From IMG/VR virus record IMGVR_UViG_3300008952_000087, positions 1 through 48,542 of that record: DNA of 48,542 nucleotides; one strand, 5' to 3'. Below the pieces are notes generated by a model. It had not been told where the DNA came from. It saw only the letters and a program-made list of their open reading frames with translations, and ran no database searches. A program made the translations under genes and the position numbers. This DNA is from a virus. The stretch's first letter is position 1, and the number at the start of each line of letters is the position of its first letter. Shown one piece after another: positions 1 through 48,542 of the stretch.

Positions 1-171
1 AATTGCGGCAACTTCATCAAAAAAAGGTCCGTCACTTGACAAAACTACATCTTGATCGTTATGGCTATAGTAATAAACTAAATGAATACGAGTGTTCGTG
101 GGAAATTCATTGTTGTGAAAAAAATATCGGCGCTGCCTAAGCGGCCTTTTTTTGTATTTATCTTTACCCAT
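1..171 (-). CDS. Hypothetical protein, 3' end outside the window
   Basis: An ATG at 171 opens a frame of 57 codons that runs off the left edge without a stop. It starts MGKDKYKKRP and has a basic N-terminus (KKRPLRQRR) followed by an aromatic stretch (HLVYYYS). I do not recognise the family. It is colinear with the minus-strand genes above it and about 47 nt below the small membrane gene. No strong Shine-Dalgarno site is visible upstream, so the start is tentative. Confidence 0.55.
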   Translation of the reverse strand, partial: MGKDKYKKRPLRQRRYFFHNNEFPTNTRIHLVYYYSHNDQDVVLSSDGPFFDEVAAI

Positions 172-218
172 GGTTCAAGTCTAATTAGCCTATTAGACTG
201 GTAAATTTAAAAATCTCT

Positions 219-356
219 TTATTTTTTAAGCTGCGTAGCTAAAAGGGCGCCCACGAAAGTTACCATGGTGAATTCAAAACCCCACACACCGTAGAAAATC
301 CAAGCTAAAATTATTAAACTTATAAACTTCCAAAAAAAATTAAATTCAAAAAGCAT
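219..356 (-). CDS. Small membrane protein, 45 aa
   Basis: The frame begins MLFEFNFFWKFISL and is almost wholly hydrophobic or aromatic to residue 40 (FISLIILAWIFYGVWGF, then TFVGALLATQL), ending KK. It predicts one or two membrane spans. Its ATG overlaps the stop of the upstream gene as TGATG, which supports translational coupling. Phage micro-membrane proteins are often lysis-related or envelope-active, but nothing here fixes a function. Confidence 0.6.
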   Translation of the reverse strand: MLFEFNFFWKFISLIILAWIFYGVWGFEFTMVTFVGALLATQLKK

Positions 357-643
357 CAATCATATCCTGTGTAAATTATTTCACTTTCTTTTATTAGTAT
401 AACATCATTATTAAGAGTGTAAATTAAAATTCTACCACTATCATCTATTGTGTCATTTAAGATATAACATTTAGTTTGGCGAATGACACGTACTATCTTC
501 TTTTGCACAACATCATAACACCAGATATATCCCTTTCCTTTAATTCCAACTTCGGGCAAGAGGGTTTCGTTTTTTCCTACATTGCCGGCAATTTGGTTTA
601 AAACGCTTTTTAAAGCACTGGTGTCGATATCGTGTGTTCCCAT
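356..643 (-). CDS. Hypothetical protein, 95 aa
   Basis: Starts MGTHDIDTSALKSVLNQ. The second half reads like a small beta-rich domain: GKGYIWCYDVVQKKIVRVI, then GRILIYTLNNDVILI. There is no signal peptide or membrane span. It is coupled to the following membrane micro-gene by a TGATG overlap. The family is not recognised. Confidence 0.65.
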   Translation of the reverse strand: MGTHDIDTSALKSVLNQIAGNVGKNETLLPEVGIKGKGYIWCYDVVQKKIVRVIRQTKCYILNDTIDDSGRILIYTLNNDVILIKESEIIYTGYD

Positions 644-713
644 ATATTAAATAGAGAACATATGTCTTAAAATTTTATCAAAAAGAGGTACTATTTTGCC
701 AAACATTTCAAAT

Positions 714-1034
714 TTAAAGCATACTCAAAGCTGCTATAGCTGTTCCCACTGCAAATTGAACTATCGCAAACATCGTAATAGCTTTTGTTTTAAACAGTTT
801 CAATTCTTCGAATTCGCTCAACGCTTCCTTAAGTTGTGTCGGAGAAACAACTTCATCCATCTTTTCTTTCCATGTTTTGATTTCTTGTATACGGTCTTCT
901 CGAGCTTTAAGTTCTACTAGTTCGCTCTTCACACTTTGCAACTCCACACGCAATTGTTCTATCGCAGTCGCTAGCGTCTCAAGCTGCTGCAGAACCATTC
1001 GCGAATAAGTTTCCCATCCATCATCAGTTGGCAT
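714..1034 (-). CDS. Coiled-coil protein with C-terminal membrane anchor
   Basis: 106 aa. Residues about 15-75 are a charged heptad-like helix (LETLATAIEQLRVELQSVK, then ELVELKAREDRIQEIK), and residues about 85-105 form one hydrophobic span (ITMFAIVQFAVGTAIAALSML) at the extreme C-terminus. This coiled-coil-plus-tail-anchor layout occurs in XhlA-type holin accessory proteins and other phage membrane-tethered proteins. Assignment to either is inference. It has a GAGGGG-like ribosome site upstream. Confidence 0.7.
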   Translation of the reverse strand: MPTDDGWETYSRMVLQQLETLATAIEQLRVELQSVKSELVELKAREDRIQEIKTWKEKMDEVVSPTQLKEALSEFEELKLFKTKAITMFAIVQFAVGTAIAALSML

Positions 1035-1062
1035 CGTAAACCCCTCTGCCTCTAATTAGTAA

Positions 1063-1713
1063 TCAAATTGTTTGTCCGAAGATTTCCTTCAATTTTTCAA
1101 CGGTGGCCACCACCCCGCCTTCTTTTGTGTGTAATATTGCAACACCACCTGCATCTTCCCATGGAATTGTGTTTGAGGTGAAGTCATCAATCAAAATATT
1201 TGGACTATCATCGCTTGTGGCCCATTCAAATTTGTTCCGACTCATAAACACCTCTTTGGGTGCCGGATTTAAGTTGTTGTCAATCCAAATTTGCTTTCCT
1301 CTTTCTGATCCTGGTCCCATTGGGCTTGTTAAAATGTCTGGCTCATATTGCGCTATGTAAGCCCATAATTCCTTACCCCCCGGCATCCACGTTAAATTAG
1401 CCCAAAATTCTTCATCATCCCAAAGTGCTCTATACATATAATCGCGAGTCGCTTTATTCAACGGGGTACGCGGCTTAAAATGTTTATCCAAATCTTTCAT
1501 GCTTACGTTAGTCTCTTCTGCCGCTTTTAACGCATCTCTCAACTTCATCACCTCTTTGGTTTGAATTGAAGGATCCTTAATGTCTTTATTCAGACGCTCT
1601 ACAACTCCTTGCTCAAAATCAACGAGAACACCATCCATATCGCAATAGATTTGATATGAAGATCTTTGTTCTTCTTTTAAGAACTCTCGCCAATTTTCAA
1701 GTAGGAGTTTCAT
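1063..1713 (-). CDS. HAD-family 5'-nucleotidase-like protein with capsid-targeting-like tag
   Basis: 216 aa. Residues 22-40 carry the HAD motif I (YCDMDGVLVDFEQGV, D-x-D nucleophile). ILTSPMG supplies the motif II Thr/Ser, and a late NILIDD supplies the acidic motif. This matches the deoxy 5'(3')-nucleotidase (type C) branch, which dephosphorylates nucleoside monophosphates. The N-terminus MKLLLENWREFLKEE is nearly identical to the next two genes and ends in an L-x-E site like those cut by T4 prohead protease. I infer the enzyme is packaged in the head. It overlaps its upstream neighbour by ATGA. Confidence 0.82.
   Translation of the reverse strand: MKLLLENWREFLKEEQRSSYQIYCDMDGVLVDFEQGVVERLNKDIKDPSIQTKEVMKLRDALKAAEETNVSMKDLDKHFKPRTPLNKATRDYMYRALWDDEEFWANLTWMPGGKELWAYIAQYEPDILTSPMGPGSERGKQIWIDNNLNPAPKEVFMSRNKFEWATSDDSPNILIDDFTSNTIPWEDAGGVAILHTKEGGVVATVEKLKEIFGQTI
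1684..1713 (-). repeat. Tag-encoding repeat (3 tandem-gene copies)
   Basis: The first 30 nt of the gene ending at 1713 are repeated identically at 2142-2171 and with a few changes at 2771-2800. Each encodes MKLLLENWRE or MKLLFESWRK, then F-L-x-E follows. Near-identity at the DNA level, while the genes behind differ completely, shows recent copying of the tag. Confidence 0.75.
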
Positions 1714-2171
1714 TTGACTGAATCTCCTGGGTTACCCGTCAGATTTGCAAGCGAAATATGAAACCTACGTTCTGGTTCTGGATCTGCAGGTCCACCCACC
1801 AGTTCCATAATTTGATTAACATAATTTCTTAATTCATCTTGATTTTCCACCCAGGCGACCCAGGACTTTCGGCCCAACTCTTCATCCACTCTTTCTTCCC
1901 AATCGTTGCTTAAAATAACCGGTGGTGCTGGTGGCAATTCTCCAGCCTTTGCCATGGCTTTCAGTTGTTTTTTGAACGGCTTCAGGACGCTCTGATGAGC
2001 CAGTGTGACGTGCAATCGATCATCACCTAGAGGTACGGCTTCTGGCGGCAACGTGCCGATAAGGGATTTTGCTTGAGAGATAATCTCTGGATCTGGCATT
2101 AGCTTGAGAATGCCGCTAAATTTGACTTCTTCGTTTAAGAACTCTCGCCAATTTTCAAGTAGGAGTTTCAT
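1710..2171 (-). CDS. 2H phosphoesterase (2'-5' RNA ligase/CPDase-like) with tag
   Basis: 153 aa. Two H-x-T/S-x motifs are visible, LHVTLAHQS near residue 53 and FHISLANLTG near residue 138, the signature of the 2H phosphoesterase superfamily. These enzymes act on 2',3'-cyclic or 2'-5' phosphodiesters; phage members can reset RNA ends or degrade 2'-5' signalling oligonucleotides. The N-terminus MKLLLENWREFLNEE is the shared capsid-targeting-like tag. It is coupled by 4-nt overlaps on both sides. Confidence 0.78.
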   Translation of the reverse strand: MKLLLENWREFLNEEVKFSGILKLMPDPEIISQAKSLIGTLPPEAVPLGDDRLHVTLAHQSVLKPFKKQLKAMAKAGELPPAPPVILSNDWEERVDEELGRKSWVAWVENQDELRNYVNQIMELVGGPADPEPERRFHISLANLTGNPGDSVK

Positions 2172-2800
2172 GGTTGCACCGTTTCAATTCCAATTGGATT
2201 GCCCACCATGATTTTCATTTGATTACTCCCAGCAATATCACGTATATACCACCCATCGTAGCCAGGATACTTACCTTCAGGGTGGGGACCGAGCCATTCT
2301 ACAGGTTCGCCCAGCACTTTTTCGACGTCCTCTTGGCTCGGTACGAAAGGCACATTGTGATACTTAATCATAATATGAGCAATTGCTTTGGACATTTCTC
2401 CGTAAAAACCTTCTTCTTTGAGCAATTCTGCTGTCTTTGCCAGATAGGCATCGATGGCTGCGCGGCTACCGTCATGTCCAGAGCCTGACATTTTGGGACC
2501 TTTGGAAAAACGCGTTGCGTCTGGCTCCGGATCATCATCAATATCCACTGCTAGCCAGTCCGTATAATCGGCTGGCATCTCTTCCACATTTTGAAGCTTG
2601 AGGTGTCCTCCAATATTTTTATAGGCCGTGTCAATTAAGTCATGAAGCTCGTCGGCAATATTAACTTCGCCGTCGCGCTCCATAGCAGCTTGACGAATGT
2701 CTTCGTGTGGCACATTAAACCATTCATCTTTGGGGACATTATAGTCTTCCCATTTCTTTTCCTTTAAGAACTTTCGCCAACTTTCAAATAGGAGTTTCAT
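2168..2800 (-). CDS. Conserved phage protein of unknown function with tag
   Basis: 210 aa. After the tag MKLLFESWRKFLKEK comes an acidic domain. Recognisable stretches are ELHDLIDTAYKNIGGHLK, an Asp-rich VDIDDDPEPDA, GSGHDGSRAA and PEGKYPGYDGWYIRDIAG. I recall this arrangement from other large phages as an uncharacterised protein, and no catalytic motif is clear. The tag predicts co-packaging with its two tagged neighbours. The gene overlaps the end of the metzincin gene upstream by 17 nt. Confidence 0.72.
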   Translation of the reverse strand: MKLLFESWRKFLKEKKWEDYNVPKDEWFNVPHEDIRQAAMERDGEVNIADELHDLIDTAYKNIGGHLKLQNVEEMPADYTDWLAVDIDDDPEPDATRFSKGPKMSGSGHDGSRAAIDAYLAKTAELLKEEGFYGEMSKAIAHIMIKYHNVPFVPSQEDVEKVLGEPVEWLGPHPEGKYPGYDGWYIRDIAGSNQMKIMVGNPIGIETVQP

Positions 2801-3317
2801 TTTTTAATCCTTTTACTTTATAGCCGCCCTTGGACCATTCGGAGTGCATTAGGTGTCCAAGTTGATTATAATCTCGCCACCCTAATGCATGCCCAAGCTC
2901 GTGTTCCATGATGCGTTCTGATTGTCCCCATCCAGACATTATTTCTATCTTTGCTTTAAAGATTTCGTTATTTTCCTTGTTTTTCCAAGTTCTTGTGGTG
3001 GCTAAGTGTTCTTTCATATTATAATTATAGTTTGCTATGTTAATAAGTACATCTCCATATAAAACAATGTCTCTTATGCAGCTAATATCCTTTGTATCTG
3101 CAACAATTACGTCACCTATATTATATCCCAAATTTTCCCAAAAGTCAACTGCTCGATCTACTCTGTCTTTTTTCACAGGAGCCGCAGGACAAATGATGAT
3201 AGTTGGAGGCATATGCCAAGATCCATTCTGTGTCGGAGGTCCAAAAGTTAAAGCGGCATCATTAACTGCCGCACTAGTAACGTTTATTATGAAAAATAGA
3301 GGCAACAAAAATTTCAT
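2784..3317 (-). CDS. Secreted metzincin-like zinc metalloprotease
   Basis: 177 aa. A Sec signal peptide (MKFLLPLFFIINVTSAA) precedes the mature domain. The zinc site HELGHALGWRD sits near residue 139, followed by a Met-containing GHLMHSEW that could be the Met-turn. This fits HExxHxxGxxD, the variant in snapalysin-type metzincins where Asp is the third ligand instead of His. The product is probably exported to the periplasm or medium. The site upstream is GAGGGG. A secreted protease in a phage is unusual. Confidence 0.78.
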   Translation of the reverse strand: MKFLLPLFFIINVTSAAVNDAALTFGPPTQNGSWHMPPTIIICPAAPVKKDRVDRAVDFWENLGYNIGDVIVADTKDISCIRDIVLYGDVLINIANYNYNMKEHLATTRTWKNKENNEIFKAKIEIMSGWGQSERIMEHELGHALGWRDYNQLGHLMHSEWSKGGYKVKGLKNETPI

Positions 3318-3335
3318 TCATTGTTACCCCCTCTT

Positions 3336-3434
3336 TTAATCACCGCCGTAAGTGATCCATAATTCAATTGCCTCTTCATATTCTTTAAGTTCTTCATCGC
3401 TGAGATCTTCAAGTATTTCGTCTAAATGTTTCAT
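3336..3434 (-). CDS. Very small acidic protein, 32 aa
   Basis: Begins MKHLDEILEDLSDEELKEYE and ends WITYGGD. It is strongly acidic and helical. A textbook Shine-Dalgarno (AAAGGAGGTG) lies 5 nt before the ATG, so it is probably translated. It sits between the 819-residue protein and the metzincin gene. Function unknown. Confidence 0.6.
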   Translation of the reverse strand: MKHLDEILEDLSDEELKEYEEAIELWITYGGD

Positions 3435-3444
3435 GACACCTCCT

Positions 3445-5904
3445 TTAAGCTTCTCGTAAGAAATCTTTCCACGTATTAACTATCCTCTTGACTTCAGTTT
3501 GTGGTCCTCCCATTGCTCGAAGGATCCTTTGTAGTGCCTCTGCTGCCTTCTCTTCGACGTCGGTACCTTCCCACATTTCAGTAATTTCCCGCGCAGTCTT
3601 TATAGCATCGTCTGGAACATGCTCTTCTGCATACATACGGACTCTAATCATTGCGTCGTTCTCATCGATACTAAGAAGTTCCACTTTCCATTCGGGAGGA
3701 TACATTTTAGTTTCTGCTTTTTCCATTGCTGGTTTGGCCAACAGGTTCTTTAAGAGTATACTAAATTCTCGACTCTCTAAAACCTTTTCAATTTGAGCAG
3801 GGTCTCCCTCTCCAGCAATGCCAATCTGGGCGTCGATGTTGGCATCAACATATTCAAACTCGTCCATTTCATAACCTTCGCGAGTTATGAGTTCCCAGTC
3901 AGCCGAATCGGTTTCTTCATTATAAACAGCCATGGCCCAATCCTGGTAACCTCCACCGGTCATCCAACCTTCTCTTTTGAAACCACGCTCTAAAATATGC
4001 GTAAATGTGCCATGGTCGCTCTCTATATCATCAACTTTATCAACTGCTGCACAAAATTCCGTAAATCCATCTGGACTGTAAGCATATCCCATGCCACCAA
4101 AACCTGGCAAACGATCAGTCACCATTTCTAATGTAGCCACTATGGTGCCTCTTTCTGACTTCGACACAGTTATTCCATCTTTATTAAAATAAGGGAATCC
4201 AAATTCATCTAATTCGTAGGCTACCCACTCTAGATCATCATTCCATGCCGGAAGTTTAACCCACTCGCTGGGATCCCAATCGAGATTCATAATGGCATCT
4301 ATTACAATATACGCCCCATCCGCTCCATCGTCCTCAACTCTATATGTCACCGTGCTATAACGATATCTATTGTTCCATTCATTAGCAATATCCTCACATT
4401 CTGCGTCCCATCGCTCAATAAGCCCTCCAACTAAATCTAAATCAAGTTCGTCCTCTGTAGCTTTGTCTTGTATTACATTTCCTACGACAGGCATTTCCTT
4501 GCCGAATAAATCTGTTATCAAGCTACTAATTGCAGTGTCCTCATAAGATCCTCCAAATTTTATAAATGACCGAAGGTCGAGAGTTCCAAATTGCCAAGGT
4601 TCTTCGCCGTGTTGCGACATGGATCGGTTTGGACTCCTGGGAGCTTGTTTCATTTGCGTTTTTTGGTGCTCTCTTGCCCAATTCGTAATTCTTTCGCGAA
4701 AACCAGGGATTGCCGCCCCATAAATGCGTTCTTCTGGGATGGCCATCTGGATTCCTCCATATGGATTGACTTCTCCTGCTTGTTTTATGCGCTTTACAAG
4801 CGCGTGGAATTCTTCATCCGGCAAATCGTCGGGGAGGTCGTCTAGGGTGGCATATTTTCTCGCTAACCCAAGCTCTTCATCCTTGCGATAGAAGCGGACC
4901 TGACGCAAGCGAAGGCGAGATAGAGGGGTAATTGAGCCAGATTTCAAATATCTCTCATCGTCCTCAAATATTTCCTCATCATGATTAATAATTTTCTCCG
5001 CTTCTTCAATGGTTGTAGTATCCGTGGCAGTTAATAAGTCGTCTGTTTTCACTACATACGCAACAGCCCCATGACCATGAGCTTCAGCTACCGCACACTT
5101 ATAGTATTCACTTGGACCTCCGCGCGAAGGAGGCGAATGACAGCTTTCAATCGCATCAAAATCAGACATTCGAAAAACATCGATAGGGTGTCGCGTAAGA
5201 ATGATGGAATATTCGTTAGTTTGTGCTGCGTCTAAGTTTTTCTTAATCCAATCGGCTTTTTGTTGCCAAAATTGTGCCATTTGTAGGATTTTTTGAGGAT
5301 CTCTGCGCCACTTATAAGCAGGTCCGCGGCCGCCACCAGTCAACATTGTGTACTGATCGCTTATGTTATAGAACCGTCTTGCATTTTCGGATCCCAAAAT
5401 TCGCTCCACATCTTCGCCAGAGTAGTGAGAACCTGCCGCATCAATGATTGTTTTGTGCAACGTATTGTATTTTACCGCTAATTGATGAACTTTGGAAAGG
5501 AATTTTCCAATTTTCATCTTAATTTGTCTTTTTGACGTATCTGGGCGCCCCCCTAGTATGTCATCAGCCATGGCTCCAGGGTCGGTGTTAGTCAATTCTT
5601 GCTCTCCAGAAAGAGTACCCTTCTTCCAATCCACCTCGTATCTCATTTCTTTCCATATATGCATGAATTGTCCTAGGTCAGTTTGCATATCCAACGTCTT
5701 AAAATCTAAAACAAGGCGTTTTTTGCCGTCGAATAGCTCATCAAACGCCAAATCTGACGGTTCCATCTCGTCTATAGCACGAACAATGTGGGTCATTTCG
5801 TCTTCGGTGATTTCTCGAAGCACTTTTTCGACTTTTGGGGCGTTTTGAGGGCGAAAGCTGCCTTCGGTGAGGAAATTTTTCCAAATATTATTGAAATTTT
5901 GCAT
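3445..5904 (-). CDS. Large tagged protein, paralogue of the 1493-aa protein
   Basis: 819 aa. The N-terminus MQNFNNIWKNFLTEG and the extreme C-terminus VNTWKDFLREA both carry a W-x-x-F-L-x-E tag. Residues about 245-300 hold the segment shared with the 33681-38162 protein: TRHPIDVFRMSDFDAI, ESCHS, YYKCAVAEAHGHGAVAY, with conserved Cys and His. RIYGAAIPGF and FGGSYED are further shared blocks. The rest is acidic and largely unfamiliar. I infer a virion-packaged enzyme or effector; the Cys/His block could be catalytic or metal-binding. Not matched to a known family. Confidence 0.72.
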   Translation of the reverse strand: MQNFNNIWKNFLTEGSFRPQNAPKVEKVLREITEDEMTHIVRAIDEMEPSDLAFDELFDGKKRLVLDFKTLDMQTDLGQFMHIWKEMRYEVDWKKGTLSGEQELTNTDPGAMADDILGGRPDTSKRQIKMKIGKFLSKVHQLAVKYNTLHKTIIDAAGSHYSGEDVERILGSENARRFYNISDQYTMLTGGGRGPAYKWRRDPQKILQMAQFWQQKADWIKKNLDAAQTNEYSIILTRHPIDVFRMSDFDAIESCHSPPSRGGPSEYYKCAVAEAHGHGAVAYVVKTDDLLTATDTTTIEEAEKIINHDEEIFEDDERYLKSGSITPLSRLRLRQVRFYRKDEELGLARKYATLDDLPDDLPDEEFHALVKRIKQAGEVNPYGGIQMAIPEERIYGAAIPGFRERITNWAREHQKTQMKQAPRSPNRSMSQHGEEPWQFGTLDLRSFIKFGGSYEDTAISSLITDLFGKEMPVVGNVIQDKATEDELDLDLVGGLIERWDAECEDIANEWNNRYRYSTVTYRVEDDGADGAYIVIDAIMNLDWDPSEWVKLPAWNDDLEWVAYELDEFGFPYFNKDGITVSKSERGTIVATLEMVTDRLPGFGGMGYAYSPDGFTEFCAAVDKVDDIESDHGTFTHILERGFKREGWMTGGGYQDWAMAVYNEETDSADWELITREGYEMDEFEYVDANIDAQIGIAGEGDPAQIEKVLESREFSILLKNLLAKPAMEKAETKMYPPEWKVELLSIDENDAMIRVRMYAEEHVPDDAIKTAREITEMWEGTDVEEKAAEALQRILRAMGGPQTEVKRIVNTWKDFLREA

Positions 5905-5915
5905 TTGTGGCTCGT

Positions 5916-6404
5916 TTAATTGTTGGGTTTTGCTTTTTCTAAAGCTCTGTCCAATAAATAGGTTGGAAATGTTCTTAGTTCTAGAGATTTCTCATTCTTT
6001 ATCTCGTCAATTGTCTTCCATTTTGCATCAGTGTGTTCAACAACTCCAGTTTTTGGATTGGGAGTTAGTTCGACATCTCCATACCACTCCCTCGTGGCAT
6101 AATAATATTTATCCGCATCATCGGATTTTATTTTATCAACATATTGAAGACTTGTTAAGGGAGCTTTTAGTCCTGTTTCTTCTTCTAACTCCCTTAACAC
6201 CCCCTCTTCCATGGATTTATCTTCAGGGTCAATGTGTCCTCCCGGTAAATCCCAATATCCTTGTTTCGAAGTTTCATCTGCAGAGCGCTTAAGAATAAGA
6301 ATTTCATCATCTTCATTAATGCAAATAACACATGCAATAGTTTTGCGTTTATCAATAGCTTCGCTCACTAAATGAGCCCACAGCTGTGTATACTTTAACG
6401 ACAT
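5916..6404 (-). CDS. NUDIX hydrolase with tag-like N-terminus
   Basis: 162 aa. The Nudix box spans about residues 52-78 (GGHIDPEDKSMEEG, then RELEEETGL), agreeing with the REUxEExGU core with one extra residue in the loop. The preceding YWDLPGG is typical. Such enzymes hydrolyse nucleoside diphosphate-X compounds; the substrate cannot be read here. The N-terminus (YTQLWAHLVSEA) fits the tag pattern of neighbouring packaged proteins. It overlaps the upstream serine protease by 10 nt. Confidence 0.85.
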   Translation of the reverse strand: MSLKYTQLWAHLVSEAIDKRKTIACVICINEDDEILILKRSADETSKQGYWDLPGGHIDPEDKSMEEGVLRELEEETGLKAPLTSLQYVDKIKSDDADKYYYATREWYGDVELTPNPKTGVVEHTDAKWKTIDEIKNEKSLELRTFPTYLLDRALEKAKPNN

Positions 6405-7156
6405 GCTCTATGTTTGTTATTCATATTTTCACATAAAGAACTCAATGCTAATTCCATATTTATATTCTGGATGGGGGAGACCCACATTAAATTATCTAAT
6501 ATCACTTGATCCATTCCTAAAGAACGCGCAGCTTGCACGTCTATTCCCCACAAAACTCCTACAATGTCTCCCTTGGCATCATAAACTAAAGACCCACTGC
6601 AGCCAAACCAGCCTTGTGTATTAAGAAGTATCTGAAGTCCTGCGTCTGATAAGATTTCGTATCCTGCTACGCGGCCGCGAAACGTTAAGAGACGATGATC
6701 CGCCGGAAATGCGGAATAGGTAATTTCCTCTCCAACCTCTAAAATACCTTTACGTGGAGAAAATTTCAATGGCTTCACATAGTTAAATGACTCCACAAGA
6801 TACAATATAGCAATGTCATGTAACTCATCAGAATATATTAAAATTGCCGGCTTTATTTCTTGATTTCTCATTGCATAATAAGTTCCTCCTATGATGCCGT
6901 TAGCAACATGTTGAGCCGTAAAAACCAAGGTTAAACCTTTATAATTTACTAGCGCGCCCGTGCCGTGTCCTCCTCGAGACCCAGATTTTACAACTTTAAC
7001 AGCTGCTTGTCTAACGTTTTCTTCTACTTGGGTCATGACAGAACTAACCGGTGCCGTCTTCATGCTGGGATCTAGGGACGGCTCAATTGAATTGGCGTTA
7101 GCTTGCATAGGAGCCATGATCAAGAAAGCTCCTATTATTAATGTTATATATTTCAT
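6395..7156 (-). CDS. Exported trypsin-like (S1) serine protease
   Basis: 253 aa. A signal peptide covers residues 1-22 (MKYITLIIGAFLIMAPMQANA). A trypsin-fold triad can be read: His in FTAQHVANG, Asp in HDIAILYLV and Ser in GCSGSLVYD. The layout resembles short HtrA or exfoliative-type proteases without a PDZ domain. A distant paralogue of the same length lies at 32906-33667. Likely periplasmic; target unknown. It overlaps the upstream dioxygenase by ATGA. Confidence 0.8.
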   Translation of the reverse strand: MKYITLIIGAFLIMAPMQANANSIEPSLDPSMKTAPVSSVMTQVEENVRQAAVKVVKSGSRGGHGTGALVNYKGLTLVFTAQHVANGIIGGTYYAMRNQEIKPAILIYSDELHDIAILYLVESFNYVKPLKFSPRKGILEVGEEITYSAFPADHRLLTFRGRVAGYEILSDAGLQILLNTQGWFGCSGSLVYDAKGDIVGVLWGIDVQAARSLGMDQVILDNLMWVSPIQNINMELALSSLCENMNNKHRACR

Positions 7157-7725
7157 TTTTGTATTTCCTCGTTGGTGTTTAAAATTGTGGCAACCAAATG
7201 TACGCGGTTAGATTCGCCTCCATTCAATGCGGTGTGATATTTTAAAGTATTGGTATAATAAACAGATCCGTCGGCTGGGAGGTGAGTGCAAAAATGATCT
7301 GCTACAAGTAGGCATCCCGGATTAGTTAAAATTGGAAGGTGGAGTCTAGGTTCTGGATCGCGATGAAAACTTAAACAGTTTCGAGGTTCCAACAAAAGAA
7401 TTCGCAATCTTCCTAAATTAAAATGTTTAGATATTTTTTGATACACTTCTTCAAAATATGTATTTTTTATTTCTGGAATTAATTCGGTATAGGCGCTTTC
7501 ATCAACGAAATTTTCGCGTTGTACTTCTTTATATTCATCATTTTTTATCCAAAATATACCGCGATTATCCATTTTATCGCGATCACTAATTTTATTAAGA
7601 CTAATGGCTTTCACCAGTCCTTGTGAGTGTTCTACTTTATCCAAGAGTTCCACGTATGCTACCAAAAGTTCATCTATATCAAACTTCATAAATGTTAAAT
7701 CATATATATCGTCATTGTAAGTCAT
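7153..7725 (-). CDS. Fe(II)/2-oxoglutarate dioxygenase, Asp/Asn hydroxylase-like
   Basis: 190 aa. The double-stranded beta-helix signature is visible in the second half: H-x-D in LSFHRDPEPRLHLP, a later TLKYHTALNGG supplying the distal His, and the Arg of SNRVHL for 2-oxoglutarate. The RLHLP context resembles aspartyl/asparaginyl beta-hydroxylases. Such phage enzymes hydroxylate proteins or small molecules; the substrate is unknown. It is part of a run with the serine protease and NUDIX genes. Confidence 0.75.
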   Translation of the reverse strand: MTYNDDIYDLTFMKFDIDELLVAYVELLDKVEHSQGLVKAISLNKISDRDKMDNRGIFWIKNDEYKEVQRENFVDESAYTELIPEIKNTYFEEVYQKISKHFNLGRLRILLLEPRNCLSFHRDPEPRLHLPILTNPGCLLVADHFCTHLPADGSVYYTNTLKYHTALNGGESNRVHLVATILNTNEEIQK

Positions 7726-7758
7726 GAAAGCCCCAAAACCGGATCATCATAAATAGGT

Positions 7759-9384
7759 TCATCTTGAGATACCTGTATCACTTTCTTCTTCAGGGCAGTC
7801 TGCTACCGGCGCATAACTCACCAAAATAGAGCTTCCACTATCTGGAGTCGTACTGTTGGAAAAATCAATAGCATTTGTGGATGCATCAAAAATCCAATCG
7901 GTGTTCTCTATACCGTCCACATATACATTAAGTGTTTCTTCAATTGGGGTCTGCGCGAGAGTAAACGAAGATTTTAAGATTGAGTCGTGTGCTAGCGTCT
8001 CCAGTGGGGTACCCCAATCATCTTCACAAATAGACAAAAATGTCCCGCTTAAATAACTTACAATTGTGTAATATTCAAAAGCTTCTTGGGCGCCCCCGTT
8101 AGCTGTACAGCCTCCTGGATAATCTCCAGCCACTGCATGTGCGGTCACATAACTGGCGCCTCCCTTTTCGAGAACTGTATAATTTTTAAGCATAGTAGGA
8201 GTAACCCCACTACTGTGGTCATCCTCGTCAGATACGTATATTATTATTAGTTTGGAATCAGTACGCCAAAAATCGCTACCTGGACCTGCTGCATATCCAC
8301 TCTGTAGTGCATAATAAGAAAAATAAATACCACGTTCATTGGTACTACCATGGGTTCCAATATCATCAATTATAGCTGCAACGGCCGCGGCTGGATCAGC
8401 AGTGGCGGTGGTAATTAGCGTCCCTTCTAAATCATAACTGTCGGTGGTGATAAAGGCAATATGATAATCAATACCAGATGTAATAAACACATTCATGAAA
8501 GTATCGAAATTGAGAGCTAGCTGAGTTTGATTGGCACTCATAGATCCTGAATTGTCGACAACAAATAAAATATCTGCGGTGGTTATTTCCTCCTGCGTGA
8601 ACACTTCTTCGTATATGGAAGGATAAGTACCTTCAGCTATTTGATCTGCCTCTGCTACCGGATCTTGAGGATCATTAGAATAAACTTCTATAATGCCGGC
8701 GTCCATATCGACGTCGGTAGGAATATAGTTTATTTGAAGCTCTACAGAGTCCCCGGCAGCTATAGTCCACGGGAGTGGACCATGCACGTCTTCATAATCT
8801 TCAATAGATAAATCTGCAGGGTAAGTAATATAATAATCTATCTGATCGATAATCAAATCACTGTCGCCTATATTAGAAATTGTAACAGTTAAAGTTTCTT
8901 CACAACCAATTAAAACATAATCAAAATCAAAATTTTCTGGTTCTATATTGATGAGGGGGGACGAGCCTATTCCGCTTAGCGTTACGCTTGTTATTGCTTC
9001 GTCCGGATCATCTGAAGTAATGTTAATTAAATTCGAATTCGTTTCATACGTTTCGGGATCGTAGGTTACAGTAAACGTTGCACTCTCATCTGGCTCGAGA
9101 GAATCGTTGCCAGCCAGCGCAGATAAAGTGAAAACAGTGTCGGCGGAATCTAATTGAATATTAGAAATATTAAGTGTATCACTCCCCACATTAGTAATAC
9201 TGATTGTTTCTGTAGTTGTGCTGCCGTCGGCGCTTAGGGTTCCAAAATCAATAACGGTTGGCGCAACTACAATGTCTGGTGTTACTACAGGAGCAGGAGG
9301 AGGATCTTCAATTTTGGTTACCGAATAATCGCTGCAGGCGCCCAATAACATTACAAAAGATAAGAATCTTAGTAGGGGCCCCAT
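7759..9384 (-). CDS. Lipoprotein with choice-of-anchor-D-type repeats and VWA domain
   Basis: 541 aa. The lipobox LLGAC at residues 13-17 predicts lipidation. Residues about 35-255 contain beta-sandwich repeats of the choice-of-anchor D/ASH type (ISITNVGSDTLNISNI, VTISNIGDSDLIIDQI). Residues about 270-460 form a von Willebrand A domain with MIDAS DNSGSMS and a second site SDEDDHSSG. This architecture is common in deltaproteobacterial surface lipoproteins, suggesting acquisition from a bacterium. It may act on the host envelope or be a tail-associated adhesin. Start chosen at MGPLLRF. Confidence 0.78.
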   Translation of the reverse strand: MGPLLRFLSFVMLLGACSDYSVTKIEDPPPAPVVTPDIVVAPTVIDFGTLSADGSTTTETISITNVGSDTLNISNIQLDSADTVFTLSALAGNDSLEPDESATFTVTYDPETYETNSNLINITSDDPDEAITSVTLSGIGSSPLINIEPENFDFDYVLIGCEETLTVTISNIGDSDLIIDQIDYYITYPADLSIEDYEDVHGPLPWTIAAGDSVELQINYIPTDVDMDAGIIEVYSNDPQDPVAEADQIAEGTYPSIYEEVFTQEEITTADILFVVDNSGSMSANQTQLALNFDTFMNVFITSGIDYHIAFITTDSYDLEGTLITTATADPAAAVAAIIDDIGTHGSTNERGIYFSYYALQSGYAAGPGSDFWRTDSKLIIIYVSDEDDHSSGVTPTMLKNYTVLEKGGASYVTAHAVAGDYPGGCTANGGAQEAFEYYTIVSYLSGTFLSICEDDWGTPLETLAHDSILKSSFTLAQTPIEETLNVYVDGIENTDWIFDASTNAIDFSNSTTPDSGSSILVSYAPVADCPEEESDTGISR

Positions 9385-9399
9385 ATCATTAACTATGAA

Positions 9400-9573
9400 C
9401 TACAATTGCTTTTTACTTCTTAGAGTGAACAATGAAAGGAGAAAGATGTTGCCGACGGAGATAAACTGCAATTGCGTGTCTCCTTCAAGGCGCGCCCAGT
9501 ACAAAAGAAAGATGTTTATGAAGATTGCGAAACCAACAACGAAGACTAAAATTCTTTCTAAGTAATTTTTCAC
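9400..9573 (-). CDS. Small two-span membrane protein, 57 aa (GTG start)
   Basis: The frame starts at GTG (KNYLERILVFVVGFAIF) and contains two hydrophobic stretches, residues about 8-27 (ILVFVVGFAIFINIFLLYW) and 41-50 (GNIFLLSLF), then RSKKQL. An overlapping ATG frame at 9577 is less hydrophobic and shorter. No strong Shine-Dalgarno is visible. It fills what would otherwise be a 200-nt gap. Function unknown. Confidence 0.5.
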   Translation of the reverse strand: MKNYLERILVFVVGFAIFINIFLLYWARLEGDTQLQFISVGNIFLLSLFTLRSKKQL

Positions 9574-9592
9574 TCATAGTATATAGCATCGC

Positions 9593-10042
9593 TTATAATT
9601 TGTTAATTTCTTCATCCATCCATTTGATCGCGCCGGCGTGACTTTTAAAAGAAGGTGAGGCGCCGTCAATATAACGAAGGGTAGCACACTCTAACATAGC
9701 CCATTGCCACTCCCAATTGCTTTGCTTACAAAGCACTAATCCGCTTGTTATGGAGATGTCGCGCGCATCATTTTCATTTAAATATTTGTGAACCACGCGC
9801 GCCTCCTTAATACGACGGTTTTTGACTTCTTGCACGTTGCCTTCCACTTTTCGAACTTGAGGTAAGTCACTCCTCAATATCATTAAACGCGAAGCGCGAA
9901 TTTTTTCGGTAAATTTTTCTTTAATTTGTGCTTCAAAATATTCCGCCACATTCTCAGGGTCCTTATATTCAAACACATGAAAAGGAGCTTTCGCTCGCTT
10001 TCCGTTCTTAAAAACTTTATACACGTTCCAATTATATATCAT
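9593..10042 (-). CDS. Hypothetical protein, 149 aa
   Basis: The preferred start is MIYNWNVYKVF at 10042, which overlaps the upstream stop; an in-frame ATG at 10060 would add six residues. The protein is basic in the middle (VKNRRIKEARVVHK) and Trp-rich near the C-terminus (SNWEWQWAMLE). No catalytic motif was recognised. Confidence 0.65.
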   Translation of the reverse strand: MIYNWNVYKVFKNGKRAKAPFHVFEYKDPENVAEYFEAQIKEKFTEKIRASRLMILRSDLPQVRKVEGNVQEVKNRRIKEARVVHKYLNENDARDISITSGLVLCKQSNWEWQWAMLECATLRYIDGASPSFKSHAGAIKWMDEEINKL

Positions 10043-10331
10043 ACTCAAAAGTCTCTCCATTTATAGATTGCCATTTTATTATACCAAGAATTATTGATAA
10101 TTTCAAGTGTTCTTCTTCTAAAATATTAGTTTGTGGAAGATCTTTAAATTCGTGAACCATTTCTTCGTTAGTCCACACAATCTCCCAAAAATATATATCA
10201 TCTTCCACGATGTCAACGCGACGAGTTTTCTCTACTAAAAAACCAACGGTATTAGTAGACATTTCAATGATCACGTCTCCTATCGATAACTCAATTGCAT
10301 CAAGTTCCAATTGCAAAGCTTTAATGAGCAT
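10032..10331 (-). CDS. SH3-like small protein (divergent GDLV family)
   Basis: 99 aa. Pattern: a GDVIIEMSTNTVGFLVEK start strand, then YFWEIVWTNEEM, then a C-terminal helix. The G-D-V-I, G-F-L-V and W-x-I-V-W spacing matches the large MKVGDLV family elsewhere in the window, though with an N-terminal extension (MLIKALQLELDAIEL). Function unknown; the fold is inferred from the pattern only. Confidence 0.62.
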   Translation of the reverse strand: MLIKALQLELDAIELSIGDVIIEMSTNTVGFLVEKTRRVDIVEDDIYFWEIVWTNEEMVHEFKDLPQTNILEEEHLKLSIILGIIKWQSINGETFEYDI

Positions 10332-10334
10332 ACA

Positions 10335-10604
10335 CTAAATATTTTTATAAAGTGTCAAAACCTTCGAATTCAAAAGAATTTCCAGTCCTTCCTCCGTATA
10401 TGATTGCAATCGCTCAGGCGGCCATAGCGCGGGACCACACCAGTAGATGTCCCACACCATTATAACGCTTTCATTATCTTCTAATTCCTCCGCATCGACA
10501 TAAGGAGGCGCATTTAATAAGTTATAGCGCCGCAGCAATACGCCAACTTCTTTATTAATTCCATCAACTACAATATCGCCCACATTAAAAAGGTTGCCTT
10601 CCAC
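10335..10604 (-). CDS. SH3-like small protein (divergent GDLV family)
   Basis: 89 aa. NVGDIVVDGINKEVGVLLRR followed by VIMVWDIYWCG gives the same GD-I-V / G-V-L-L / V-W-D-I-Y-W pattern as the gene below. It ends with a short helix (GLEILLNSKVLTLYKNI). It overlaps the upstream exported-protein gene by 20 nt. Confidence 0.62.
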   Translation of the reverse strand: MEGNLFNVGDIVVDGINKEVGVLLRRYNLLNAPPYVDAEELEDNESVIMVWDIYWCGPALWPPERLQSYTEEGLEILLNSKVLTLYKNI

Positions 10605-10842
10605 TACTAACTTTAAGCCAAGAATGCTTTTTGTTTAAACACTCCTCCACATCCGAATCGAATGTCTGACTGTCTCCGTCAGTAGTAACTATGCAAATGT
10701 TATTAGGAAACTCATAAAGTGCATTAAAATCTTCTTTATCCAGAATAAAAAACAAAGACTCAGTTGCCTTTATTGGCTCGCGTGGCTCGCTTACCCCTAA
10801 TATAAAAGTCATTCCTAATAAAATGGAAACAAAAAACTTCAT
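10585..10842 (-). CDS. Small exported protein, 85 aa
   Basis: The N-terminus MKFFVSILLGMTFILGVSEP is a Sec signal peptide. The mature part has SLFFILDKEDFNALYEF and two Cys (NNICIV, EECLNKK) that could form a periplasmic disulphide. A TAGGAGAAC ribosome site precedes the ATG. Family unknown. Confidence 0.6.
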   Translation of the reverse strand: MKFFVSILLGMTFILGVSEPREPIKATESLFFILDKEDFNALYEFPNNICIVTTDGDSQTFDSDVEECLNKKHSWLKVSSGRQPF

Positions 10843-10873
10843 AATTGTTCTCCTATCTTGAAATATATGTACA

Positions 10874-11065
10874 TTATATTACGTAATATTGACCATAATT
10901 AGTCCACATAATCCAAGTATCCCTATTAATTTTAGGAAATCGTACGCACATCATCTTGGTTTCTCTATTGACATCCAATACAAGCCCCATAGAGCGCTCT
11001 TGAGGCGTTAGATCTTTAATAAAGTCTCCTGACTTGGCTATTGGAAATGGAGCCGGTCTAGGCAT
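10874..11065 (-). CDS. SH3-like small protein, 63 aa
   Basis: Contains KSGDFIKDLTPQERSMGLVL then MMCVRFPKINRDTWIMW, matching the GD-x-I / G-L-V-L / V-R-F / W pattern of the SH3-like family. The ATG lies 1 nt after the upstream stop, with AAGGTG as the ribosome site. Confidence 0.62.
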   Translation of the reverse strand: MPRPAPFPIAKSGDFIKDLTPQERSMGLVLDVNRETKMMCVRFPKINRDTWIMWTNYGQYYVI

Positions 11066-11066
11066 G

Positions 11067-11336
11067 CTACACCTTGATTCTATCGATAATATAAGGATGG
11101 TGGAAAGACAAATCCTTATAGAGCTTCTTGATGACCTTCTTCGCTATCTCCCCAATGTCCTCTTTCGTCTCTTTCGACTTCAAAGCTTTTCCAAGCTCTT
11201 CCTCGAGTGCCTTCTTAAGCTCTTTCTTGAGAGAATCATCAAGTTCTTTAGAAATCATACGCTTGATTTCAGCTTTATCAGTTTTTGTTAGCTCTTCTAG
11301 AATCAAATCATGAAGAATCGCTTCAGTTAATTGCAT
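11067..11336 (-). CDS. Charged helical (coiled-coil) phage protein
   Basis: 89 aa from the ATG at 11336; a GTG at 11348 would add four residues. Starts MQLTEAILHDLILEEL and continues as a long amphipathic, Lys/Glu-rich helix (SKELDDSLKKELKKALEEEL), ending KKLYKDLSFHHPYIIDRI. I recall similar helical proteins from marine phages, function unassigned. The LTEA N-terminus is reminiscent of the LLTESE protein at 44558-45166. An extended -10 promoter lies just upstream. Confidence 0.68.
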   Translation of the reverse strand: MQLTEAILHDLILEELTKTDKAEIKRMISKELDDSLKKELKKALEEELGKALKSKETKEDIGEIAKKVIKKLYKDLSFHHPYIIDRIKV

Positions 11337-11356
11337 TGTCGCTTGCACCTATAATC

Positions 11357-11365
11357 ATTATACCA
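11357..11365 (-). promoter_or_regulatory. Extended -10 promoter
   Basis: On the minus strand TGG-TATAAT, 21-26 nt before the ATG of the coiled-coil gene. No good -35 hexamer is seen, but TGn next to a perfect -10 can be enough for sigma-70 polymerase. Confidence 0.45.
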
Positions 11366-11385
11366 TAAATAGTTATAAAAAGCTA

Positions 11386-11634
11386 TTATATCTCAGATTT
11401 TTTTTGGCCCAGTTTTTGTAAAACAATTGCATAGACGTCTAATGGCAACTCATTTAAATAATCCATAATTACATTTACTGAAGCTTCTATAAATACCTTT
11501 CCTTCCGTATCGCAATAAGGGCACGTACTCCATTTTCCCGGTTCCATGGAATTATAATAACCACCAGCGCTATATCTCCGGGACCCGCGACATGTAGCAC
11601 AGTTCACTCGAATATATAATTTATCTATTGGCAT
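11386..11634 (-). CDS. DnaJ-type zinc-ribbon protein, 82 aa
   Basis: CATCRGSRRYSAGG and CPYCDTEGKV make two CxxC knuckles of the DnaJ CxxCxGxG-like type near residues 12 and 37. The C-terminal part is a helix (VIMDYLNELPLDVYAIVL). Probably a small zinc-bound protein; partner unknown. Confidence 0.68.
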   Translation of the reverse strand: MPIDKLYIRVNCATCRGSRRYSAGGYYNSMEPGKWSTCPYCDTEGKVFIEASVNVIMDYLNELPLDVYAIVLQKLGQKKSEI

Positions 11635-11650
11635 CCTGTATTAAGTATGG

Positions 11651-11944
11651 CTATAGATAACGTTTTTGTTTAACTTTATGGGGTACCGGTCGAAATTCTT
11701 GATCGTATATATCAACGGTGCCTCCCTCCGCGCGCCTAACGATACCTTCCCAATCGCATACGTACATTTCGCGTACATCGACAATGATTCGTGTTGCCGT
11801 GCCACTATTGGCACAGTACGCATGTCCGGTTGCACCTACCACGCCGCTTATTAGCGTCCAATATATTGGCGCTTTACACTTAGGACATAATGGTATTAAC
11901 TCTACGCGGCAGCCATTTCGCTTATCCCAATACGTGCGCCCCAT
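11651..11944 (-). CDS. Zinc-ribbon protein, 97 aa
   Basis: Residues 20-46 carry CPKCKAPIYW and a later HAYC; a further Cys lies in MYVCDWEG. This suggests one zinc site. An overlapping alternative frame (11641-11835) lacks any motif. Followed by the smaller zinc protein, so two zinc ribbons lie in tandem. Confidence 0.62.
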   Translation of the reverse strand: MGRTYWDKRNGCRVELIPLCPKCKAPIYWTLISGVVGATGHAYCANSGTATRIIVDVREMYVCDWEGIVRRAEGGTVDIYDQEFRPVPHKVKQKRYL

Positions 11945-11951
11945 GTCATAA

Positions 11952-12242
11952 CTATGTTCTGCTTAATAATTTTAGTTCGCTCGCAACATTTTGCCGTACA
12001 TGCGATGAGCAATATGGACTTGGCCACCGATGCCAATACACTGTTATAATCTGGCGGCGGGATCCGTGTTGTTTGCTCTTAATCGATAGCACAATCCCAT
12101 ATGAGCGCGGTGGTCCATCCGGCATGTCCCATATATCTTGAGCCGGCGGGGTGTGAATGAGCTTGTCAAATATGTGCTGTTGGGGATCATTAGCTCTCGT
12201 CACTAAATCGCCAACCTTATAGCGCTTGCTCTTTATGCCCAT
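11952..12242 (-). CDS. KVGDLV-family SH3-like protein with leaderless-type start
   Basis: 96 aa. After a basic MGIKSKRY the family core KVGDLVTRANDP appears, then SYGIVLSIKSKQ and ITVYWHRWP. A consensus promoter lies so close that the -10 hexamer ends 7 nt before the ATG, so the predicted transcript starts at or next to the ATG. It is the first gene of the 12.2-9.6 kb run. Confidence 0.7.
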   Translation of the reverse strand: MGIKSKRYKVGDLVTRANDPQQHIFDKLIHTPPAQDIWDMPDGPPRSYGIVLSIKSKQHGSRRQIITVYWHRWPSPYCSSHVRQNVASELKLLSRT

Positions 12243-12249
12243 GTGTTTA

Positions 12250-12278
12250 ATTATACTCTAAAGCTCTCAAAAAGTCAA
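12250..12278 (-). promoter_or_regulatory. Sigma-70 promoter, single box
   Basis: TTGACT, 17-nt spacer, TATAAT on the minus strand, ending 7 nt before the ATG at 12242. The two extra upstream boxes of the early promoter family are absent here. Confidence 0.75.
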
Positions 12279-12304
12279 TATTTGAGAAAATTAGGCGCAG
12301 ATCG

Positions 12305-12322
12305 AAAAAGGGCCTGGCACCC
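12305..12322 (-). terminator. Possible weak rho-independent terminator
   Basis: On the minus strand GGG-N7-CCC is followed by TTTTT, downstream of the 55-aa membrane gene and upstream of the 12250 promoter. The stem is short, so the call is tentative. Confidence 0.3.
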
Positions 12323-12360
12323 TCATGCACTCACCCAGCGATGACGGAGAGATACATCCC

Positions 12361-12384
12361 GGAGGGAGGGAGGGGGGGAGGGGG
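12361..12384 (+). other. G-quadruplex-capable tract
   Basis: The plus strand holds several runs of three or more G separated by single A residues (GGGAGGGAGGGAGGG and more). It lies in the 188-nt intergenic stretch between a membrane gene and the 12250 promoter. This gap contains no gene; it holds the G-tract, a possible terminator and the promoter. The G-rich strand is the template for minus-strand transcription. Confidence 0.6.
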
Positions 12385-12430
12385 TCCCCCTACCACGTAA
12401 CAATAACAAACGCATGCAGTCGCAGGAAAG

Positions 12431-12598
12431 CTAAGAAGGTTCTTCTCTCTCGTATAGTCCTCTACTAAGCGCACTGGCATATACCATAGCCACGACAGTA
12501 GACCAGAACACAATGCCGGTTGTTATCTCTATCGCTCCACTGATATATCTTTTACATTTCTTTTTTGTTCTCTCGCGCAAAAACCTACCACTCCTCAT
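12431..12598 (-). CDS. Small basic membrane protein, 55 aa
   Basis: Starts MRSGRFLRERTKKKCKRY (highly basic) followed by one hydrophobic span, about residues 23-44 (IEITTGIVFWSTVVAMVY), ending REEPS. A GAGGG ribosome site lies 8 nt before the ATG. A positive-inside topology is likely. The alternative frame 12331-12513 is rejected as a shadow. Function unknown. Confidence 0.6.
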   Translation of the reverse strand: MRSGRFLRERTKKKCKRYISGAIEITTGIVFWSTVVAMVYASALSRGLYEREEPS

Positions 12599-12602
12599 TG
12601 TA

Positions 12603-12701
12603 TTACCCTCGACCGTGAGGCGCGTAACATGCTACACTCACGCGCATAACACCGTAACAGTCACAACTCACGCATTTTAAAAGCTCAAAGATTACAGGCA
12701 T
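12603..12701 (-). CDS. Possible micro-ORF, 32 aa
   Basis: An ATG immediately after the stop of the upstream gene opens MPVIFELLKCVSCDCYGVM, ending APHGRG. It has four Cys. No independent ribosome site, so it would depend on reinitiation. It could equally be untranslated spacer. Confidence 0.3.
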   Translation of the reverse strand: MPVIFELLKCVSCDCYGVMRVSVACYAPHGRG

Positions 12702-12902
12702 TTAGTTAGCCCTCCGCTTAAAGGGAGAGGACATGTTACGTGTCGCATCGTGATACAAAGGTTTATTTGTGTTGACACGAGGGTTTGCGATGGGGTATAA
12801 GGCCCTACACTCGCACAACCGCATTGCCAAAACATTATAAATAACATACTGACAAGCGCACACCATTAAACCCACGTACGTGAACCACCACAATCCACTC
12901 AT
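12702..12902 (-). CDS. Small membrane protein, 66 aa
   Basis: MSGLWWFTYVGLMVCACQ plus YVIYNVLAM form one or two membrane spans; the C-terminal half is basic (NMSSPFKRRAN). The ATG overlaps the upstream stop as TGATG, with GAGGTG 6 nt before. It contains one copy of the oriented AAAYAAACCTT motif (encoding NKPL). Function unknown. Confidence 0.58.
   Translation of the reverse strand: MSGLWWFTYVGLMVCACQYVIYNVLAMRLCECRALYPIANPRVNTNKPLYHDATRNMSSPFKRRAN
12758..12768 (-). repeat. Oriented 11-nt motif AAAYAAACCTT (first of 11 copies)
   Basis: Copies on the minus strand at 12758-12768, 15878-15888, 18063-18073, 18260-18270, 20278-20288, 22568-22578, 25121-25131, 27928-27938, 31081-31091, 37621-37631 and 38454-38464. 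I noticed none on the plus strand. They lie in unrelated genes and are read in all three frames (NKP, [E/Q]-[T/I]-NL, KQTF), so the conservation is at the DNA or RNA level. Confidence 0.7.
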
Positions 12903-13258
12903 CACTTCACCTCTTTGAACTTTGTTTTATTGCCTTGCTCGATAAGCGTTGCCATTGCACCGCATGGTGTTAACACCTTATAGCGTACTGGAGTCCATGA
13001 GTATTGTTTAGAAGTATCAATACCAATGCACACAAACACATCGCCATCGGTATAACGCACACTGTGTGGCCATCCATGCTTCTGGCATCTTACTAACAAA
13101 GATGCATCGTTAACACAGTAACCGCTGGACAGTCCCATGTAACGCTCAACTTTGTTTTTTTGTAACCCTTGCAACTTATACATCTTGCCTGGTATCATAA
13201 AGGTGTTTTCATTTTCATTATTGATGTAATAAAGTTCTGCTTCTTTTAACAATGACAT
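12902..13258 (-). CDS. Hypothetical protein, 118 aa
   Basis: Starts MSLLKEAELYYINNENE. Mid-region has FMIPGKMYKLQGL; the C-terminal half includes VFVCIGI and SWTPVRYKVLTPCG, which could be a beta-barrel like the SH3-like family, but the GDLV motif is missing. Five Cys are present. Start and stop are coupled to neighbours (TAATG, TGATG). Confidence 0.62.
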   Translation of the reverse strand: MSLLKEAELYYINNENENTFMIPGKMYKLQGLQKNKVERYMGLSSGYCVNDASLLVRCQKHGWPHSVRYTDGDVFVCIGIDTSKQYSWTPVRYKVLTPCGAMATLIEQGNKTKFKEVK

Positions 13259-13353
13259 TACACTGCCTGTACCAAGCTTGTTATAACTGATATAATCTCA
13301 ACCCTATATTCCCATAACACAATCGTTATTGCTGCTGTCATAAGTCTATTCAT
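13258..13353 (-). CDS. Micro-protein bridging two genes, 31 aa
   Basis: MNRLMTAAITIVLWEYRVEI then ISVITSLVQAV. The ATG lies inside the last codons of the SH3-like gene above (AATGAATAG) and the stop overlaps the next ATG (TAATG), so translation would be coupled through it. Moderately hydrophobic. Real translation is unproven. Confidence 0.42.
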   Translation of the reverse strand: MNRLMTAAITIVLWEYRVEIISVITSLVQAV

Positions 13354-13558
13354 TTAATACCTCTAAGTCTCGAGCTAAAAAGCGTCGGTTTCGCATCTTG
13401 TAAGTTGTGCCGTATATTGTCACTTCCCAAATGCTACAAGGCACTCCCGATTCATACGGGTTGTAGTCCCTTGGGTGCTCTTTCACAATCAAGCCGATGG
13501 CATCGGGGGGAATACCGATAGAGAGCCTATTGAACTTTACTAAGTTACCTACGCGCAC
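13346..13558 (-). CDS. MKVGDLV-family SH3-like protein (last of chain 1)
   Basis: 70 aa, GTG start (R-V-G-N-L-V). IPPDAIGLIVKEHP, then CSIWEVTIYGTTYKM and DLEVLNE. Its first 14 nt overlap the end of the upstream family member. As the last member it ends in LNE-stop rather than NESR-stop, as expected if the NESR ending exists only to encode the next gene's start. Confidence 0.72.
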   Translation of the reverse strand: MRVGNLVKFNRLSIGIPPDAIGLIVKEHPRDYNPYESGVPCSIWEVTIYGTTYKMRNRRFLARDLEVLNE

Positions 13559-13733
13559 TGATCAACTCCAAACGCTCAACGTTGATTAAATCCCAAGTGT
13601 TACCGATCTGTACCGGCACGTAATAGCCGCGAAAGGCACCGGTGATTACGCCAATGCGATAATCCAAACCTTTGCCTATGCGTCGGGCGCGTGGCGTACC
13701 GATGTAAACTTTCACCAAGTCACCTACCTGCAT
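13545..13733 (-). CDS. MKVGDLV-family SH3-like protein
   Basis: 62 aa from MQVGDLVKVYIG; longer upstream starts are discarded because the family start lies 14 nt inside the previous gene. DYRIGVITGAFRG then VQIGNTWDLI and LELISARR. Both ends share 14-nt overlaps with neighbours. Small basic beta-rich protein, likely a nucleic-acid or protein-binding barrel; target unknown. Confidence 0.72.
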   Translation of the reverse strand: MQVGDLVKVYIGTPRARRIGKGLDYRIGVITGAFRGYYVPVQIGNTWDLINVERLELISARR

Positions 13734-13911
13734 TGATAACCTCAATATCTCGGCGGTAGTAAGCCGACGGCTGCTCGTGGGCATAGCCGTGAAAAGCAAT
13801 AATCGGATCGTTGTCGCTGTCGAAACTGACCACAATGCCAGTTCCTAAGCGCGACGGCTTTTCCACATCTTCACGGGCATCAGCGAAAACAACCAAATCA
13901 CCGACTTTCAT
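13720..13911 (-). CDS. MKVGDLV-family SH3-like protein
   Basis: 63 aa. MKVGDLVVFADAREDVE, then GTGIVVSFDSDNDPIIAFHG, ending DIEVINAGR. The 14-nt overlaps upstream and downstream are intact. More acidic than its neighbours, so the barrels differ in charge. Confidence 0.74.
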   Translation of the reverse strand: MKVGDLVVFADAREDVEKPSRLGTGIVVSFDSDNDPIIAFHGYAHEQPSAYYRRDIEVINAGR

Positions 13912-14104
13912 TGATCACCCTCAAGTGGTCGCTTTTCTGTGTGATCGGGTAGGGCGCGGCGGCACCCGGTCCCATCCACAAAACTTTAACATCGGCGTTG
14001 CCGGTATACTTGCCAGTCTCGACAACCAGACCAACATCGATGGATAGACCTTTGCGCTGCCGCGATGCCTGAAACGCATACGATACCAAATCACCGACTT
14101 TCAC
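13898..14104 (-). CDS. MKVGDLV-family SH3-like protein (GTG start)
   Basis: 68 aa from GTG (K-V-G-D-L-V-S-Y). IDVGLVVETGKY, then ADVKVLWMGPG and LRVINESR. The GTG at 14104 is preferred over a TTG two codons earlier because it gives the standard 14-nt overlap. Confidence 0.74.
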   Translation of the reverse strand: MKVGDLVSYAFQASRQRKGLSIDVGLVVETGKYTGNADVKVLWMGPGAAAPYPITQKSDHLRVINESR

Positions 14105-14261
14105 TGACAACCTCCAAGTTTAGGCGATGGGTCCACGATTTATAGCCATTGGTATCGACCCACCAGACTGTATTGCCCTCCACTGATGTAACAAGACCAG
14201 TCTGCTCGTTCGTTCCTGTCCCATCATTATAGGTATACTTTACTAAATCACCGGCTTTCAT
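14091..14261 (-). CDS. MKVGDLV-family SH3-like protein, 56 aa
   Basis: Begins MKAGDLVKYTYNDGTG; core TGLVTSVEGNTVWWVD, then LNLEVVSESR. Short enough to be missed by a 60-residue cutoff, yet it keeps the family pattern and exact 14-nt overlaps at both ends, which makes it convincing. Confidence 0.72.
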   Translation of the reverse strand: MKAGDLVKYTYNDGTGTNEQTGLVTSVEGNTVWWVDTNGYKSWTHRLNLEVVSESR

Positions 14262-14403
14262 TTATGAGCCTCGCATATTCATAGGCGATCTTATCGCCGT
14301 TGGACAACTTAACAAACCTGCCCGTGCCCTTGTTGCCCCAAATCTCGACAACAATATCAACTCGCTTGTGATACCTGTCCTCAACCAAATCACCGACCTG
14401 CAT
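14248..14403 (-). CDS. MKVGDLV-family SH3-like protein, 51 aa
   Basis: MQVGDLVEDRYHKRVDIVVE, then GRFVKLSNGD and ARLINESR. One of the shortest members; the loop between the strands is reduced. Standard 14-nt overlaps on both sides. Confidence 0.72.
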   Translation of the reverse strand: MQVGDLVEDRYHKRVDIVVEIWGNKGTGRFVKLSNGDKIAYEYARLINESR

Positions 14404-14593
14404 TGATAACCTCCGCTTCATCGGCGCGCACTTCCACGGCTCCAAGTTTATCTACTACGGTCAAAACTCGCACCAATCCCTCCATGCGCTCGCCTATGAT
14501 AATGCCTCGATACTCTGTATATTCCCATGGCTCAAAAGCTGAACCGGTCCCACCCGAATACCACTTCCAACGAATAAGATCACCTATCTCCAT
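14390..14593 (-). CDS. MKVGDLV-family SH3-like protein
   Basis: 67 aa from MEIGDLIRWKWYSGG; core YRGIIIGERMEGLVRVLTVV, ending EAEVINAGR. The upstream in-frame extension to 14695 is rejected because the family start overlaps the previous stop by 14 nt. Confidence 0.73.
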   Translation of the reverse strand: MEIGDLIRWKWYSGGTGSAFEPWEYTEYRGIIIGERMEGLVRVLTVVDKLGAVEVRADEAEVINAGR

Positions 14594-14729
14594 CTGTGCC
14601 CTCCGTAATCCACGCGCACAATCCTGCCGCAAGGCAAGTGTCACGCGAAAAAACCGTTGAGGTGTAATGCCATGCGGTGATCTTTTTATAGACACCGTCA
14701 GGATACAATACGTGCAACGTCCAACCCAT
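14580..14729 (-). CDS. Small protein at the head of the SH3-like chain, 49 aa
   Basis: MGWTLHVLYPDGVYKKITAW, then TCLAAGLCAWI and a tail EGTDGDR. It lacks the GDLV motif but ends in the same 14-nt overlap that encodes the next gene's start (M-E-I-G-D). The start at 14729 lies 1 nt after the upstream stop. A longer frame from 14810 is less likely. Confidence 0.5.
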   Translation of the reverse strand: MGWTLHVLYPDGVYKKITAWHYTSTVFSRDTCLAAGLCAWITEGTDGDR

Positions 14730-14730
14730 T

Positions 14731-14925
14731 CTATGCTTCGGCCGCCTCGGCAAGCGCAGCGAGCACCATGATAAAGCTATCGCGCCTCGCTGGATCTTGG
14801 TCGGGCGCAAGAAGTTGCGCGGTCATGGCCAAGCCGATCACCACTCTCTCGCATGTGGAGGACGAACCCTCAAAAGGGGTTGTTGCGGCAAAGGTTTCTT
14901 CGGAAGTTTCAAAAGTTTCATTCAT
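14731..14925 (-). CDS. Hypothetical acidic protein, 64 aa
   Basis: MNETFETSEETFAATTPFEG, then a helical half (VVIGLAMTAQLLAPDQ, FIMVLAALAEAAEA). Acidic and Ala-rich. No known family. It lies between the unit led by the 15262 promoter and the SH3-like chain. Confidence 0.55.
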   Translation of the reverse strand: MNETFETSEETFAATTPFEGSSSTCERVVIGLAMTAQLLAPDQDPARRDSFIMVLAALAEAAEA

Positions 14926-14946
14926 GGGTAGATCCCTGTAAATGGT

Positions 14947-15231
14947 TTAGCCTGCTGCCAAAATGGCGGCAAGCTGGGAAGCGGTGAGGTTGTCAACCGA
15001 GATGGTCTTAACCTTGTGAACGGTAACCTCGGCACCTGGACGACGTTGGGCACAGACTGATCCGCCCCCTTCGATGCCAAGCACGTATTCGTTGGAGTTG
15101 TCGCGCCGCTGGCGGAAAAAGCCGGAAGGCTTTACGCCTGCCTTGCGCAGTAACGCGCGAATCTGGCGCTTGCCATCATTCCAAGAGACAACCGACCGAT
15201 CTGCCGAAGTTTTGAGGGTTCCGATTTTCAT
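14947..15231 (-). CDS. Hypothetical protein, 94 aa
   Basis: MKIGTLKTSADRSVVSWNDG, a basic centre (RQIRALLRKAG, FFRQRRDNSNEYVLGIEGGG) and an Ala-rich C-terminus (LTASQLAAILAAG). AAAGGAG lies 7-8 nt before the ATG. First gene behind the 15262-15315 promoter. Confidence 0.65.
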   Translation of the reverse strand: MKIGTLKTSADRSVVSWNDGKRQIRALLRKAGVKPSGFFRQRRDNSNEYVLGIEGGGSVCAQRRPGAEVTVHKVKTISVDNLTASQLAAILAAG

Positions 15232-15261
15232 GCTTAAGCTCCTTTCTTTAGCTTATGATCT

Positions 15262-15315
15262 ATTATCTCATCTCGCGAGCAAAAAGTCAAGCTTGAGATG
15301 TCAAAGGAATGTCAA
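15262..15315 (-). promoter_or_regulatory. Three-box early promoter (copy 1)
   Basis: Minus strand: TTGACA-N5-TTGACA-N8-TTGACT-N17-GATAAT, with TGA before the -10 (extended -10). The upstream boxes lie inside the 3' end of the 15287-15577 gene, whose last codons (LDIPLTSQA-stop) are spelled by the boxes. Confidence 0.88.
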
Positions 15316-15577
15316 GATCCCAATACTCGGTAAACGATCCAGCATGCCAGTTGCCACCGCGTACCGGTGTGCCGTTGGCGTTCTGGTAGTCCAGAAAATG
15401 CACGTCAACGTAATGACAGTTTTGAGACGCGAACGGCTTGTTAATGCGGAGCACAATAGCCCTCGCACCTGCTGGCAGTTCGATGGGATCACCACCGTGA
15501 CCGTACTTGTTCGCAATGCGCTCGCTTTGAAGGGTAAGAATGTCGCCGGTCTGAATGAGATGTCCGAAAGTGGCCAT
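15287..15577 (-). CDS. SH3-like protein (GDIL type), 96 aa
   Basis: MATFGHLIQTGDILTLQSER, then ARAIVLRINKPFAS and YVDVHFLDY. The order of GD-I-L, A-I-V-L-R-I and V-H-F resembles the SH3-like family with a longer middle. Its last ten codons run through the next promoter's TTGACA boxes. It has its own promoter at 15602. Confidence 0.68.
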   Translation of the reverse strand: MATFGHLIQTGDILTLQSERIANKYGHGGDPIELPAGARAIVLRINKPFASQNCHYVDVHFLDYQNANGTPVRGGNWHAGSFTEYWDLDIPLTSQA

Positions 15578-15601
15578 GATGTCTCTCCTTATTACTCTAT
15601 G

Positions 15602-15655
15602 ATTATCCCATTTTTGGAGCCTAAAGTCAAGCGTCGGATGTCAAGAGAATGTCAA
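15602..15655 (-). promoter_or_regulatory. Three-box early promoter (copy 2)
   Basis: TTGACA-N5-TTGACA-N8-TTGACT-N17-GATAAT with TGG extended -10, 23 nt before the ATG at 15577. The upstream gene's TGA (after ERIT) is part of the first box. Confidence 0.88.
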
Positions 15656-15876
15656 GTAATGCGCTCCAGAAACATCTGGTGAAAACGCAGGATCGAAGTA
15701 CCAAACTTTACCATGTAAATCCCACTTCGCGGTGCTCCCTCGCTCGGGTGCGTTACCACTTCCACAACCAAGCCGATCCGACTGTCGGGCAGGCGCGCCT
15801 GGTGTGTCCCTTCTTTCACTCGGACCAGATCACCAGCATGCAAAGGTTCATTTGTCTGTTTCGGGTTCGTATCCAT
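15652..15876 (-). CDS. SH3-like protein (AGDLVRV type)
   Basis: 74 aa from MDTNPKQTNEPLHAGDLVRV, then SRIGLVVEVVTHP, IYMVKFGTSI and FLERIT. A TTG start ten codons earlier is possible but the ATG is preferred. It overlaps the gene above by 29 nt, and its own first codons follow an oriented AAAYAAACCTT copy. Confidence 0.68.
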   Translation of the reverse strand: MDTNPKQTNEPLHAGDLVRVKEGTHQARLPDSRIGLVVEVVTHPSEGAPRSGIYMVKFGTSILRFHQMFLERIT

Positions 15877-16045
15877 CAAGGTTTGTTTGGGGCATAAGGT
15901 ACACAAGGTAGTCTTCGAGAAAATAGCCTTCCTGTTCCATATCGGGCATTGAAGCTATAATATCATCAAGAACCGCTTTGAGATACTCAATCTCCTCGAG
16001 TTTTTTATTGTGCCGGTAGTCGGCAAGGTTTACAATCTCACCCAT
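15848..16045 (-). CDS. Hypothetical helical acidic protein, 65 aa
   Basis: Start at MGEIVNLADYRHNKKLEEIE, overlapping the upstream stop as TAATG; a longer frame to 16111 is discarded. YLKAVLDDIIASMPDMEQEG and EDYLVYLMPQ are helical. The pattern resembles small phage proteins that begin with NLADYR, function unknown. Confidence 0.62.
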   Translation of the reverse strand: MGEIVNLADYRHNKKLEEIEYLKAVLDDIIASMPDMEQEGYFLEDYLVYLMPQTNLDGYEPETDK

Positions 16046-16347
16046 TAGAAAGGTACTTCCAAATAGGGATCTTGGGTAAAGGTCGTTGCCTCGAATACCA
16101 GAGGGTGCCACTCTTGGTTAACGCCGTTGCGACGGGTCAAACCAATATGGCAGCTTGTAGTCTGGGATTTGTACGTACCGCTCGCGGTATAGTTACCCAT
16201 CACTGTCACCCCATTGGGGAACCGGTGGCCAATCTTTAGCCAGTACGAATAAAGGTTAACGCCATCGGTGGTTAGGCTTGCTCGCCCATTCCGCGCTTTC
16301 TTACCGGCTTTCCAGGCTTTGATAACTCCATCATTGTTTAGTTTCAT
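16045..16347 (-). CDS. Conserved phage protein of unknown function, 100 aa
   Basis: VIKAWKAGKKARNGRASLTT then LYSYWLKIGHR, YTASGTYKSQTTSCHIG and WHPLVFEATT. I recall the AGxxARxG...LxTDG...LYSY...YTAxGxYxSQTTSxH pattern from many unrelated phages, where it is uncharacterised. The Cys/His pair near residue 75 could matter. Confidence 0.7.
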   Translation of the reverse strand: MKLNNDGVIKAWKAGKKARNGRASLTTDGVNLYSYWLKIGHRFPNGVTVMGNYTASGTYKSQTTSCHIGLTRRNGVNQEWHPLVFEATTFTQDPYLEVPF

Positions 16348-16356
16348 TGTATCCTC

Positions 16357-17634
16357 TTAGTCAATCGCGATTACACGTTCGTTAGTTTCAAAGTACGGAC
16401 GATCCGCGTTTGCCTTGGTCGTCATCCACATGCGCTGGCATGCGCTGGAAACTGGCTTAGGAGCACACATATCGGTGAGGATAATGTGACCGTCAAAGTT
16501 GTGATCGTTCACGTACTTAGTGGGTGCATCGAAGCAAGTACCACCACAGAGGACACGTTCCCACTTGCGGGTCTGTCCCTGCTTCCAAACATAAACCTTG
16601 TCCTCGGCAACCTGGGTATCAAAGGGAACCACGGTAAACTCGGCAACTTCGGCCAACTCGTTCAACTCGCTGAAGAACGCTGCCAGCATTGCATCGTCCA
16701 CCGATCCGCTCTGGTCGATGCTGATCGCGATCTTCGCATGGCGGCGCACTCGCTTGCCGGGATGGATGCGCGGGTAACGCTTGTTTAGCCGTCGCGGTGT
16801 GCTGCGCTTGTCGGCTCGCTGGGAGGTTTTGACAAAGTAGCGCAGAACCTTGCGCCAGTCTACACGGGTTTGGATGCGATCAAGGATATCCTGACGCATG
16901 GACGAAGACACAGATCCCCAGTTACGCGCCTTCTCGGCTTCCTCGGCAGCTTTTTTGATCGCCTCCTTCAATCGCTCGGTCGCGATGTCGTTAGCGGTCC
17001 CCTCGGAATCGCCAAACTCATCATGTGAGTCGAAGCTATCAGCACCACCGAACGGGTCACCATCGCCTGGTTGCCCTTCGCCTGGTTGCCCTTCACCGGG
17101 TTGGCCTTCGCCTCCGGATTCCCCCTCTTGATCGCCTTCCTCTTGCTTCTTTTTTAGTGCTTCAAGATACCACTCGTAAGACATGCCCTCTGGCAGTTCA
17201 GCAAATGGACCTTCGCCGGGGATGCATCCCTTCATGGGTTCGCCATTGATGGGTGGACCTGGATCGTCTTCGCCTGGTAGCTTGCCCTTCATCTCGGGCA
17301 ACCCGTTGATGGCCAAGTCCATGGCAATATTATCGATCCGCTTCAAGCCGTCGATAGGCTTGCGACCGGTCACATGCTCAAAGATGATATGATAAAACTC
17401 GTGCATGAGGACGCCCAGCTTGTGATCATCCTTCAATGCTGCCATGAAGTCAGGATTATAAAGCATCTCAAACTGTGCTCGCTCCTCGTTCACGCGGACC
17501 CCAGCCGTGGCGATTGCCTTGGAAGGGGTCTTATCAATCCGACGAGAAAGCGCAGCAAAAAACGGCTCTTGCATGAGCAAGCGCGCGGTGTGCATGTTCA
17601 AGTTGAAGGGGATTTTGGTTTCTTCGTCGTTCAT
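16357..17634 (-). CDS. VWA-like domain metallopeptidase (DUF2201-like)
   Basis: 425 aa. N-terminal zinc site LMHEFYHIIFEHV (HExxH) at residues about 77-89. A Gly/Glu/Pro-rich linker with repeats of GEGQPGEGQP covers about 175-205. The C-terminal half has a VWA-like fold with MIDAS DQSGSV near residue 310. These proteins work with MoxR AAA+ ATPases, here encoded at 18500-19579. The pair probably remodels or cleaves a protein complex; the substrate is unknown. Its own three-box promoter lies 20 nt upstream. Confidence 0.83.
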   Translation of the reverse strand: MNDEETKIPFNLNMHTARLLMQEPFFAALSRRIDKTPSKAIATAGVRVNEERAQFEMLYNPDFMAALKDDHKLGVLMHEFYHIIFEHVTGRKPIDGLKRIDNIAMDLAINGLPEMKGKLPGEDDPGPPINGEPMKGCIPGEGPFAELPEGMSYEWYLEALKKKQEEGDQEGESGGEGQPGEGQPGEGQPGDGDPFGGADSFDSHDEFGDSEGTANDIATERLKEAIKKAAEEAEKARNWGSVSSSMRQDILDRIQTRVDWRKVLRYFVKTSQRADKRSTPRRLNKRYPRIHPGKRVRRHAKIAISIDQSGSVDDAMLAAFFSELNELAEVAEFTVVPFDTQVAEDKVYVWKQGQTRKWERVLCGGTCFDAPTKYVNDHNFDGHIILTDMCAPKPVSSACQRMWMTTKANADRPYFETNERVIAID

Positions 17635-17653
17635 TCCTTACCTCACTATAATA

Positions 17654-17707
17654 AGTATAGCAGTCGAGCGGATTAAAGTCAACAGTTTAATGTCAGGAGA
17701 TTGTCAA
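17654..17707 (-). promoter_or_regulatory. Three-box early promoter (copy 3)
   Basis: TTGACA-N5-CTGACA-N8-TTGACT-N17-TATACT with TGC extended -10. Drives the VWA metallopeptidase gene. The previous gene's stop (after MSDDS) overlaps box 1. Confidence 0.87.
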
Positions 17708-17973
17708 GAGTCGTCTGACATGATTTCGGCCACCTCGGCAACCGTGAGTTGGCGATCAGCTTTCCGACGCTTGTTGTACTCGCGGATCAGCTTGTTATAC
17801 CGCTTGGTATTGGGCTTGCAAAGGTGAATATTGGGGACGCCTAAGCGCGTCATGCGCCTATACATCTCACGGGTTGCCTTCTCGGTATCCTGCCTTGTAA
17901 GGGGCGTTTCGGTGACTACAAGTTTATCATCCTCGAGGGATACATCGGTTTGGCTTACGTACCATTTGCTCAT
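17704..17973 (-). CDS. Hypothetical basic protein, 89 aa
   Basis: Start at MSKWYVSQTDVSLEDDKLVV, which has AAAGGAG 9 nt upstream; longer frames would begin inside the promoter. The C-terminal half is basic and helical (RYNKLIREYNKRRKADRQ, TVAEVAEIMSDDS). No family recognised. Confidence 0.64.
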   Translation of the reverse strand: MSKWYVSQTDVSLEDDKLVVTETPLTRQDTEKATREMYRRMTRLGVPNIHLCKPNTKRYNKLIREYNKRRKADRQLTVAEVAEIMSDDS

Positions 17974-18004
17974 GTTAAGAACTCCTTTCTCTGACTGATG
18001 ATCT

Positions 18005-18058
18005 ATTATCTCATTTATCGAGCCTAAAGTCAAGGCTCAAATGTCAAGAGAGTGTCAA
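18005..18058 (-). promoter_or_regulatory. Three-box early promoter (copy 4)
   Basis: TTGACA-N5-TTGACA-N8-TTGACT-N17-GATAAT with TGA extended -10. The stop of the upstream SH3-like gene (PYT-stop) is in box 1. An oriented AAAYAAACCTT copy abuts the upstream side. Confidence 0.88.
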
Positions 18059-18279
18059 GTATAAGGTTTGTTTGGGTCCGCCCGATATTCGGCTTTAACC
18101 TCTGTGTCCATTTTCCAGAACGTTCTGCCTTCCTCGAAAAGGCGATATCTAAGCCGCTTTTGGTTTACATTCCCATATGCCCCTCTGTGGCTCTCTTTTA
18201 TCTCGAGGATGATCGCGGGGTTGCCCGTCTTCACTCTGAAGAGGAGCGATCCCACGTCAAAGGTTTGTTTGATGATCAC
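18055..18279 (-). CDS. SH3-like protein (DVGSLL type)
   Basis: 74 aa from GTG at 18279, which overlaps the upstream stop as GTGA; an ATG at 18342 would overlap the neighbour by 67 nt. IIKQTFDVGSLLFRV, then NPAIILEIKESH and KRLRYRLFEEG fit the SH3-like pattern. It holds two AAAYAAACCTT copies, one near each end. Confidence 0.62.
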   Translation of the reverse strand: MIIKQTFDVGSLLFRVKTGNPAIILEIKESHRGAYGNVNQKRLRYRLFEEGRTFWKMDTEVKAEYRADPNKPYT

Positions 18280-18497
18280 GGCTCCGGTACTCTCATAAGT
18301 ACATCGTCGTGAAACACCATTTGTAAGTCGCTTTTTAGCCATCGCACCTTATAACGGGGCTTGAAGCTCTCTTTTACGAGGATGTCAATGATCATGCCTG
18401 GACCGTTCTTATCCGTGAACACGGGGTCAGGCGAACCCCGTGCCAGTCGGTTGGTCAGATAAACCAGTTCACCCAAATCGTAGGCTGGATCAGTCAT
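18276..18497 (-). CDS. SH3-like protein (LGELVYL type), 73 aa
   Basis: YDLGELVYLTNRL, then GPGMIIDILVKES, PRYKVRWLKSD and DVLMRVPEP. GE-L-V / G-M-I-I-D / Y-K-V-R-W matches the SH3-like family. It is encoded between the MoxR ATPase and another family member, with its ribosome site in the ATPase's last codons. Confidence 0.68.
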   Translation of the reverse strand: MTDPAYDLGELVYLTNRLARGSPDPVFTDKNGPGMIIDILVKESFKPRYKVRWLKSDLQMVFHDDVLMRVPEP

Positions 18498-18499
18498 TT

Positions 18500-19579
18500 T
18501 TAACCTCCCAGGATAGTAACGAGATGATCGCTAACCTTCACACCGCTGGTGGAAGTTGCCTTGTGGAGTGCCACAACGTTCTCGACGTGATCGGAATCAC
18601 CCAGGACTGTCCACAACTTCATGGCCACCTCACTGGGCAGCGTGACAAAGTAGTTAGCCAGGTTTTGCTGGCGAGTCTCAGACAGTTCGTCCTTGAACAC
18701 TTCAGCCGCTTCAAACTTTTCAATCATCGCAGCGTGGTCGTTGATGCCCCACTCCTTCGTTTTGTCCAGCTTGCCAGCATCGAGTAGATCCTCGATAGTT
18801 ACCTGCCATGCGTAGTTCTCAACGAAGTCCTTTAGAGCAACCGCAGCCTCGAAACCAAGGAACGCGGTGGCAAGGTTGAAAAGAAGATCGCCACTGCCGT
18901 CTTTCTCGAAGACGCCCGCCGGTTCTGCGGTCATGTTGAAGCGATCCCAGGACCGACGTGAAGGATAAACCTTGTTAGGTTCAAAATCACCCTTGTGCTC
19001 AAGGTGCTGACGGTTCTGGTTGATGAAGTCCCAAACGACCGTGTTAACGGTGCCGTTCTTCGCCCACTTGAGCCAATCCTCATCGGTCGGTTCAACGTCG
19101 AACACGGTCCAACGATCAAGTTCTGCGGGATCCATCTCGCCCACTTGGTACTGTGCGCCGTGGTCGCCACCGTTGACAGCAGCAACGATCAAAGTCTCGG
19201 GGTGCAAATGCCAGCCGTTGATCTTCCGGCTATCGGTAAGCTCAAAAAGACCTTGACGCACTTCGACAGTCGCGCGATCCACTTCATCAAGGAACAACAA
19301 CACAGGTTGCTCGCAAGCGGTCACGAGCCAATCGGGCGCGTTCCAAGTCGTGGCCTTACGACCATTGATCGAGGTTTCAGCAGTGTCGGGCAGTCCCAAC
19401 AGGTCGCCCTCGGTCATTTGAGAGGCGCGCCGCTCTACTACGGGCAAATCGCGCGCGTCAGCAATCTGGTACACTACCTGGGATTTGCCGACGCCATGGC
19501 GACCGCGAATAAGGACCGGCAGCTTAGCCTCGAGGATATGAGGAGCGACGGCAGTAAAAGTTGCAAAGTCTACGGACAT
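18500..19579 (-). CDS. MoxR-type AAA+ ATPase
   Basis: 359 aa. Walker A GRHGVGKS at residues about 26-33, Walker B VLLFLDEVDRA near 91-101 and a sensor-1-like AAVNGG near 131. MoxR ATPases work with VWA-domain partners as chaperone-like remodelling machines; the partner is probably the VWA metallopeptidase at 16357-17634. The start MSVDFATFTA has a CTGGAG site upstream, behind the 19619 promoter. Confidence 0.87.
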   Translation of the reverse strand: MSVDFATFTAVAPHILEAKLPVLIRGRHGVGKSQVVYQIADARDLPVVERRASQMTEGDLLGLPDTAETSINGRKATTWNAPDWLVTACEQPVLLFLDEVDRATVEVRQGLFELTDSRKINGWHLHPETLIVAAVNGGDHGAQYQVGEMDPAELDRWTVFDVEPTDEDWLKWAKNGTVNTVVWDFINQNRQHLEHKGDFEPNKVYPSRRSWDRFNMTAEPAGVFEKDGSGDLLFNLATAFLGFEAAVALKDFVENYAWQVTIEDLLDAGKLDKTKEWGINDHAAMIEKFEAAEVFKDELSETRQQNLANYFVTLPSEVAMKLWTVLGDSDHVENVVALHKATSTSGVKVSDHLVTILGG

Positions 19580-19618
19580 TTAATCTCCAGAGTGTTTAAG
19601 TCTCTATCTTATATATCT

Positions 19619-19672
19619 ATTATAGAGGAAAAAAGGTGTAAAGTCAAGCGTGAAAAGTCAAGAGAATGTCAA
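19619..19672 (-). promoter_or_regulatory. Three-box early promoter (copy 5)
   Basis: TTGACA-N5-TTGACT-N8-TTGACT-N17-TATAAT, perfect -10, leading the MoxR unit. The upstream gene's TGA (PPCNG-stop) is in box 1. Confidence 0.88.
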
Positions 19673-19890
19673 CCGTTGCACGGGGGATGGCTCCAGTTTT
19701 CATATTGCCAGTCCGAGATGCGCTCATCATCGCGCAAGGAATCGGTCCAGTTGCACCATGCCTCGCAACGCGCTGGATAGTCTGGCATGCCGTCCTGCTC
19801 ATAGGCGGCGCGGACGTAGGGAAGCACGAAAGAGGTAAACTCTTCAACTGCTTCGGAAAAGGTCATAACGGACGGAAGTTGTGTGGCCAT
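19669..19890 (-). CDS. Hypothetical acidic protein, 73 aa
   Basis: MATQLPSVMTFSEAVEEFTS then VLPYVRAAYEQDGMPDY and CEAWCNWTDSLRDDERISDW. Trp- and Asp-rich with three Cys. A compact helical protein; I do not know the family. AAAGGAG ribosome site behind the 19923 promoter. Confidence 0.62.
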   Translation of the reverse strand: MATQLPSVMTFSEAVEEFTSFVLPYVRAAYEQDGMPDYPARCEAWCNWTDSLRDDERISDWQYENWSHPPCNG

Positions 19891-19922
19891 TTTGGGGGGC
19901 TCCTTTCTCTAACTGATGATCT

Positions 19923-19976
19923 ATTATCTCATTAAACAGGGTAGAAGTCAAGCGCAAGATGTCAGGGAAATGTCAA
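19923..19976 (-). promoter_or_regulatory. Three-box early promoter (copy 6)
   Basis: TTGACA-N5-CTGACA-N8-TTGACT-N17-GATAAT with TGA extended -10. The upstream gene reads through the boxes (DISLTSCA-stop), as in copy 1. Confidence 0.88.
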
Positions 19977-20295
19977 CAACGCTCGGACACCAACCGAACT
20001 CTCGCGCAATGAGCGATAGATCAGCTTGCACCTTGGGTTCTTGGACCCACTCCACGGCGGCATCTGTGACGATCCACAGATCCATCCACTCGCCATCGCC
20101 ATCAACGAACCGCTCGATAAGCCCCGCCAAAACCAGCATATCGAGGGCTTGGAGCGTTTGCGGCATGTTCACGCGGTAATCGCCCTTCTCGAAAGCATAG
20201 GTGTGATCGGCACTTTGGAGCATTTGAGCAAACAGATGCACCTCTGAAGGGGTAAGCCCAATGCCTGCCACGTTTAAAAGGTTTGTTTCAGTCAT
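19948..20295 (-). CDS. Winged-helix-like small protein
   Basis: 115 aa from MTETNLLNVAGIGLTPSEVH; a frame back to 20385 is rejected because it overlaps the zinc-knuckle gene. LTPSEVHLFAQMLQSADHTY, then LQALDMLVLAGLIERFVDG and DLWIVTDAAVEWV read as helix-helix-strand, like a MarR-type winged helix. DNA binding is inference. The C-terminus LTSCA is spelled by the promoter boxes. Confidence 0.6.
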   Translation of the reverse strand: MTETNLLNVAGIGLTPSEVHLFAQMLQSADHTYAFEKGDYRVNMPQTLQALDMLVLAGLIERFVDGDGEWMDLWIVTDAAVEWVQEPKVQADLSLIAREFGWCPSVVDISLTSCA

Positions 20296-20299
20296 AGTT

Positions 20300-21154
20300 T
20301 TAACCCTTTCTCTCTTTAAGCGCGGCATCAATAATAGGAGACTCGCCGGAAAGCCAGTTAGCGGGCGGCTTAATGGTCGCTCCACTTACGCCTGACAATA
20401 GAACCTTGCGGTTATACATACGATCCTCGACTTCCGGGCGCATTACCCACGACCCAATGATGGCACCCTCTGTTGTGGAAATAACACCATCGTGGTTGAT
20501 TCGCATGCGCTCGCCCATATCATCGTAAATGTAGGGAAGCTCGAGCCGTTGGGTGTTGTGTGTTGCAAACTCATTCACCCTTTGGGTTACAAAGATCGCT
20601 TCTGCCGGAGAAAATACAGTAACTCGGTCCCACTCCACGCCCTTAATCATGGTCGCCACGTCGCGACGGTCCCACGTAGTCTCGCCGGGGTTATTGGGAT
20701 CGGGAAAGTATCCCGAGAGTTTCTGAGACACGAGCGCACCAACGCCGATCCCAGTCTCTTGCATGTGCTCCAAGACTGCCTTGCGCAAGATTGCGGTAGC
20801 CGCGACAGCCTTGCGCCTGTCTTCTTTCATAGCCGCACATGTGCGACGAGTATGGCCAACCCCGTGATCTTCGTCATAGGGTTGTTGGTACTTGCAGTAA
20901 GAGCAACGGCGCTTAGGTCCACGCTTTACCAGCTTTTCGCCGGTTTGCGGGTTGGTTCCTGTGCGCTTGGCGATCTGCTTCGCCATGCGTTCTACTCGAG
21001 TCTCGTCCCAAGACGAACCGCCACCGCTCGCAATGGCGTCCGCAAGGTGCTTATAGTTTTTTTGCAACCTCTCGGTCAGTTGTGGACAAGACCGCTTATT
21101 GTGTCCTTGTTGGTAGCATGCGCCACATGTAACGGTTCCGCGAAAGTTTCCCAT
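20300..21154 (-). CDS. Zinc-knuckle protein
   Basis: 284 aa. Residues 10-23, CGACYQQGHNKRSC, are an exact CX2CX4HX4C retroviral-type zinc knuckle. A second Cys/His set (CSYCKYQQP, then GHTRRTC) lies near residues 84-106. The knuckles suggest single-stranded nucleic-acid binding. The C-terminal 150 residues are unfamiliar (WDRVTVFSPAEAIFV, HDGVISTTEGAIIGSW). Related uncharacterised proteins occur in other large phages. Confidence 0.72.
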   Translation of the reverse strand: MGNFRGTVTCGACYQQGHNKRSCPQLTERLQKNYKHLADAIASGGGSSWDETRVERMAKQIAKRTGTNPQTGEKLVKRGPKRRCSYCKYQQPYDEDHGVGHTRRTCAAMKEDRRKAVAATAILRKAVLEHMQETGIGVGALVSQKLSGYFPDPNNPGETTWDRRDVATMIKGVEWDRVTVFSPAEAIFVTQRVNEFATHNTQRLELPYIYDDMGERMRINHDGVISTTEGAIIGSWVMRPEVEDRMYNRKVLLSGVSGATIKPPANWLSGESPIIDAALKERKG

Positions 21155-21183
21155 GTTTTCCTCTCTCTCTATCTTACTCTAAG

Positions 21184-21237
21184 AGTATACCAAATGCTCA
21201 AGTAAAAGTCAATGCTCAAATGTCAGCAGAATGTAAA
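21184..21237 (-). promoter_or_regulatory. Three-box early promoter (copy 7)
   Basis: TTTACA-N5-CTGACA-N8-TTGACT-N17-TATACT with TGG extended -10, leading the zinc-knuckle gene. The upstream gene's final residues (SLHSADI-stop) are encoded across boxes 1 and 2, so box 1 has drifted. Confidence 0.83.
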
Positions 21238-21425
21238 GACTTGCGCAACTCTTTCAAAAGAGAGATTGCAAGCTCAATATCCTCGTGCTCCCCGTTGTTG
21301 ATCCGCAAGTTGCGCAGTAGCCAACGGACGTTAGCCTTTGATATGCGCATGCGCTCGATAGGTACGTCCATCGTTGGAAGGATGGGAAGCAGGGTGGCCA
21401 TTAAAAGCATTCGATCTGTTATCAT
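21216..21425 (-). CDS. Hypothetical protein, 69 aa, leaderless-type start
   Basis: MITDRMLLMATLLPILPTMD then RMRISKANVRWLLRNLRIN and a charged helix (LAISLLKELRKSLH). The -10 hexamer ends only 6 nt before the ATG, so the transcript should begin at the ATG. Ribosome sites for later Met codons are poor. Function unknown. Confidence 0.6.
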   Translation of the reverse strand: MITDRMLLMATLLPILPTMDVPIERMRISKANVRWLLRNLRINNGEHEDIELAISLLKELRKSLHSADI

Positions 21426-21431
21426 GTATAC

Positions 21432-21485
21432 ATTATCTCATAAAGAAGGGAGGAAGTCAAGCCTCTCATGTCAGGAGAATGTCAA
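21432..21485 (-). promoter_or_regulatory. Three-box early promoter (copy 8)
   Basis: TTGACA-N5-CTGACA-N8-TTGACT-N17-GATAAT with TGA extended -10. It follows the structured RNA and lies directly against the ATG at 21425. Confidence 0.87.
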
Positions 21486-21500
21486 GAAAGGTTTGATTAA

Positions 21501-21671
21501 GGAGGCGATAGAAGGTGTGTGCTGTCCTTGCCGCACTCGTCGCTTAGTCCCGCTTTAACTACCTTTCGGCATGCCTGCCTATAAATCTGATCGATTTAAA
21601 ACCCTTGTTTCAGCAGATGGGTTCGTTTGGGACGGTGAACCCGCCTTTAAATATTGCCTTCTATCGCCCCC
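21501..21671 (-). ncRNA. Candidate structured RNA closed by a 15-bp helix
   Basis: The two ends (21657-21671 and 21501-21515) are complementary over 15 positions with a single G-U pair when read as minus-strand RNA; read as plus-strand RNA that pair becomes an A-C mismatch, favouring the minus strand. Inside are GGGTTC-N12-GAACCC, AAATC-N5-GATTT, a TGCCG...CGGCA pairing and GTGC-N10-GCAC. There is no ORF of note in this 184-nt intergenic stretch. It lies 8 nt after the stop of the 268-aa gene. It does not match tmRNA, 6S, RNase P or SRP RNA by eye. Confidence 0.6.
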
Positions 21672-21679
21672 ACCACAAA

Positions 21680-22486
21680 TCACTTCTTAGGAATGCGCAC
21701 CTTTTTAAGGTGGCGTTCCTCCACTAAAACCGTTTGCATGCCGCCGACTGGCAACAACTTGTAAACTTTGTTGCCACGAGATGCGGACACGGGAACCATC
21801 GCATTAGCTTGGATCACCACGCCAATGTCATTGGGAAACTTTTGCGAGAGGGTGTAGCCAGCACTCGCACGTAATGAAACCATGCTCCCCGTCTCGTACT
21901 TTGGAGCATTAAAATAGCCGTCCAAAATCTTGATGGCATACTTGTTTTCAGTCACACGCTCATAATCCCGTTGCGAAGGGATCTTTGACGGGTCGCGCCG
22001 ATGTGCGCTGACCACACTGCTAAAATAGCCTTCTTTCTTATAGTATTCAAGGGCCACATTAAATCTTTCTTTCATGTCAATCGTGAAGTTCCGTTCCCAT
22101 ACTTGGCGGCCCGCAAGTTTCTCTTCGCTGTACTGTTCTTCAATCTGCCCCAGATAGTTGAGTTGACGATCCGACAAAGTTGCGCCGGTTTGCGCCTGCT
22201 TCAAAAGGCTCAACGAGAACTTGTCCGCCCAGCTATTATCACATGCGCCTACGCTGGCCATGCGTTCGCGCACGCCTTCAAGTCTCGATACCATGTGATC
22301 ATCTGCGACGGGGGGCGTTGCATAGCGTTCCTCAAGCTGAAGAAAACACCGACGACGCCCAGCACTCAAAACCTTTTTGCGCTGGTAGGAGGTGAACAGC
22401 GACTCCGCAAACTTGCGATCACGGTCGCTCAAGTAATCTTTGGCCAGCAATGTGGCGAAGCGGTCGGCGTAAGTGATGCGGGGCAT
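21680..22486 (-). CDS. Two helical repeats plus SH3-like domain, 268 aa
   Basis: Two related helical units, FATLLAKDYLSDRDRKFAES near residue 10 and FSLSLLKQAQTGATLSDRQL near 89, each with LSDRxx. The C-terminal 65 residues (SMVSLRASAGYTL, DIGVVIQANAMV, YKLLPVGGMQ, VEERHLKKV) repeat the SH3-like pattern of the small family as a fused domain. AAGGAG site. Function unknown; the fusion may show where the small proteins act. Confidence 0.68.
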   Translation of the reverse strand: MPRITYADRFATLLAKDYLSDRDRKFAESLFTSYQRKKVLSAGRRRCFLQLEERYATPPVADDHMVSRLEGVRERMASVGACDNSWADKFSLSLLKQAQTGATLSDRQLNYLGQIEEQYSEEKLAGRQVWERNFTIDMKERFNVALEYYKKEGYFSSVVSAHRRDPSKIPSQRDYERVTENKYAIKILDGYFNAPKYETGSMVSLRASAGYTLSQKFPNDIGVVIQANAMVPVSASRGNKVYKLLPVGGMQTVLVEERHLKKVRIPKK

Positions 22487-22511
22487 GTATCTAACTCCTT
22501 ATTACTCTATA

Positions 22512-22565
22512 AGTATCTCATAAAACGAGAAAAAAGTCAAGATTTATTTGTCAAGAGAATGTCAA
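22512..22565 (-). promoter_or_regulatory. Three-box early promoter (copy 9)
   Basis: TTGACA-N5-TTGACA-N8-TTGACT-N17-GATACT with TGA extended -10. An AAAYAAACCTT copy lies between the upstream stop and box 1. Confidence 0.87.
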
Positions 22566-22572
22566 GAAAGGT

Positions 22573-22770
22573 TTATTTGATGTGTTCCCATTCGGTGGCC
22601 ATCCCTCGATGCTGCGTGCCTCCGACCAAAACCGTGATCACTTCATAGGGGGAATCAGTGCTGCCAACAGCGATTACCACACCTGGCTTATCAGTGTATG
22701 TAAAATGCTTGTTGTTTTTGGCAGCCCAAAACATCATTGTCTTCATTTTCACCAGATCACCGACTTTCAT
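22573..22770 (-). CDS. MKVGDLV-family SH3-like protein (end of chain 2)
   Basis: 65 aa. MKVGDLVKMKTMMFWAAKNN, then KPGVVIAVGSTDSPYEVITV and WEHIK. It has 14 nt of overlap with the member above. As the last in its chain it lacks the NESR ending; its stop lies inside an AAAYAAACCTT copy. Confidence 0.74.
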   Translation of the reverse strand: MKVGDLVKMKTMMFWAAKNNKHFTYTDKPGVVIAVGSTDSPYEVITVLVGGTQHRGMATEWEHIK

Positions 22771-22939
22771 TGATCACTTCCAGCCACGCCACCGGTTCAA
22801 GTTGGATTCTTTCGCGATCTGTCCACATGACACCTACACGATTGCGTGTGTTGGGTCGATGCGGGACCGGTCCAAGGTTTACAACAATACCGACGAGCAA
22901 ATCGCTATCCTCCATTCTTACCAAATCACCGACTTTCAT
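22757..22939 (-). CDS. MKVGDLV-family SH3-like protein
   Basis: 60 aa from the family ATG at 22939; the frame back to 22993 runs through the micro-membrane gene and is rejected. MKVGDLVRMEDSDLLVGIVV, then VGVMWTDRERIQ and WLEVINESR, with a 14-nt overlap downstream. Confidence 0.74.
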   Translation of the reverse strand: MKVGDLVRMEDSDLLVGIVVNLGPVPHRPNTRNRVGVMWTDRERIQLEPVAWLEVINESR

Positions 22940-23040
22940 TGCAGTGGCTCCATCGCATAAGCAAAAAGCCATGCAAAATAGGCAAAAACGCAAAGCATCA
23001 TAATGCCAGAGGCGTCCTCAAGATATTGTCTGAACTTCAT
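22936..23040 (-). CDS. Micro-membrane protein, 34 aa
   Basis: MKFRQYLEDASGIMMLCVFA then YFAWLFAYAMEPLQ. One membrane span after a short amphipathic start (FRQYLEDA) that loosely recalls the capsid-tag pattern. AGGAGGAGC ribosome site, and ATGA coupling to the next family gene. First gene behind the 23060 promoter. Confidence 0.6.
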   Translation of the reverse strand: MKFRQYLEDASGIMMLCVFAYFAWLFAYAMEPLQ

Positions 23041-23059
23041 TAGCTCCTCCTACTCTATA

Positions 23060-23114
23060 AGAATACCAAATAAGAGGGCCAAAGTCAAGACATCAAATGT
23101 CAAGAGAATGTTAA
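23060..23114 (-). promoter_or_regulatory. Three-box early promoter (copy 10)
   Basis: TTAACA-N5-TTGACA-N9-TTGACT-N17-TATTCT with TGG extended -10. The one copy where the second gap is 9 rather than 8. The upstream stop TAA (after KCP) is part of box 1. Confidence 0.83.
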
Positions 23115-23395
23115 GGACACTTTGTAAATGAAGCCATTCGGTCATCAATAAAATCCTTGGCAAAACGCAAGCCTGAAAACTTAGGTTCTTCCTGTGTTTC
23201 TTCGGCTTGCTCGAGTAGTTTGTGACATTCTTTGCCGTACTCTCGCACGAGTTTGATCAAGTCGAGCTTGGAAAGCATGGATTTGCCACTGTGGCTAATG
23301 GTGTTGGCATACTTCTTGCAAAGAAGGTTTGCGATTTTCTGTGCATCCAACAGTCCGCTCGGATCGCTGGTGTCGATAACGATTGTCATTTTCAT
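23111..23395 (-). CDS. Hypothetical protein, 94 aa
   Basis: MKMTIVIDTSDPSGLLDAQK, a helical centre (NLLCKKYANTISHSG, LDLIKLVREYGKECHKLLEQ) and a C-terminal FAKDFIDDRMASFTKCP. The opening strand plus helices could be a small alpha/beta fold. ATGA overlap with the SH3-like gene above. Confidence 0.62.
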   Translation of the reverse strand: MKMTIVIDTSDPSGLLDAQKIANLLCKKYANTISHSGKSMLSKLDLIKLVREYGKECHKLLEQAEETQEEPKFSGLRFAKDFIDDRMASFTKCP

Positions 23396-23553
23396 TTAAC
23401 TACCTCGAGCACTTTTTCTCTACCTGGCCAAATACGCCCCTTGATAAAAACATCAAACACGAGGGTGCCACCAGGGAGTCTCCGACTGGCAATGATAACC
23501 CCTATGGGCTTTCCCACTGCATACTTGCAACGCACCAAGTCACCGACTTTCAT
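23392..23553 (-). CDS. MKVGDLV-family SH3-like protein, 53 aa
   Basis: MKVGDLVRCKYAVGKPIGVI then GTLVFDVFIKGRIW and VLEVVK. A 14-nt overlap joins it to the member above. As chain end, it terminates in VVK rather than NESR and couples to a non-family gene by ATGA. Confidence 0.72.
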   Translation of the reverse strand: MKVGDLVRCKYAVGKPIGVIIASRRLPGGTLVFDVFIKGRIWPGREKVLEVVK

Positions 23554-23695
23554 TTATAACTTCCAAGGTGTGGGCGGGAGTTGCGAACGTTCCGTAACTC
23601 CCCCAGTTTACGCGGACAATGCCAGCACGACTATAAACCACGATCCCTACTCGCAAATGACAGTTGCGCTTTCTCACAAGGTCACCCACTTTCAT
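23540..23695 (-). CDS. MKVGDLV-family SH3-like protein, 51 aa
   Basis: MKVGDLVRKRNCHLRVGIVV, then GIVRVNWGSYGTF and TLEVINESR. The start overlaps the stop of the small basic gene (ATGA) and the end overlaps the next member by 14 nt. Confidence 0.72.
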   Translation of the reverse strand: MKVGDLVRKRNCHLRVGIVVYSRAGIVRVNWGSYGTFATPAHTLEVINESR

Positions 23696-23829
23696 GCTCT
23701 CACCTTCTGGCGACAAGCACGTTTGTTTGCTTCTTTCTTGCGATCCTTCATGGCTCCTGCACGGCGAAAATGCGCGTGTACTGCGAGCCAGTTGCGAGCC
23801 TTCGGGGTTTTAGCCTTTCTCTTTTTCAT
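23692..23829 (-). CDS. Small highly basic protein, 45 aa, leaderless-type start
   Basis: MKKRKAKTPKARNWLAVHAH then FRRAGAMKDRKKEANKRACR. About 40% Lys/Arg, resembling the small basic phage proteins with an N-W-x-A-x-H-A-H and DRKK core, which probably bind nucleic acid. The -10 hexamer ends 6 nt before this ATG; an earlier ATG at 23835 directly abuts the -10 and could not be in the RNA. Confidence 0.62.
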   Translation of the reverse strand: MKKRKAKTPKARNWLAVHAHFRRAGAMKDRKKEANKRACRQKVRA

Positions 23830-23835
23830 ATTCAT

Positions 23836-23889
23836 AATATACCATTTACCCCTGCAAAAGTCAAGTCTCAAATGTTAAGAGAATGTCAA
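23836..23889 (-). promoter_or_regulatory. Three-box early promoter (copy 11)
   Basis: TTGACA-N5-TTAACA-N8-TTGACT-N17-TATATT with TGG extended -10. The upstream SH3-like gene's TGA (ISKA-stop) is in box 1. Confidence 0.86.
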
Positions 23890-24053
23890 GCCTTACTTAT
23901 AACTCTGAACCTACAACCAACGCGCCCTGTTACCAACTTTCCAGTAGATAAAAACAGCACGTCGATATAATGGTGGCCAGGGGCAGACGAATGAATGTTT
24001 TGCACGATAGCTAAGTTGCCTTTCGGACTTTGAACAAGATCACCTACTTTCAT
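23886..24053 (-). CDS. MKVGDLV-family SH3-like protein, 55 aa
   Basis: MKVGDLVQSPKGNLAIVQNI then YIDVLFLSTGKLV and FRVISKA. Overlaps the previous member by 14 nt. As chain end, the NESR ending is replaced by ISKA, whose stop is the TGA of a promoter box. Confidence 0.7.
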   Translation of the reverse strand: MKVGDLVQSPKGNLAIVQNIHSSAPGHHYIDVLFLSTGKLVTGRVGCRFRVISKA

Positions 24054-24240
24054 TTAGAACCTCCAAGTTCTCATCAGTCCACCAACCTTTTCCATAGCGG
24101 TATATCTCCTTAGAGTCTGCCCAAAAAATCTTAACGTACTCTTCAGTCTTCTCCATAATGATGCCTAACTCGGTCGGAGTCTCATTAGAGTAAACATGGC
24201 GATCACCAAAATGCCCGCGTACAAGGTCACCTGCTTTCAT
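24040..24240 (-). CDS. MKVGDLV-family SH3-like protein
   Basis: 66 aa. MKAGDLVRGHFGDRHVYSNE, then TELGIIMEKTEEYVKIFW and NLEVLNESR. Its ATG follows the upstream stop directly (TAA-ATG). Confidence 0.74.
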   Translation of the reverse strand: MKAGDLVRGHFGDRHVYSNETPTELGIIMEKTEEYVKIFWADSKEIYRYGKGWWTDENLEVLNESR

Positions 24241-24603
24241 TTAGTATGTAATCCTCGTTTCAGGATAAATGGAGAAGCCTCCACCTCGGTGTACAATGTC
24301 GTCGCTACTTTCTCCGACGCGCACAAAGTCATAAAAATCTATGGCGTCGGCGCCTTCGACTCTGGTGTCGTCGCACCAATCCATAAAATCGGTCAAGGCA
24401 TCAATAACTTCATAGCCTTCGTACCATTTGATCTGTGTCCACCGGAAAAGAAGGGTGCCTTTCTCATTATCATAATCCTTGATCATCTCGTCGGCATGCT
24501 CAAAACACAAAGCGCGTGCTTCGGGGCACTTGGCCAATGTCGTCAAAAACTGTGGCATCACTTCTGGACCCACTACCAAAACGACTTCTGATCGATAACC
24601 CAT
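24241..24603 (-). CDS. Conserved phage protein starting MGYRSEV, 120 aa
   Basis: MGYRSEVVLVVGPEVMPQFL, a helical middle (CFEHADEMIKDYDNEKG) and FRWTQIKWYEGYEVIDALTD. Proteins with an MGYRS(D/E)V start recur in unrelated phages without known function. GGGAGAG ribosome site, first gene after the 24636 promoter. Confidence 0.7.
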   Translation of the reverse strand: MGYRSEVVLVVGPEVMPQFLTTLAKCPEARALCFEHADEMIKDYDNEKGTLLFRWTQIKWYEGYEVIDALTDFMDWCDDTRVEGADAIDFYDFVRVGESSDDIVHRGGGFSIYPETRITY

Positions 24604-24635
24604 CTGCTCTCTCCCTTTTTCGAGCTTATAATAGT

Positions 24636-24689
24636 ATTATAGCGGAGATTGACTTGAAAGTCAACCCGCAAATGTCAAGAGAATGTCAA
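24636..24689 (-). promoter_or_regulatory. Three-box early promoter (copy 12)
   Basis: TTGACA-N5-TTGACA-N8-TTGACT-N17-TATAAT, consensus at all main boxes. The -35 side carries a short inverted repeat (TTGACTTTCAAGTCAA). Confidence 0.9.
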
Positions 24690-24695
24690 GAGGTT

Positions 24696-24752
24696 TCACT
24701 TATAACCTGGATAGTCCGCGTCAATCCACATGACCAAATCACCTACTTTCAT
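24696..24752 (-). pseudogene. Truncated MKVGDLV-family gene, 18 codons
   Basis: MKVGDLVMWIDADYPGYK then a stop, followed within a few nt by promoter copy 12. The first 8 residues match the family but the GI/VV strand and the W strand are missing. I read it as the stump of a member cut short at the promoter boundary. Its ATG overlaps the upstream stop (ATGA). Confidence 0.55.
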
Positions 24753-24928
24753 GATTGCCCTTGTTGGTAGGGGCTAACCAAATGCGGCATGACCCAGCCC
24801 CTTCTACCGTCAACCCAAAGAACCACCGGGCAAGGCGTGGAGCTACCATCAAAAAAGTACCAAGACACTATGATACCCAGGATGCCAGATTCAGACTTAA
24901 GGTTTCTCACCAAATCACCGACCTTCAT
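24749..24928 (-). CDS. MKVGDLV-family SH3-like protein
   Basis: 59 aa from MKVGDLVRNLKSESGILGII; then VSWYFFDG and CPVVLWVDGRRGW, ending YQQGQS. A 14-nt overlap joins it to the gene above; the frame upstream of this ATG is rejected. Confidence 0.73.
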   Translation of the reverse strand: MKVGDLVRNLKSESGILGIIVSWYFFDGSSTPCPVVLWVDGRRGWVMPHLVSPYQQGQS

Positions 24929-25139
24929 TTGTAAACTCCGAATCGTCACACCACACCTGGACGGGCGGAAAACGAGGCTTGCCATTGAGTCTAAACCAGT
25001 ACACAAGGTAAGGAAACCGCTGGCCACATGGTTCGCTGAAGCTGATGTGTGCGAGCACTCCATGATCACTTTCACAACCCCTGTCCCAATATTGCGAGAA
25101 AACAAGATCTCCCACGGCTAAAGGTTTATTTGGGCGCAT
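24915..25139 (-). CDS. MKVGDLV-family SH3-like protein with N-terminal extension
   Basis: 74 aa from MRPNKPLAVGDLVFSQYWDR; then HGVLAHISFSEP and PYLVYWFRLNGKPRF, ending EFTNEGR. The extra N-terminal residues come from an AAAYAAACCTT copy (NKPL). The start still overlaps the previous gene by exactly 14 nt although the sequence there is different. Confidence 0.72.
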   Translation of the reverse strand: MRPNKPLAVGDLVFSQYWDRGCESDHGVLAHISFSEPCGQRFPYLVYWFRLNGKPRFPPVQVWCDDSEFTNEGR

Positions 25140-25296
25140 TGAGCACCTCCAAACTTTCTGTTCTAAAAAGCCAACGCCTTTCTGCGAATAACACGCGCAC
25201 ATATTCGCCATTTCGAGAGATAGAAGTCACCAACAGTGCAGGCGAAGGTTCACCGCACAGTGTCTTTCGTTGTTTTACAAGATCACCGACCTTCAC
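25126..25296 (-). CDS. MKVGDLV-family SH3-like protein, 56 aa (GTG start)
   Basis: GTG start, K-V-G-D-L-V-K-Q-R; then PALLVTSISRNGEYVRVLF and SLEVLNAPK. The stop TAA lies in an AAAYAAACCTT copy. Flanked by 14-nt overlaps on both sides. Confidence 0.72.
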   Translation of the reverse strand: MKVGDLVKQRKTLCGEPSPALLVTSISRNGEYVRVLFAERRWLFRTESLEVLNAPK

Positions 25297-25465
25297 TTAG
25301 AACCTCCAAGTGCTTCTCGGTGTATTGTCGCGCTCCCCTCATTGTCATGACAAGCACGCGACGACCAAAGATCGAGTCATCCATCGGACTGGTAAGGAAC
25401 TTAGTAATGATCCCCACATCCTCACGTATCGAGTTTTTGAATCTCACAAGATCACCGACCTTCAT
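25283..25465 (-). CDS. MKVGDLV-family SH3-like protein
   Basis: 60 aa. MKVGDLVRFKNSIREDVGII, then GRRVLVMTMRGARQY and HLEVLSEGR. First of chain 5, with AGGAGATGAGAG as ribosome site behind promoter copy 13. Confidence 0.75.
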   Translation of the reverse strand: MKVGDLVRFKNSIREDVGIITKFLTSPMDDSIFGRRVLVMTMRGARQYTEKHLEVLSEGR

Positions 25466-25483
25466 CTCTCATCTCCTATACAC

Positions 25484-25537
25484 AGTATAGCACCGGACCC
25501 ACACAGAGTCAAGTGCCAAATGTCAAGAGAATGTCAA
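25484..25537 (-). promoter_or_regulatory. Three-box early promoter (copy 13)
   Basis: TTGACA-N5-TTGACA-N8-TTGACT-N17-TATACT with TGC extended -10. Box 1 starts directly after the TAG stop of the MazG-like gene. Confidence 0.88.
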
Positions 25538-25933
25538 CTACCAGTCAGTAGGATCGTTGGCTATGACACCAGCCTCCCACTCCATCCCTGGCTGCATGGT
25601 TTTTTGGCGGGGAGTGGTGGACTTTAAGATGATGCCCTGCATAAATCCGCCGCGCTTCTCAGCCTTCTCGCGGGCTGCGTTTAACACCTCTTCAAAATCA
25701 ATGTCGTGCAGGAATGTGAAAGCAAACAAAACTTCGAGCATGTCTGCCGCCTCCTCCACGCATGAGTTCTCAACAAACTCATCGGTTTCCTCAATGATCT
25801 TTTCTCTGAGACATTCAATGTGTTCGGCTCGATCTTTTACTTTGCGCCACTCACACGTTCTGCCACTTTCTTCGATGATTTGCGGGATAAAATCCCTAAC
25901 AAGTTTCATTTGTTTCTCCATTGTTGTTTTCAT
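25538..25933 (-). CDS. MazG-like nucleoside triphosphate pyrophosphohydrolase
   Basis: 131 aa. KLVRDFIPQIIEESG near the start, then CLREKIIEETDEFVEN and EEAADMLEVLFAF, the helical E-E-x-x-E ... E-x-x-D motifs that hold Mg2+ in the all-alpha NTP-PPase fold (MazG/PRA-PH). Such phage enzymes trim non-canonical NTPs or lower (p)ppGpp-type alarmones. ATGA overlap with the SH3-like gene above. Confidence 0.8.
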   Translation of the reverse strand: MKTTMEKQMKLVRDFIPQIIEESGRTCEWRKVKDRAEHIECLREKIIEETDEFVENSCVEEAADMLEVLFAFTFLHDIDFEEVLNAAREKAEKRGGFMQGIILKSTTPRQKTMQPGMEWEAGVIANDPTDW

Positions 25934-26142
25934 TTTTCACTAATCACCTCTGCTTCATCGTTGGCCAAGTCCCACTCCCCACAATCAAACTGGACAATCC
26001 ACATCTGACAGCCGCGCCGATATTCGTCTTGTTTTTTCACGACGCCGATTCGGCTGCTTTCGTAAAAGCAAAAGAAACATTCGCACTCTCCATTGGCATA
26101 TGGAGGACAGTCGGCTACTTTTACTAAGTCACCCACTTTCAT
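25930..26142 (-). CDS. MKVGDLV-family SH3-like protein with Cys cluster
   Basis: 70 aa. MKVGDLVKVADCPPYANGEC, then ECFFCFYESSRIGVV and QMWIVQFDCGEW, ending EVISEK. The inserted loop has C-x7-C-x-C-x2-C, a possible metal site not seen in other members. It overlaps the previous gene by 14 nt and ends its chain. Confidence 0.73.
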   Translation of the reverse strand: MKVGDLVKVADCPPYANGECECFFCFYESSRIGVVKKQDEYRRGCQMWIVQFDCGEWDLANDEAEVISEK

Positions 26143-26362
26143 TTACAACCTCCAAGAGCGCGCGCATGTGCCAGCTTTTGCCGCCGCGTGGCCAAACCAC
26201 GATAGCATCATTCCACACATCGCAATCGGGATCACGGTCTAACGAATAACCTCTTGATTCAAAAGCGATCACAATACCATATCCCATCTCATCAAGTCCC
26301 TTTTGAAAACCGGGGTCTCCCTCGGTGTGGCTCTTTATTTTAACTATGTCACCGATTTTCAT
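26129..26362 (-). CDS. MKVGDLV-family SH3-like protein, 77 aa
   Basis: MKIGDIVKIKSHTEGDPGFQ, then MGYGIVIAFESRG and DAIVVWPRGGKSW, ending LLEVVNESG. The longest of this chain, from a longer loop. Standard 14-nt overlaps on both sides. Confidence 0.74.
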   Translation of the reverse strand: MKIGDIVKIKSHTEGDPGFQKGLDEMGYGIVIAFESRGYSLDRDPDCDVWNDAIVVWPRGGKSWHMRALLEVVNESG

Positions 26363-26525
26363 TGATCACCTCGAGTGCTCTTACCATGAAAGGCACAACC
26401 TCACCATTCAGCAAAACATCTACAAAAGATACATTCATGCCATGACGAATATCGCTCACCACAATCGCATAGACTCCGGGTCGAGCGTACTTGTTCTTCA
26501 CTCGCACCAAGTCACCTACTTTCAC
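26349..26525 (-). CDS. MKVGDLV-family SH3-like protein, 58 aa (GTG start)
   Basis: GTG start, K-V-G-D-L-V-R-V-K; then GVYAIVVSDIRHG and SFVDVLLNGEVV, ending LEVINENR. Too short for common cutoffs, but all family marks and both 14-nt overlaps are present. Confidence 0.73.
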   Translation of the reverse strand: MKVGDLVRVKNKYARPGVYAIVVSDIRHGMNVSFVDVLLNGEVVPFMVRALEVINENR

Positions 26526-26712
26526 TAATCAACTCCATCTGGTCAAGTGATGTTGAATAGATTTGTCCATCCCACCACACAAATGCGCGGGTAATAACGG
26601 GATAGCCACCCTTGTCCTCTCCAATGGATACAATATCATCACGAATAAAAATCCCAAGAGTGGGTCTTTCATATGGACCAAACGTTATTTTTACTAAATC
26701 ACCGAGCGTCAC
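26512..26712 (-). CDS. MKVGDLV-family SH3-like protein (GTG start)
   Basis: 66 aa, T-L-G-D-L-V-K-I; then LGIFIRDDIVSIGED and VITRAFVWWDG, ending MELISESR. Overlaps both neighbours by 14 nt. Confidence 0.74.
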   Translation of the reverse strand: MTLGDLVKITFGPYERPTLGIFIRDDIVSIGEDKGGYPVITRAFVWWDGQIYSTSLDQMELISESR

Positions 26713-26905
26713 TTATAACCTCTAAAATCTCTGCCACATCAGCCTTGTAAGTGGCAATAAAATGGCCGCGCGGCCCATAAGTCCAAATGATTTCAATAGC
26801 CCCGTTACGATTTTTTTGTACAATGCCTGTCCAGTTAGCGCAGTAATCTAAACCAGGACGAAGCGTATGTTGGCGCGTAAACTTAACCAAATCGCCGCGC
26901 TTCAT
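26699..26905 (-). CDS. MKVGDLV-family SH3-like protein (first of chain 6)
   Basis: 68 aa from MKRGDLVKFTRQHTL; then WTGIVQKNRNGAIEIIW and ILEVISDAR. ATG at 26905 with AAGGAG 8 nt upstream, directly behind promoter copy 14. Confidence 0.74.
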   Translation of the reverse strand: MKRGDLVKFTRQHTLRPGLDYCANWTGIVQKNRNGAIEIIWTYGPRGHFIATYKADVAEILEVISDAR

Positions 26906-26928
26906 CACTATCTCCTTAGTATGTATCC

Positions 26929-26982
26929 ATCATACATCAAATGGGTTTTCTTGTCAAGGCTTTTGTGTCAAGGAATTGTCAG
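26929..26982 (-). promoter_or_regulatory. Three-box early promoter (copy 14)
   Basis: CTGACA-N5-TTGACA-N8-TTGACA-N17-TATGAT. Boxes lie inside the last codons (NSLTQKP-stop) of the 49-aa gene; the TGA is part of the -35 box itself. Confidence 0.85.
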
Positions 26983-27103
26983 GGAAATGATCGATACGTC
27001 CTAACTGCTTTTTGATGGTTGCCACTTGCGTTTCGCTCAAGGTTTTAATCTCCAGGTCGCAGATGTAGCCGCGCAGCCAACAAATGAACTGTCGTTCAGT
27101 CAT
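26954..27103 (-). CDS. Conserved small phage protein, 49 aa
   Basis: MTERQFICWLRGYICDLEIK then LSETQVATIKKQLGRIDHF. The R-Q-F-x-x-W-L-x-G-Y ... L-x-x-x-Q-V-x-x-I-K pattern recurs in many large phages as an uncharacterised helical protein. Its ATG lies inside the end of the gene above. Its C-terminus overlaps promoter copy 14. Confidence 0.68.
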   Translation of the reverse strand: MTERQFICWLRGYICDLEIKTLSETQVATIKKQLGRIDHFPDNSLTQKP

Positions 27104-27362
27104 TAATGATGCCATATTTGTTAGTGCCTGCGTTCCAATCTCGATAAAGATCCACTAATGAAACCTCCCCGATCTCCACATGCAAAAACTCATAATCAGA
27201 ATCGGGGGTGGCTGTTACCTTCATATACTCCCGACCTCCATCAATCACAATGCCAAGGTTTTCGTTCTGGTTTTTAAAACAGAGACAAGAGCGCATGTCA
27301 TGGCGACATCGCGAGTAAATGGTGGTCTCACAGTTCTTACAATGAATCGCGCTAACTTTCAT
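27096..27362 (-). CDS. Small zinc-binding protein, 88 aa
   Basis: Start at MKVSAIHCKNCETTIYSRCR, which overlaps the previous stop by 11 nt; the long upstream frame is a shadow of the 105-aa gene. HCKNCETTIYSRCRHDMRSC gives two Cys pairs for zinc. GREYMKVTATP and FLHVEIGEVSLVDLY follow. Function unknown. Confidence 0.66.
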   Translation of the reverse strand: MKVSAIHCKNCETTIYSRCRHDMRSCLCFKNQNENLGIVIDGGREYMKVTATPDSDYEFLHVEIGEVSLVDLYRDWNAGTNKYGIIND

Positions 27363-27669
27363 TGGCTTTGTCTGATGTAAACTTAATAACTCCCGGTGGC
27401 ACTTCTCCTTTAACCATCCCGCCATGCTTGGCAATAACAGTGGCCACCACAAAAGATGGTACATACCCATAAACTGTGTCACACGGCTTACTTTCATCCT
27501 CGCAATGCGGCATGAGCAAAGGTTCGATGGCGTTGGGGAAGCCCACTTCAACCGCACTATAAGATATAGCCCCATCTTTACGTGGTTCACAGTAAGATCC
27601 ATCACCGGCTTGTACGCTCATGCTAAAGCCATCGGCACATACCACATGCTTATTTAGTTTCAGTTTCAT
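27352..27669 (-). CDS. Hypothetical protein, 105 aa
   Basis: MKLKLNKHVVCADGFSMSVQ, then AISYSAVEVGFP and VVATVIAKHGG, ending SDKANES. The end NES-stop lies over the next gene's MKVS start, an 11-nt version of the chain overlap. Four Cys, no known motif. Confidence 0.64.
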   Translation of the reverse strand: MKLKLNKHVVCADGFSMSVQAGDGSYCEPRKDGAISYSAVEVGFPNAIEPLLMPHCEDESKPCDTVYGYVPSFVVATVIAKHGGMVKGEVPPGVIKFTSDKANES

Positions 27670-27878
27670 TCAGTTCCCCCTCGTGCATCAAACAATTGAT
27701 CAACGTTTCCCGTAAAACTGTTTGGTGCCATTTCGCGCAGATTTTCTCGCGTTCTCTGGCTCGAGACGCGAATAGCGGACACTTCGCCGCAATCCAGGCA
27801 TGTGTAATAGCCCAGTTCTCTCCTACGATAGTTATATTCTTCTCCGCATTTATTACATTCAGCAGTCTTTGTTGGCAT
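27666..27878 (-). CDS. Zinc-ribbon protein, 70 aa
   Basis: Start MPTKTAECNKCGEEYNYRRR at 27878, chosen because AAGGAG lies 7 nt upstream; the frame to 27941 is longer but has no ribosome site. CNKCGEEY and YYTCLDCGE make a four-Cys ribbon. A helical tail follows (TRENLREMAPNSF). Confidence 0.7.
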   Translation of the reverse strand: MPTKTAECNKCGEEYNYRRRELGYYTCLDCGEVSAIRVSSQRTRENLREMAPNSFTGNVDQLFDARGGTE

Positions 27879-28119
27879 AATATTCTCCTTGGTTGTTATA
27901 AAAATGATACTGTCGTCGTAAATTGAAAAGGTTTGTTTCACATTCGCGGGGAACTGCCCATTTAGAGCCAGGTGCTTTATTACCCCAATGAATGTTCCAA
28001 AACACCGTGCCGTACTCTATCTCTCGGGACACCAAAATCCCTCGACAATTAGGGCTCGCGTGATAGGCACTTGTAATAATCAAATCGCCTGGTTTAAACT
28101 TATAGCGGTTGAATGTCAA
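27859..28119 (-). CDS. SH3-like protein (KPGDLI type), TTG start
   Basis: 86 aa from TTG (T-F-N-R-Y-K-F-K-P-G-D-L-I-I); GGAG lies 6 nt before. CRGILVSREIEYGTVFWNIHW is the family core. It overlaps the previous member by 20 nt and the zinc-ribbon gene by 20 nt. An AAAYAAACCTT copy is inside (ETNLF). Confidence 0.65.
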   Translation of the reverse strand: MTFNRYKFKPGDLIITSAYHASPNCRGILVSREIEYGTVFWNIHWGNKAPGSKWAVPRECETNLFNLRRQYHFYNNQGEYYANKDC

Positions 28120-28291
28120 AATTCTCCATATCTATAACGAACGGTTCGCCTTCCAGCAAAACAGTCCACAAAGTGTCACCCACTTGGTTTGGTCCCCAGT
28201 CGTCGTAACCTATTACGAGCACTGGTGGCGACCATTCGCGTGGGTGTGGTGCAAAATTAGCTCTAAATCTGATTAAATCTCCGACTTTCAT
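28100..28291 (-). CDS. MKVGDLV-family SH3-like protein
   Basis: 63 aa. MKVGDLIRFRANFAPHPREW, then PPVLVIGYDDWG and LWTVLLEGEPFVI. First gene behind the 28354 promoter. It ends FDIQPL rather than NESR because the next start is a TTG placed differently. Confidence 0.73.
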   Translation of the reverse strand: MKVGDLIRFRANFAPHPREWSPPVLVIGYDDWGPNQVGDTLWTVLLEGEPFVIDMENFDIQPL

Positions 28292-28353
28292 GCGGGTGGT
28301 TGTGCCTGTTCTGGAAAAATTTGGCGCGAAGTTTCGTCGCGATTCGTACTAAG

Positions 28354-28382
28354 AATTTAACACAATTCTTGTGGAAAGTCAA
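28354..28382 (-). promoter_or_regulatory. Sigma-70 promoter, single box
   Basis: TTGACT, 17-nt spacer, TAAATT. It sits between tRNA-Ile and the SH3-like gene; the extra upstream boxes of the early family are missing. Confidence 0.7.
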
Positions 28383-28405
28383 GTGTTTTATTATATTTCT
28401 CAAGA

Positions 28406-28481
28406 TGGTACGCCAGGATGGAATTGAACCATCGACATCCAGTTTATAAGACTGGCGCTCTAACCCCTGAGCTACTGGCGT
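28406..28481 (-). tRNA. tRNA-Ile (anticodon UAU)
   Basis: Full cloverleaf: acceptor ACGCCAG/CTGGCGT, D stem GCTC/GAGC, anticodon stem CCAGT/ACTGG with loop CTTATAA, T stem GATGG/CCATC, discriminator A and encoded CCA. Anticodon UAU would read AUA without the lysidine step needed by a CAU tRNA-Ile2. Confidence 0.93.
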
Positions 28482-28565
28482 GCGGTGCCTGGGGTTAGAG
28501 TAGTGCGCTAAAAACAGTGACAAAAGTATGTTTTTCTTAGAGTCTGTGGGTGTCTTTCGATGTGG

Positions 28566-29057
28566 TTACCAGTTAACACCGGTAGTAAGTGCAAAACGCC
28601 AATATTCATTAACATCGGGGATGTATATTGCATGCAAAGGAACACTAAATTTCCCTGCTGCCAATGTATAGCCGACTGCTCCAACCAAATGAAAATAATT
28701 GTCTTCATCTCCTGGATCAAAAGCAGACAAATTAGGACCTACTCCCACCTGGAGTTGTTCACCAATCTCAAAGCCGGCCAACAAACTTACTGATGGTGCA
28801 GCAAAGCTCTGATCTAATCCTCCGATGCTCACATTTTCAATGAAAAGAAGATCGAGCCAGTCGCCCCCTTCCATTGCTTGTTGCATTTCAAACCCCAGCA
28901 CAGTCATGTGCGAAGAGTTCACTTTATCACTCGCATCTTCTGCATTGTTAACATAGTTATAACCAAAACGCAAACCCTTTCGAGTGTGCCAGTCATCCGC
29001 CAGCGCAGTAGACGATAACATAAGTGCTACCATCCCTGCACAAATTTTCTTAATCAT
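28566..29057 (-). CDS. Outer-membrane beta-barrel-like protein
   Basis: 163 aa from MIKKICAGMVALMLSSTALA, a clean signal peptide; ribosome site AAGGAG. The mature part alternates polar/hydrophobic strands (LRFGYNYVNNAE, SVSLLAGFEIGEQLQVGVG, VGAVGYTLAAGK) and ends FALTTGVNW, with an aromatic C-terminal residue as in OMPs. Likely inserted in the host outer membrane, perhaps for superinfection exclusion; that role is inference. Confidence 0.68.
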   Translation of the reverse strand: MIKKICAGMVALMLSSTALADDWHTRKGLRFGYNYVNNAEDASDKVNSSHMTVLGFEMQQAMEGGDWLDLLFIENVSIGGLDQSFAAPSVSLLAGFEIGEQLQVGVGPNLSAFDPGDEDNYFHLVGAVGYTLAAGKFSVPLHAIYIPDVNEYWRFALTTGVNW

Positions 29058-29082
29058 TTTATTTCTCCTTTTTGAATTAAGT

Positions 29083-29151
29083 TTACTCTGTTGCCAAAAC
29101 ATAAGTAAAAAATATCATACATGTTGTAATCATTAAAATCTGAAAAATCAT
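29083..29151 (-). CDS. Micro-membrane protein, 22 aa
   Basis: MIFQILMITTCMIFFTYVLA then TE. One membrane span. A strong GAGGGGG site precedes the ATG. It resembles the 27-aa micro-protein at 29462-29545 (both end ...VLA-(A)-TE). It lies between tRNA-Arg and the beta-barrel gene. Confidence 0.5.
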   Translation of the reverse strand: MIFQILMITTCMIFFTYVLATE

Positions 29152-29175
29152 TTTACTATCCCCCTCTATCATTTA

Positions 29176-29252
29176 TGGCACCCCGAGCAGGACTCGAACC
29201 TGCGACCCACAGCTTAGAAGGCTGTTGCTCTATCCGGCTGAGCTATCGAGGC
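29176..29252 (-). tRNA. tRNA-Arg (anticodon UCU)
   Basis: Acceptor GCCTCGA/TCGGGGT (with two G-U pairs), D stem GCTC/GAGC, anticodon stem ACAGC/GCTGT with loop CTTCTAA, T arm GCAGG-TTCGAGT-CCTGC, discriminator G and encoded CCA. Reads AGA/AGG. Confidence 0.93.
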
Positions 29253-29271
29253 TTAGGTGTGGTGTGCCAAG

Positions 29272-29448
29272 TTAATGCGTATAAATAGGATGATCCCCAG
29301 GAACGAGCACCACTACTCGCGTAGAATCGGGCCACGAGAGTGCAAAACGTTCAGTTGCCTCCTTCATTGCCATGTGTCTATCATGAGGTCCACAAAAAAC
29401 ACCTTTAGTATAAGTGGCTCCATCAAACAAAATTACAGTCCAAGTCAT
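29272..29448 (-). CDS. Hypothetical protein, 58 aa
   Basis: Start MTWTVILFDGATYTKGVFCG, with AAAGGAG upstream; a frame back to 29490 is rejected. Then MAMKEATERFALSWPDSTRV, VVLVPGDHPIY. An alpha/beta mini-domain; family unknown. Between tRNA-Arg and tRNA-Lys. Confidence 0.6.
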   Translation of the reverse strand: MTWTVILFDGATYTKGVFCGPHDRHMAMKEATERFALSWPDSTRVVVLVPGDHPIYTH

Positions 29449-29461
29449 TTTTCTTTCTCCT

Positions 29462-29545
29462 TTATTCTGTCGCCGCCAACACGACCGCAAAAAATGTTAC
29501 AGTGATCGCAACAAAAACCATTTCAAACATTGAAATTTCCAACAT
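29462..29545 (-). CDS. Micro-membrane protein, 27 aa
   Basis: MLEISMFEMVFVAITVTFFA then VVLAATE. One span, ribosome site AAGGAG 9 nt upstream. Sister of the 22-aa protein at 29083-29151. Confidence 0.52.
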   Translation of the reverse strand: MLEISMFEMVFVAITVTFFAVVLAATE

Positions 29546-29564
29546 TTAATATCTCCTTAAAAGA

Positions 29565-29640
29565 TGGTGGGCTGTCAGGGAATCGAACCCTGGACCTAAA
29601 GGTTAAAAGCCTTTTGCTCTACCAATTGAGCTAACAACCC
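29565..29640 (-). tRNA. tRNA-Lys (anticodon UUU)
   Basis: Acceptor GGGTTGT/ACAGCCC, D stem GCTC/GAGC, anticodon stem AAAGG/CCTTT with loop CTTTTAA, T arm CAGGG-TTCGATT-CCCTG, discriminator A and encoded CCA. Reads AAA/AAG. Confidence 0.94.
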
Positions 29641-29655
29641 TCAAGTCCATGCCCT

Positions 29656-29684
29656 AATATAGCATAGGAATCGCCCCCTGTCAA
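29656..29684 (-). promoter_or_regulatory. Sigma-70 promoter of the tRNA unit
   Basis: TTGACA, 17-nt spacer, TATATT with TGC before it, 16 nt before the tRNA-Lys 5' end. It should transcribe the three tRNAs and the micro-genes between them. Confidence 0.8.
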
Positions 29685-29694
29685 GCAAAAACGC

Positions 29695-29940
29695 CTATTT
29701 CGACTGAAATATTTCTATTTCCCATCGAGTAAAAAACCTTCGTTCGCCATCGGTACACAAGATTTCATACACTAAATCTCGATCATAAAACAATGTCCTC
29801 ATGGAATAGCTCAAAATAATTCCCATGTAATAGGGAGCGTTCGGCGTTGCTAGCGGAGGATATACATATGTGTAGTGATAATCGAGGTTGTACCTACATA
29901 AAACTAAATCACCAACGCTAAGTATAGGATTAGAAGGCAC
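29695..29940 (-). CDS. SH3-like protein (SVGDLVL type), GTG start
   Basis: 81 aa, GTG start then P-S-N-P-I-L-S-V-G-D-L-V. YYMGIILSYSMRTLFY and LVYEILCTDGERRFF, then WEIEIFQSK. It keeps the GDLV / GIIL / Y-E-I-L / W order of the family but is not part of a 14-nt chain. Confidence 0.65.
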   Translation of the reverse strand: MPSNPILSVGDLVLCRYNLDYHYTYVYPPLATPNAPYYMGIILSYSMRTLFYDRDLVYEILCTDGERRFFTRWEIEIFQSK

Positions 29941-29955
29941 ATACTAACTATACAA

Positions 29956-30246
29956 TTAAGCGTCTTCTTCACGATTAAGTAACGCTTTAATATAACCTGG
30001 CGGAACTTTTAATACTATCATACGCCATCCCATCCACGTCGAGCGCACTAAAGTTTCTCGCAAAAAGGAACTAAGAAGTACAGAAGGATCTTCCACCTCC
30101 ACATAAAGTGCTATGTGCTTGCCTCCATCGTCCGACTCAAATTTAATATCATAAACAAGATCGGATATCCCCCGTACATGAGCGCTCAATTTATACCGAG
30201 TTTCGTGCTCGGGTGCCTTTGGTTGGTTAAAATATAAGTTCGCCAT
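29956..30246 (-). CDS. Hypothetical protein, 96 aa
   Basis: MANLYFNQPKAPEHETRYKL, then YDIKFESDDGGKHIALYVEV and WRMIVLKVPPGYIKALLN. Mixed alpha/beta with no known motif. Located between two SH3-like genes. Confidence 0.6.
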   Translation of the reverse strand: MANLYFNQPKAPEHETRYKLSAHVRGISDLVYDIKFESDDGGKHIALYVEVEDPSVLLSSFLRETLVRSTWMGWRMIVLKVPPGYIKALLNREEDA

Positions 30247-30248
30247 TT

Positions 30249-30491
30249 CTAATCTCCGCTTAAAATTTCCACTTCATCGTGAATTAAATTTAACAAGGTC
30301 CAACTCCCGTTATCAAAACAAAAAACTGCCATAGCAGCAGGCTCTTTGTGAGATACTTCCATTACGATCCCATAACTATAAATAGGATTTTGGGGTACAA
30401 CCCCATCACTGGAAACCGAAGAAGGAGCCGCAAAGCTTTCATAATCTATTACCCATCTTATAAGATCTCCTTTTTTGAGAGGCGTTGCCAC
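30249..30491 (-). CDS. SH3-like protein (KKGDLIRW type)
   Basis: 80 aa. MATPLKKGDLIRWVIDYESF, then YSYGIVMEVSHKEPAAMAVF and WTLLNLIHDEVEILSGD. Matches the family pattern including a C-terminal VEIL-S. Stand-alone member. Confidence 0.68.
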   Translation of the reverse strand: MATPLKKGDLIRWVIDYESFAAPSSVSSDGVVPQNPIYSYGIVMEVSHKEPAAMAVFCFDNGSWTLLNLIHDEVEILSGD

Positions 30492-30506
30492 ATAATAAAT
30501 ATCATT

Positions 30507-30770
30507 TCATTCTTTTAATTTGGTTTTAATAATTTTGGCTCTGTGTTTGCCTCCTCGATATTTTACCCACACATCGCACTGCCCCTTCAACGTGTTACGC
30601 AAAGCAGTCAAGGATGGTGCTTGAGGTCCAGTCTCGGTTTCCATAAAAACTGCAAACTTTCCCTGGTTAGCTATCTTAAGCGCATCGCGATGAACTGCTT
30701 TCAAAGAAGAATAAACTCCCCAAAACACATCTTTTTCGTCAAAAAGACAGTAAATATAAATCTTAGTCAC
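30507..30770 (-). CDS. Hypothetical protein, 87 aa
   Basis: MTKIYIYCLFDEKDVFWGVY, then SLKAVHRDALKIANQG and a basic C-terminus (YRGGKHRAKIIKTKLKE). The opening FWGVYSSLKAVHRDA reads like a strand then helix. Seen in spirit in other phages, function unknown. Confidence 0.62.
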   Translation of the reverse strand: MTKIYIYCLFDEKDVFWGVYSSLKAVHRDALKIANQGKFAVFMETETGPQAPSLTALRNTLKGQCDVWVKYRGGKHRAKIIKTKLKE

Positions 30771-31027
30771 TCAAGCATCTCGTCGGGTTCTCCCAATTGT
30801 CCAGCTAACAACAACATACTTTCATAATAATCAACCTGTCCTTTTTTCTCTGCGATAAGTTGTTCGTCGTGTAACAAGAGCGCATCTTCATATTCTTTGT
30901 GGGCGCGATCATGCTCAAGAATGGACTGCTCCATGCACTGAACAAAATAAAGCCCTAATCCAAATTGAGCAGCATGTTTGTGGGCAGCCCAAAATGGACC
31001 CTCGTTGAAAATTGTCATAAGTTTCAT
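30767..31027 (-). CDS. Hypothetical helical protein, 86 aa
   Basis: Start MKLMTIFNEGPFWAAHKHAA at 31027, overlapping the upstream stop (ATGA). EHDRAHKEYEDALLLHDEQL and IAEKKGQVDYYESMLLLAG form charged helices. Function unknown. Confidence 0.6.
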   Translation of the reverse strand: MKLMTIFNEGPFWAAHKHAAQFGLGLYFVQCMEQSILEHDRAHKEYEDALLLHDEQLIAEKKGQVDYYESMLLLAGQLGEPDEMLE

Positions 31028-31260
31028 TTCTTGCACCCTCCACAACCTCGGTGCGCTAAGTGTTTGCGCGTGCGGCCCGGAAGGTTTATTTGCTGGAAGT
31101 GGGCGATTTTATCTTCAATCAGCCTTCCATTTGCCATAGCCTTAATGGTGCCCTCTTGCGGCTTAAAAGCTCCGCACAAAACAATTTGTTGGCTCGGGTT
31201 GTGAAGCAAGTATTCACCAGGATAAACAACTGTCTCTTCTGTGATATCTTGAAATTCCAT
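31024..31260 (-). CDS. Hypothetical protein, 78 aa
   Basis: MEFQDITEETVVYPGEYLLH, then QIVLCGAFKPQEGTIKAMA and HLAHRGCGGCKK. Cys and His near the C-terminus could bind metal. It holds an AAAYAAACCTT copy (QINLPG). Coupled to the nucleotidyltransferase gene by TAATG. Confidence 0.6.
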   Translation of the reverse strand: MEFQDITEETVVYPGEYLLHNPSQQIVLCGAFKPQEGTIKAMANGRLIEDKIAHFQQINLPGRTRKHLAHRGCGGCKK

Positions 31261-32198
31261 TATTCCTCATTTATTGTCATTGACTTATCATAGGCATCAT
31301 ACTTCAAATCATTCAATTTTTGTAGGATATTATCTCGTCGCAATATCTTAAAAGCTATATTTTCAGCCGAAAATTCTCTTTCCGCAGATTCTAACCCTAC
31401 CTTTCTCATGGTACGGATCTTGGCTTTAATTCTTTCGATATTACGTAACCCTCTGGCATAGTCCTCTTCATCATATATCATCGCTGCCACTCGTTGTGTT
31501 TGATCGATGTAATCGTCTGCTTTCTTTTGGGCAGTCTCAAAATCAATTTCCTGTTTAGTGGGATGCGGCTTTCTTAGCCACTTATCTTCCAACACTGAAT
31601 ATAGTCCCGAAGAGGTGTGTGATTCGTCCACATTCTCAATGTAAATTTCTACTTCAAACCCATGGATAAGAATCTGATGCTTGTCGTTCCAGCGCATCCT
31701 GGCTGCGTCAAAAAAAGCTTTGACTAGTTCCACGTTGTCATCAATTTTCGCGTAGTCTGCAACGATGTGAAGGTCTATATCGGAGTATTTGGACCAATTA
31801 TAGTTGGCGAGGGAGCCAGTGAACCTCAAATCTAACATTTCGGGAGTCACTTCTAAGCCTACTAAGAAGTCTTCTGCGATTTCCAATAGAACCTTGCGCA
31901 CTTCGCCTCGTAATTGATCATCGTCGTCCCAAATTTCTGACTGTAATTCATCGTGAACTTCAAAACTTTCGGCTTCTACCTCTTCAAGTGCACCAGGAGG
32001 AGCCGAGATGTCGTTAAATCCCTTCCCTTTAAATGAAACCTTTACGTTTTTGTATGGACTGCCGGCTTGGGCGCGTTTGGATCCTTTAGTAGATCCGACG
32101 CCATATGTGGCCATGTCTTTCTTCAAACGCTTAGGCTTCACGCGGTTGCGATAAGAATTTCCTTCTCGCAATATTTCTTTAAAATCATTCCAACTCAT
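31260..32198 (-). CDS. Nucleotidyltransferase-like protein with tag
   Basis: 312 aa. FTGSLANYNWSKYSDIDLHI near residue 126 gives the GS-x(n)-D-x-D catalytic pattern of Pol-beta-type nucleotidyltransferases; VEIYIEN may carry the third acid. The N-terminus MSWNDFKEILREG fits the capsid-tag pattern with L-x-E. Inference: a packaged nucleotidyltransferase, a possible counterpart of T4 injected modifying enzymes. Substrate unknown. Confidence 0.74.
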   Translation of the reverse strand: MSWNDFKEILREGNSYRNRVKPKRLKKDMATYGVGSTKGSKRAQAGSPYKNVKVSFKGKGFNDISAPPGALEEVEAESFEVHDELQSEIWDDDDQLRGEVRKVLLEIAEDFLVGLEVTPEMLDLRFTGSLANYNWSKYSDIDLHIVADYAKIDDNVELVKAFFDAARMRWNDKHQILIHGFEVEIYIENVDESHTSSGLYSVLEDKWLRKPHPTKQEIDFETAQKKADDYIDQTQRVAAMIYDEEDYARGLRNIERIKAKIRTMRKVGLESAEREFSAENIAFKILRRDNILQKLNDLKYDAYDKSMTINEE

Positions 32199-32266
32199 AG
32201 TATTGTCCTTACTCTAATTAGATCTTCTGACTATAAATGTCGCCACGCCTAACGGAGCCTGAAGTG

Positions 32267-32274
32267 TATTTATA
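32267..32274 (-). promoter_or_regulatory. Possible T4-type late promoter
   Basis: Minus strand TATAAATA, the T4 late consensus, about 70 nt before the tagged nucleotidyltransferase in an 86-nt gap. Only one well-placed copy was noticed, so the call is weak. Confidence 0.25.
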
Positions 32275-32284
32275 GCTCATCTAA

Positions 32285-32632
32285 TTACTCTTCCTTTCCT
32301 TCATAAATAGTTTGTTCACCGTCTTCATAAGTGATAATTGTACCATTAGCAGGATGAGAACTCACATGAATTTTAATAAAGTCATCAAAGTTGTCGAAAA
32401 AAGCAATCGAGCCTCGAGGGGCCGGCGTCAACCAATGAATCACAGTGTGACCGGTTGCAAACGTTGCACCTTCTATGACTACTCCCTCGCCTGAGATACC
32501 AGTTTCATCGTTTTGCCGGCACACCGTAAAAGTTCTAATACCCTCCGGTGCCCGATTGCTAGGTCGTTTTGGCTTTAGGTCTTCGGGTTCGGTGGGGGCG
32601 GTTTCGTCTGTTGGACCAACCTCTTCGCTCAT
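32285..32632 (-). CDS. Hypothetical protein, 115 aa
   Basis: Start MSEEVGPTDETAPTEPEDLK (TGATG coupling at 32632). The N-terminal 30 residues are acidic and Pro-rich, probably disordered; the rest looks beta-rich (EGVVIEGATFATGHTVIHW, GTIITYEDGEQTIY). Family not recognised. Confidence 0.62.
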   Translation of the reverse strand: MSEEVGPTDETAPTEPEDLKPKRPSNRAPEGIRTFTVCRQNDETGISGEGVVIEGATFATGHTVIHWLTPAPRGSIAFFDNFDDFIKIHVSSHPANGTIITYEDGEQTIYEGKEE

Positions 32633-32862
32633 CAGGCTTCTCCTTTGGGTTCTACATCTAACAATGCATCTAAGCAAATCTCACGAATCGCCTTATAAGC
32701 TGCTTTGTCTGCGGCTATTTCATCCAAACAGACTTCGTCTGTGGTTTCGTAGTTTTCTTTCAAGTCCGCAATGTGTTGGCCCATTTCATCTAAATTGACA
32801 GTCATAGACTCAAGCTTGCTGATGAATTTTTTATAGAAGTCTTCAAATTTGTCACTAGCCAT
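32632..32862 (-). CDS. Hypothetical helical protein, 76 aa
   Basis: MASDKFEDFYKKFISKLESM, then LDEMGQHIADLKENYETTDE and AIREICLDALLDVEPKGEA. All-helical and acidic. AAAGGAG site. Function unknown. Confidence 0.62.
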   Translation of the reverse strand: MASDKFEDFYKKFISKLESMTVNLDEMGQHIADLKENYETTDEVCLDEIAADKAAYKAIREICLDALLDVEPKGEA

Positions 32863-32905
32863 GAGCTTTCTCCTTTGTGTTAAATACCTTTAATTATATC
32901 CCATT

Positions 32906-33667
32906 TTACTCTAAAATTATAGCCCAATCTATATTAAAGGCTGGGACCATAACTACTATATTTTCTAATACACTTATGCCAAACTCAGTCTGTCCTAAGT
33001 CTATCGCTAGTATATAGCCTATAAACTTTCCATCTGCCGTAAATACCCCCGCGCCAGAAGAGCCTCCCCACGCAAATGAGTCGAGATAAACGAACCCCTC
33101 ATCCGTGTAACCTATTGTTCTTCCATTGAAAGTGAGTGGACCTGTGTTGTTGGGGAAACCGGTGTAAAAAATTTCAGTCTGAGCAGCTATATCACGTTTC
33201 CATTCATATCCTTTGGGAATAGAGTGTAAGATCTTTATCGGCACTAAAGAAGGAATTTTTTCTATCTCTATAATGGCATAATCCGCTATTTCGTTGATTG
33301 CTACAAAACGTACACAATTACTAAAGCCAGCATCAGTATACACCCGCGTAGTTTCACATGTGCCATGAATACCATGCATCACTGTTACAACATAATCTTT
33401 GCCATGCGCAGTGATATATGTCCCAGACGAAGATGCTATTTGTCCATTTTCAGCCATTGAGAGCACGCGCACAGCACTCTGACGTGACTTTCTAGCTCCT
33501 CGCTGTTCCTCCGCAGACAATAACGAAGAAACGTTCGCCGGTTCTTGAGTTTCTTCTAGTGTGGGAACCTCAAGACTCACAAAAGCAGAAGAGAGGGCAA
33601 GTATAGCTAGAGAGGCGCCAATTAAAAAAGCAATACATACTTCTGCAATTTTTTTAAGTCTTTTCAT
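32906..33667 (-). CDS. Membrane-anchored or exported S1-type serine protease
   Basis: 253 aa. A basic start and hydrophobic span (CIAFLIGASLAILALSSAF) make an uncleaved anchor or signal. His in VTVMHGIHG, Asp in DYAIIEIEK and Ser in WGGSSGAGVF complete a trypsin-type triad. Same length and order as the protease at 6395-7156, but sequences differ widely. Likely periplasm-facing. Confidence 0.76.
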   Translation of the reverse strand: MKRLKKIAEVCIAFLIGASLAILALSSAFVSLEVPTLEETQEPANVSSLLSAEEQRGARKSRQSAVRVLSMAENGQIASSSGTYITAHGKDYVVTVMHGIHGTCETTRVYTDAGFSNCVRFVAINEIADYAIIEIEKIPSLVPIKILHSIPKGYEWKRDIAAQTEIFYTGFPNNTGPLTFNGRTIGYTDEGFVYLDSFAWGGSSGAGVFTADGKFIGYILAIDLGQTEFGISVLENIVVMVPAFNIDWAIILE

Positions 33668-33680
33668 ATATTGTATAATT

Positions 33681-36600
33681 TTAGACTTGCTTTTGATAGC
33701 TAAAAAATACTGGCAACTCCTCTAATCCTGCTGTTTTCGCAAACCACACCAAATCTTCGTTTCCTGTAATCTTTACTCGGCCGTTTTGTCCAAGTGCCAC
33801 ATAAACAGGCAATTGAGCCCCGGATTTAATGAAGTGTTTATATTTTCCATCAAAATCTGTCTTACTCCCTCTATAGTATCTAGATGCATGTGGCCATAAT
33901 TCACTAACGGGCATCATAACATGGTATTGCATGTTATTGGCATCCATGGGAGCATCATAAATTTGCACTCCCCCTTCTGCCCAATCTAGCACAATATCAT
34001 CCAAAGCCACAGATGGTGTCACCATATCGGGGGCTGGTCTTTTTATCATGCCATAACCGCTTCCCATTCCTCCCCACTCGCTTAAACGTTCGACTGCTTT
34101 TACCTGTCCACGGTCGCGCACCTTGATGCCCTGCACGTCTGCTACAATTCCAGGCACCAACTTAAAGTCGCGGTATTCATCGCGCTGCGCTTGTCCAAAT
34201 AATTCAAACTTAATCTCATATACTCGGTATTCTAGACCGTGACCCAAACGGCGCTGCAGCGTTGTTAAATGGCGTACCGTCGTCACACCTTCAATACCTC
34301 GAATCTGATTCTCAATTTGACTATCGGTACCTGACAATGCAATATTAACAATAACTCCTATCTCTACCTTGTAAATTCTCAAATCAATCTTTTGCTGGAA
34401 GGTGTCGTCTTGCTCCATCATCTTGTCAATTCTCAGAATCTCTTCTTCGATACTCTCGGCCTTTACACCCTTGCGCAATGGGGCACGGATAGTGCCTCGG
34501 TCAGCGGGGCGCCCTTCTTCCTTTTCTCTTGATGCTCTGACGATACGCATAAACTCTTCTCTATCGCCAGCAACCAAAGCATCCATCGCAGCAGACCGAT
34601 CTTCGTCGTTTAGTGCTGCTAGCATATCTGCTCTGTTTCTTGGTCTTTGTTCCTCTTCCCTGGCTGCTTGGCGTAGGGGTTCAATATCGCCGGCGGCCCA
34701 ATCCTCATACCGGCTTGACTCAGGATCAGCAAAGCTGTCATAAAGCTTGCCGTAGCTGGGACCTTTCCATTTGTAGCTGCGCACGACGGCGCCGGGGGTG
34801 CCACCCCTTCTTAGATCTGCTTTAACTAAACGATCCCAGTGATGAGGTGCGTTGTGATTATCTTGGTCAGGCTCCACAGTATTCAAGCTGGCTTGTTGGA
34901 CCGGCCGCAGGAACTGGTTGATAAAAACTCTTCTTTCGAGCTTCATCATATCATCCCACGCCTCTTTGAACCACAAGATTAAAGCTTTGGCTGCTGTGGC
35001 GCGTGGGTTGTGGCGAGGATCATCACGAGGAACATCATCAAATCCCATGGCATAAGCATCGAGCGCGTTAAGGATCACTTCGGCTGTGCCCTTGGACACC
35101 GAGGCTTCGTCTGCGATTCTCTTCTTTTCCGCGTATTCTTCAATAGCTTCAGAATAGATGGTTTCAAAAGCTTTCTTCACTGTATCTATGTGGTCGTCAA
35201 TATACTTCACGAACTTGATAGCGCCTTCAATCTCTTCGTCGGTGTCTACCGAATGCACTGTAATTCTCATTCCGAATCCTAAGTATGCGGATTCAGGCGT
35301 TGGAAGGCTATTCACTTGGTGTGGAGTTAAAACGTTGTCGTTCACAAGCCAAGTGGTCAGTTCTACATTTTTAGCAAAGTCGATGCCCATCGCATCTTCA
35401 GGCTCATCATACTTGGAATCTCCAAAGTCCATCTTCAATTGACGTGCCGCATAAGCATTAGCTTCTTGTTCAAGCCTCTCAAGCTCCTTGATCAATGCTT
35501 GTTGGGCTGCTCCTGTGTGGGCGATATAATACTGAATTCCAAAGTATTTTTGTGTACCGCCTATAATCTTTATCACATCCCCTATTGAAAGTTCGCGGGG
35601 AGTTCCGCTGACAGTTGTGCGCGGGAAAAGGGTTGAAGGAACAATGACATTGGTGGGGATGTAGTGTTCTGCACCCTTGTTAGAAACTAGTTTGAATATC
35701 ATTTCGCCATCATCATCGGGACCAATGTAAGTAAAGTTGCCTAGGTCGGCCGCCCATGCTGCGTGTTCTTTACTGTCGGCTGTCTTATCGAATTTGTTCG
35801 GTTCAATGTAGTCTTCTTTAACAAGTGCTCTCCGAATCTTCTCTATAATCTCATCATATTTGTCATCCCAGTCGTTTTTAATAAAATCTAAAAAGCTTTC
35901 AACATCGTCGGGCTCGTTACAATCGTCGCAGCTAATACGGTAATTCACTTCAAGATAGGGCTGACCAGCCCCTGCTTTGCCCGAATCCTCCATCACTTCC
36001 CATTCTGTTTCATCGGGATATTCCCACTCGATCAATTGTTGGAAGTGATTACGCTCTACGTAATTCCCTCCCCAGCTACGAGGAATGGGGGACGCGTCTG
36101 GGGCGCGTTCCAATACGCGGCCGCCCTGTCCTGTCCACAAGCCGGGGTACCAACCTTGATCCTGTCCGAGTTCAACTTCATAGATCTCTTTCCACCCTGT
36201 GAGTGGAACCTTTATCATCATATTGGCGGACGCCCCCACATATAAGTGCTCGTCTCCGTCGCCATGATCCTCAACTTCTGCATAGAAAGAACAATGCTCC
36301 AAAGAATTTATAGATTGCTGTTGGATTTCTTCGATCTGTTCGTTCCACTCATCATAACGACTTGGATTCTCGTTGTCTACATTATCATAATTCGAGTAGG
36401 GGTCAGAATCAACATCTGGGTCAAAACCAAAAAATAGGTTGAGAATTGTCCCATCTTCGTTGTCCTCGTAAGAGCCTCCACTACGGGACAGGTCATACCA
36501 AGACGGTGGACCATCGTCACGGAAAAGGTGCCTTTGTTCATCATATGCCCACTTTCCAACTGCCGACCCAAAACCAGGGGCGCTGAGTCCATAAATACGT

Positions 36601-38162
36601 TTTTCGGGAACTGCGAATTCTGAATCAGTAGCATTATCTACAAACCGACGCAACCGGACACGAGACGTGGCGCCAATGCCTTCCACGTCTCTCCTCTTGT
36701 CTCGGAAAATCTCTTGGTTGTCGAATTCTGAGATGTCTCCTGCGGCTATCTTGCCTTTGTAGTCTTGGTTTTTGAGAAGTTGTCCAAACAATTCCTCTGT
36801 GGCAGCGTCCCTAAGGGGATTGCGGCCGCTGTCGTCAACACCTCCCCATTCTTGCTTCCCACCATTATTCCTATTCTTTGGTTCTTCACCCCAGAAAGTT
36901 TTAAACCGGCGAAGAGTTTCGCGAAACTTAGCTCCCTTGGTGCCGGCTGGCTTTCGCACATGCTTAGCAAGCTCATCGCGCACAGACCCTCGGCTCAAAA
37001 GCCACCTGGCATAGTCTACTACCTCTTTGTCCCAATGTTCCGCTGGCGCGGCAAGATCTTTCTCCACCATTGACCACTCGCGACCCTTGATCTTGGCTTC
37101 TACTGCTTTCTCAACTTCTTCATCAGTAATCTCGCCGCGCACAAGAGGAGGAAGATCGTCGTGTCCAAAGCGCTTGTCGTCTTTAATAGCGTCTACGGCA
37201 AGCTCAAAGAGGGGAGGGTCACCTAACGCCCTAACCAATGCTCTGTACATTGGGTCAGGCTCGCGCTCAAGGTCGCCCAAAATCACCCTCTTGATCCATT
37301 TTTCTGCAGCTTGTTTGTGTTCTTGACCGCGTGCAGGTGGGGGATCTTTTTCAGGCGTTATTGCTCGATAATCACCTTTCATTAGCTTTTCATACTCATC
37401 CTCATCTACCAAATAGGCGATGGGGCCATGTCCACGAGACTCGTCAATCGCACACTCGAAGTGAGAACTTCCTTCGCTATGGCAGGATCTGATGTTCTCA
37501 ATGTCGCTCATGCGCAACACATCGAGCGGATGTCGCGACAAAATCACCATCATCTGGTTCGTTGACTCAGGATTGTTAAAGGCTTCCTCTACTTGGCGCC
37601 AGTTGTTATCTTTTGTATAAAAGGTTTGTTTCTTGCGCCACCATTCCTTAAGGTCTTCTGGAATACTTTTGTTTTTGAGGATAACGCGCGAAAGGGGTCG
37701 CTCTTCAGTTTTAGTAATCGTTTCGCCGGCGCGCGGTCCTTTCGGAATGGTAACCGTTCGCACTTTGGCAATACGCAAATCGGCCACTTCTATTTCTTTA
37801 TCATATTCTTCGCCGCCATCTTGCCTCCGCAACTTCTGCTTAACATAGCGCGTGGGAAAGTGCGGGCGTTCCCACTCTTCAAGTTCCTCGTCTGGAGAAA
37901 TTTCCCATTCTTGATCCGTTAAAATATTCACGATCTTTTGAAGCTTAATAGCGTCTGGATTCTTTAAGGGTATGGCGCGCCGCAGTTTGCCATCAAAGAG
38001 TTCGTCAAAGGATAGCTTGGAATAGTCATCGCCAAACCAGTCCATAACATTCGTTGCTTGGTGGCGAGAGATCTCGTCTATCGATTGACATTTCTTCGAA
38101 GAAGTGGTGGTTTTTTTGCTTTCTTGTAAAAATTTAAACCAGGCGCCAGTTGCAATATCCAT
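33681..38162 (-). CDS. Giant tagged protein with shared Cys/His domain and ParB-like C-terminus
   Basis: 1493 aa. The tag MDIATGAWFKFLQES opens it. Near residues 210-260, SRHPLDVLRMSDIENIRSCH, FECAIDESRGHG and PIAYLVDEDE repeat the block of the 819-aa protein; RIYGLSAPGF and SGGSYED follow. Residues about 1150-1240 are charged and Arg/Glu-rich. Near 1260-1360 is a ferredoxin-like stretch (IRGIEGVTTVRHL). The last 85 residues (PVYVALGQNGRVKITGNEDL, VWFAKTAGLEELPVFF) resemble ParB/Srx-like domains. Function unknown; the tag suggests virion location. Confidence 0.7.
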   Translation of the reverse strand: MDIATGAWFKFLQESKKTTTSSKKCQSIDEISRHQATNVMDWFGDDYSKLSFDELFDGKLRRAIPLKNPDAIKLQKIVNILTDQEWEISPDEELEEWERPHFPTRYVKQKLRRQDGGEEYDKEIEVADLRIAKVRTVTIPKGPRAGETITKTEERPLSRVILKNKSIPEDLKEWWRKKQTFYTKDNNWRQVEEAFNNPESTNQMMVILSRHPLDVLRMSDIENIRSCHSEGSSHFECAIDESRGHGPIAYLVDEDEYEKLMKGDYRAITPEKDPPPARGQEHKQAAEKWIKRVILGDLEREPDPMYRALVRALGDPPLFELAVDAIKDDKRFGHDDLPPLVRGEITDEEVEKAVEAKIKGREWSMVEKDLAAPAEHWDKEVVDYARWLLSRGSVRDELAKHVRKPAGTKGAKFRETLRRFKTFWGEEPKNRNNGGKQEWGGVDDSGRNPLRDAATEELFGQLLKNQDYKGKIAAGDISEFDNQEIFRDKRRDVEGIGATSRVRLRRFVDNATDSEFAVPEKRIYGLSAPGFGSAVGKWAYDEQRHLFRDDGPPSWYDLSRSGGSYEDNEDGTILNLFFGFDPDVDSDPYSNYDNVDNENPSRYDEWNEQIEEIQQQSINSLEHCSFYAEVEDHGDGDEHLYVGASANMMIKVPLTGWKEIYEVELGQDQGWYPGLWTGQGGRVLERAPDASPIPRSWGGNYVERNHFQQLIEWEYPDETEWEVMEDSGKAGAGQPYLEVNYRISCDDCNEPDDVESFLDFIKNDWDDKYDEIIEKIRRALVKEDYIEPNKFDKTADSKEHAAWAADLGNFTYIGPDDDGEMIFKLVSNKGAEHYIPTNVIVPSTLFPRTTVSGTPRELSIGDVIKIIGGTQKYFGIQYYIAHTGAAQQALIKELERLEQEANAYAARQLKMDFGDSKYDEPEDAMGIDFAKNVELTTWLVNDNVLTPHQVNSLPTPESAYLGFGMRITVHSVDTDEEIEGAIKFVKYIDDHIDTVKKAFETIYSEAIEEYAEKKRIADEASVSKGTAEVILNALDAYAMGFDDVPRDDPRHNPRATAAKALILWFKEAWDDMMKLERRVFINQFLRPVQQASLNTVEPDQDNHNAPHHWDRLVKADLRRGGTPGAVVRSYKWKGPSYGKLYDSFADPESSRYEDWAAGDIEPLRQAAREEEQRPRNRADMLAALNDEDRSAAMDALVAGDREEFMRIVRASREKEEGRPADRGTIRAPLRKGVKAESIEEEILRIDKMMEQDDTFQQKIDLRIYKVEIGVIVNIALSGTDSQIENQIRGIEGVTTVRHLTTLQRRLGHGLEYRVYEIKFELFGQAQRDEYRDFKLVPGIVADVQGIKVRDRGQVKAVERLSEWGGMGSGYGMIKRPAPDMVTPSVALDDIVLDWAEGGVQIYDAPMDANNMQYHVMMPVSELWPHASRYYRGSKTDFDGKYKHFIKSGAQLPVYVALGQNGRVKITGNEDLVWFAKTAGLEELPVFFSYQKQV

Positions 38163-38204
38163 CTTATTCTACTCCTACGATATAAATAGTTAGTATTTGC
38201 TGAT

Positions 38205-38555
38205 TCATCTCCAAAGTAATTGGATCAACGCAATGATGAACGCTAAAAGCACGCATGTCATCGTCTTAGCTGTAAACATGCTTTCACTTAAAAAATACCA
38301 CGTAAGCACAGGGAAAGTTAAATAGGACAACGCGAAAATTAAGAACCTTGGTCCCCATATTTCTCCCATTTCAGCATAAGCCAGTTGCATGCCATACCAA
38401 AAGCACAAAGAGGCAGGAAAAGTAAAAATAATTATTGGAAGGAAAGGTTTATTTGACCACCACTCCCACACAAATTGAGAATTAAGATGAAACCAACCCA
38501 ATGCCTGCCCTGCCGTAAACAAAACACATGCATATAAAATTTTAGAAGTTAACAA
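38205..38555 (-). CDS. Four-span membrane protein, 116 aa
   Basis: Spans at about residues 3-20, 38-56, 70-88 and 95-114 (KILYACVLFTAGQALGWF; FLPIIIFTFPASLCFWYG; FLIFALSYLTFPVLTWYF; MTCVLLAFIIALIQLLW). Size and topology resemble half-size DMT/SMR transporters; a similar membrane protein recurs in marine phages. The substrate is unknown. Confidence 0.65.
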   Translation of the reverse strand: MLTSKILYACVLFTAGQALGWFHLNSQFVWEWWSNKPFLPIIIFTFPASLCFWYGMQLAYAEMGEIWGPRFLIFALSYLTFPVLTWYFLSESMFTAKTMTCVLLAFIIALIQLLWR

Positions 38556-39300
38556 TTATTAGCTCCTCACAATTATCGCGATTGGAAGTGGGGCGCCCAT
38601 ATTTATCAATCATGTGAATATCATAATCAGCATACATTTGAAAAAGTTGGGGGTGTTTTTGATAAACGATAATCATCTTTTTATCCATGCTTTGAACTCG
38701 GGCATGTAAATCGCGATGATTAATAGAAGCCATATCGTGCCCTCGGCTCTTTCCATATTCAAATAGGTTAAAATTAAACTTACCTGCTGGCAATAAAATA
38801 AAATCTGTATGTGTTGCCACACTGAGCCCCTCAAGCGCATTTTCTTCTTTATCCCAAAAGGGATGAAAGTTGATCCCCTCGAAGTTTTTTAAATACCTAA
38901 TTGATTCGGGGGTAAAATGTGTCTTCGTAAGTCCCCCAGTAGATGTTTTTCCATATTCAGAGCAACGATTCAAAAGGAAAAAGAAGGCAGCACGAGTATA
39001 TACATCCCCAAACTGAGGCCATGATTCTTGTAAATAATGAAACAACATGGAATCCAATTGAGGATAAAACTCTTCGACCGCTGCCACCACTTTTTCTTTA
39101 TTAGTTTTAATCGCTGCCCAGAATTCATAAATCACATGCTTATTAGTGTGCGCAATCACAGTTCTGTTGCTGCGAGCTAATGCTAACTCTACATCTCCTG
39201 CATATAACATGAAAGAACTAATAGTGCTCTCTGGTGGGATCAAATCTTTAAGAAATTTACCGCTTTTAGAGGAAAGCGGAGATCTAATCGGAGACTTCAT
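38542..39300 (-). CDS. D12-class adenine methyltransferase-like protein lacking DPPY
   Basis: 252 aa from MKSPIRSPLSSKSGKFLKDL; a TTG at 39315 is possible. FMLYAGDVELALARSN, AAFFFLLNRCSEYGKTS and a late INHRDL follow the order of D12-class (Dam) methyltransferases. But the D-P-P-Y site is replaced by FILLPAGKFN, so it may not transfer methyl groups. I read it as a repurposed or decayed methyltransferase fold. Moderate certainty. Confidence 0.5.
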   Translation of the reverse strand: MKSPIRSPLSSKSGKFLKDLIPPESTISSFMLYAGDVELALARSNRTVIAHTNKHVIYEFWAAIKTNKEKVVAAVEEFYPQLDSMLFHYLQESWPQFGDVYTRAAFFFLLNRCSEYGKTSTGGLTKTHFTPESIRYLKNFEGINFHPFWDKEENALEGLSVATHTDFILLPAGKFNFNLFEYGKSRGHDMASINHRDLHARVQSMDKKMIIVYQKHPQLFQMYADYDIHMIDKYGRPTSNRDNCEELIIVNF

Positions 39301-39670
39301 CTTTATTGGTCCCAATCGATTCTTTGAGAGCTTCTAGTTTGCTTCCCAATTCTTCCATGTGCTCAACAGTTGTCGCTTGCGACGGCACGGGAACATTTGG
39401 CTGACCATAAGATTCTTGAGCTTTATAGTTAAGGTATCCAACAATTATATGAGACACATCATTTAATCTATGATCGATAGAAGCCAACGTGAGCCTAATT
39501 TTGTCAAGCCGCTCTGCCATCTCATAAGATAAAATAACATCTGCAGGCTCGAGCCTACAATCAGCCTGCAAACTTTGATACTCTATAAAAGCGCTCTCTA
39601 AGAGTCGCCCCGCTTCGCGTGCCAAATCTTCTATATCAACTGAATATTGAATATTTATTCTTTGTCCCAT
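39284..39670 (-). CDS. Hypothetical helical protein, 128 aa
   Basis: MGQRINIQYSVDIEDLAREA, then GRLLESAFIEYQSLQADCRL, AERLDKIRLTLASIDHRLND. Mostly alpha-helical with an acidic C-terminal tail. It begins within 2 nt of the upstream gene. Function unknown. Confidence 0.63.
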   Translation of the reverse strand: MGQRINIQYSVDIEDLAREAGRLLESAFIEYQSLQADCRLEPADVILSYEMAERLDKIRLTLASIDHRLNDVSHIIVGYLNYKAQESYGQPNVPVPSQATTVEHMEELGSKLEALKESIGTNKDEVSD

Positions 39671-39671
39671 T

Positions 39672-39980
39672 CTATCCTCTTAATACTTTTTTAGCAGTGA
39701 AGGTGTCTGGCTCTATATTTAGTTCTGTTTCTATGAGTTTGGGATCCCCCACTACCACAATATCAGTGCCTGTATGTCCCCGATTAATAGTCACCTTAGA
39801 AAACCTATGATTGGGATCTAGTCCATCTGATATCAGCCCTCTTTCGTTTAGTTCTTGAATCATTTTCTCTTCTCGGATCATAATCACATGCCGTGGGTTA
39901 ACAAATATTTCCCGTAACATATAATTTTGTCGTGTTGTCACGGCTCCATTACTGCAAACTTCTGTCAGTTTAACTAACAT
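39672..39980 (-). CDS. Conserved small phage protein, FlbD-like
   Basis: 102 aa. MLVKLTEVCSNGAV, then REIFVNPRHVIMIREE and RFSKVTINRGHTGTDIVVVG. The L-T...F-V-N-P...I order resembles FlbD-like mini-proteins found in several phages, though extended. Role unclear. Confidence 0.62.
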   Translation of the reverse strand: MLVKLTEVCSNGAVTTRQNYMLREIFVNPRHVIMIREEKMIQELNERGLISDGLDPNHRFSKVTINRGHTGTDIVVVGDPKLIETELNIEPDTFTAKKVLRG

Positions 39981-40191
39981 TGTTAGGCTCCATTGGATAA
40001 ATCTTGCGAGTGGGGGCAGTCCAACGCTGTCCAGCTACCATCACCTCTACCCACGCTTGATTAGCGTCTCCGCTAATAAATACTCCTACCTGTGGCTTAT
40101 CTATTTTTAAAATGCTGGAAGGACACTCAATGTCCTCTTGTAATATGACTCCTTGAGGAATATATACTAAATCTCCTGGGTTAAATTTCAT
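39970..40191 (-). CDS. SH3-like protein next to GroEL
   Basis: 73 aa. MKFNPGDLVYIPQGVILQED, then QVGVFISGDANQAWVEVMVA and W. The family pattern is GDLV / VGVF / WVEV / W. It lies 5 nt after groEL; a GroES-like role is tempting by position but the GroES mobile-loop motif is absent. Confidence 0.62.
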   Translation of the reverse strand: MKFNPGDLVYIPQGVILQEDIECPSSILKIDKPQVGVFISGDANQAWVEVMVAGQRWTAPTRKIYPMEPNNVS

Positions 40192-40196
40192 TTTGG

Positions 40197-41768
40197 TTAC
40201 TCCGTTTGTATAATACCATAGTTAGTTGTGATGAGGGTACCGGCACAACTAATTGCATTTTGCAGCGCTGTGCGCGTCACCTTCACCGGATCGATGATTC
40301 CGTTTTCATAAAGATCAACTAACTCATCTTGACGGAAATCCCATCCAGTTTTTTCATCAGTCTCTGTGATCTTTTGAATGATGATGTCCGCTGATTTTCC
40401 TGCATTCTGAGCCATTTGTCTAAGAGGGGCGCAGCAAGCGGCTTGGACAATAGAGCGAGCCAAAGTATGCTCGCCGGCGCTCCCTAAAGATGCCAATGCC
40501 ATACCGCTGCGCAATAAAGCAGTGCCTCCTCCTCCTACTATTCCCTCTTCTTGCGCCGACCGCACAGCCTCTAAGGCGTCTTCAATACGATGTTTGCGCT
40601 CTGTCATCTCAATTTCTGTGGCTCCCCCCACATGGATAACCGCTACCCCGGACGACAATCTCACAATACGCTCTTGGATCTGCTCGCACTTTTGAATTGA
40701 TTCAGTCTGACTAATCAGTGCTTTTAAATTCTCAATGCGTTCTTCTACTTTTTCAAAATTTGCATGTCCTCCCACAAGAGTAGTCCTGTATTGAGTACTT
40801 TCAATAAACTTGGCGCTTCCTAGGTGAGACATTTGCACGTCCGGTAACTTAATACCGCTTTCGCGAGTTATAAAGGTTGCACCAATTGAAGTTGCGAGAT
40901 CATCTAAGGTGTGGCGCCTTTCTTCTCCATATCGCGGTGCTTTGATAGCGGCCACTTTCATAGTGCCACGCATGGCATTCATAATAAGAGCCGCTAAAGC
41001 TTGACCTTCTATATCTTCTGCAACAATGACTAGGGGGCGCCCTTCTCTTGCCATCATTTCCAAAAGAGGTAAAATTTGTTCTACAGTTGTAATCTTATAG
41101 TCGGTTACCAAAATGAGCGGCTCCTCATGGTGCATAACCGCCCTGCGCTCATCGGTAACAAAAGCGCCGGCGCAGTACCCAGCATCAAACCTAAACCCCT
41201 CTGTAACGTCAAGGGAAGTTTCCAGCGACCGTGACTCTTCAATGGTGATTGATCCGTCTTGTCCAACGCGATCAACAGCTAACGCAATAAGTTCACCTAT
41301 TGTCTTATCATTGTTTGCGGATATAGTGGCAATATGCTGAATGTCTTCGATGCTTTGCACTGGGCGCGCCAATTCTTTAAGGTTGGCTGTTACTTCCTGC
41401 ACTACCGAATTCAATCCTCGTTGTAATTCTATCGGAGACATGCCGGCTAAAATATATTTCTGAGATTCTAATAGGATTGATCGCGCTAGCACTGTAGCCG
41501 TTGTGGTCCCGTCACCAGCGTCACTATTAGTTTGAATAGCTGCCTGTTTGATAATTTGGGCGCCTGCATTTTCGAAAGGATCATCAAGCGCAACAAAATG
41601 CGCTACCGTGACCCCATCTTTTGTAATAAAAGGAATCTTCCCCTTTTCCTGCAACAAAACATTACGACCACGTGGTCCCAATGTAGACGCAACGTTGTCT
41701 GTCAGAACATTTACTCCCTTCATAATTTTTTGTTGTAAACTTTCTTTACTCTCATAATCTCTACTCAA
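40197..41768 (-). CDS. groEL: GroEL-type chaperonin (Hsp60)
   Basis: 523 aa, close to full length. GPRGRNVLLQEKG and DAGDGTTTATVLARSI near residue 85 hold the ATPase site, with GGGGTALLRSG near 402. The C-terminal GGM tail of many bacterial GroELs is missing. TTG is the start (S-R-D-Y-E-S), preceded by GAGGTG, behind its own promoter. Phage chaperonins are known in a few large phages and likely fold capsid or other bulky proteins; no clear GroES is in the window. Confidence 0.95.
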   Translation of the reverse strand: MSRDYESKESLQQKIMKGVNVLTDNVASTLGPRGRNVLLQEKGKIPFITKDGVTVAHFVALDDPFENAGAQIIKQAAIQTNSDAGDGTTTATVLARSILLESQKYILAGMSPIELQRGLNSVVQEVTANLKELARPVQSIEDIQHIATISANNDKTIGELIALAVDRVGQDGSITIEESRSLETSLDVTEGFRFDAGYCAGAFVTDERRAVMHHEEPLILVTDYKITTVEQILPLLEMMAREGRPLVIVAEDIEGQALAALIMNAMRGTMKVAAIKAPRYGEERRHTLDDLATSIGATFITRESGIKLPDVQMSHLGSAKFIESTQYRTTLVGGHANFEKVEERIENLKALISQTESIQKCEQIQERIVRLSSGVAVIHVGGATEIEMTERKHRIEDALEAVRSAQEEGIVGGGGTALLRSGMALASLGSAGEHTLARSIVQAACCAPLRQMAQNAGKSADIIIQKITETDEKTGWDFRQDELVDLYENGIIDPVKVTRTALQNAISCAGTLITTNYGIIQTE

Positions 41769-41786
41769 TGCTCACCTCATGTTAAT

Positions 41787-41815
41787 AGTATAATCTCTTT
41801 TAAACAGTTTGTCAA
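41787..41815 (-). promoter_or_regulatory. Sigma-70 promoter for groEL
   Basis: TTGACA, 17-nt spacer, TATACT. The -10 is 18 nt before the TTG. No upstream extra boxes and no CIRCE-like inverted repeat are seen. Confidence 0.8.
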
Positions 41816-41825
41816 GTTATTTATT

Positions 41826-43427
41826 TCAAGCTTCTGTCTCGGGGGTAGCCACGTCTGCAGCCAAGAGCTTCACTACTTCTGTGCCCTCGTCTTGTGCTTT
41901 TTGATTAGCGTTCATCGCTGTCGAGCGCCTGTCTGAACTAAAGTATTTACCAATATTTTCAGTAAAATCCTTCGTTGTCTCTAAAAGCGTCATCATATCG
42001 GTGCCCATCTTCTTGATATAAATATCAGCACATGCCTTAATATTTTTAGTAGAGAGATTAAGCTCGCCATAATATACAACGTTGGCAATATTAGTAATCT
42101 TCTCGGTGGCTGCAGCACTAATTGCCCACTGCTTTCCTCCAGTGTCGCCTTTGGTTTCCATGAGTTGGCGCTCTTGTTCCATCATAATCTTCTCTCTCTC
42201 GTGAAACTCTCCAAAATAAGACTCTGCGAGTTGTTTGGGCTCTTCGGGCTGACCTTCAGCATATCCAGTGTTGTATGCCTTTATTGCTGCGTTAAGGACT
42301 CTCTTCTGTTCAGGCTCTTTCAGTTCGGGTTTTGTTGCGAGCCAGCTTTCAAAATCAGGTTCTTTGCCGGCTTCCGCATCAGCCTTGCCTTGTGATCGGG
42401 CGGAAAATCTCTCTGCTCTTGTTCTTTCTCCCGAATACTGTTTCTGCTTTACAGCCGGATCTTTGGGCGCGCTGGCGCCGGCATCAAAGTTGCCTTGATC
42501 ATCAAGATTCTTTTTGAACATCCCCAAGCTCTGATTGTATCCCGGAGTCTGTAAAAGAACTTCTTGCATTTTGAGCAACAAATCGGGAGTGGCCGGTGAC
42601 GACCACGCTTGAGCGAGTTCATTAATTGCCGGTCCTTGATCGCCAAGAAGATCAGCGTTGCCGGCAGTCTCCATGATCGCTACAAAGTTTTTGCGACTAA
42701 TAACGAAGTCAAGTAACATCAACTCAGTAACATCATCGCCATCCGAATTTTTGCGCCCAATTAAATATTTGATCTTTTCAACCCCAGAGCCGCCGCGAAT
42801 AAACAAGTAGTCCACAAGATTAGTAAAGCTTCCGTGAATGGGCGTTTTAGGGCTGAGTAATTTAAGGCTGACCGGCTCTTCATCGCCAGTAACAAAGTCT
42901 TCGATAGGGAGAGTTCCACCAACGCGACCAGCGATTTGTTTACCGTCTGTGATCGCTGCCATAAACCCCTCAAACACGAAGCCCGACGATGACTCACTAT
43001 AGTCATTCAAACATGCTTGAAGCGCCTCGATAATCATCATCATATTTAAAATGGCATTGAATCTCATGCCGGTGCCCTTGCGCTTTGCCGAGACGGGATC
43101 AACAAAGCTGTTGACGTGAGCGATCCTGGCCTGAACACTCGGTTGACGCGTAATCGATGCAAAAATTCTATCAATATCTTTTCGTGATTGACTGTTGGGA
43201 TCGCCCCACGCTTCATTGGGCATGAGCTTTGGAATGGGAATAGACATGCTGAAGCGTTCTGCTTCGTTGAGAAGGGGAGTTGGGGTAGAACTATCTATCA
43301 CCTCACCCCCTATCGTCTCATAAACTCTCTCCACCATTTCTAATAGCGAAGAAAGATCAACAGTGTTTTTCTTTTCTTTTTCTTTACCATATTCTATTTC
43401 TAAAACATCACTTAATCCATCAGACAT
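41826..43427 (-). CDS. Uncharacterised 533-aa protein, possibly with nuclease-like core
   Basis: Residues about 140-210 are the most structured part: LQACLNDYSESSSGFVFEGF, GTLPIEDFV and PVSLKLLSPKT, with an E...D...S-L-K order that could be a PD-(D/E)XK-like core. From about 330 it is acidic and basic low complexity (GQPEEPKQLAESYFGEF, EREKIMMEQERQLMETKG). AAGGAG ribosome site; between groEL and clpP. Head or scaffold protein is the other option. Low certainty on function. Confidence 0.55.
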   Translation of the reverse strand: MSDGLSDVLEIEYGKEKEKKNTVDLSSLLEMVERVYETIGGEVIDSSTPTPLLNEAERFSMSIPIPKLMPNEAWGDPNSQSRKDIDRIFASITRQPSVQARIAHVNSFVDPVSAKRKGTGMRFNAILNMMMIIEALQACLNDYSESSSGFVFEGFMAAITDGKQIAGRVGGTLPIEDFVTGDEEPVSLKLLSPKTPIHGSFTNLVDYLFIRGGSGVEKIKYLIGRKNSDGDDVTELMLLDFVISRKNFVAIMETAGNADLLGDQGPAINELAQAWSSPATPDLLLKMQEVLLQTPGYNQSLGMFKKNLDDQGNFDAGASAPKDPAVKQKQYSGERTRAERFSARSQGKADAEAGKEPDFESWLATKPELKEPEQKRVLNAAIKAYNTGYAEGQPEEPKQLAESYFGEFHEREKIMMEQERQLMETKGDTGGKQWAISAAATEKITNIANVVYYGELNLSTKNIKACADIYIKKMGTDMMTLLETTKDFTENIGKYFSSDRRSTAMNANQKAQDEGTEVVKLLAADVATPETEA

Positions 43428-43438
43428 TTTTTAACTCC

Positions 43439-44071
43439 TTATACAATCTCGTCCGCAATTCCATATTCCACGGCTTCCTCTGCTGATAAATAGATATTAA
43501 CCTTTTGCTCCAGCATTTTTTTAAGTTGGGATTTGGTCATTTTTGTTTCCTCTATTAAACGGTTTATGTACATTGCCTGTAAATCTTGAATAGCTTCCAT
43601 TTCATTAACTAAGTTGTGGAGAGAGCCGTGGTTGCCAGCTACCACCGAATGGAGCATGACACGACAGTTTTTTCCAATTTTACGCTTACCGTGTGTTCCA
43701 CCGGCGAGGAGGAGCACACCAGCCGACATCACCTTTCCCATCCCAATGGTGCTGATGTCTGTGGTTCCTTGGATTTGCTTCATCATGTCATACAAAGCAA
43801 ACATGTCATCGGCATTACCTCCATATGTAGAAATATAAAAGTCGATGTCTTTCCGTTTAGTTTGGTCTTCAATAAGTTTGTTTTGTTCATTCATATACAA
43901 AAGAGACAAAATAACCTCTGCTACTTTTTCTTCAACAACATCCGCGAATAGCCCCACTAGTCGCAATTCAGGCTCAGCGTTCTGATCGGCTCCTCCTTGG
44001 ACGAGGAGAATCTTTTTACCATCATCCCCTTCTATGAGTTTGTTCACTTTTTCTTTAATACGATCAATCAT
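43439..44071 (-). CDS. clpP: ClpP-like serine protease with Asn in the triad
   Basis: 210 aa. ClpP fold markers: FYISTYGGNADDMFALYD, nucleophile Ser in GKVMSAGVLLLAGG, catalytic His in CRVMLHSV, and a third-residue region VNIYLSAEEAVEYG. Aligned to human ClpP (ERDRYMS, Asp227), the Asp is replaced by Asn. Listeria ClpP1 also has Asn here and works in a mixed complex. It may assemble with host ClpP, or act as a prohead-type protease. Next to groEL and the head-core-like gene. Confidence 0.85.
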   Translation of the reverse strand: MIDRIKEKVNKLIEGDDGKKILLVQGGADQNAEPELRLVGLFADVVEEKVAEVILSLLYMNEQNKLIEDQTKRKDIDFYISTYGGNADDMFALYDMMKQIQGTTDISTIGMGKVMSAGVLLLAGGTHGKRKIGKNCRVMLHSVVAGNHGSLHNLVNEMEAIQDLQAMYINRLIEETKMTKSQLKKMLEQKVNIYLSAEEAVEYGIADEIV

Positions 44072-44072
44072 C

Positions 44073-44477
44073 TTAATCCTCCGTAATAAATTTTATTAAA
44101 TCATCTCGATTAGTCTCTAAAAATTTCATCGCACTATCCCAGTCATGAAACTTAACCAAGTGGTCAAAGAACCCCCCGTGCGCATCAACAATCTTTTGAA
44201 TGGCGCGCTTTTTATATAACGTCAATTCATCGGTGAATTGACGCTGAAAAGCTTGAAGGTTTTGCTCACTAGCTTTGCTTTCTTTAAGAACATTTAAGCG
44301 ATACTGGCGGGAATATTGAAAATTTTCTAAAGCTTTCACAGTAATAAATAGTGCGATTAATTGAGTGACATGGATTAATTGCATACTTTTTCGCGCACTG
44401 CTCAGAAAATAGAACGTTTTACAGGTTATGTAACCAAACACAAAAACCAAACAATAAAGCCACACGCTATGATCCAT
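44073..44477 (-). CDS. Membrane protein with helical C-terminal domain, 134 aa
   Basis: Start MDHSVWLYCLVFVFGYITCK, chosen because a GGGAAGTG site precedes it and a terminator occupies the longer start region. Two spans (CLVFVFGYITCKTFYFL; LIHVTQLIALFITV) are followed by a long charged helix (QAFQRQFTDELTLYKKRAIQ). Membrane-anchored helical protein; role unknown. Confidence 0.62.
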   Translation of the reverse strand: MDHSVWLYCLVFVFGYITCKTFYFLSSARKSMQLIHVTQLIALFITVKALENFQYSRQYRLNVLKESKASEQNLQAFQRQFTDELTLYKKRAIQKIVDAHGGFFDHLVKFHDWDSAMKFLETNRDDLIKFITED

Positions 44478-44490
44478 ATCACTTCCCATC

Positions 44491-44528
44491 CTTAAAAACA
44501 AATAACCACTGGGGGTCCAGTGGTTATT
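44491..44528 (-). terminator. Rho-independent terminator
   Basis: Minus strand: perfect 12-bp stem AATAACCACTGG / CCAGTGGTTATT with a 4-nt loop, then TGTTTTTAAG. It follows the acidic gene at 44558-45166 and separates it from the membrane protein gene. Confidence 0.85.
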
Positions 44529-44557
44529 ATAACTCTTTACAAACTAAAAGTCAATTA

Positions 44558-45166
44558 CTATTTGTGAGTAAGTCGTTGAAAAATCCTCTCAGTGAGGGCA
44601 TCAATCATTTCGGCCTTTTTATTTTCTTTAACTAGGCGTGACGCAACACGCTTGGCTACCGCATTTACTAGATCTTCTTTGGTCTCGTATAGATCGCGAT
44701 TTCCAGGCATCTCTTCTACTTCTTCTTCAGCTTCGATGTCCATACCGGCAGGCTCGCCTAAATCTTCTTCAGCCGATACATCTAATTCTTCTTCACCCCC
44801 TTCGAGGTCTACCTCTTCTTCGGCGCCAAGTTCGCCCATTTCAATACTAACTTCTTCTCCGGTCGCGTCTTCAAGCGCGCCGGCAAATGCACTCATAAAG
44901 TCATCGAGAGAAATTTGCAGCCCATCGCCGCCCATGTCCATGCCCATGTCATCTTCTACTTCGGCGTCCATGGATAACTCATCTTCGACTGGCTCGTCTG
45001 GAGCCATTTCAACTTCGGCATCCATTTCGATCTCTTCGTCTCCAAGCTCCATTGGCTGCTCTTGGAGGCTTAAGCCTTCTACTCTGCTGTTGCCAACGGC
45101 GCCCATATTGGCTAATTTCATAAAACGACGAATCTCTGATTCAGTCAAAAGTTTCTTACGAGCCAT
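44558..45166 (-). CDS. Acidic head-core/scaffold-like protein
   Basis: 202 aa. MARKKLLTESEIRRFMKLAN, then about 110 residues of very acidic low complexity (DAEVEDDMGMDMGGDG, DLEGGEEELDVSAEED) and a helical C-terminus (ETKEDLVNAVAKRVASRL). The LLTESE start with an L-x-E site and the acidity resemble prohead core proteins of marine T4-like phages. Placed near clpP. Function inferred. Confidence 0.62.
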   Translation of the reverse strand: MARKKLLTESEIRRFMKLANMGAVGNSRVEGLSLQEQPMELGDEEIEMDAEVEMAPDEPVEDELSMDAEVEDDMGMDMGGDGLQISLDDFMSAFAGALEDATGEEVSIEMGELGAEEEVDLEGGEEELDVSAEEDLGEPAGMDIEAEEEVEEMPGNRDLYETKEDLVNAVAKRVASRLVKENKKAEMIDALTERIFQRLTHK

Positions 45167-45225
45167 TATAATTCTCCTTTAAATAAAAACTCACCTGTAA
45201 TTAGTGGCGTCATCCCATAAATACC

Positions 45226-45489
45226 TTAAAAATTTAAACCATTCTGTATACAATGCTTTTTTAACTTTTTCAAAGCTTCTGTTTCTATCTGTTTTACTCT
45301 CGCAAAAGAAACATGCAGACGATCTGCAACCTCACGCAAAGTGAGCCTCCCATTCTCATAAACAGAAATCAAAGAACAATTATATTCGGGCGAATAATCA
45401 ATCCAAAGACGACATTCTTGCTGGGGACATTTAATTGCGTGGCGACGGCACAGCCGCGAACATTCTAATAAGCCATCACGTTGTTTCAT
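45226..45489 (-). CDS. Stand-alone sigma-70 region-4-like HTH protein
   Basis: 87 aa. The C-terminal 40 residues, LTLREVADRLHVSFARVKQI then ETEALKKLKK, read as sigma-70 region 4 (helix-turn-helix that binds TTGACA). The N-terminal half has four Cys in CSRLC...CPQQEC, a possible zinc site. Regions 1-3 are missing, so it is not a full sigma factor. It is a candidate to bind the repeated TTGACA boxes of the early promoters. Confidence 0.72.
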   Translation of the reverse strand: MKQRDGLLECSRLCRRHAIKCPQQECRLWIDYSPEYNCSLISVYENGRLTLREVADRLHVSFARVKQIETEALKKLKKHCIQNGLNF

Positions 45490-45818
45490 AAGTCTGGAAA
45501 TTCCTCTTCTAATAAATCAAATATGTTATCCACCTCTCCCTCTGTCAGCGCAAAATCTCGTAATTTTTGGCGACCCTTTTTTTGAAGCTTGTCGGACTTT
45601 GTTAACTTAGCCTTTGATTTGGCTGCAATCTCATTAGTATATTCTAAAATTCGCTCATCATCTTCAATCAATCCTGTAATGATGTGCCGAAAAAAGGTGG
45701 CTTGCGTCAATCTCAAATATTTAAGCTTTAAAATAAGCTGTGCGTGACGATAATCGTTTTCAGTAAAAACAATACGTTTTGTTAAATTGCCGTAATCGAT
45801 GCTCGTGCTCATGTCCAT
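45486..45818 (-). CDS. Ribbon-helix-helix-like protein
   Basis: 110 aa. Starts MDMSTSIDYGNLTKRIVFTE; a second ATG two codons later is an option. KRIVFTENDYRHAQLILKLK then QATFFRHIITGLIEDDERI has the strand-helix-helix look of RHH DNA-binding proteins. The basic middle (KSKAKLTKSDKLQKKGRQK) and acidic end (NIFDLLEEEFPDL) are unusual. A transcription factor is possible, not shown. Confidence 0.6.
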   Translation of the reverse strand: MDMSTSIDYGNLTKRIVFTENDYRHAQLILKLKYLRLTQATFFRHIITGLIEDDERILEYTNEIAAKSKAKLTKSDKLQKKGRQKLRDFALTEGEVDNIFDLLEEEFPDL

Positions 45819-46828
45819 TGCCGGTTCAAAATATGTGTATGACTTTCACTCAACCCAGAAGGGGTTTGATGCACAAATCGGGCTCGAGCTTGTAACTCTT
45901 TTAGATTGCGCGCGCCGGTGTAAGAAAACCCAGAACGAATTCCTCTTTCTAATTCTTCGAGGATGTGCTTCACGGGTCCACGATATGGTACGCGCGCGGC
46001 CACTCCTTCGAACGAGCTATAGTGTCCATGCCAATCTACTTGTGCCTCTTTACTTGCCATTCCTCGGTAAGATTTCCATCGGGTACCGTCTATGTCCTGG
46101 AGGATTTTTCCTGGCGTCTCCTCGGTACCAGAGAGCAGTGAGCCACACATTACAGCATCGGCGCCGGCTGCCAATGCCTTAACCATGTCGCCAGCATTGC
46201 GGATGCCTCCGTCAGCTATAATCTTAATGTCTCGGTCTGTCTTGGCACAGTTTATAATCGTCTGTAATCCCGGAATTCCGTGTCCAGTTTGAATTCTAGT
46301 GGAACAAATAGATCCGCCACCTATATTGCAGCGCGCAGAGTGGGCGCCCCAGTCGGCTAAATCATTGATGCCTTCTAAAGTGGCCACGTTGCCTGCCATG
46401 ATATGAATGTTATCGTCTAAGCGGCTTCGAAGGACCTTAAGTGCGTTCTTCATCAAAATATGATGACCGTGAGCTACGTCCACACAAATGATACTTACTC
46501 CGGAGAGTGCTAAATCAGTGGCACGCTCTTCAAAGTCTCCTGTGACGCCAACGGCTCCCCCCACCACCGCTTCCGATGGAAGCGCATCGAGGTGCCGGCA
46601 CTGCTCTTCAATCGACATATAGCGATGAATGATGGCTGTCGCGCGATGTGCGTCCATCGCCCCAGCCATGCGGGAGTCCGAGATGGTATCCATCGGGGAA
46701 GCGATGATGGGCAGCAGCAGATATGCGTTTTGCCCTAAGTCGGAAGAAATGTCGATTTCTTGTCGCGAAGTAATATCTGAGTATTGGGGCGACAAGAGAA
46801 CGTCGTCATAGGAAAGCCCACGTTCCAC
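45809..46828 (-). CDS. guaB: IMP dehydrogenase (IMPDH/GMPR family), no CBS domains
   Basis: 339 aa. DDVLLSPQYSDI at the start, IMAGNVAT, the Cys loop GGGSICSTRIQTG, ADGGIRNAGDMVKALAAGAD, SYRGMAS, EGVAARVPYRG and ESHTHI match IMPDH in order. The CBS pair of ~120 residues is absent, so GTP/ATP feedback would be lost. GMP reductase is the alternative; the RVPYRG flap favours IMPDH. It should raise guanine nucleotide supply. Confidence 0.83.
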   Translation of the reverse strand: MERGLSYDDVLLSPQYSDITSRQEIDISSDLGQNAYLLLPIIASPMDTISDSRMAGAMDAHRATAIIHRYMSIEEQCRHLDALPSEAVVGGAVGVTGDFEERATDLALSGVSIICVDVAHGHHILMKNALKVLRSRLDDNIHIMAGNVATLEGINDLADWGAHSARCNIGGGSICSTRIQTGHGIPGLQTIINCAKTDRDIKIIADGGIRNAGDMVKALAAGADAVMCGSLLSGTEETPGKILQDIDGTRWKSYRGMASKEAQVDWHGHYSSFEGVAARVPYRGPVKHILEELERGIRSGFSYTGARNLKELQARARFVHQTPSGLSESHTHILNRQWT

Positions 46829-47238
46829 TATTCTTCATCCTGTGAAGCTTGTGCTGCAGCTTTCGCTTCCTTGGCTTTAGCAGCCTCTTGACTGCGGCGA
46901 AAAGTAGGTGATCGAACTTCTAAGTCATCGCCCGAGATGCCTCCTTCTTCCGGGGGTCTATCGCCCCGTCGTGTGACGCCGTCCATCCCTCGAGTGGGAT
47001 CGGGAGCAACAGGAGGAGCAGCACGGGGCGCAAATCGCGGTCCAAAGTATTGCTGCAAAGTTATCATTACATTCTCATTTTCAGCTAATGCTTTGCCGTG
47101 TTTGGCAATCTCTTCTACCCACTCTGTGTGATCGGGGACAGCGCTGGGATTTGTAAGCAATAGTTCAAGAGTAGCATATGCTTCTAGTGCTTTCCCTCGT
47201 AGCTGCAAAATGGCAGCCTCATATAAATTTTTTGACAT
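46828..47238 (-). CDS. Conserved phage protein, 136 aa
   Basis: Start MSKNLYEAAILQLRGKALEA (AAGGAG site); then ATLELLLTNPSAVPDHTEWV, VEEIAKHGKALAENEN and a Pro/Arg-rich disordered C-terminal half. The L-Y-E-A-A-I-L-x-L-R-G-K-A-x-E-A start recurs in T4-like marine phages, uncharacterised. Confidence 0.68.
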   Translation of the reverse strand: MSKNLYEAAILQLRGKALEAYATLELLLTNPSAVPDHTEWVEEIAKHGKALAENENVMITLQQYFGPRFAPRAAPPVAPDPTRGMDGVTRRGDRPPEEGGISGDDLEVRSPTFRRSQEAAKAKEAKAAAQASQDEE

Positions 47239-47239
47239 C

Positions 47240-47608
47240 TTATTTCTCCTTTTCAATAAATGATTTGATATCTTTCACATTATACCATGTCTTCTTGTTG
47301 TTTTTCCCCTTGGGGGGATCGGGCATTACTCTAATGCGGGGGGACCTTTTTCCCAACTTCATTACACAAATGGTGGGAATTCCATGAAATCCCAAAATTC
47401 GTTCTACGTCTCCATAGTCCATAACATTAAAAGCAAAAAAATGTACATCTGGATAGTGCGTTGCTATATCTTCATATGGCTCTTGCAGCGCATGACAATA
47501 GTGACAATTATTAGAATAAAACTTCACCACAATAGTAGCTTTGTCTTCTTTAATTTTGCCACCTAAAATTTGCTGCAGCGCACGTTTAGATAGTCTTTCA
47601 ATCGGCAT
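47240..47608 (-). CDS. Thioredoxin-like protein
   Basis: 122 aa. VVKFYSNNCHYCHALQEPYE holds the CHYC active site, HFFAFNVMDYGDV follows, and GIPTICVM contains the cis-Pro. The C-terminal tail is longer and basic (PKGKNNKKTWYNVKD). Likely a cytoplasmic thiol-disulphide reductant, or a processivity-type partner for a phage polymerase. Confidence 0.85.
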   Translation of the reverse strand: MPIERLSKRALQQILGGKIKEDKATIVVKFYSNNCHYCHALQEPYEDIATHYPDVHFFAFNVMDYGDVERILGFHGIPTICVMKLGKRSPRIRVMPDPPKGKNNKKTWYNVKDIKSFIEKEK

Positions 47609-47840
47609 TCTTTTTTCCTTGAGCGCGTTCCTTGCGGCGTGTTACGGCGGCGCCCTCTTCTATTAAAGCTGCGAGGCGCGCGCGCTCTTTAGCGGCGCCC
47701 ACTCCTTCACCAAGGCGCTCATCTAGCACCTTAAGCTGTTGAGTGTGGGTGCGAGAGGTGCGACACTCAGCCATTTCTTGCGCTTGTTCCCGCAACTCTT
47801 GGCGCCTGGCGCGCCCTCTATTAATCCGTCTCGTGCTCAT
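47598..47840 (-). CDS. Small Arg-rich protein, 80 aa
   Basis: MSTRRINRGRARRQELREQA, then QQLKVLDERLGEGVGAAKER, ARLAALIEEG. Highly charged helical. The QLxxLDxRLGxGVGAxxERARL pattern recurs in phage genomes without known function. Overlaps both neighbours. Confidence 0.68.
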   Translation of the reverse strand: MSTRRINRGRARRQELREQAQEMAECRTSRTHTQQLKVLDERLGEGVGAAKERARLAALIEEGAAVTRRKERAQGKKNAD

Positions 47841-48072
47841 CTATCACCTCCTCGGCTTTCTGAATACATGTAGGACAGAAGAGTCTCACCATCTTCTCGC
47901 GTATTACTACCTTCCAAGAGAATACCATACTTTTATCTTGTTTGTCAAATGGGTTTTCGCATGCAGTGCATTTATCTGGAAGCTGGTTAAAAAGGAAAAT
48001 TTTATCCGAGAGTTTTACTTCGGCATCATCCAACCCTTGCTTCTTAAGCGCTCGTCGTTGTTCACGATTCAT
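47821..48072 (-). CDS. Zinc-binding protein, 83 aa
   Basis: MNREQRRALKKQGLDDAEVK, then CTACENPFDKQD, and FCPTCIQKAEEVIDE. Two CxxC pairs about 34 residues apart make a treble-clef or ribbon-type zinc site. Overlaps the next gene by 20 nt; directly after the Dam gene. Confidence 0.7.
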   Translation of the reverse strand: MNREQRRALKKQGLDDAEVKLSDKIFLFNQLPDKCTACENPFDKQDKSMVFSWKVVIREKMVRLFCPTCIQKAEEVIDEHETD

Positions 48073-48530
48073 TAAATTACTCCAATCTTAGGAAAATCTA
48101 TATAAACATTTCGTGCGCTATTATGAAACACTACTACTGCTGACGGGAAAGGAGCACTATTTTCTCCGTTTCCAAACTTTAGGCGCCCCTTAACAAAATA
48201 TAACTCATGAGCTTTTAGCACATAATCGTGCCAATATCGCGTATCAGTTCGCGCAGGAATCAATGCCACAACAGTGGTGTTCTCCTTACGTGATTCTTCG
48301 TAAGCTTTTTTGATCCAGTCCTTAATTCCTCGACCATAAGGGGGATTCATAAATACAACGTTTCCTCCCCAATCTTGTTCAAGACCGTTGTCGTCCTCGG
48401 TATAGTGGTTTGCTACTTTATAGTTGGACTGGTTTGAACATGGGTCCAACGTAAAAGGCCCAAATTTGTCTGACAATTTGTCAAAGAAATGTTGAGGAGT
48501 ACCCCACTCTTTTGATTTCGAACTGAACAT
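48072..48530 (-). CDS. dam: Phage-type DNA N6-adenine methyltransferase (Dam family)
   Basis: 152 aa. KEWGTPQHFFDKLSDKFGPF then TLDPCSN, DDNGLEQDWGG, NPPYGRGIKDWI (catalytic N-P-P-Y near residue 62) and VALIPARTDTRYW; closes with APFPSAVVVF. This is the order of the phage DNA N-6-adenine methyltransferase (Dam) family, which modifies adenines to evade host nucleases. The ATG overlaps a TAA at the right edge. Confidence 0.88.
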   Translation of the reverse strand: MFSSKSKEWGTPQHFFDKLSDKFGPFTLDPCSNQSNYKVANHYTEDDNGLEQDWGGNVVFMNPPYGRGIKDWIKKAYEESRKENTTVVALIPARTDTRYWHDYVLKAHELYFVKGRLKFGNGENSAPFPSAVVVFHNSARNVYIDFPKIGVI

Positions 48531-48542
48531 TACTTGTTGTGT

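Follow-up and report, generated by a model that had tools for sequence, protein, structure and literature searches.

The locus at positions 21501 to 21671 raises the question of whether its 171 nucleotides give rise to a structured RNA and, if so, what such an RNA does. The stretch lies in the window (the whole stretch of viral DNA that was analysed, 48,542 nucleotides), and the initial annotation had drawn it as an RNA candidate of the minus strand whose ends are closed by a 15-bp helix. The helix was recovered with the coordinates and the strand claimed, as 14 Watson-Crick pairs and one G-U pair; the non-Watson-Crick position is G-U on the minus strand, and transcription of the plus strand would give A-C. 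The RNA strand of 21501-21671 carries no ORF, and the element is flanked, as had been described, by a gene stop (21680) and a three-box promoter (21485-21432). The element and its borders are as follows.

21501 to 21671, minus strand: structured RNA of 171 nt, read from 21671 to 21501; covariance model (CM) match of 105 bits, E 6.7e-28
21657 to 21671, minus strand: 5' strand of the closing helix P1, GGGGGCGAUAGAAGG, pairing with CCUUCUAUCGCCUCC; 13 of 13 modelled P1 pairs covary in relatives
21501 to 21515, minus strand: 3' strand of P1, CCUUCUAUCGCCUCC, pairing with GGGGGCGAUAGAAGG
21680 to 22486, minus strand: upstream gene of 268 aa without a known family; its stop codon lies 9 nt before the RNA
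21432 to 21485, minus strand: three-box promoter TTGACATTCTCCTGACA-N8-TTGACTT-N17-GATAAT, directly downstream of the RNA

The minus strand of 21501-21671 folds at -60.3 kcal/mol, with a z of -4.5 against shuffles, and the plus strand is nearly as stable (z -4.2). On the minus strand of the window, 7 helices of at least 15 pairs (G-U allowed, span 100-220 nt) were found, against 1-2 in resampled sequence. Since helices that long occur by chance, once or twice per window-sized resampled sequence, the 15-bp helix is weak evidence by itself. An end helix that is not rare and a plus strand that folds nearly as well would both suit a chance fold; the reality of the RNA rests on homologues with covariation and not on the end helix alone.

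A 113-kb IMG/VR phage (L002) encodes a relative of the 268-aa protein (57% identical), and this gene is directly followed by a copy of the RNA that shares about 80% identity with the window copy. Its P1, GGAGGCGAUAGAGAG/CUCUCUAUCGCCUCC, shows a compensated change relative to the window arms. Relatives were sought via the neighbouring AAA ATPase; 80 of the 304 related contigs that it identified were fetched, and further copies surfaced by weak blastn matches and then by a loop motif. With covariance model R1 the loci yielded 22 matches (21 at E 0.003 or better), and model R2 found the RNA in 26 of 49 whole phage records (up to about 200 kb), with 1-2 copies each. The 23 records without a CM match are fragments or beyond the reach of the model. 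Two copies were present in at least 5 records when R1 and R2 were combined, and the element at 21501-21671 is the sole significant CM copy in the window.

The relatives are without exception uncultured IMG/VR records, often fragmentary, and many of their sample numbers are probably marine. Among cultured phages no close relative of the phage turned up, and a blastn search of the RNA against them returned chance matches only. Exact P1-arm patterns were found in no viral contig or in the L002 phage only. A motif scan of genome contigs yielded 118 stretches that were attributed to chance, the fetched ones matching the scanned motif alone.

Between the two strands of P1, the RNA contains the following elements.

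21619 to 21642, minus strand: P2 hairpin GGGUUC-ACCGUCCCAAAC-GAACCC; 99.2% of cells paired, double changes in 4 of 6 pairs
21629 to 21633, minus strand: 5' strand of a pseudoknot, GUCCC, inside the P2 loop; covariation
21561 to 21570, minus strand: P3b mini-hairpin GCC-GAAA-GGU; 91% of cells paired
21552 to 21560, minus strand: conserved single-stranded joiner AGUUAAAGC (family consensus AGUnRAAR), preceding the pseudoknot strand
21547 to 21551, minus strand: 3' strand of the pseudoknot, GGGAC, downstream of P2; covariation
21540 to 21546, minus strand: conserved UAAGCGA following the pseudoknot strand; most relatives have URGCGA
21519 to 21536, minus strand: P4 hairpin GUGC-GGCAAGGACA-GCAC with a conserved loop; family consensus GCGGYRARRACAGC

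The stretch preceding P3b, P3a, is variable and missing from the shortest relatives. From the aligned sequences, the architecture of the class is almost certainly a closing helix P1, a conserved joiner, P2 with a loop that is pseudoknotted to a strand before P4, and an optional, variable P3. The unpaired stretches conserved in the class are AGUnRAAR, URGCGA and the P4 loop GGYRARRACA.

Covariation was scored on P1, P2, the pseudoknot, P3b and P4 in a first alignment of 10 copies. Both sides had changed in 22 of 32 pairs, and the score was 0.405 (shuffles 0.172 +/- 0.021, slid controls 0.08-0.15). In a second alignment, of 22 copies aligned to R1 with a mean pairwise identity of 52%, 96.2% of the cells were paired, both sides had changed in 23 of 31 pairs, and the score rose to 0.729 (shuffles 0.181 +/- 0.017, slid controls 0.12-0.16). 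Compensatory changes in P1, which the initial annotation had named as a check, were observed as double-sided changes at all 13 modelled P1 pairs of the 22 copies. G-U cells numbered 31 and A-C cells 5 in this family, confirming that the minus strand is the transcribed one.

The pseudoknot provides an independent test, because R1 did not model it. Taken alone in the 22 copies, it was paired in 93.9% of the cells, with 24 double-change cells against 5.8 +/- 1.9 in shuffles and a score of 0.684 against 0.231 +/- 0.039; one position takes all four Watson-Crick orders (UA, GC, AU and CG). A free pairing search of the P2 loops against the whole downstream regions gave 14.6 for matched and 13.3 for permuted partners (4/5000), a modest signal that is due to the wide search space, and the aligned test is the proper one.

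A chance fold or an alignment artefact is refuted by the 22-copy covariation and by that of the pseudoknot. Covariation, the unmodelled pseudoknot included, lies far beyond the shuffled and slid controls, and whole-length CM matches reach E 1e-22 to 1e-36 in independent phage records, which leaves this explanation practically no probability. The 171-base stretch is almost certainly a real structured RNA, the fold of which is kept in relatives despite sequence turnover. The proposal of an RNA candidate was thus upheld by the covariation and by the lack of an Rfam match; the central pseudoknot had not been part of it. In the family consensus the letters of P1 are not conserved, whereas parts of the unpaired core are, which suggests that the core is a binding surface.

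The RNA was compared with the 4227 models of Rfam 15. No match was obtained on the RNA in the window, in L002 or in 15 other loci, even at E<=1-10, save for chance scores; an overlap with tmRNA_permuted in the scan of L110 and L107 was driven by the adjoining tmRNA. The initial annotation had found the element unlike tmRNA, 6S, RNase P, SRP RNA and the core of a group I intron. ARAGORN and RF00023 place a tmRNA only in a separate neighbouring gene. Other candidates were rejected as well. For a bacterial Y RNA, such as YrlA (RF02553), in which paired ends also close the RNA, there was no Rfam match, and a TROVE/Ro60 gene was present in 0 of 13 RNA-bearing records. The same 13 records contain no RVT_1 reverse transcriptase, which removes a retron ncRNA (msr-msd). 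Letter matches by eye to RNase P or the hammerhead are not kept across homologues and have no CM support. Literature searches returned no description of such an RNA. What is new is the RNA family; structured RNAs of phages in general were known before.

Most copies begin 1-23 nt past a stop codon. At least 4 unrelated families are represented directly upstream of the RNA: the 268-aa protein, a small HTH-like protein, a 125-aa 'MGYRSEV' protein and the ATPase itself. The RNA thus accompanies no one protein in particular; the downstream genes belong to no single pathway. One copy lies in the ATPase/zinc-knuckle region, and some genomes have a second copy upstream of the phage tmRNA gene, at a distance of 4 nt in L107 and 8 nt in L110 and with an intervening ORF in others. 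Of 13 RNA-bearing records tested, 11 contain a tmRNA that passes the family cut-off, and the ATPase-region copies of L094, L095 and L100 have tRNA genes within about 0.3-1.2 kb. From these surroundings, the RNA appears to be a unit of its own, borne by the tails and leaders of transcripts. Phage-encoded tmRNA genes were seen in L105, L107, L110-L113 and L259-L268, with tags such as ANNNNHFDSVRLAA, some of them followed by tRNA-Gly(GCC).

The distance of 4-8 nt from the tmRNA in two phages, together with the compact pseudoknotted fold and its conserved unpaired letters, would suit a ribozyme that cleaves itself or processes RNA and so frees RNA ends, such as the 5' side of the tmRNA. We consider this very unlikely, since most copies do not adjoin a tmRNA, no Rfam ribozyme family matches, and a cleavage site is not marked by any conserved letter outside the core.

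The 3' side of the RNA was analysed for promoters and transcript ends. Ten three-box promoters of the form TTGACATTCTC(T/C)TGACA-N8-TTGACTT-N17-(G/T)ATA(A/C)T lie between 15262 and 25537 of the window, all of them on the minus strand; the plus strand has none. Their two upstream boxes repeat each other directly at a spacing of about 11 nt and resemble a phage activator or repressor site. In L015 (2656-2804), L093, L034, L038, L043 and L024, box 1 (CTTGACATT) of the following promoter shares bases with the 3' arm of P1, which makes this box complementary to the RNA's 5' arm. The first 8 nt past the modelled RNA end contain 3.85 T on average, against 2.1-2.6 in later bins, and 42% of the copies have at least 5 T there, against 0-12%. 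Clear T-runs follow P1 in L069, L084, L067 and L103; in the window copy (TTAATCAA) the enrichment is weak. The T-rich 8 nt make P1 terminator-like in several relatives, and part of this T-richness stems from promoter box 1 overlapping the P1 end.

These observations bear on the main rival of a trans-acting RNA, a cis-acting 3'-end element in which P1 forms last, ends transcription at the T-rich stretch and protects the upstream mRNA from 3'-5' exonucleases, insulating gene units from the next promoter. The start of most copies just past a stop codon fits such an element, as does the T-richness, and gene-trailing copies with P1 and then T-runs could be elaborate terminators. The minus strand of the window, with its many single-gene promoters, also has no more ordinary terminators than expected (18 against 18.1). 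However, the box 1 overlap accounts for part of the T enrichment, terminators need no conserved pseudoknot core, and the copies 4-8 nt before a tmRNA end no coding transcript. Moreover, records of up to about 200 kb hold only 1-2 copies although many genes have their own promoters. We regard this element as possible, if on the unlikely side.

Several known RNAs resemble the present one in part; the closest published ones are manA/wcaG and putRNA, neither of which is related to it by sequence model. In SAM-I and SAM-IV riboswitches the strands follow the order P1-P2(loop pseudoknot)-P3-joiner-P4-P1'. The present RNA has the same order, but it sits after genes, no SAM-pathway gene was among the neighbours examined, and a SAM-I-like riboswitch was rejected because the CMs of these types gave no match. 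GOLLD and ROOL are far larger than the present RNA. They are likewise structured RNAs of bacteria and phages with no assigned function (PMC12286853), but gave no CM match to it. The manA and wcaG RNAs (RF01745, RF01761) are also structured RNAs discovered by covariation, mainly from marine metagenomes and cyanophages, and each is associated with particular kinds of genes that it apparently regulates (PMC2864571); the present RNA, in contrast, follows unrelated genes or precedes a tmRNA, and shows no CM match. The L17 downstream element (RF01708) is a conserved RNA in bacterial 3' UTRs (PMC2864571) but is tied to one gene, whereas the present RNA accompanies several unrelated genes and has no CM match to it. 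The HK022 putRNA, a phage cis element that acts on the polymerase that made it (PMC9378689), and the epsC/EAR element (RF01735), for which a pseudoknot is also predicted (PMC2864571), are compact phage or bacterial elements inside transcripts. The present RNA differs from both in that it lies at the ends of transcripts, mostly with a new promoter behind it, and has no Rfam match.

With putRNA as a precedent for such phage elements (PMC9378689), a put/EAR-like or riboswitch-like cis regulator was considered, which would sense a ligand or modify RNA polymerase and so control read-through into the downstream genes or the tmRNA. It would be in line with the SAM-I-type strand order, the conserved unpaired core and the complete promoter just ahead of the RNA in L095. 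Against it, the downstream genes share no pathway, no Rfam riboswitch family matches at any level, and most copies have their own promoter after the RNA and hence no obvious regulated downstream gene. This reading appears unlikely.

The neighbouring proteins were inspected for a possible partner of the RNA.

20300 to 21154, minus strand: downstream gene, 284 aa, with a zinc-knuckle-like motif CX2CX4HX4C; possible RNA-binding partner
18500 to 19579, minus strand: AAA ATPase gene that marks the conserved neighbourhood; anchor for finding relatives

Nearly all ATPase-region copies have a zinc-knuckle gene no more than about 4 kb away, and where the flank is long enough almost every locus encodes the protein close to the ATPase. 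The L084 homologue exceeds the Pfam zf-CCHC cut-off in two stretches. The protein has one or two CX2CX4HX4C knuckles; two clear ones, like those of retroviral nucleocapsid, are seen in L084 (7216-7908) and L090 (1767-2480). As the gene is also present at loci where no RNA was found, and as both were found via the same ATPase anchor, the proximity is weak evidence of a partnership, and the protein is only a lead as a candidate partner of the RNA. Elsewhere in the window, a VWA-like DUF2201 protein (16357-17634) is paired with the ATPase, which is of the MoxR type (18500-19579), and this pair is conserved across the phage group. A long run of very small genes occupies 10000-31000, many starting with MKVGDLV and encoding paralogous short proteins that look KOW/SH3-like by eye, and a GroEL-like phage chaperonin (phrog_5725, E 1e-140) is encoded at 40197-41768.

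The initial annotation had offered a phage regulatory RNA or a processing-stabilised 3' UTR. Both fit the position after a stop codon. A free RNA is favoured, relative to a generic stabiliser of 3' UTRs, by the 1-2 copies per genome, the unrelated adjoining genes and the copies before a tmRNA. With a little less than even confidence, we prefer a new class of small structured phage RNA that is made within longer transcripts and probably acts in trans via a bound protein. Transcription would yield such an RNA as an mRNA tail or a pre-tmRNA leader, and it would be released or end at P1. P1 would mainly keep the ends together and shield them from exonucleases, and the stable small RNA would act in trans with its conserved core binding a protein, for which the zinc-knuckle protein encoded nearby is the candidate. 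A further proposal, which we hold to be improbable, is that the pseudoknotted RNA is held by the zinc-knuckle protein and works with the phage tmRNA and tRNAs in a translation-takeover set, or that it is a new ligand-binding RNA or ribozyme.

Taken together, the analysis reveals a class of structured RNA outside Rfam, established by covariation, in an uncultured phage group with records of up to about 200 kb. Two features together point to a specific molecular partner, namely unpaired letters conserved as in riboswitches and a closing helix that has turned over completely. The links to the tmRNA and the twin zinc-knuckle protein lead to testable hypotheses on how phage RNA may control expression.
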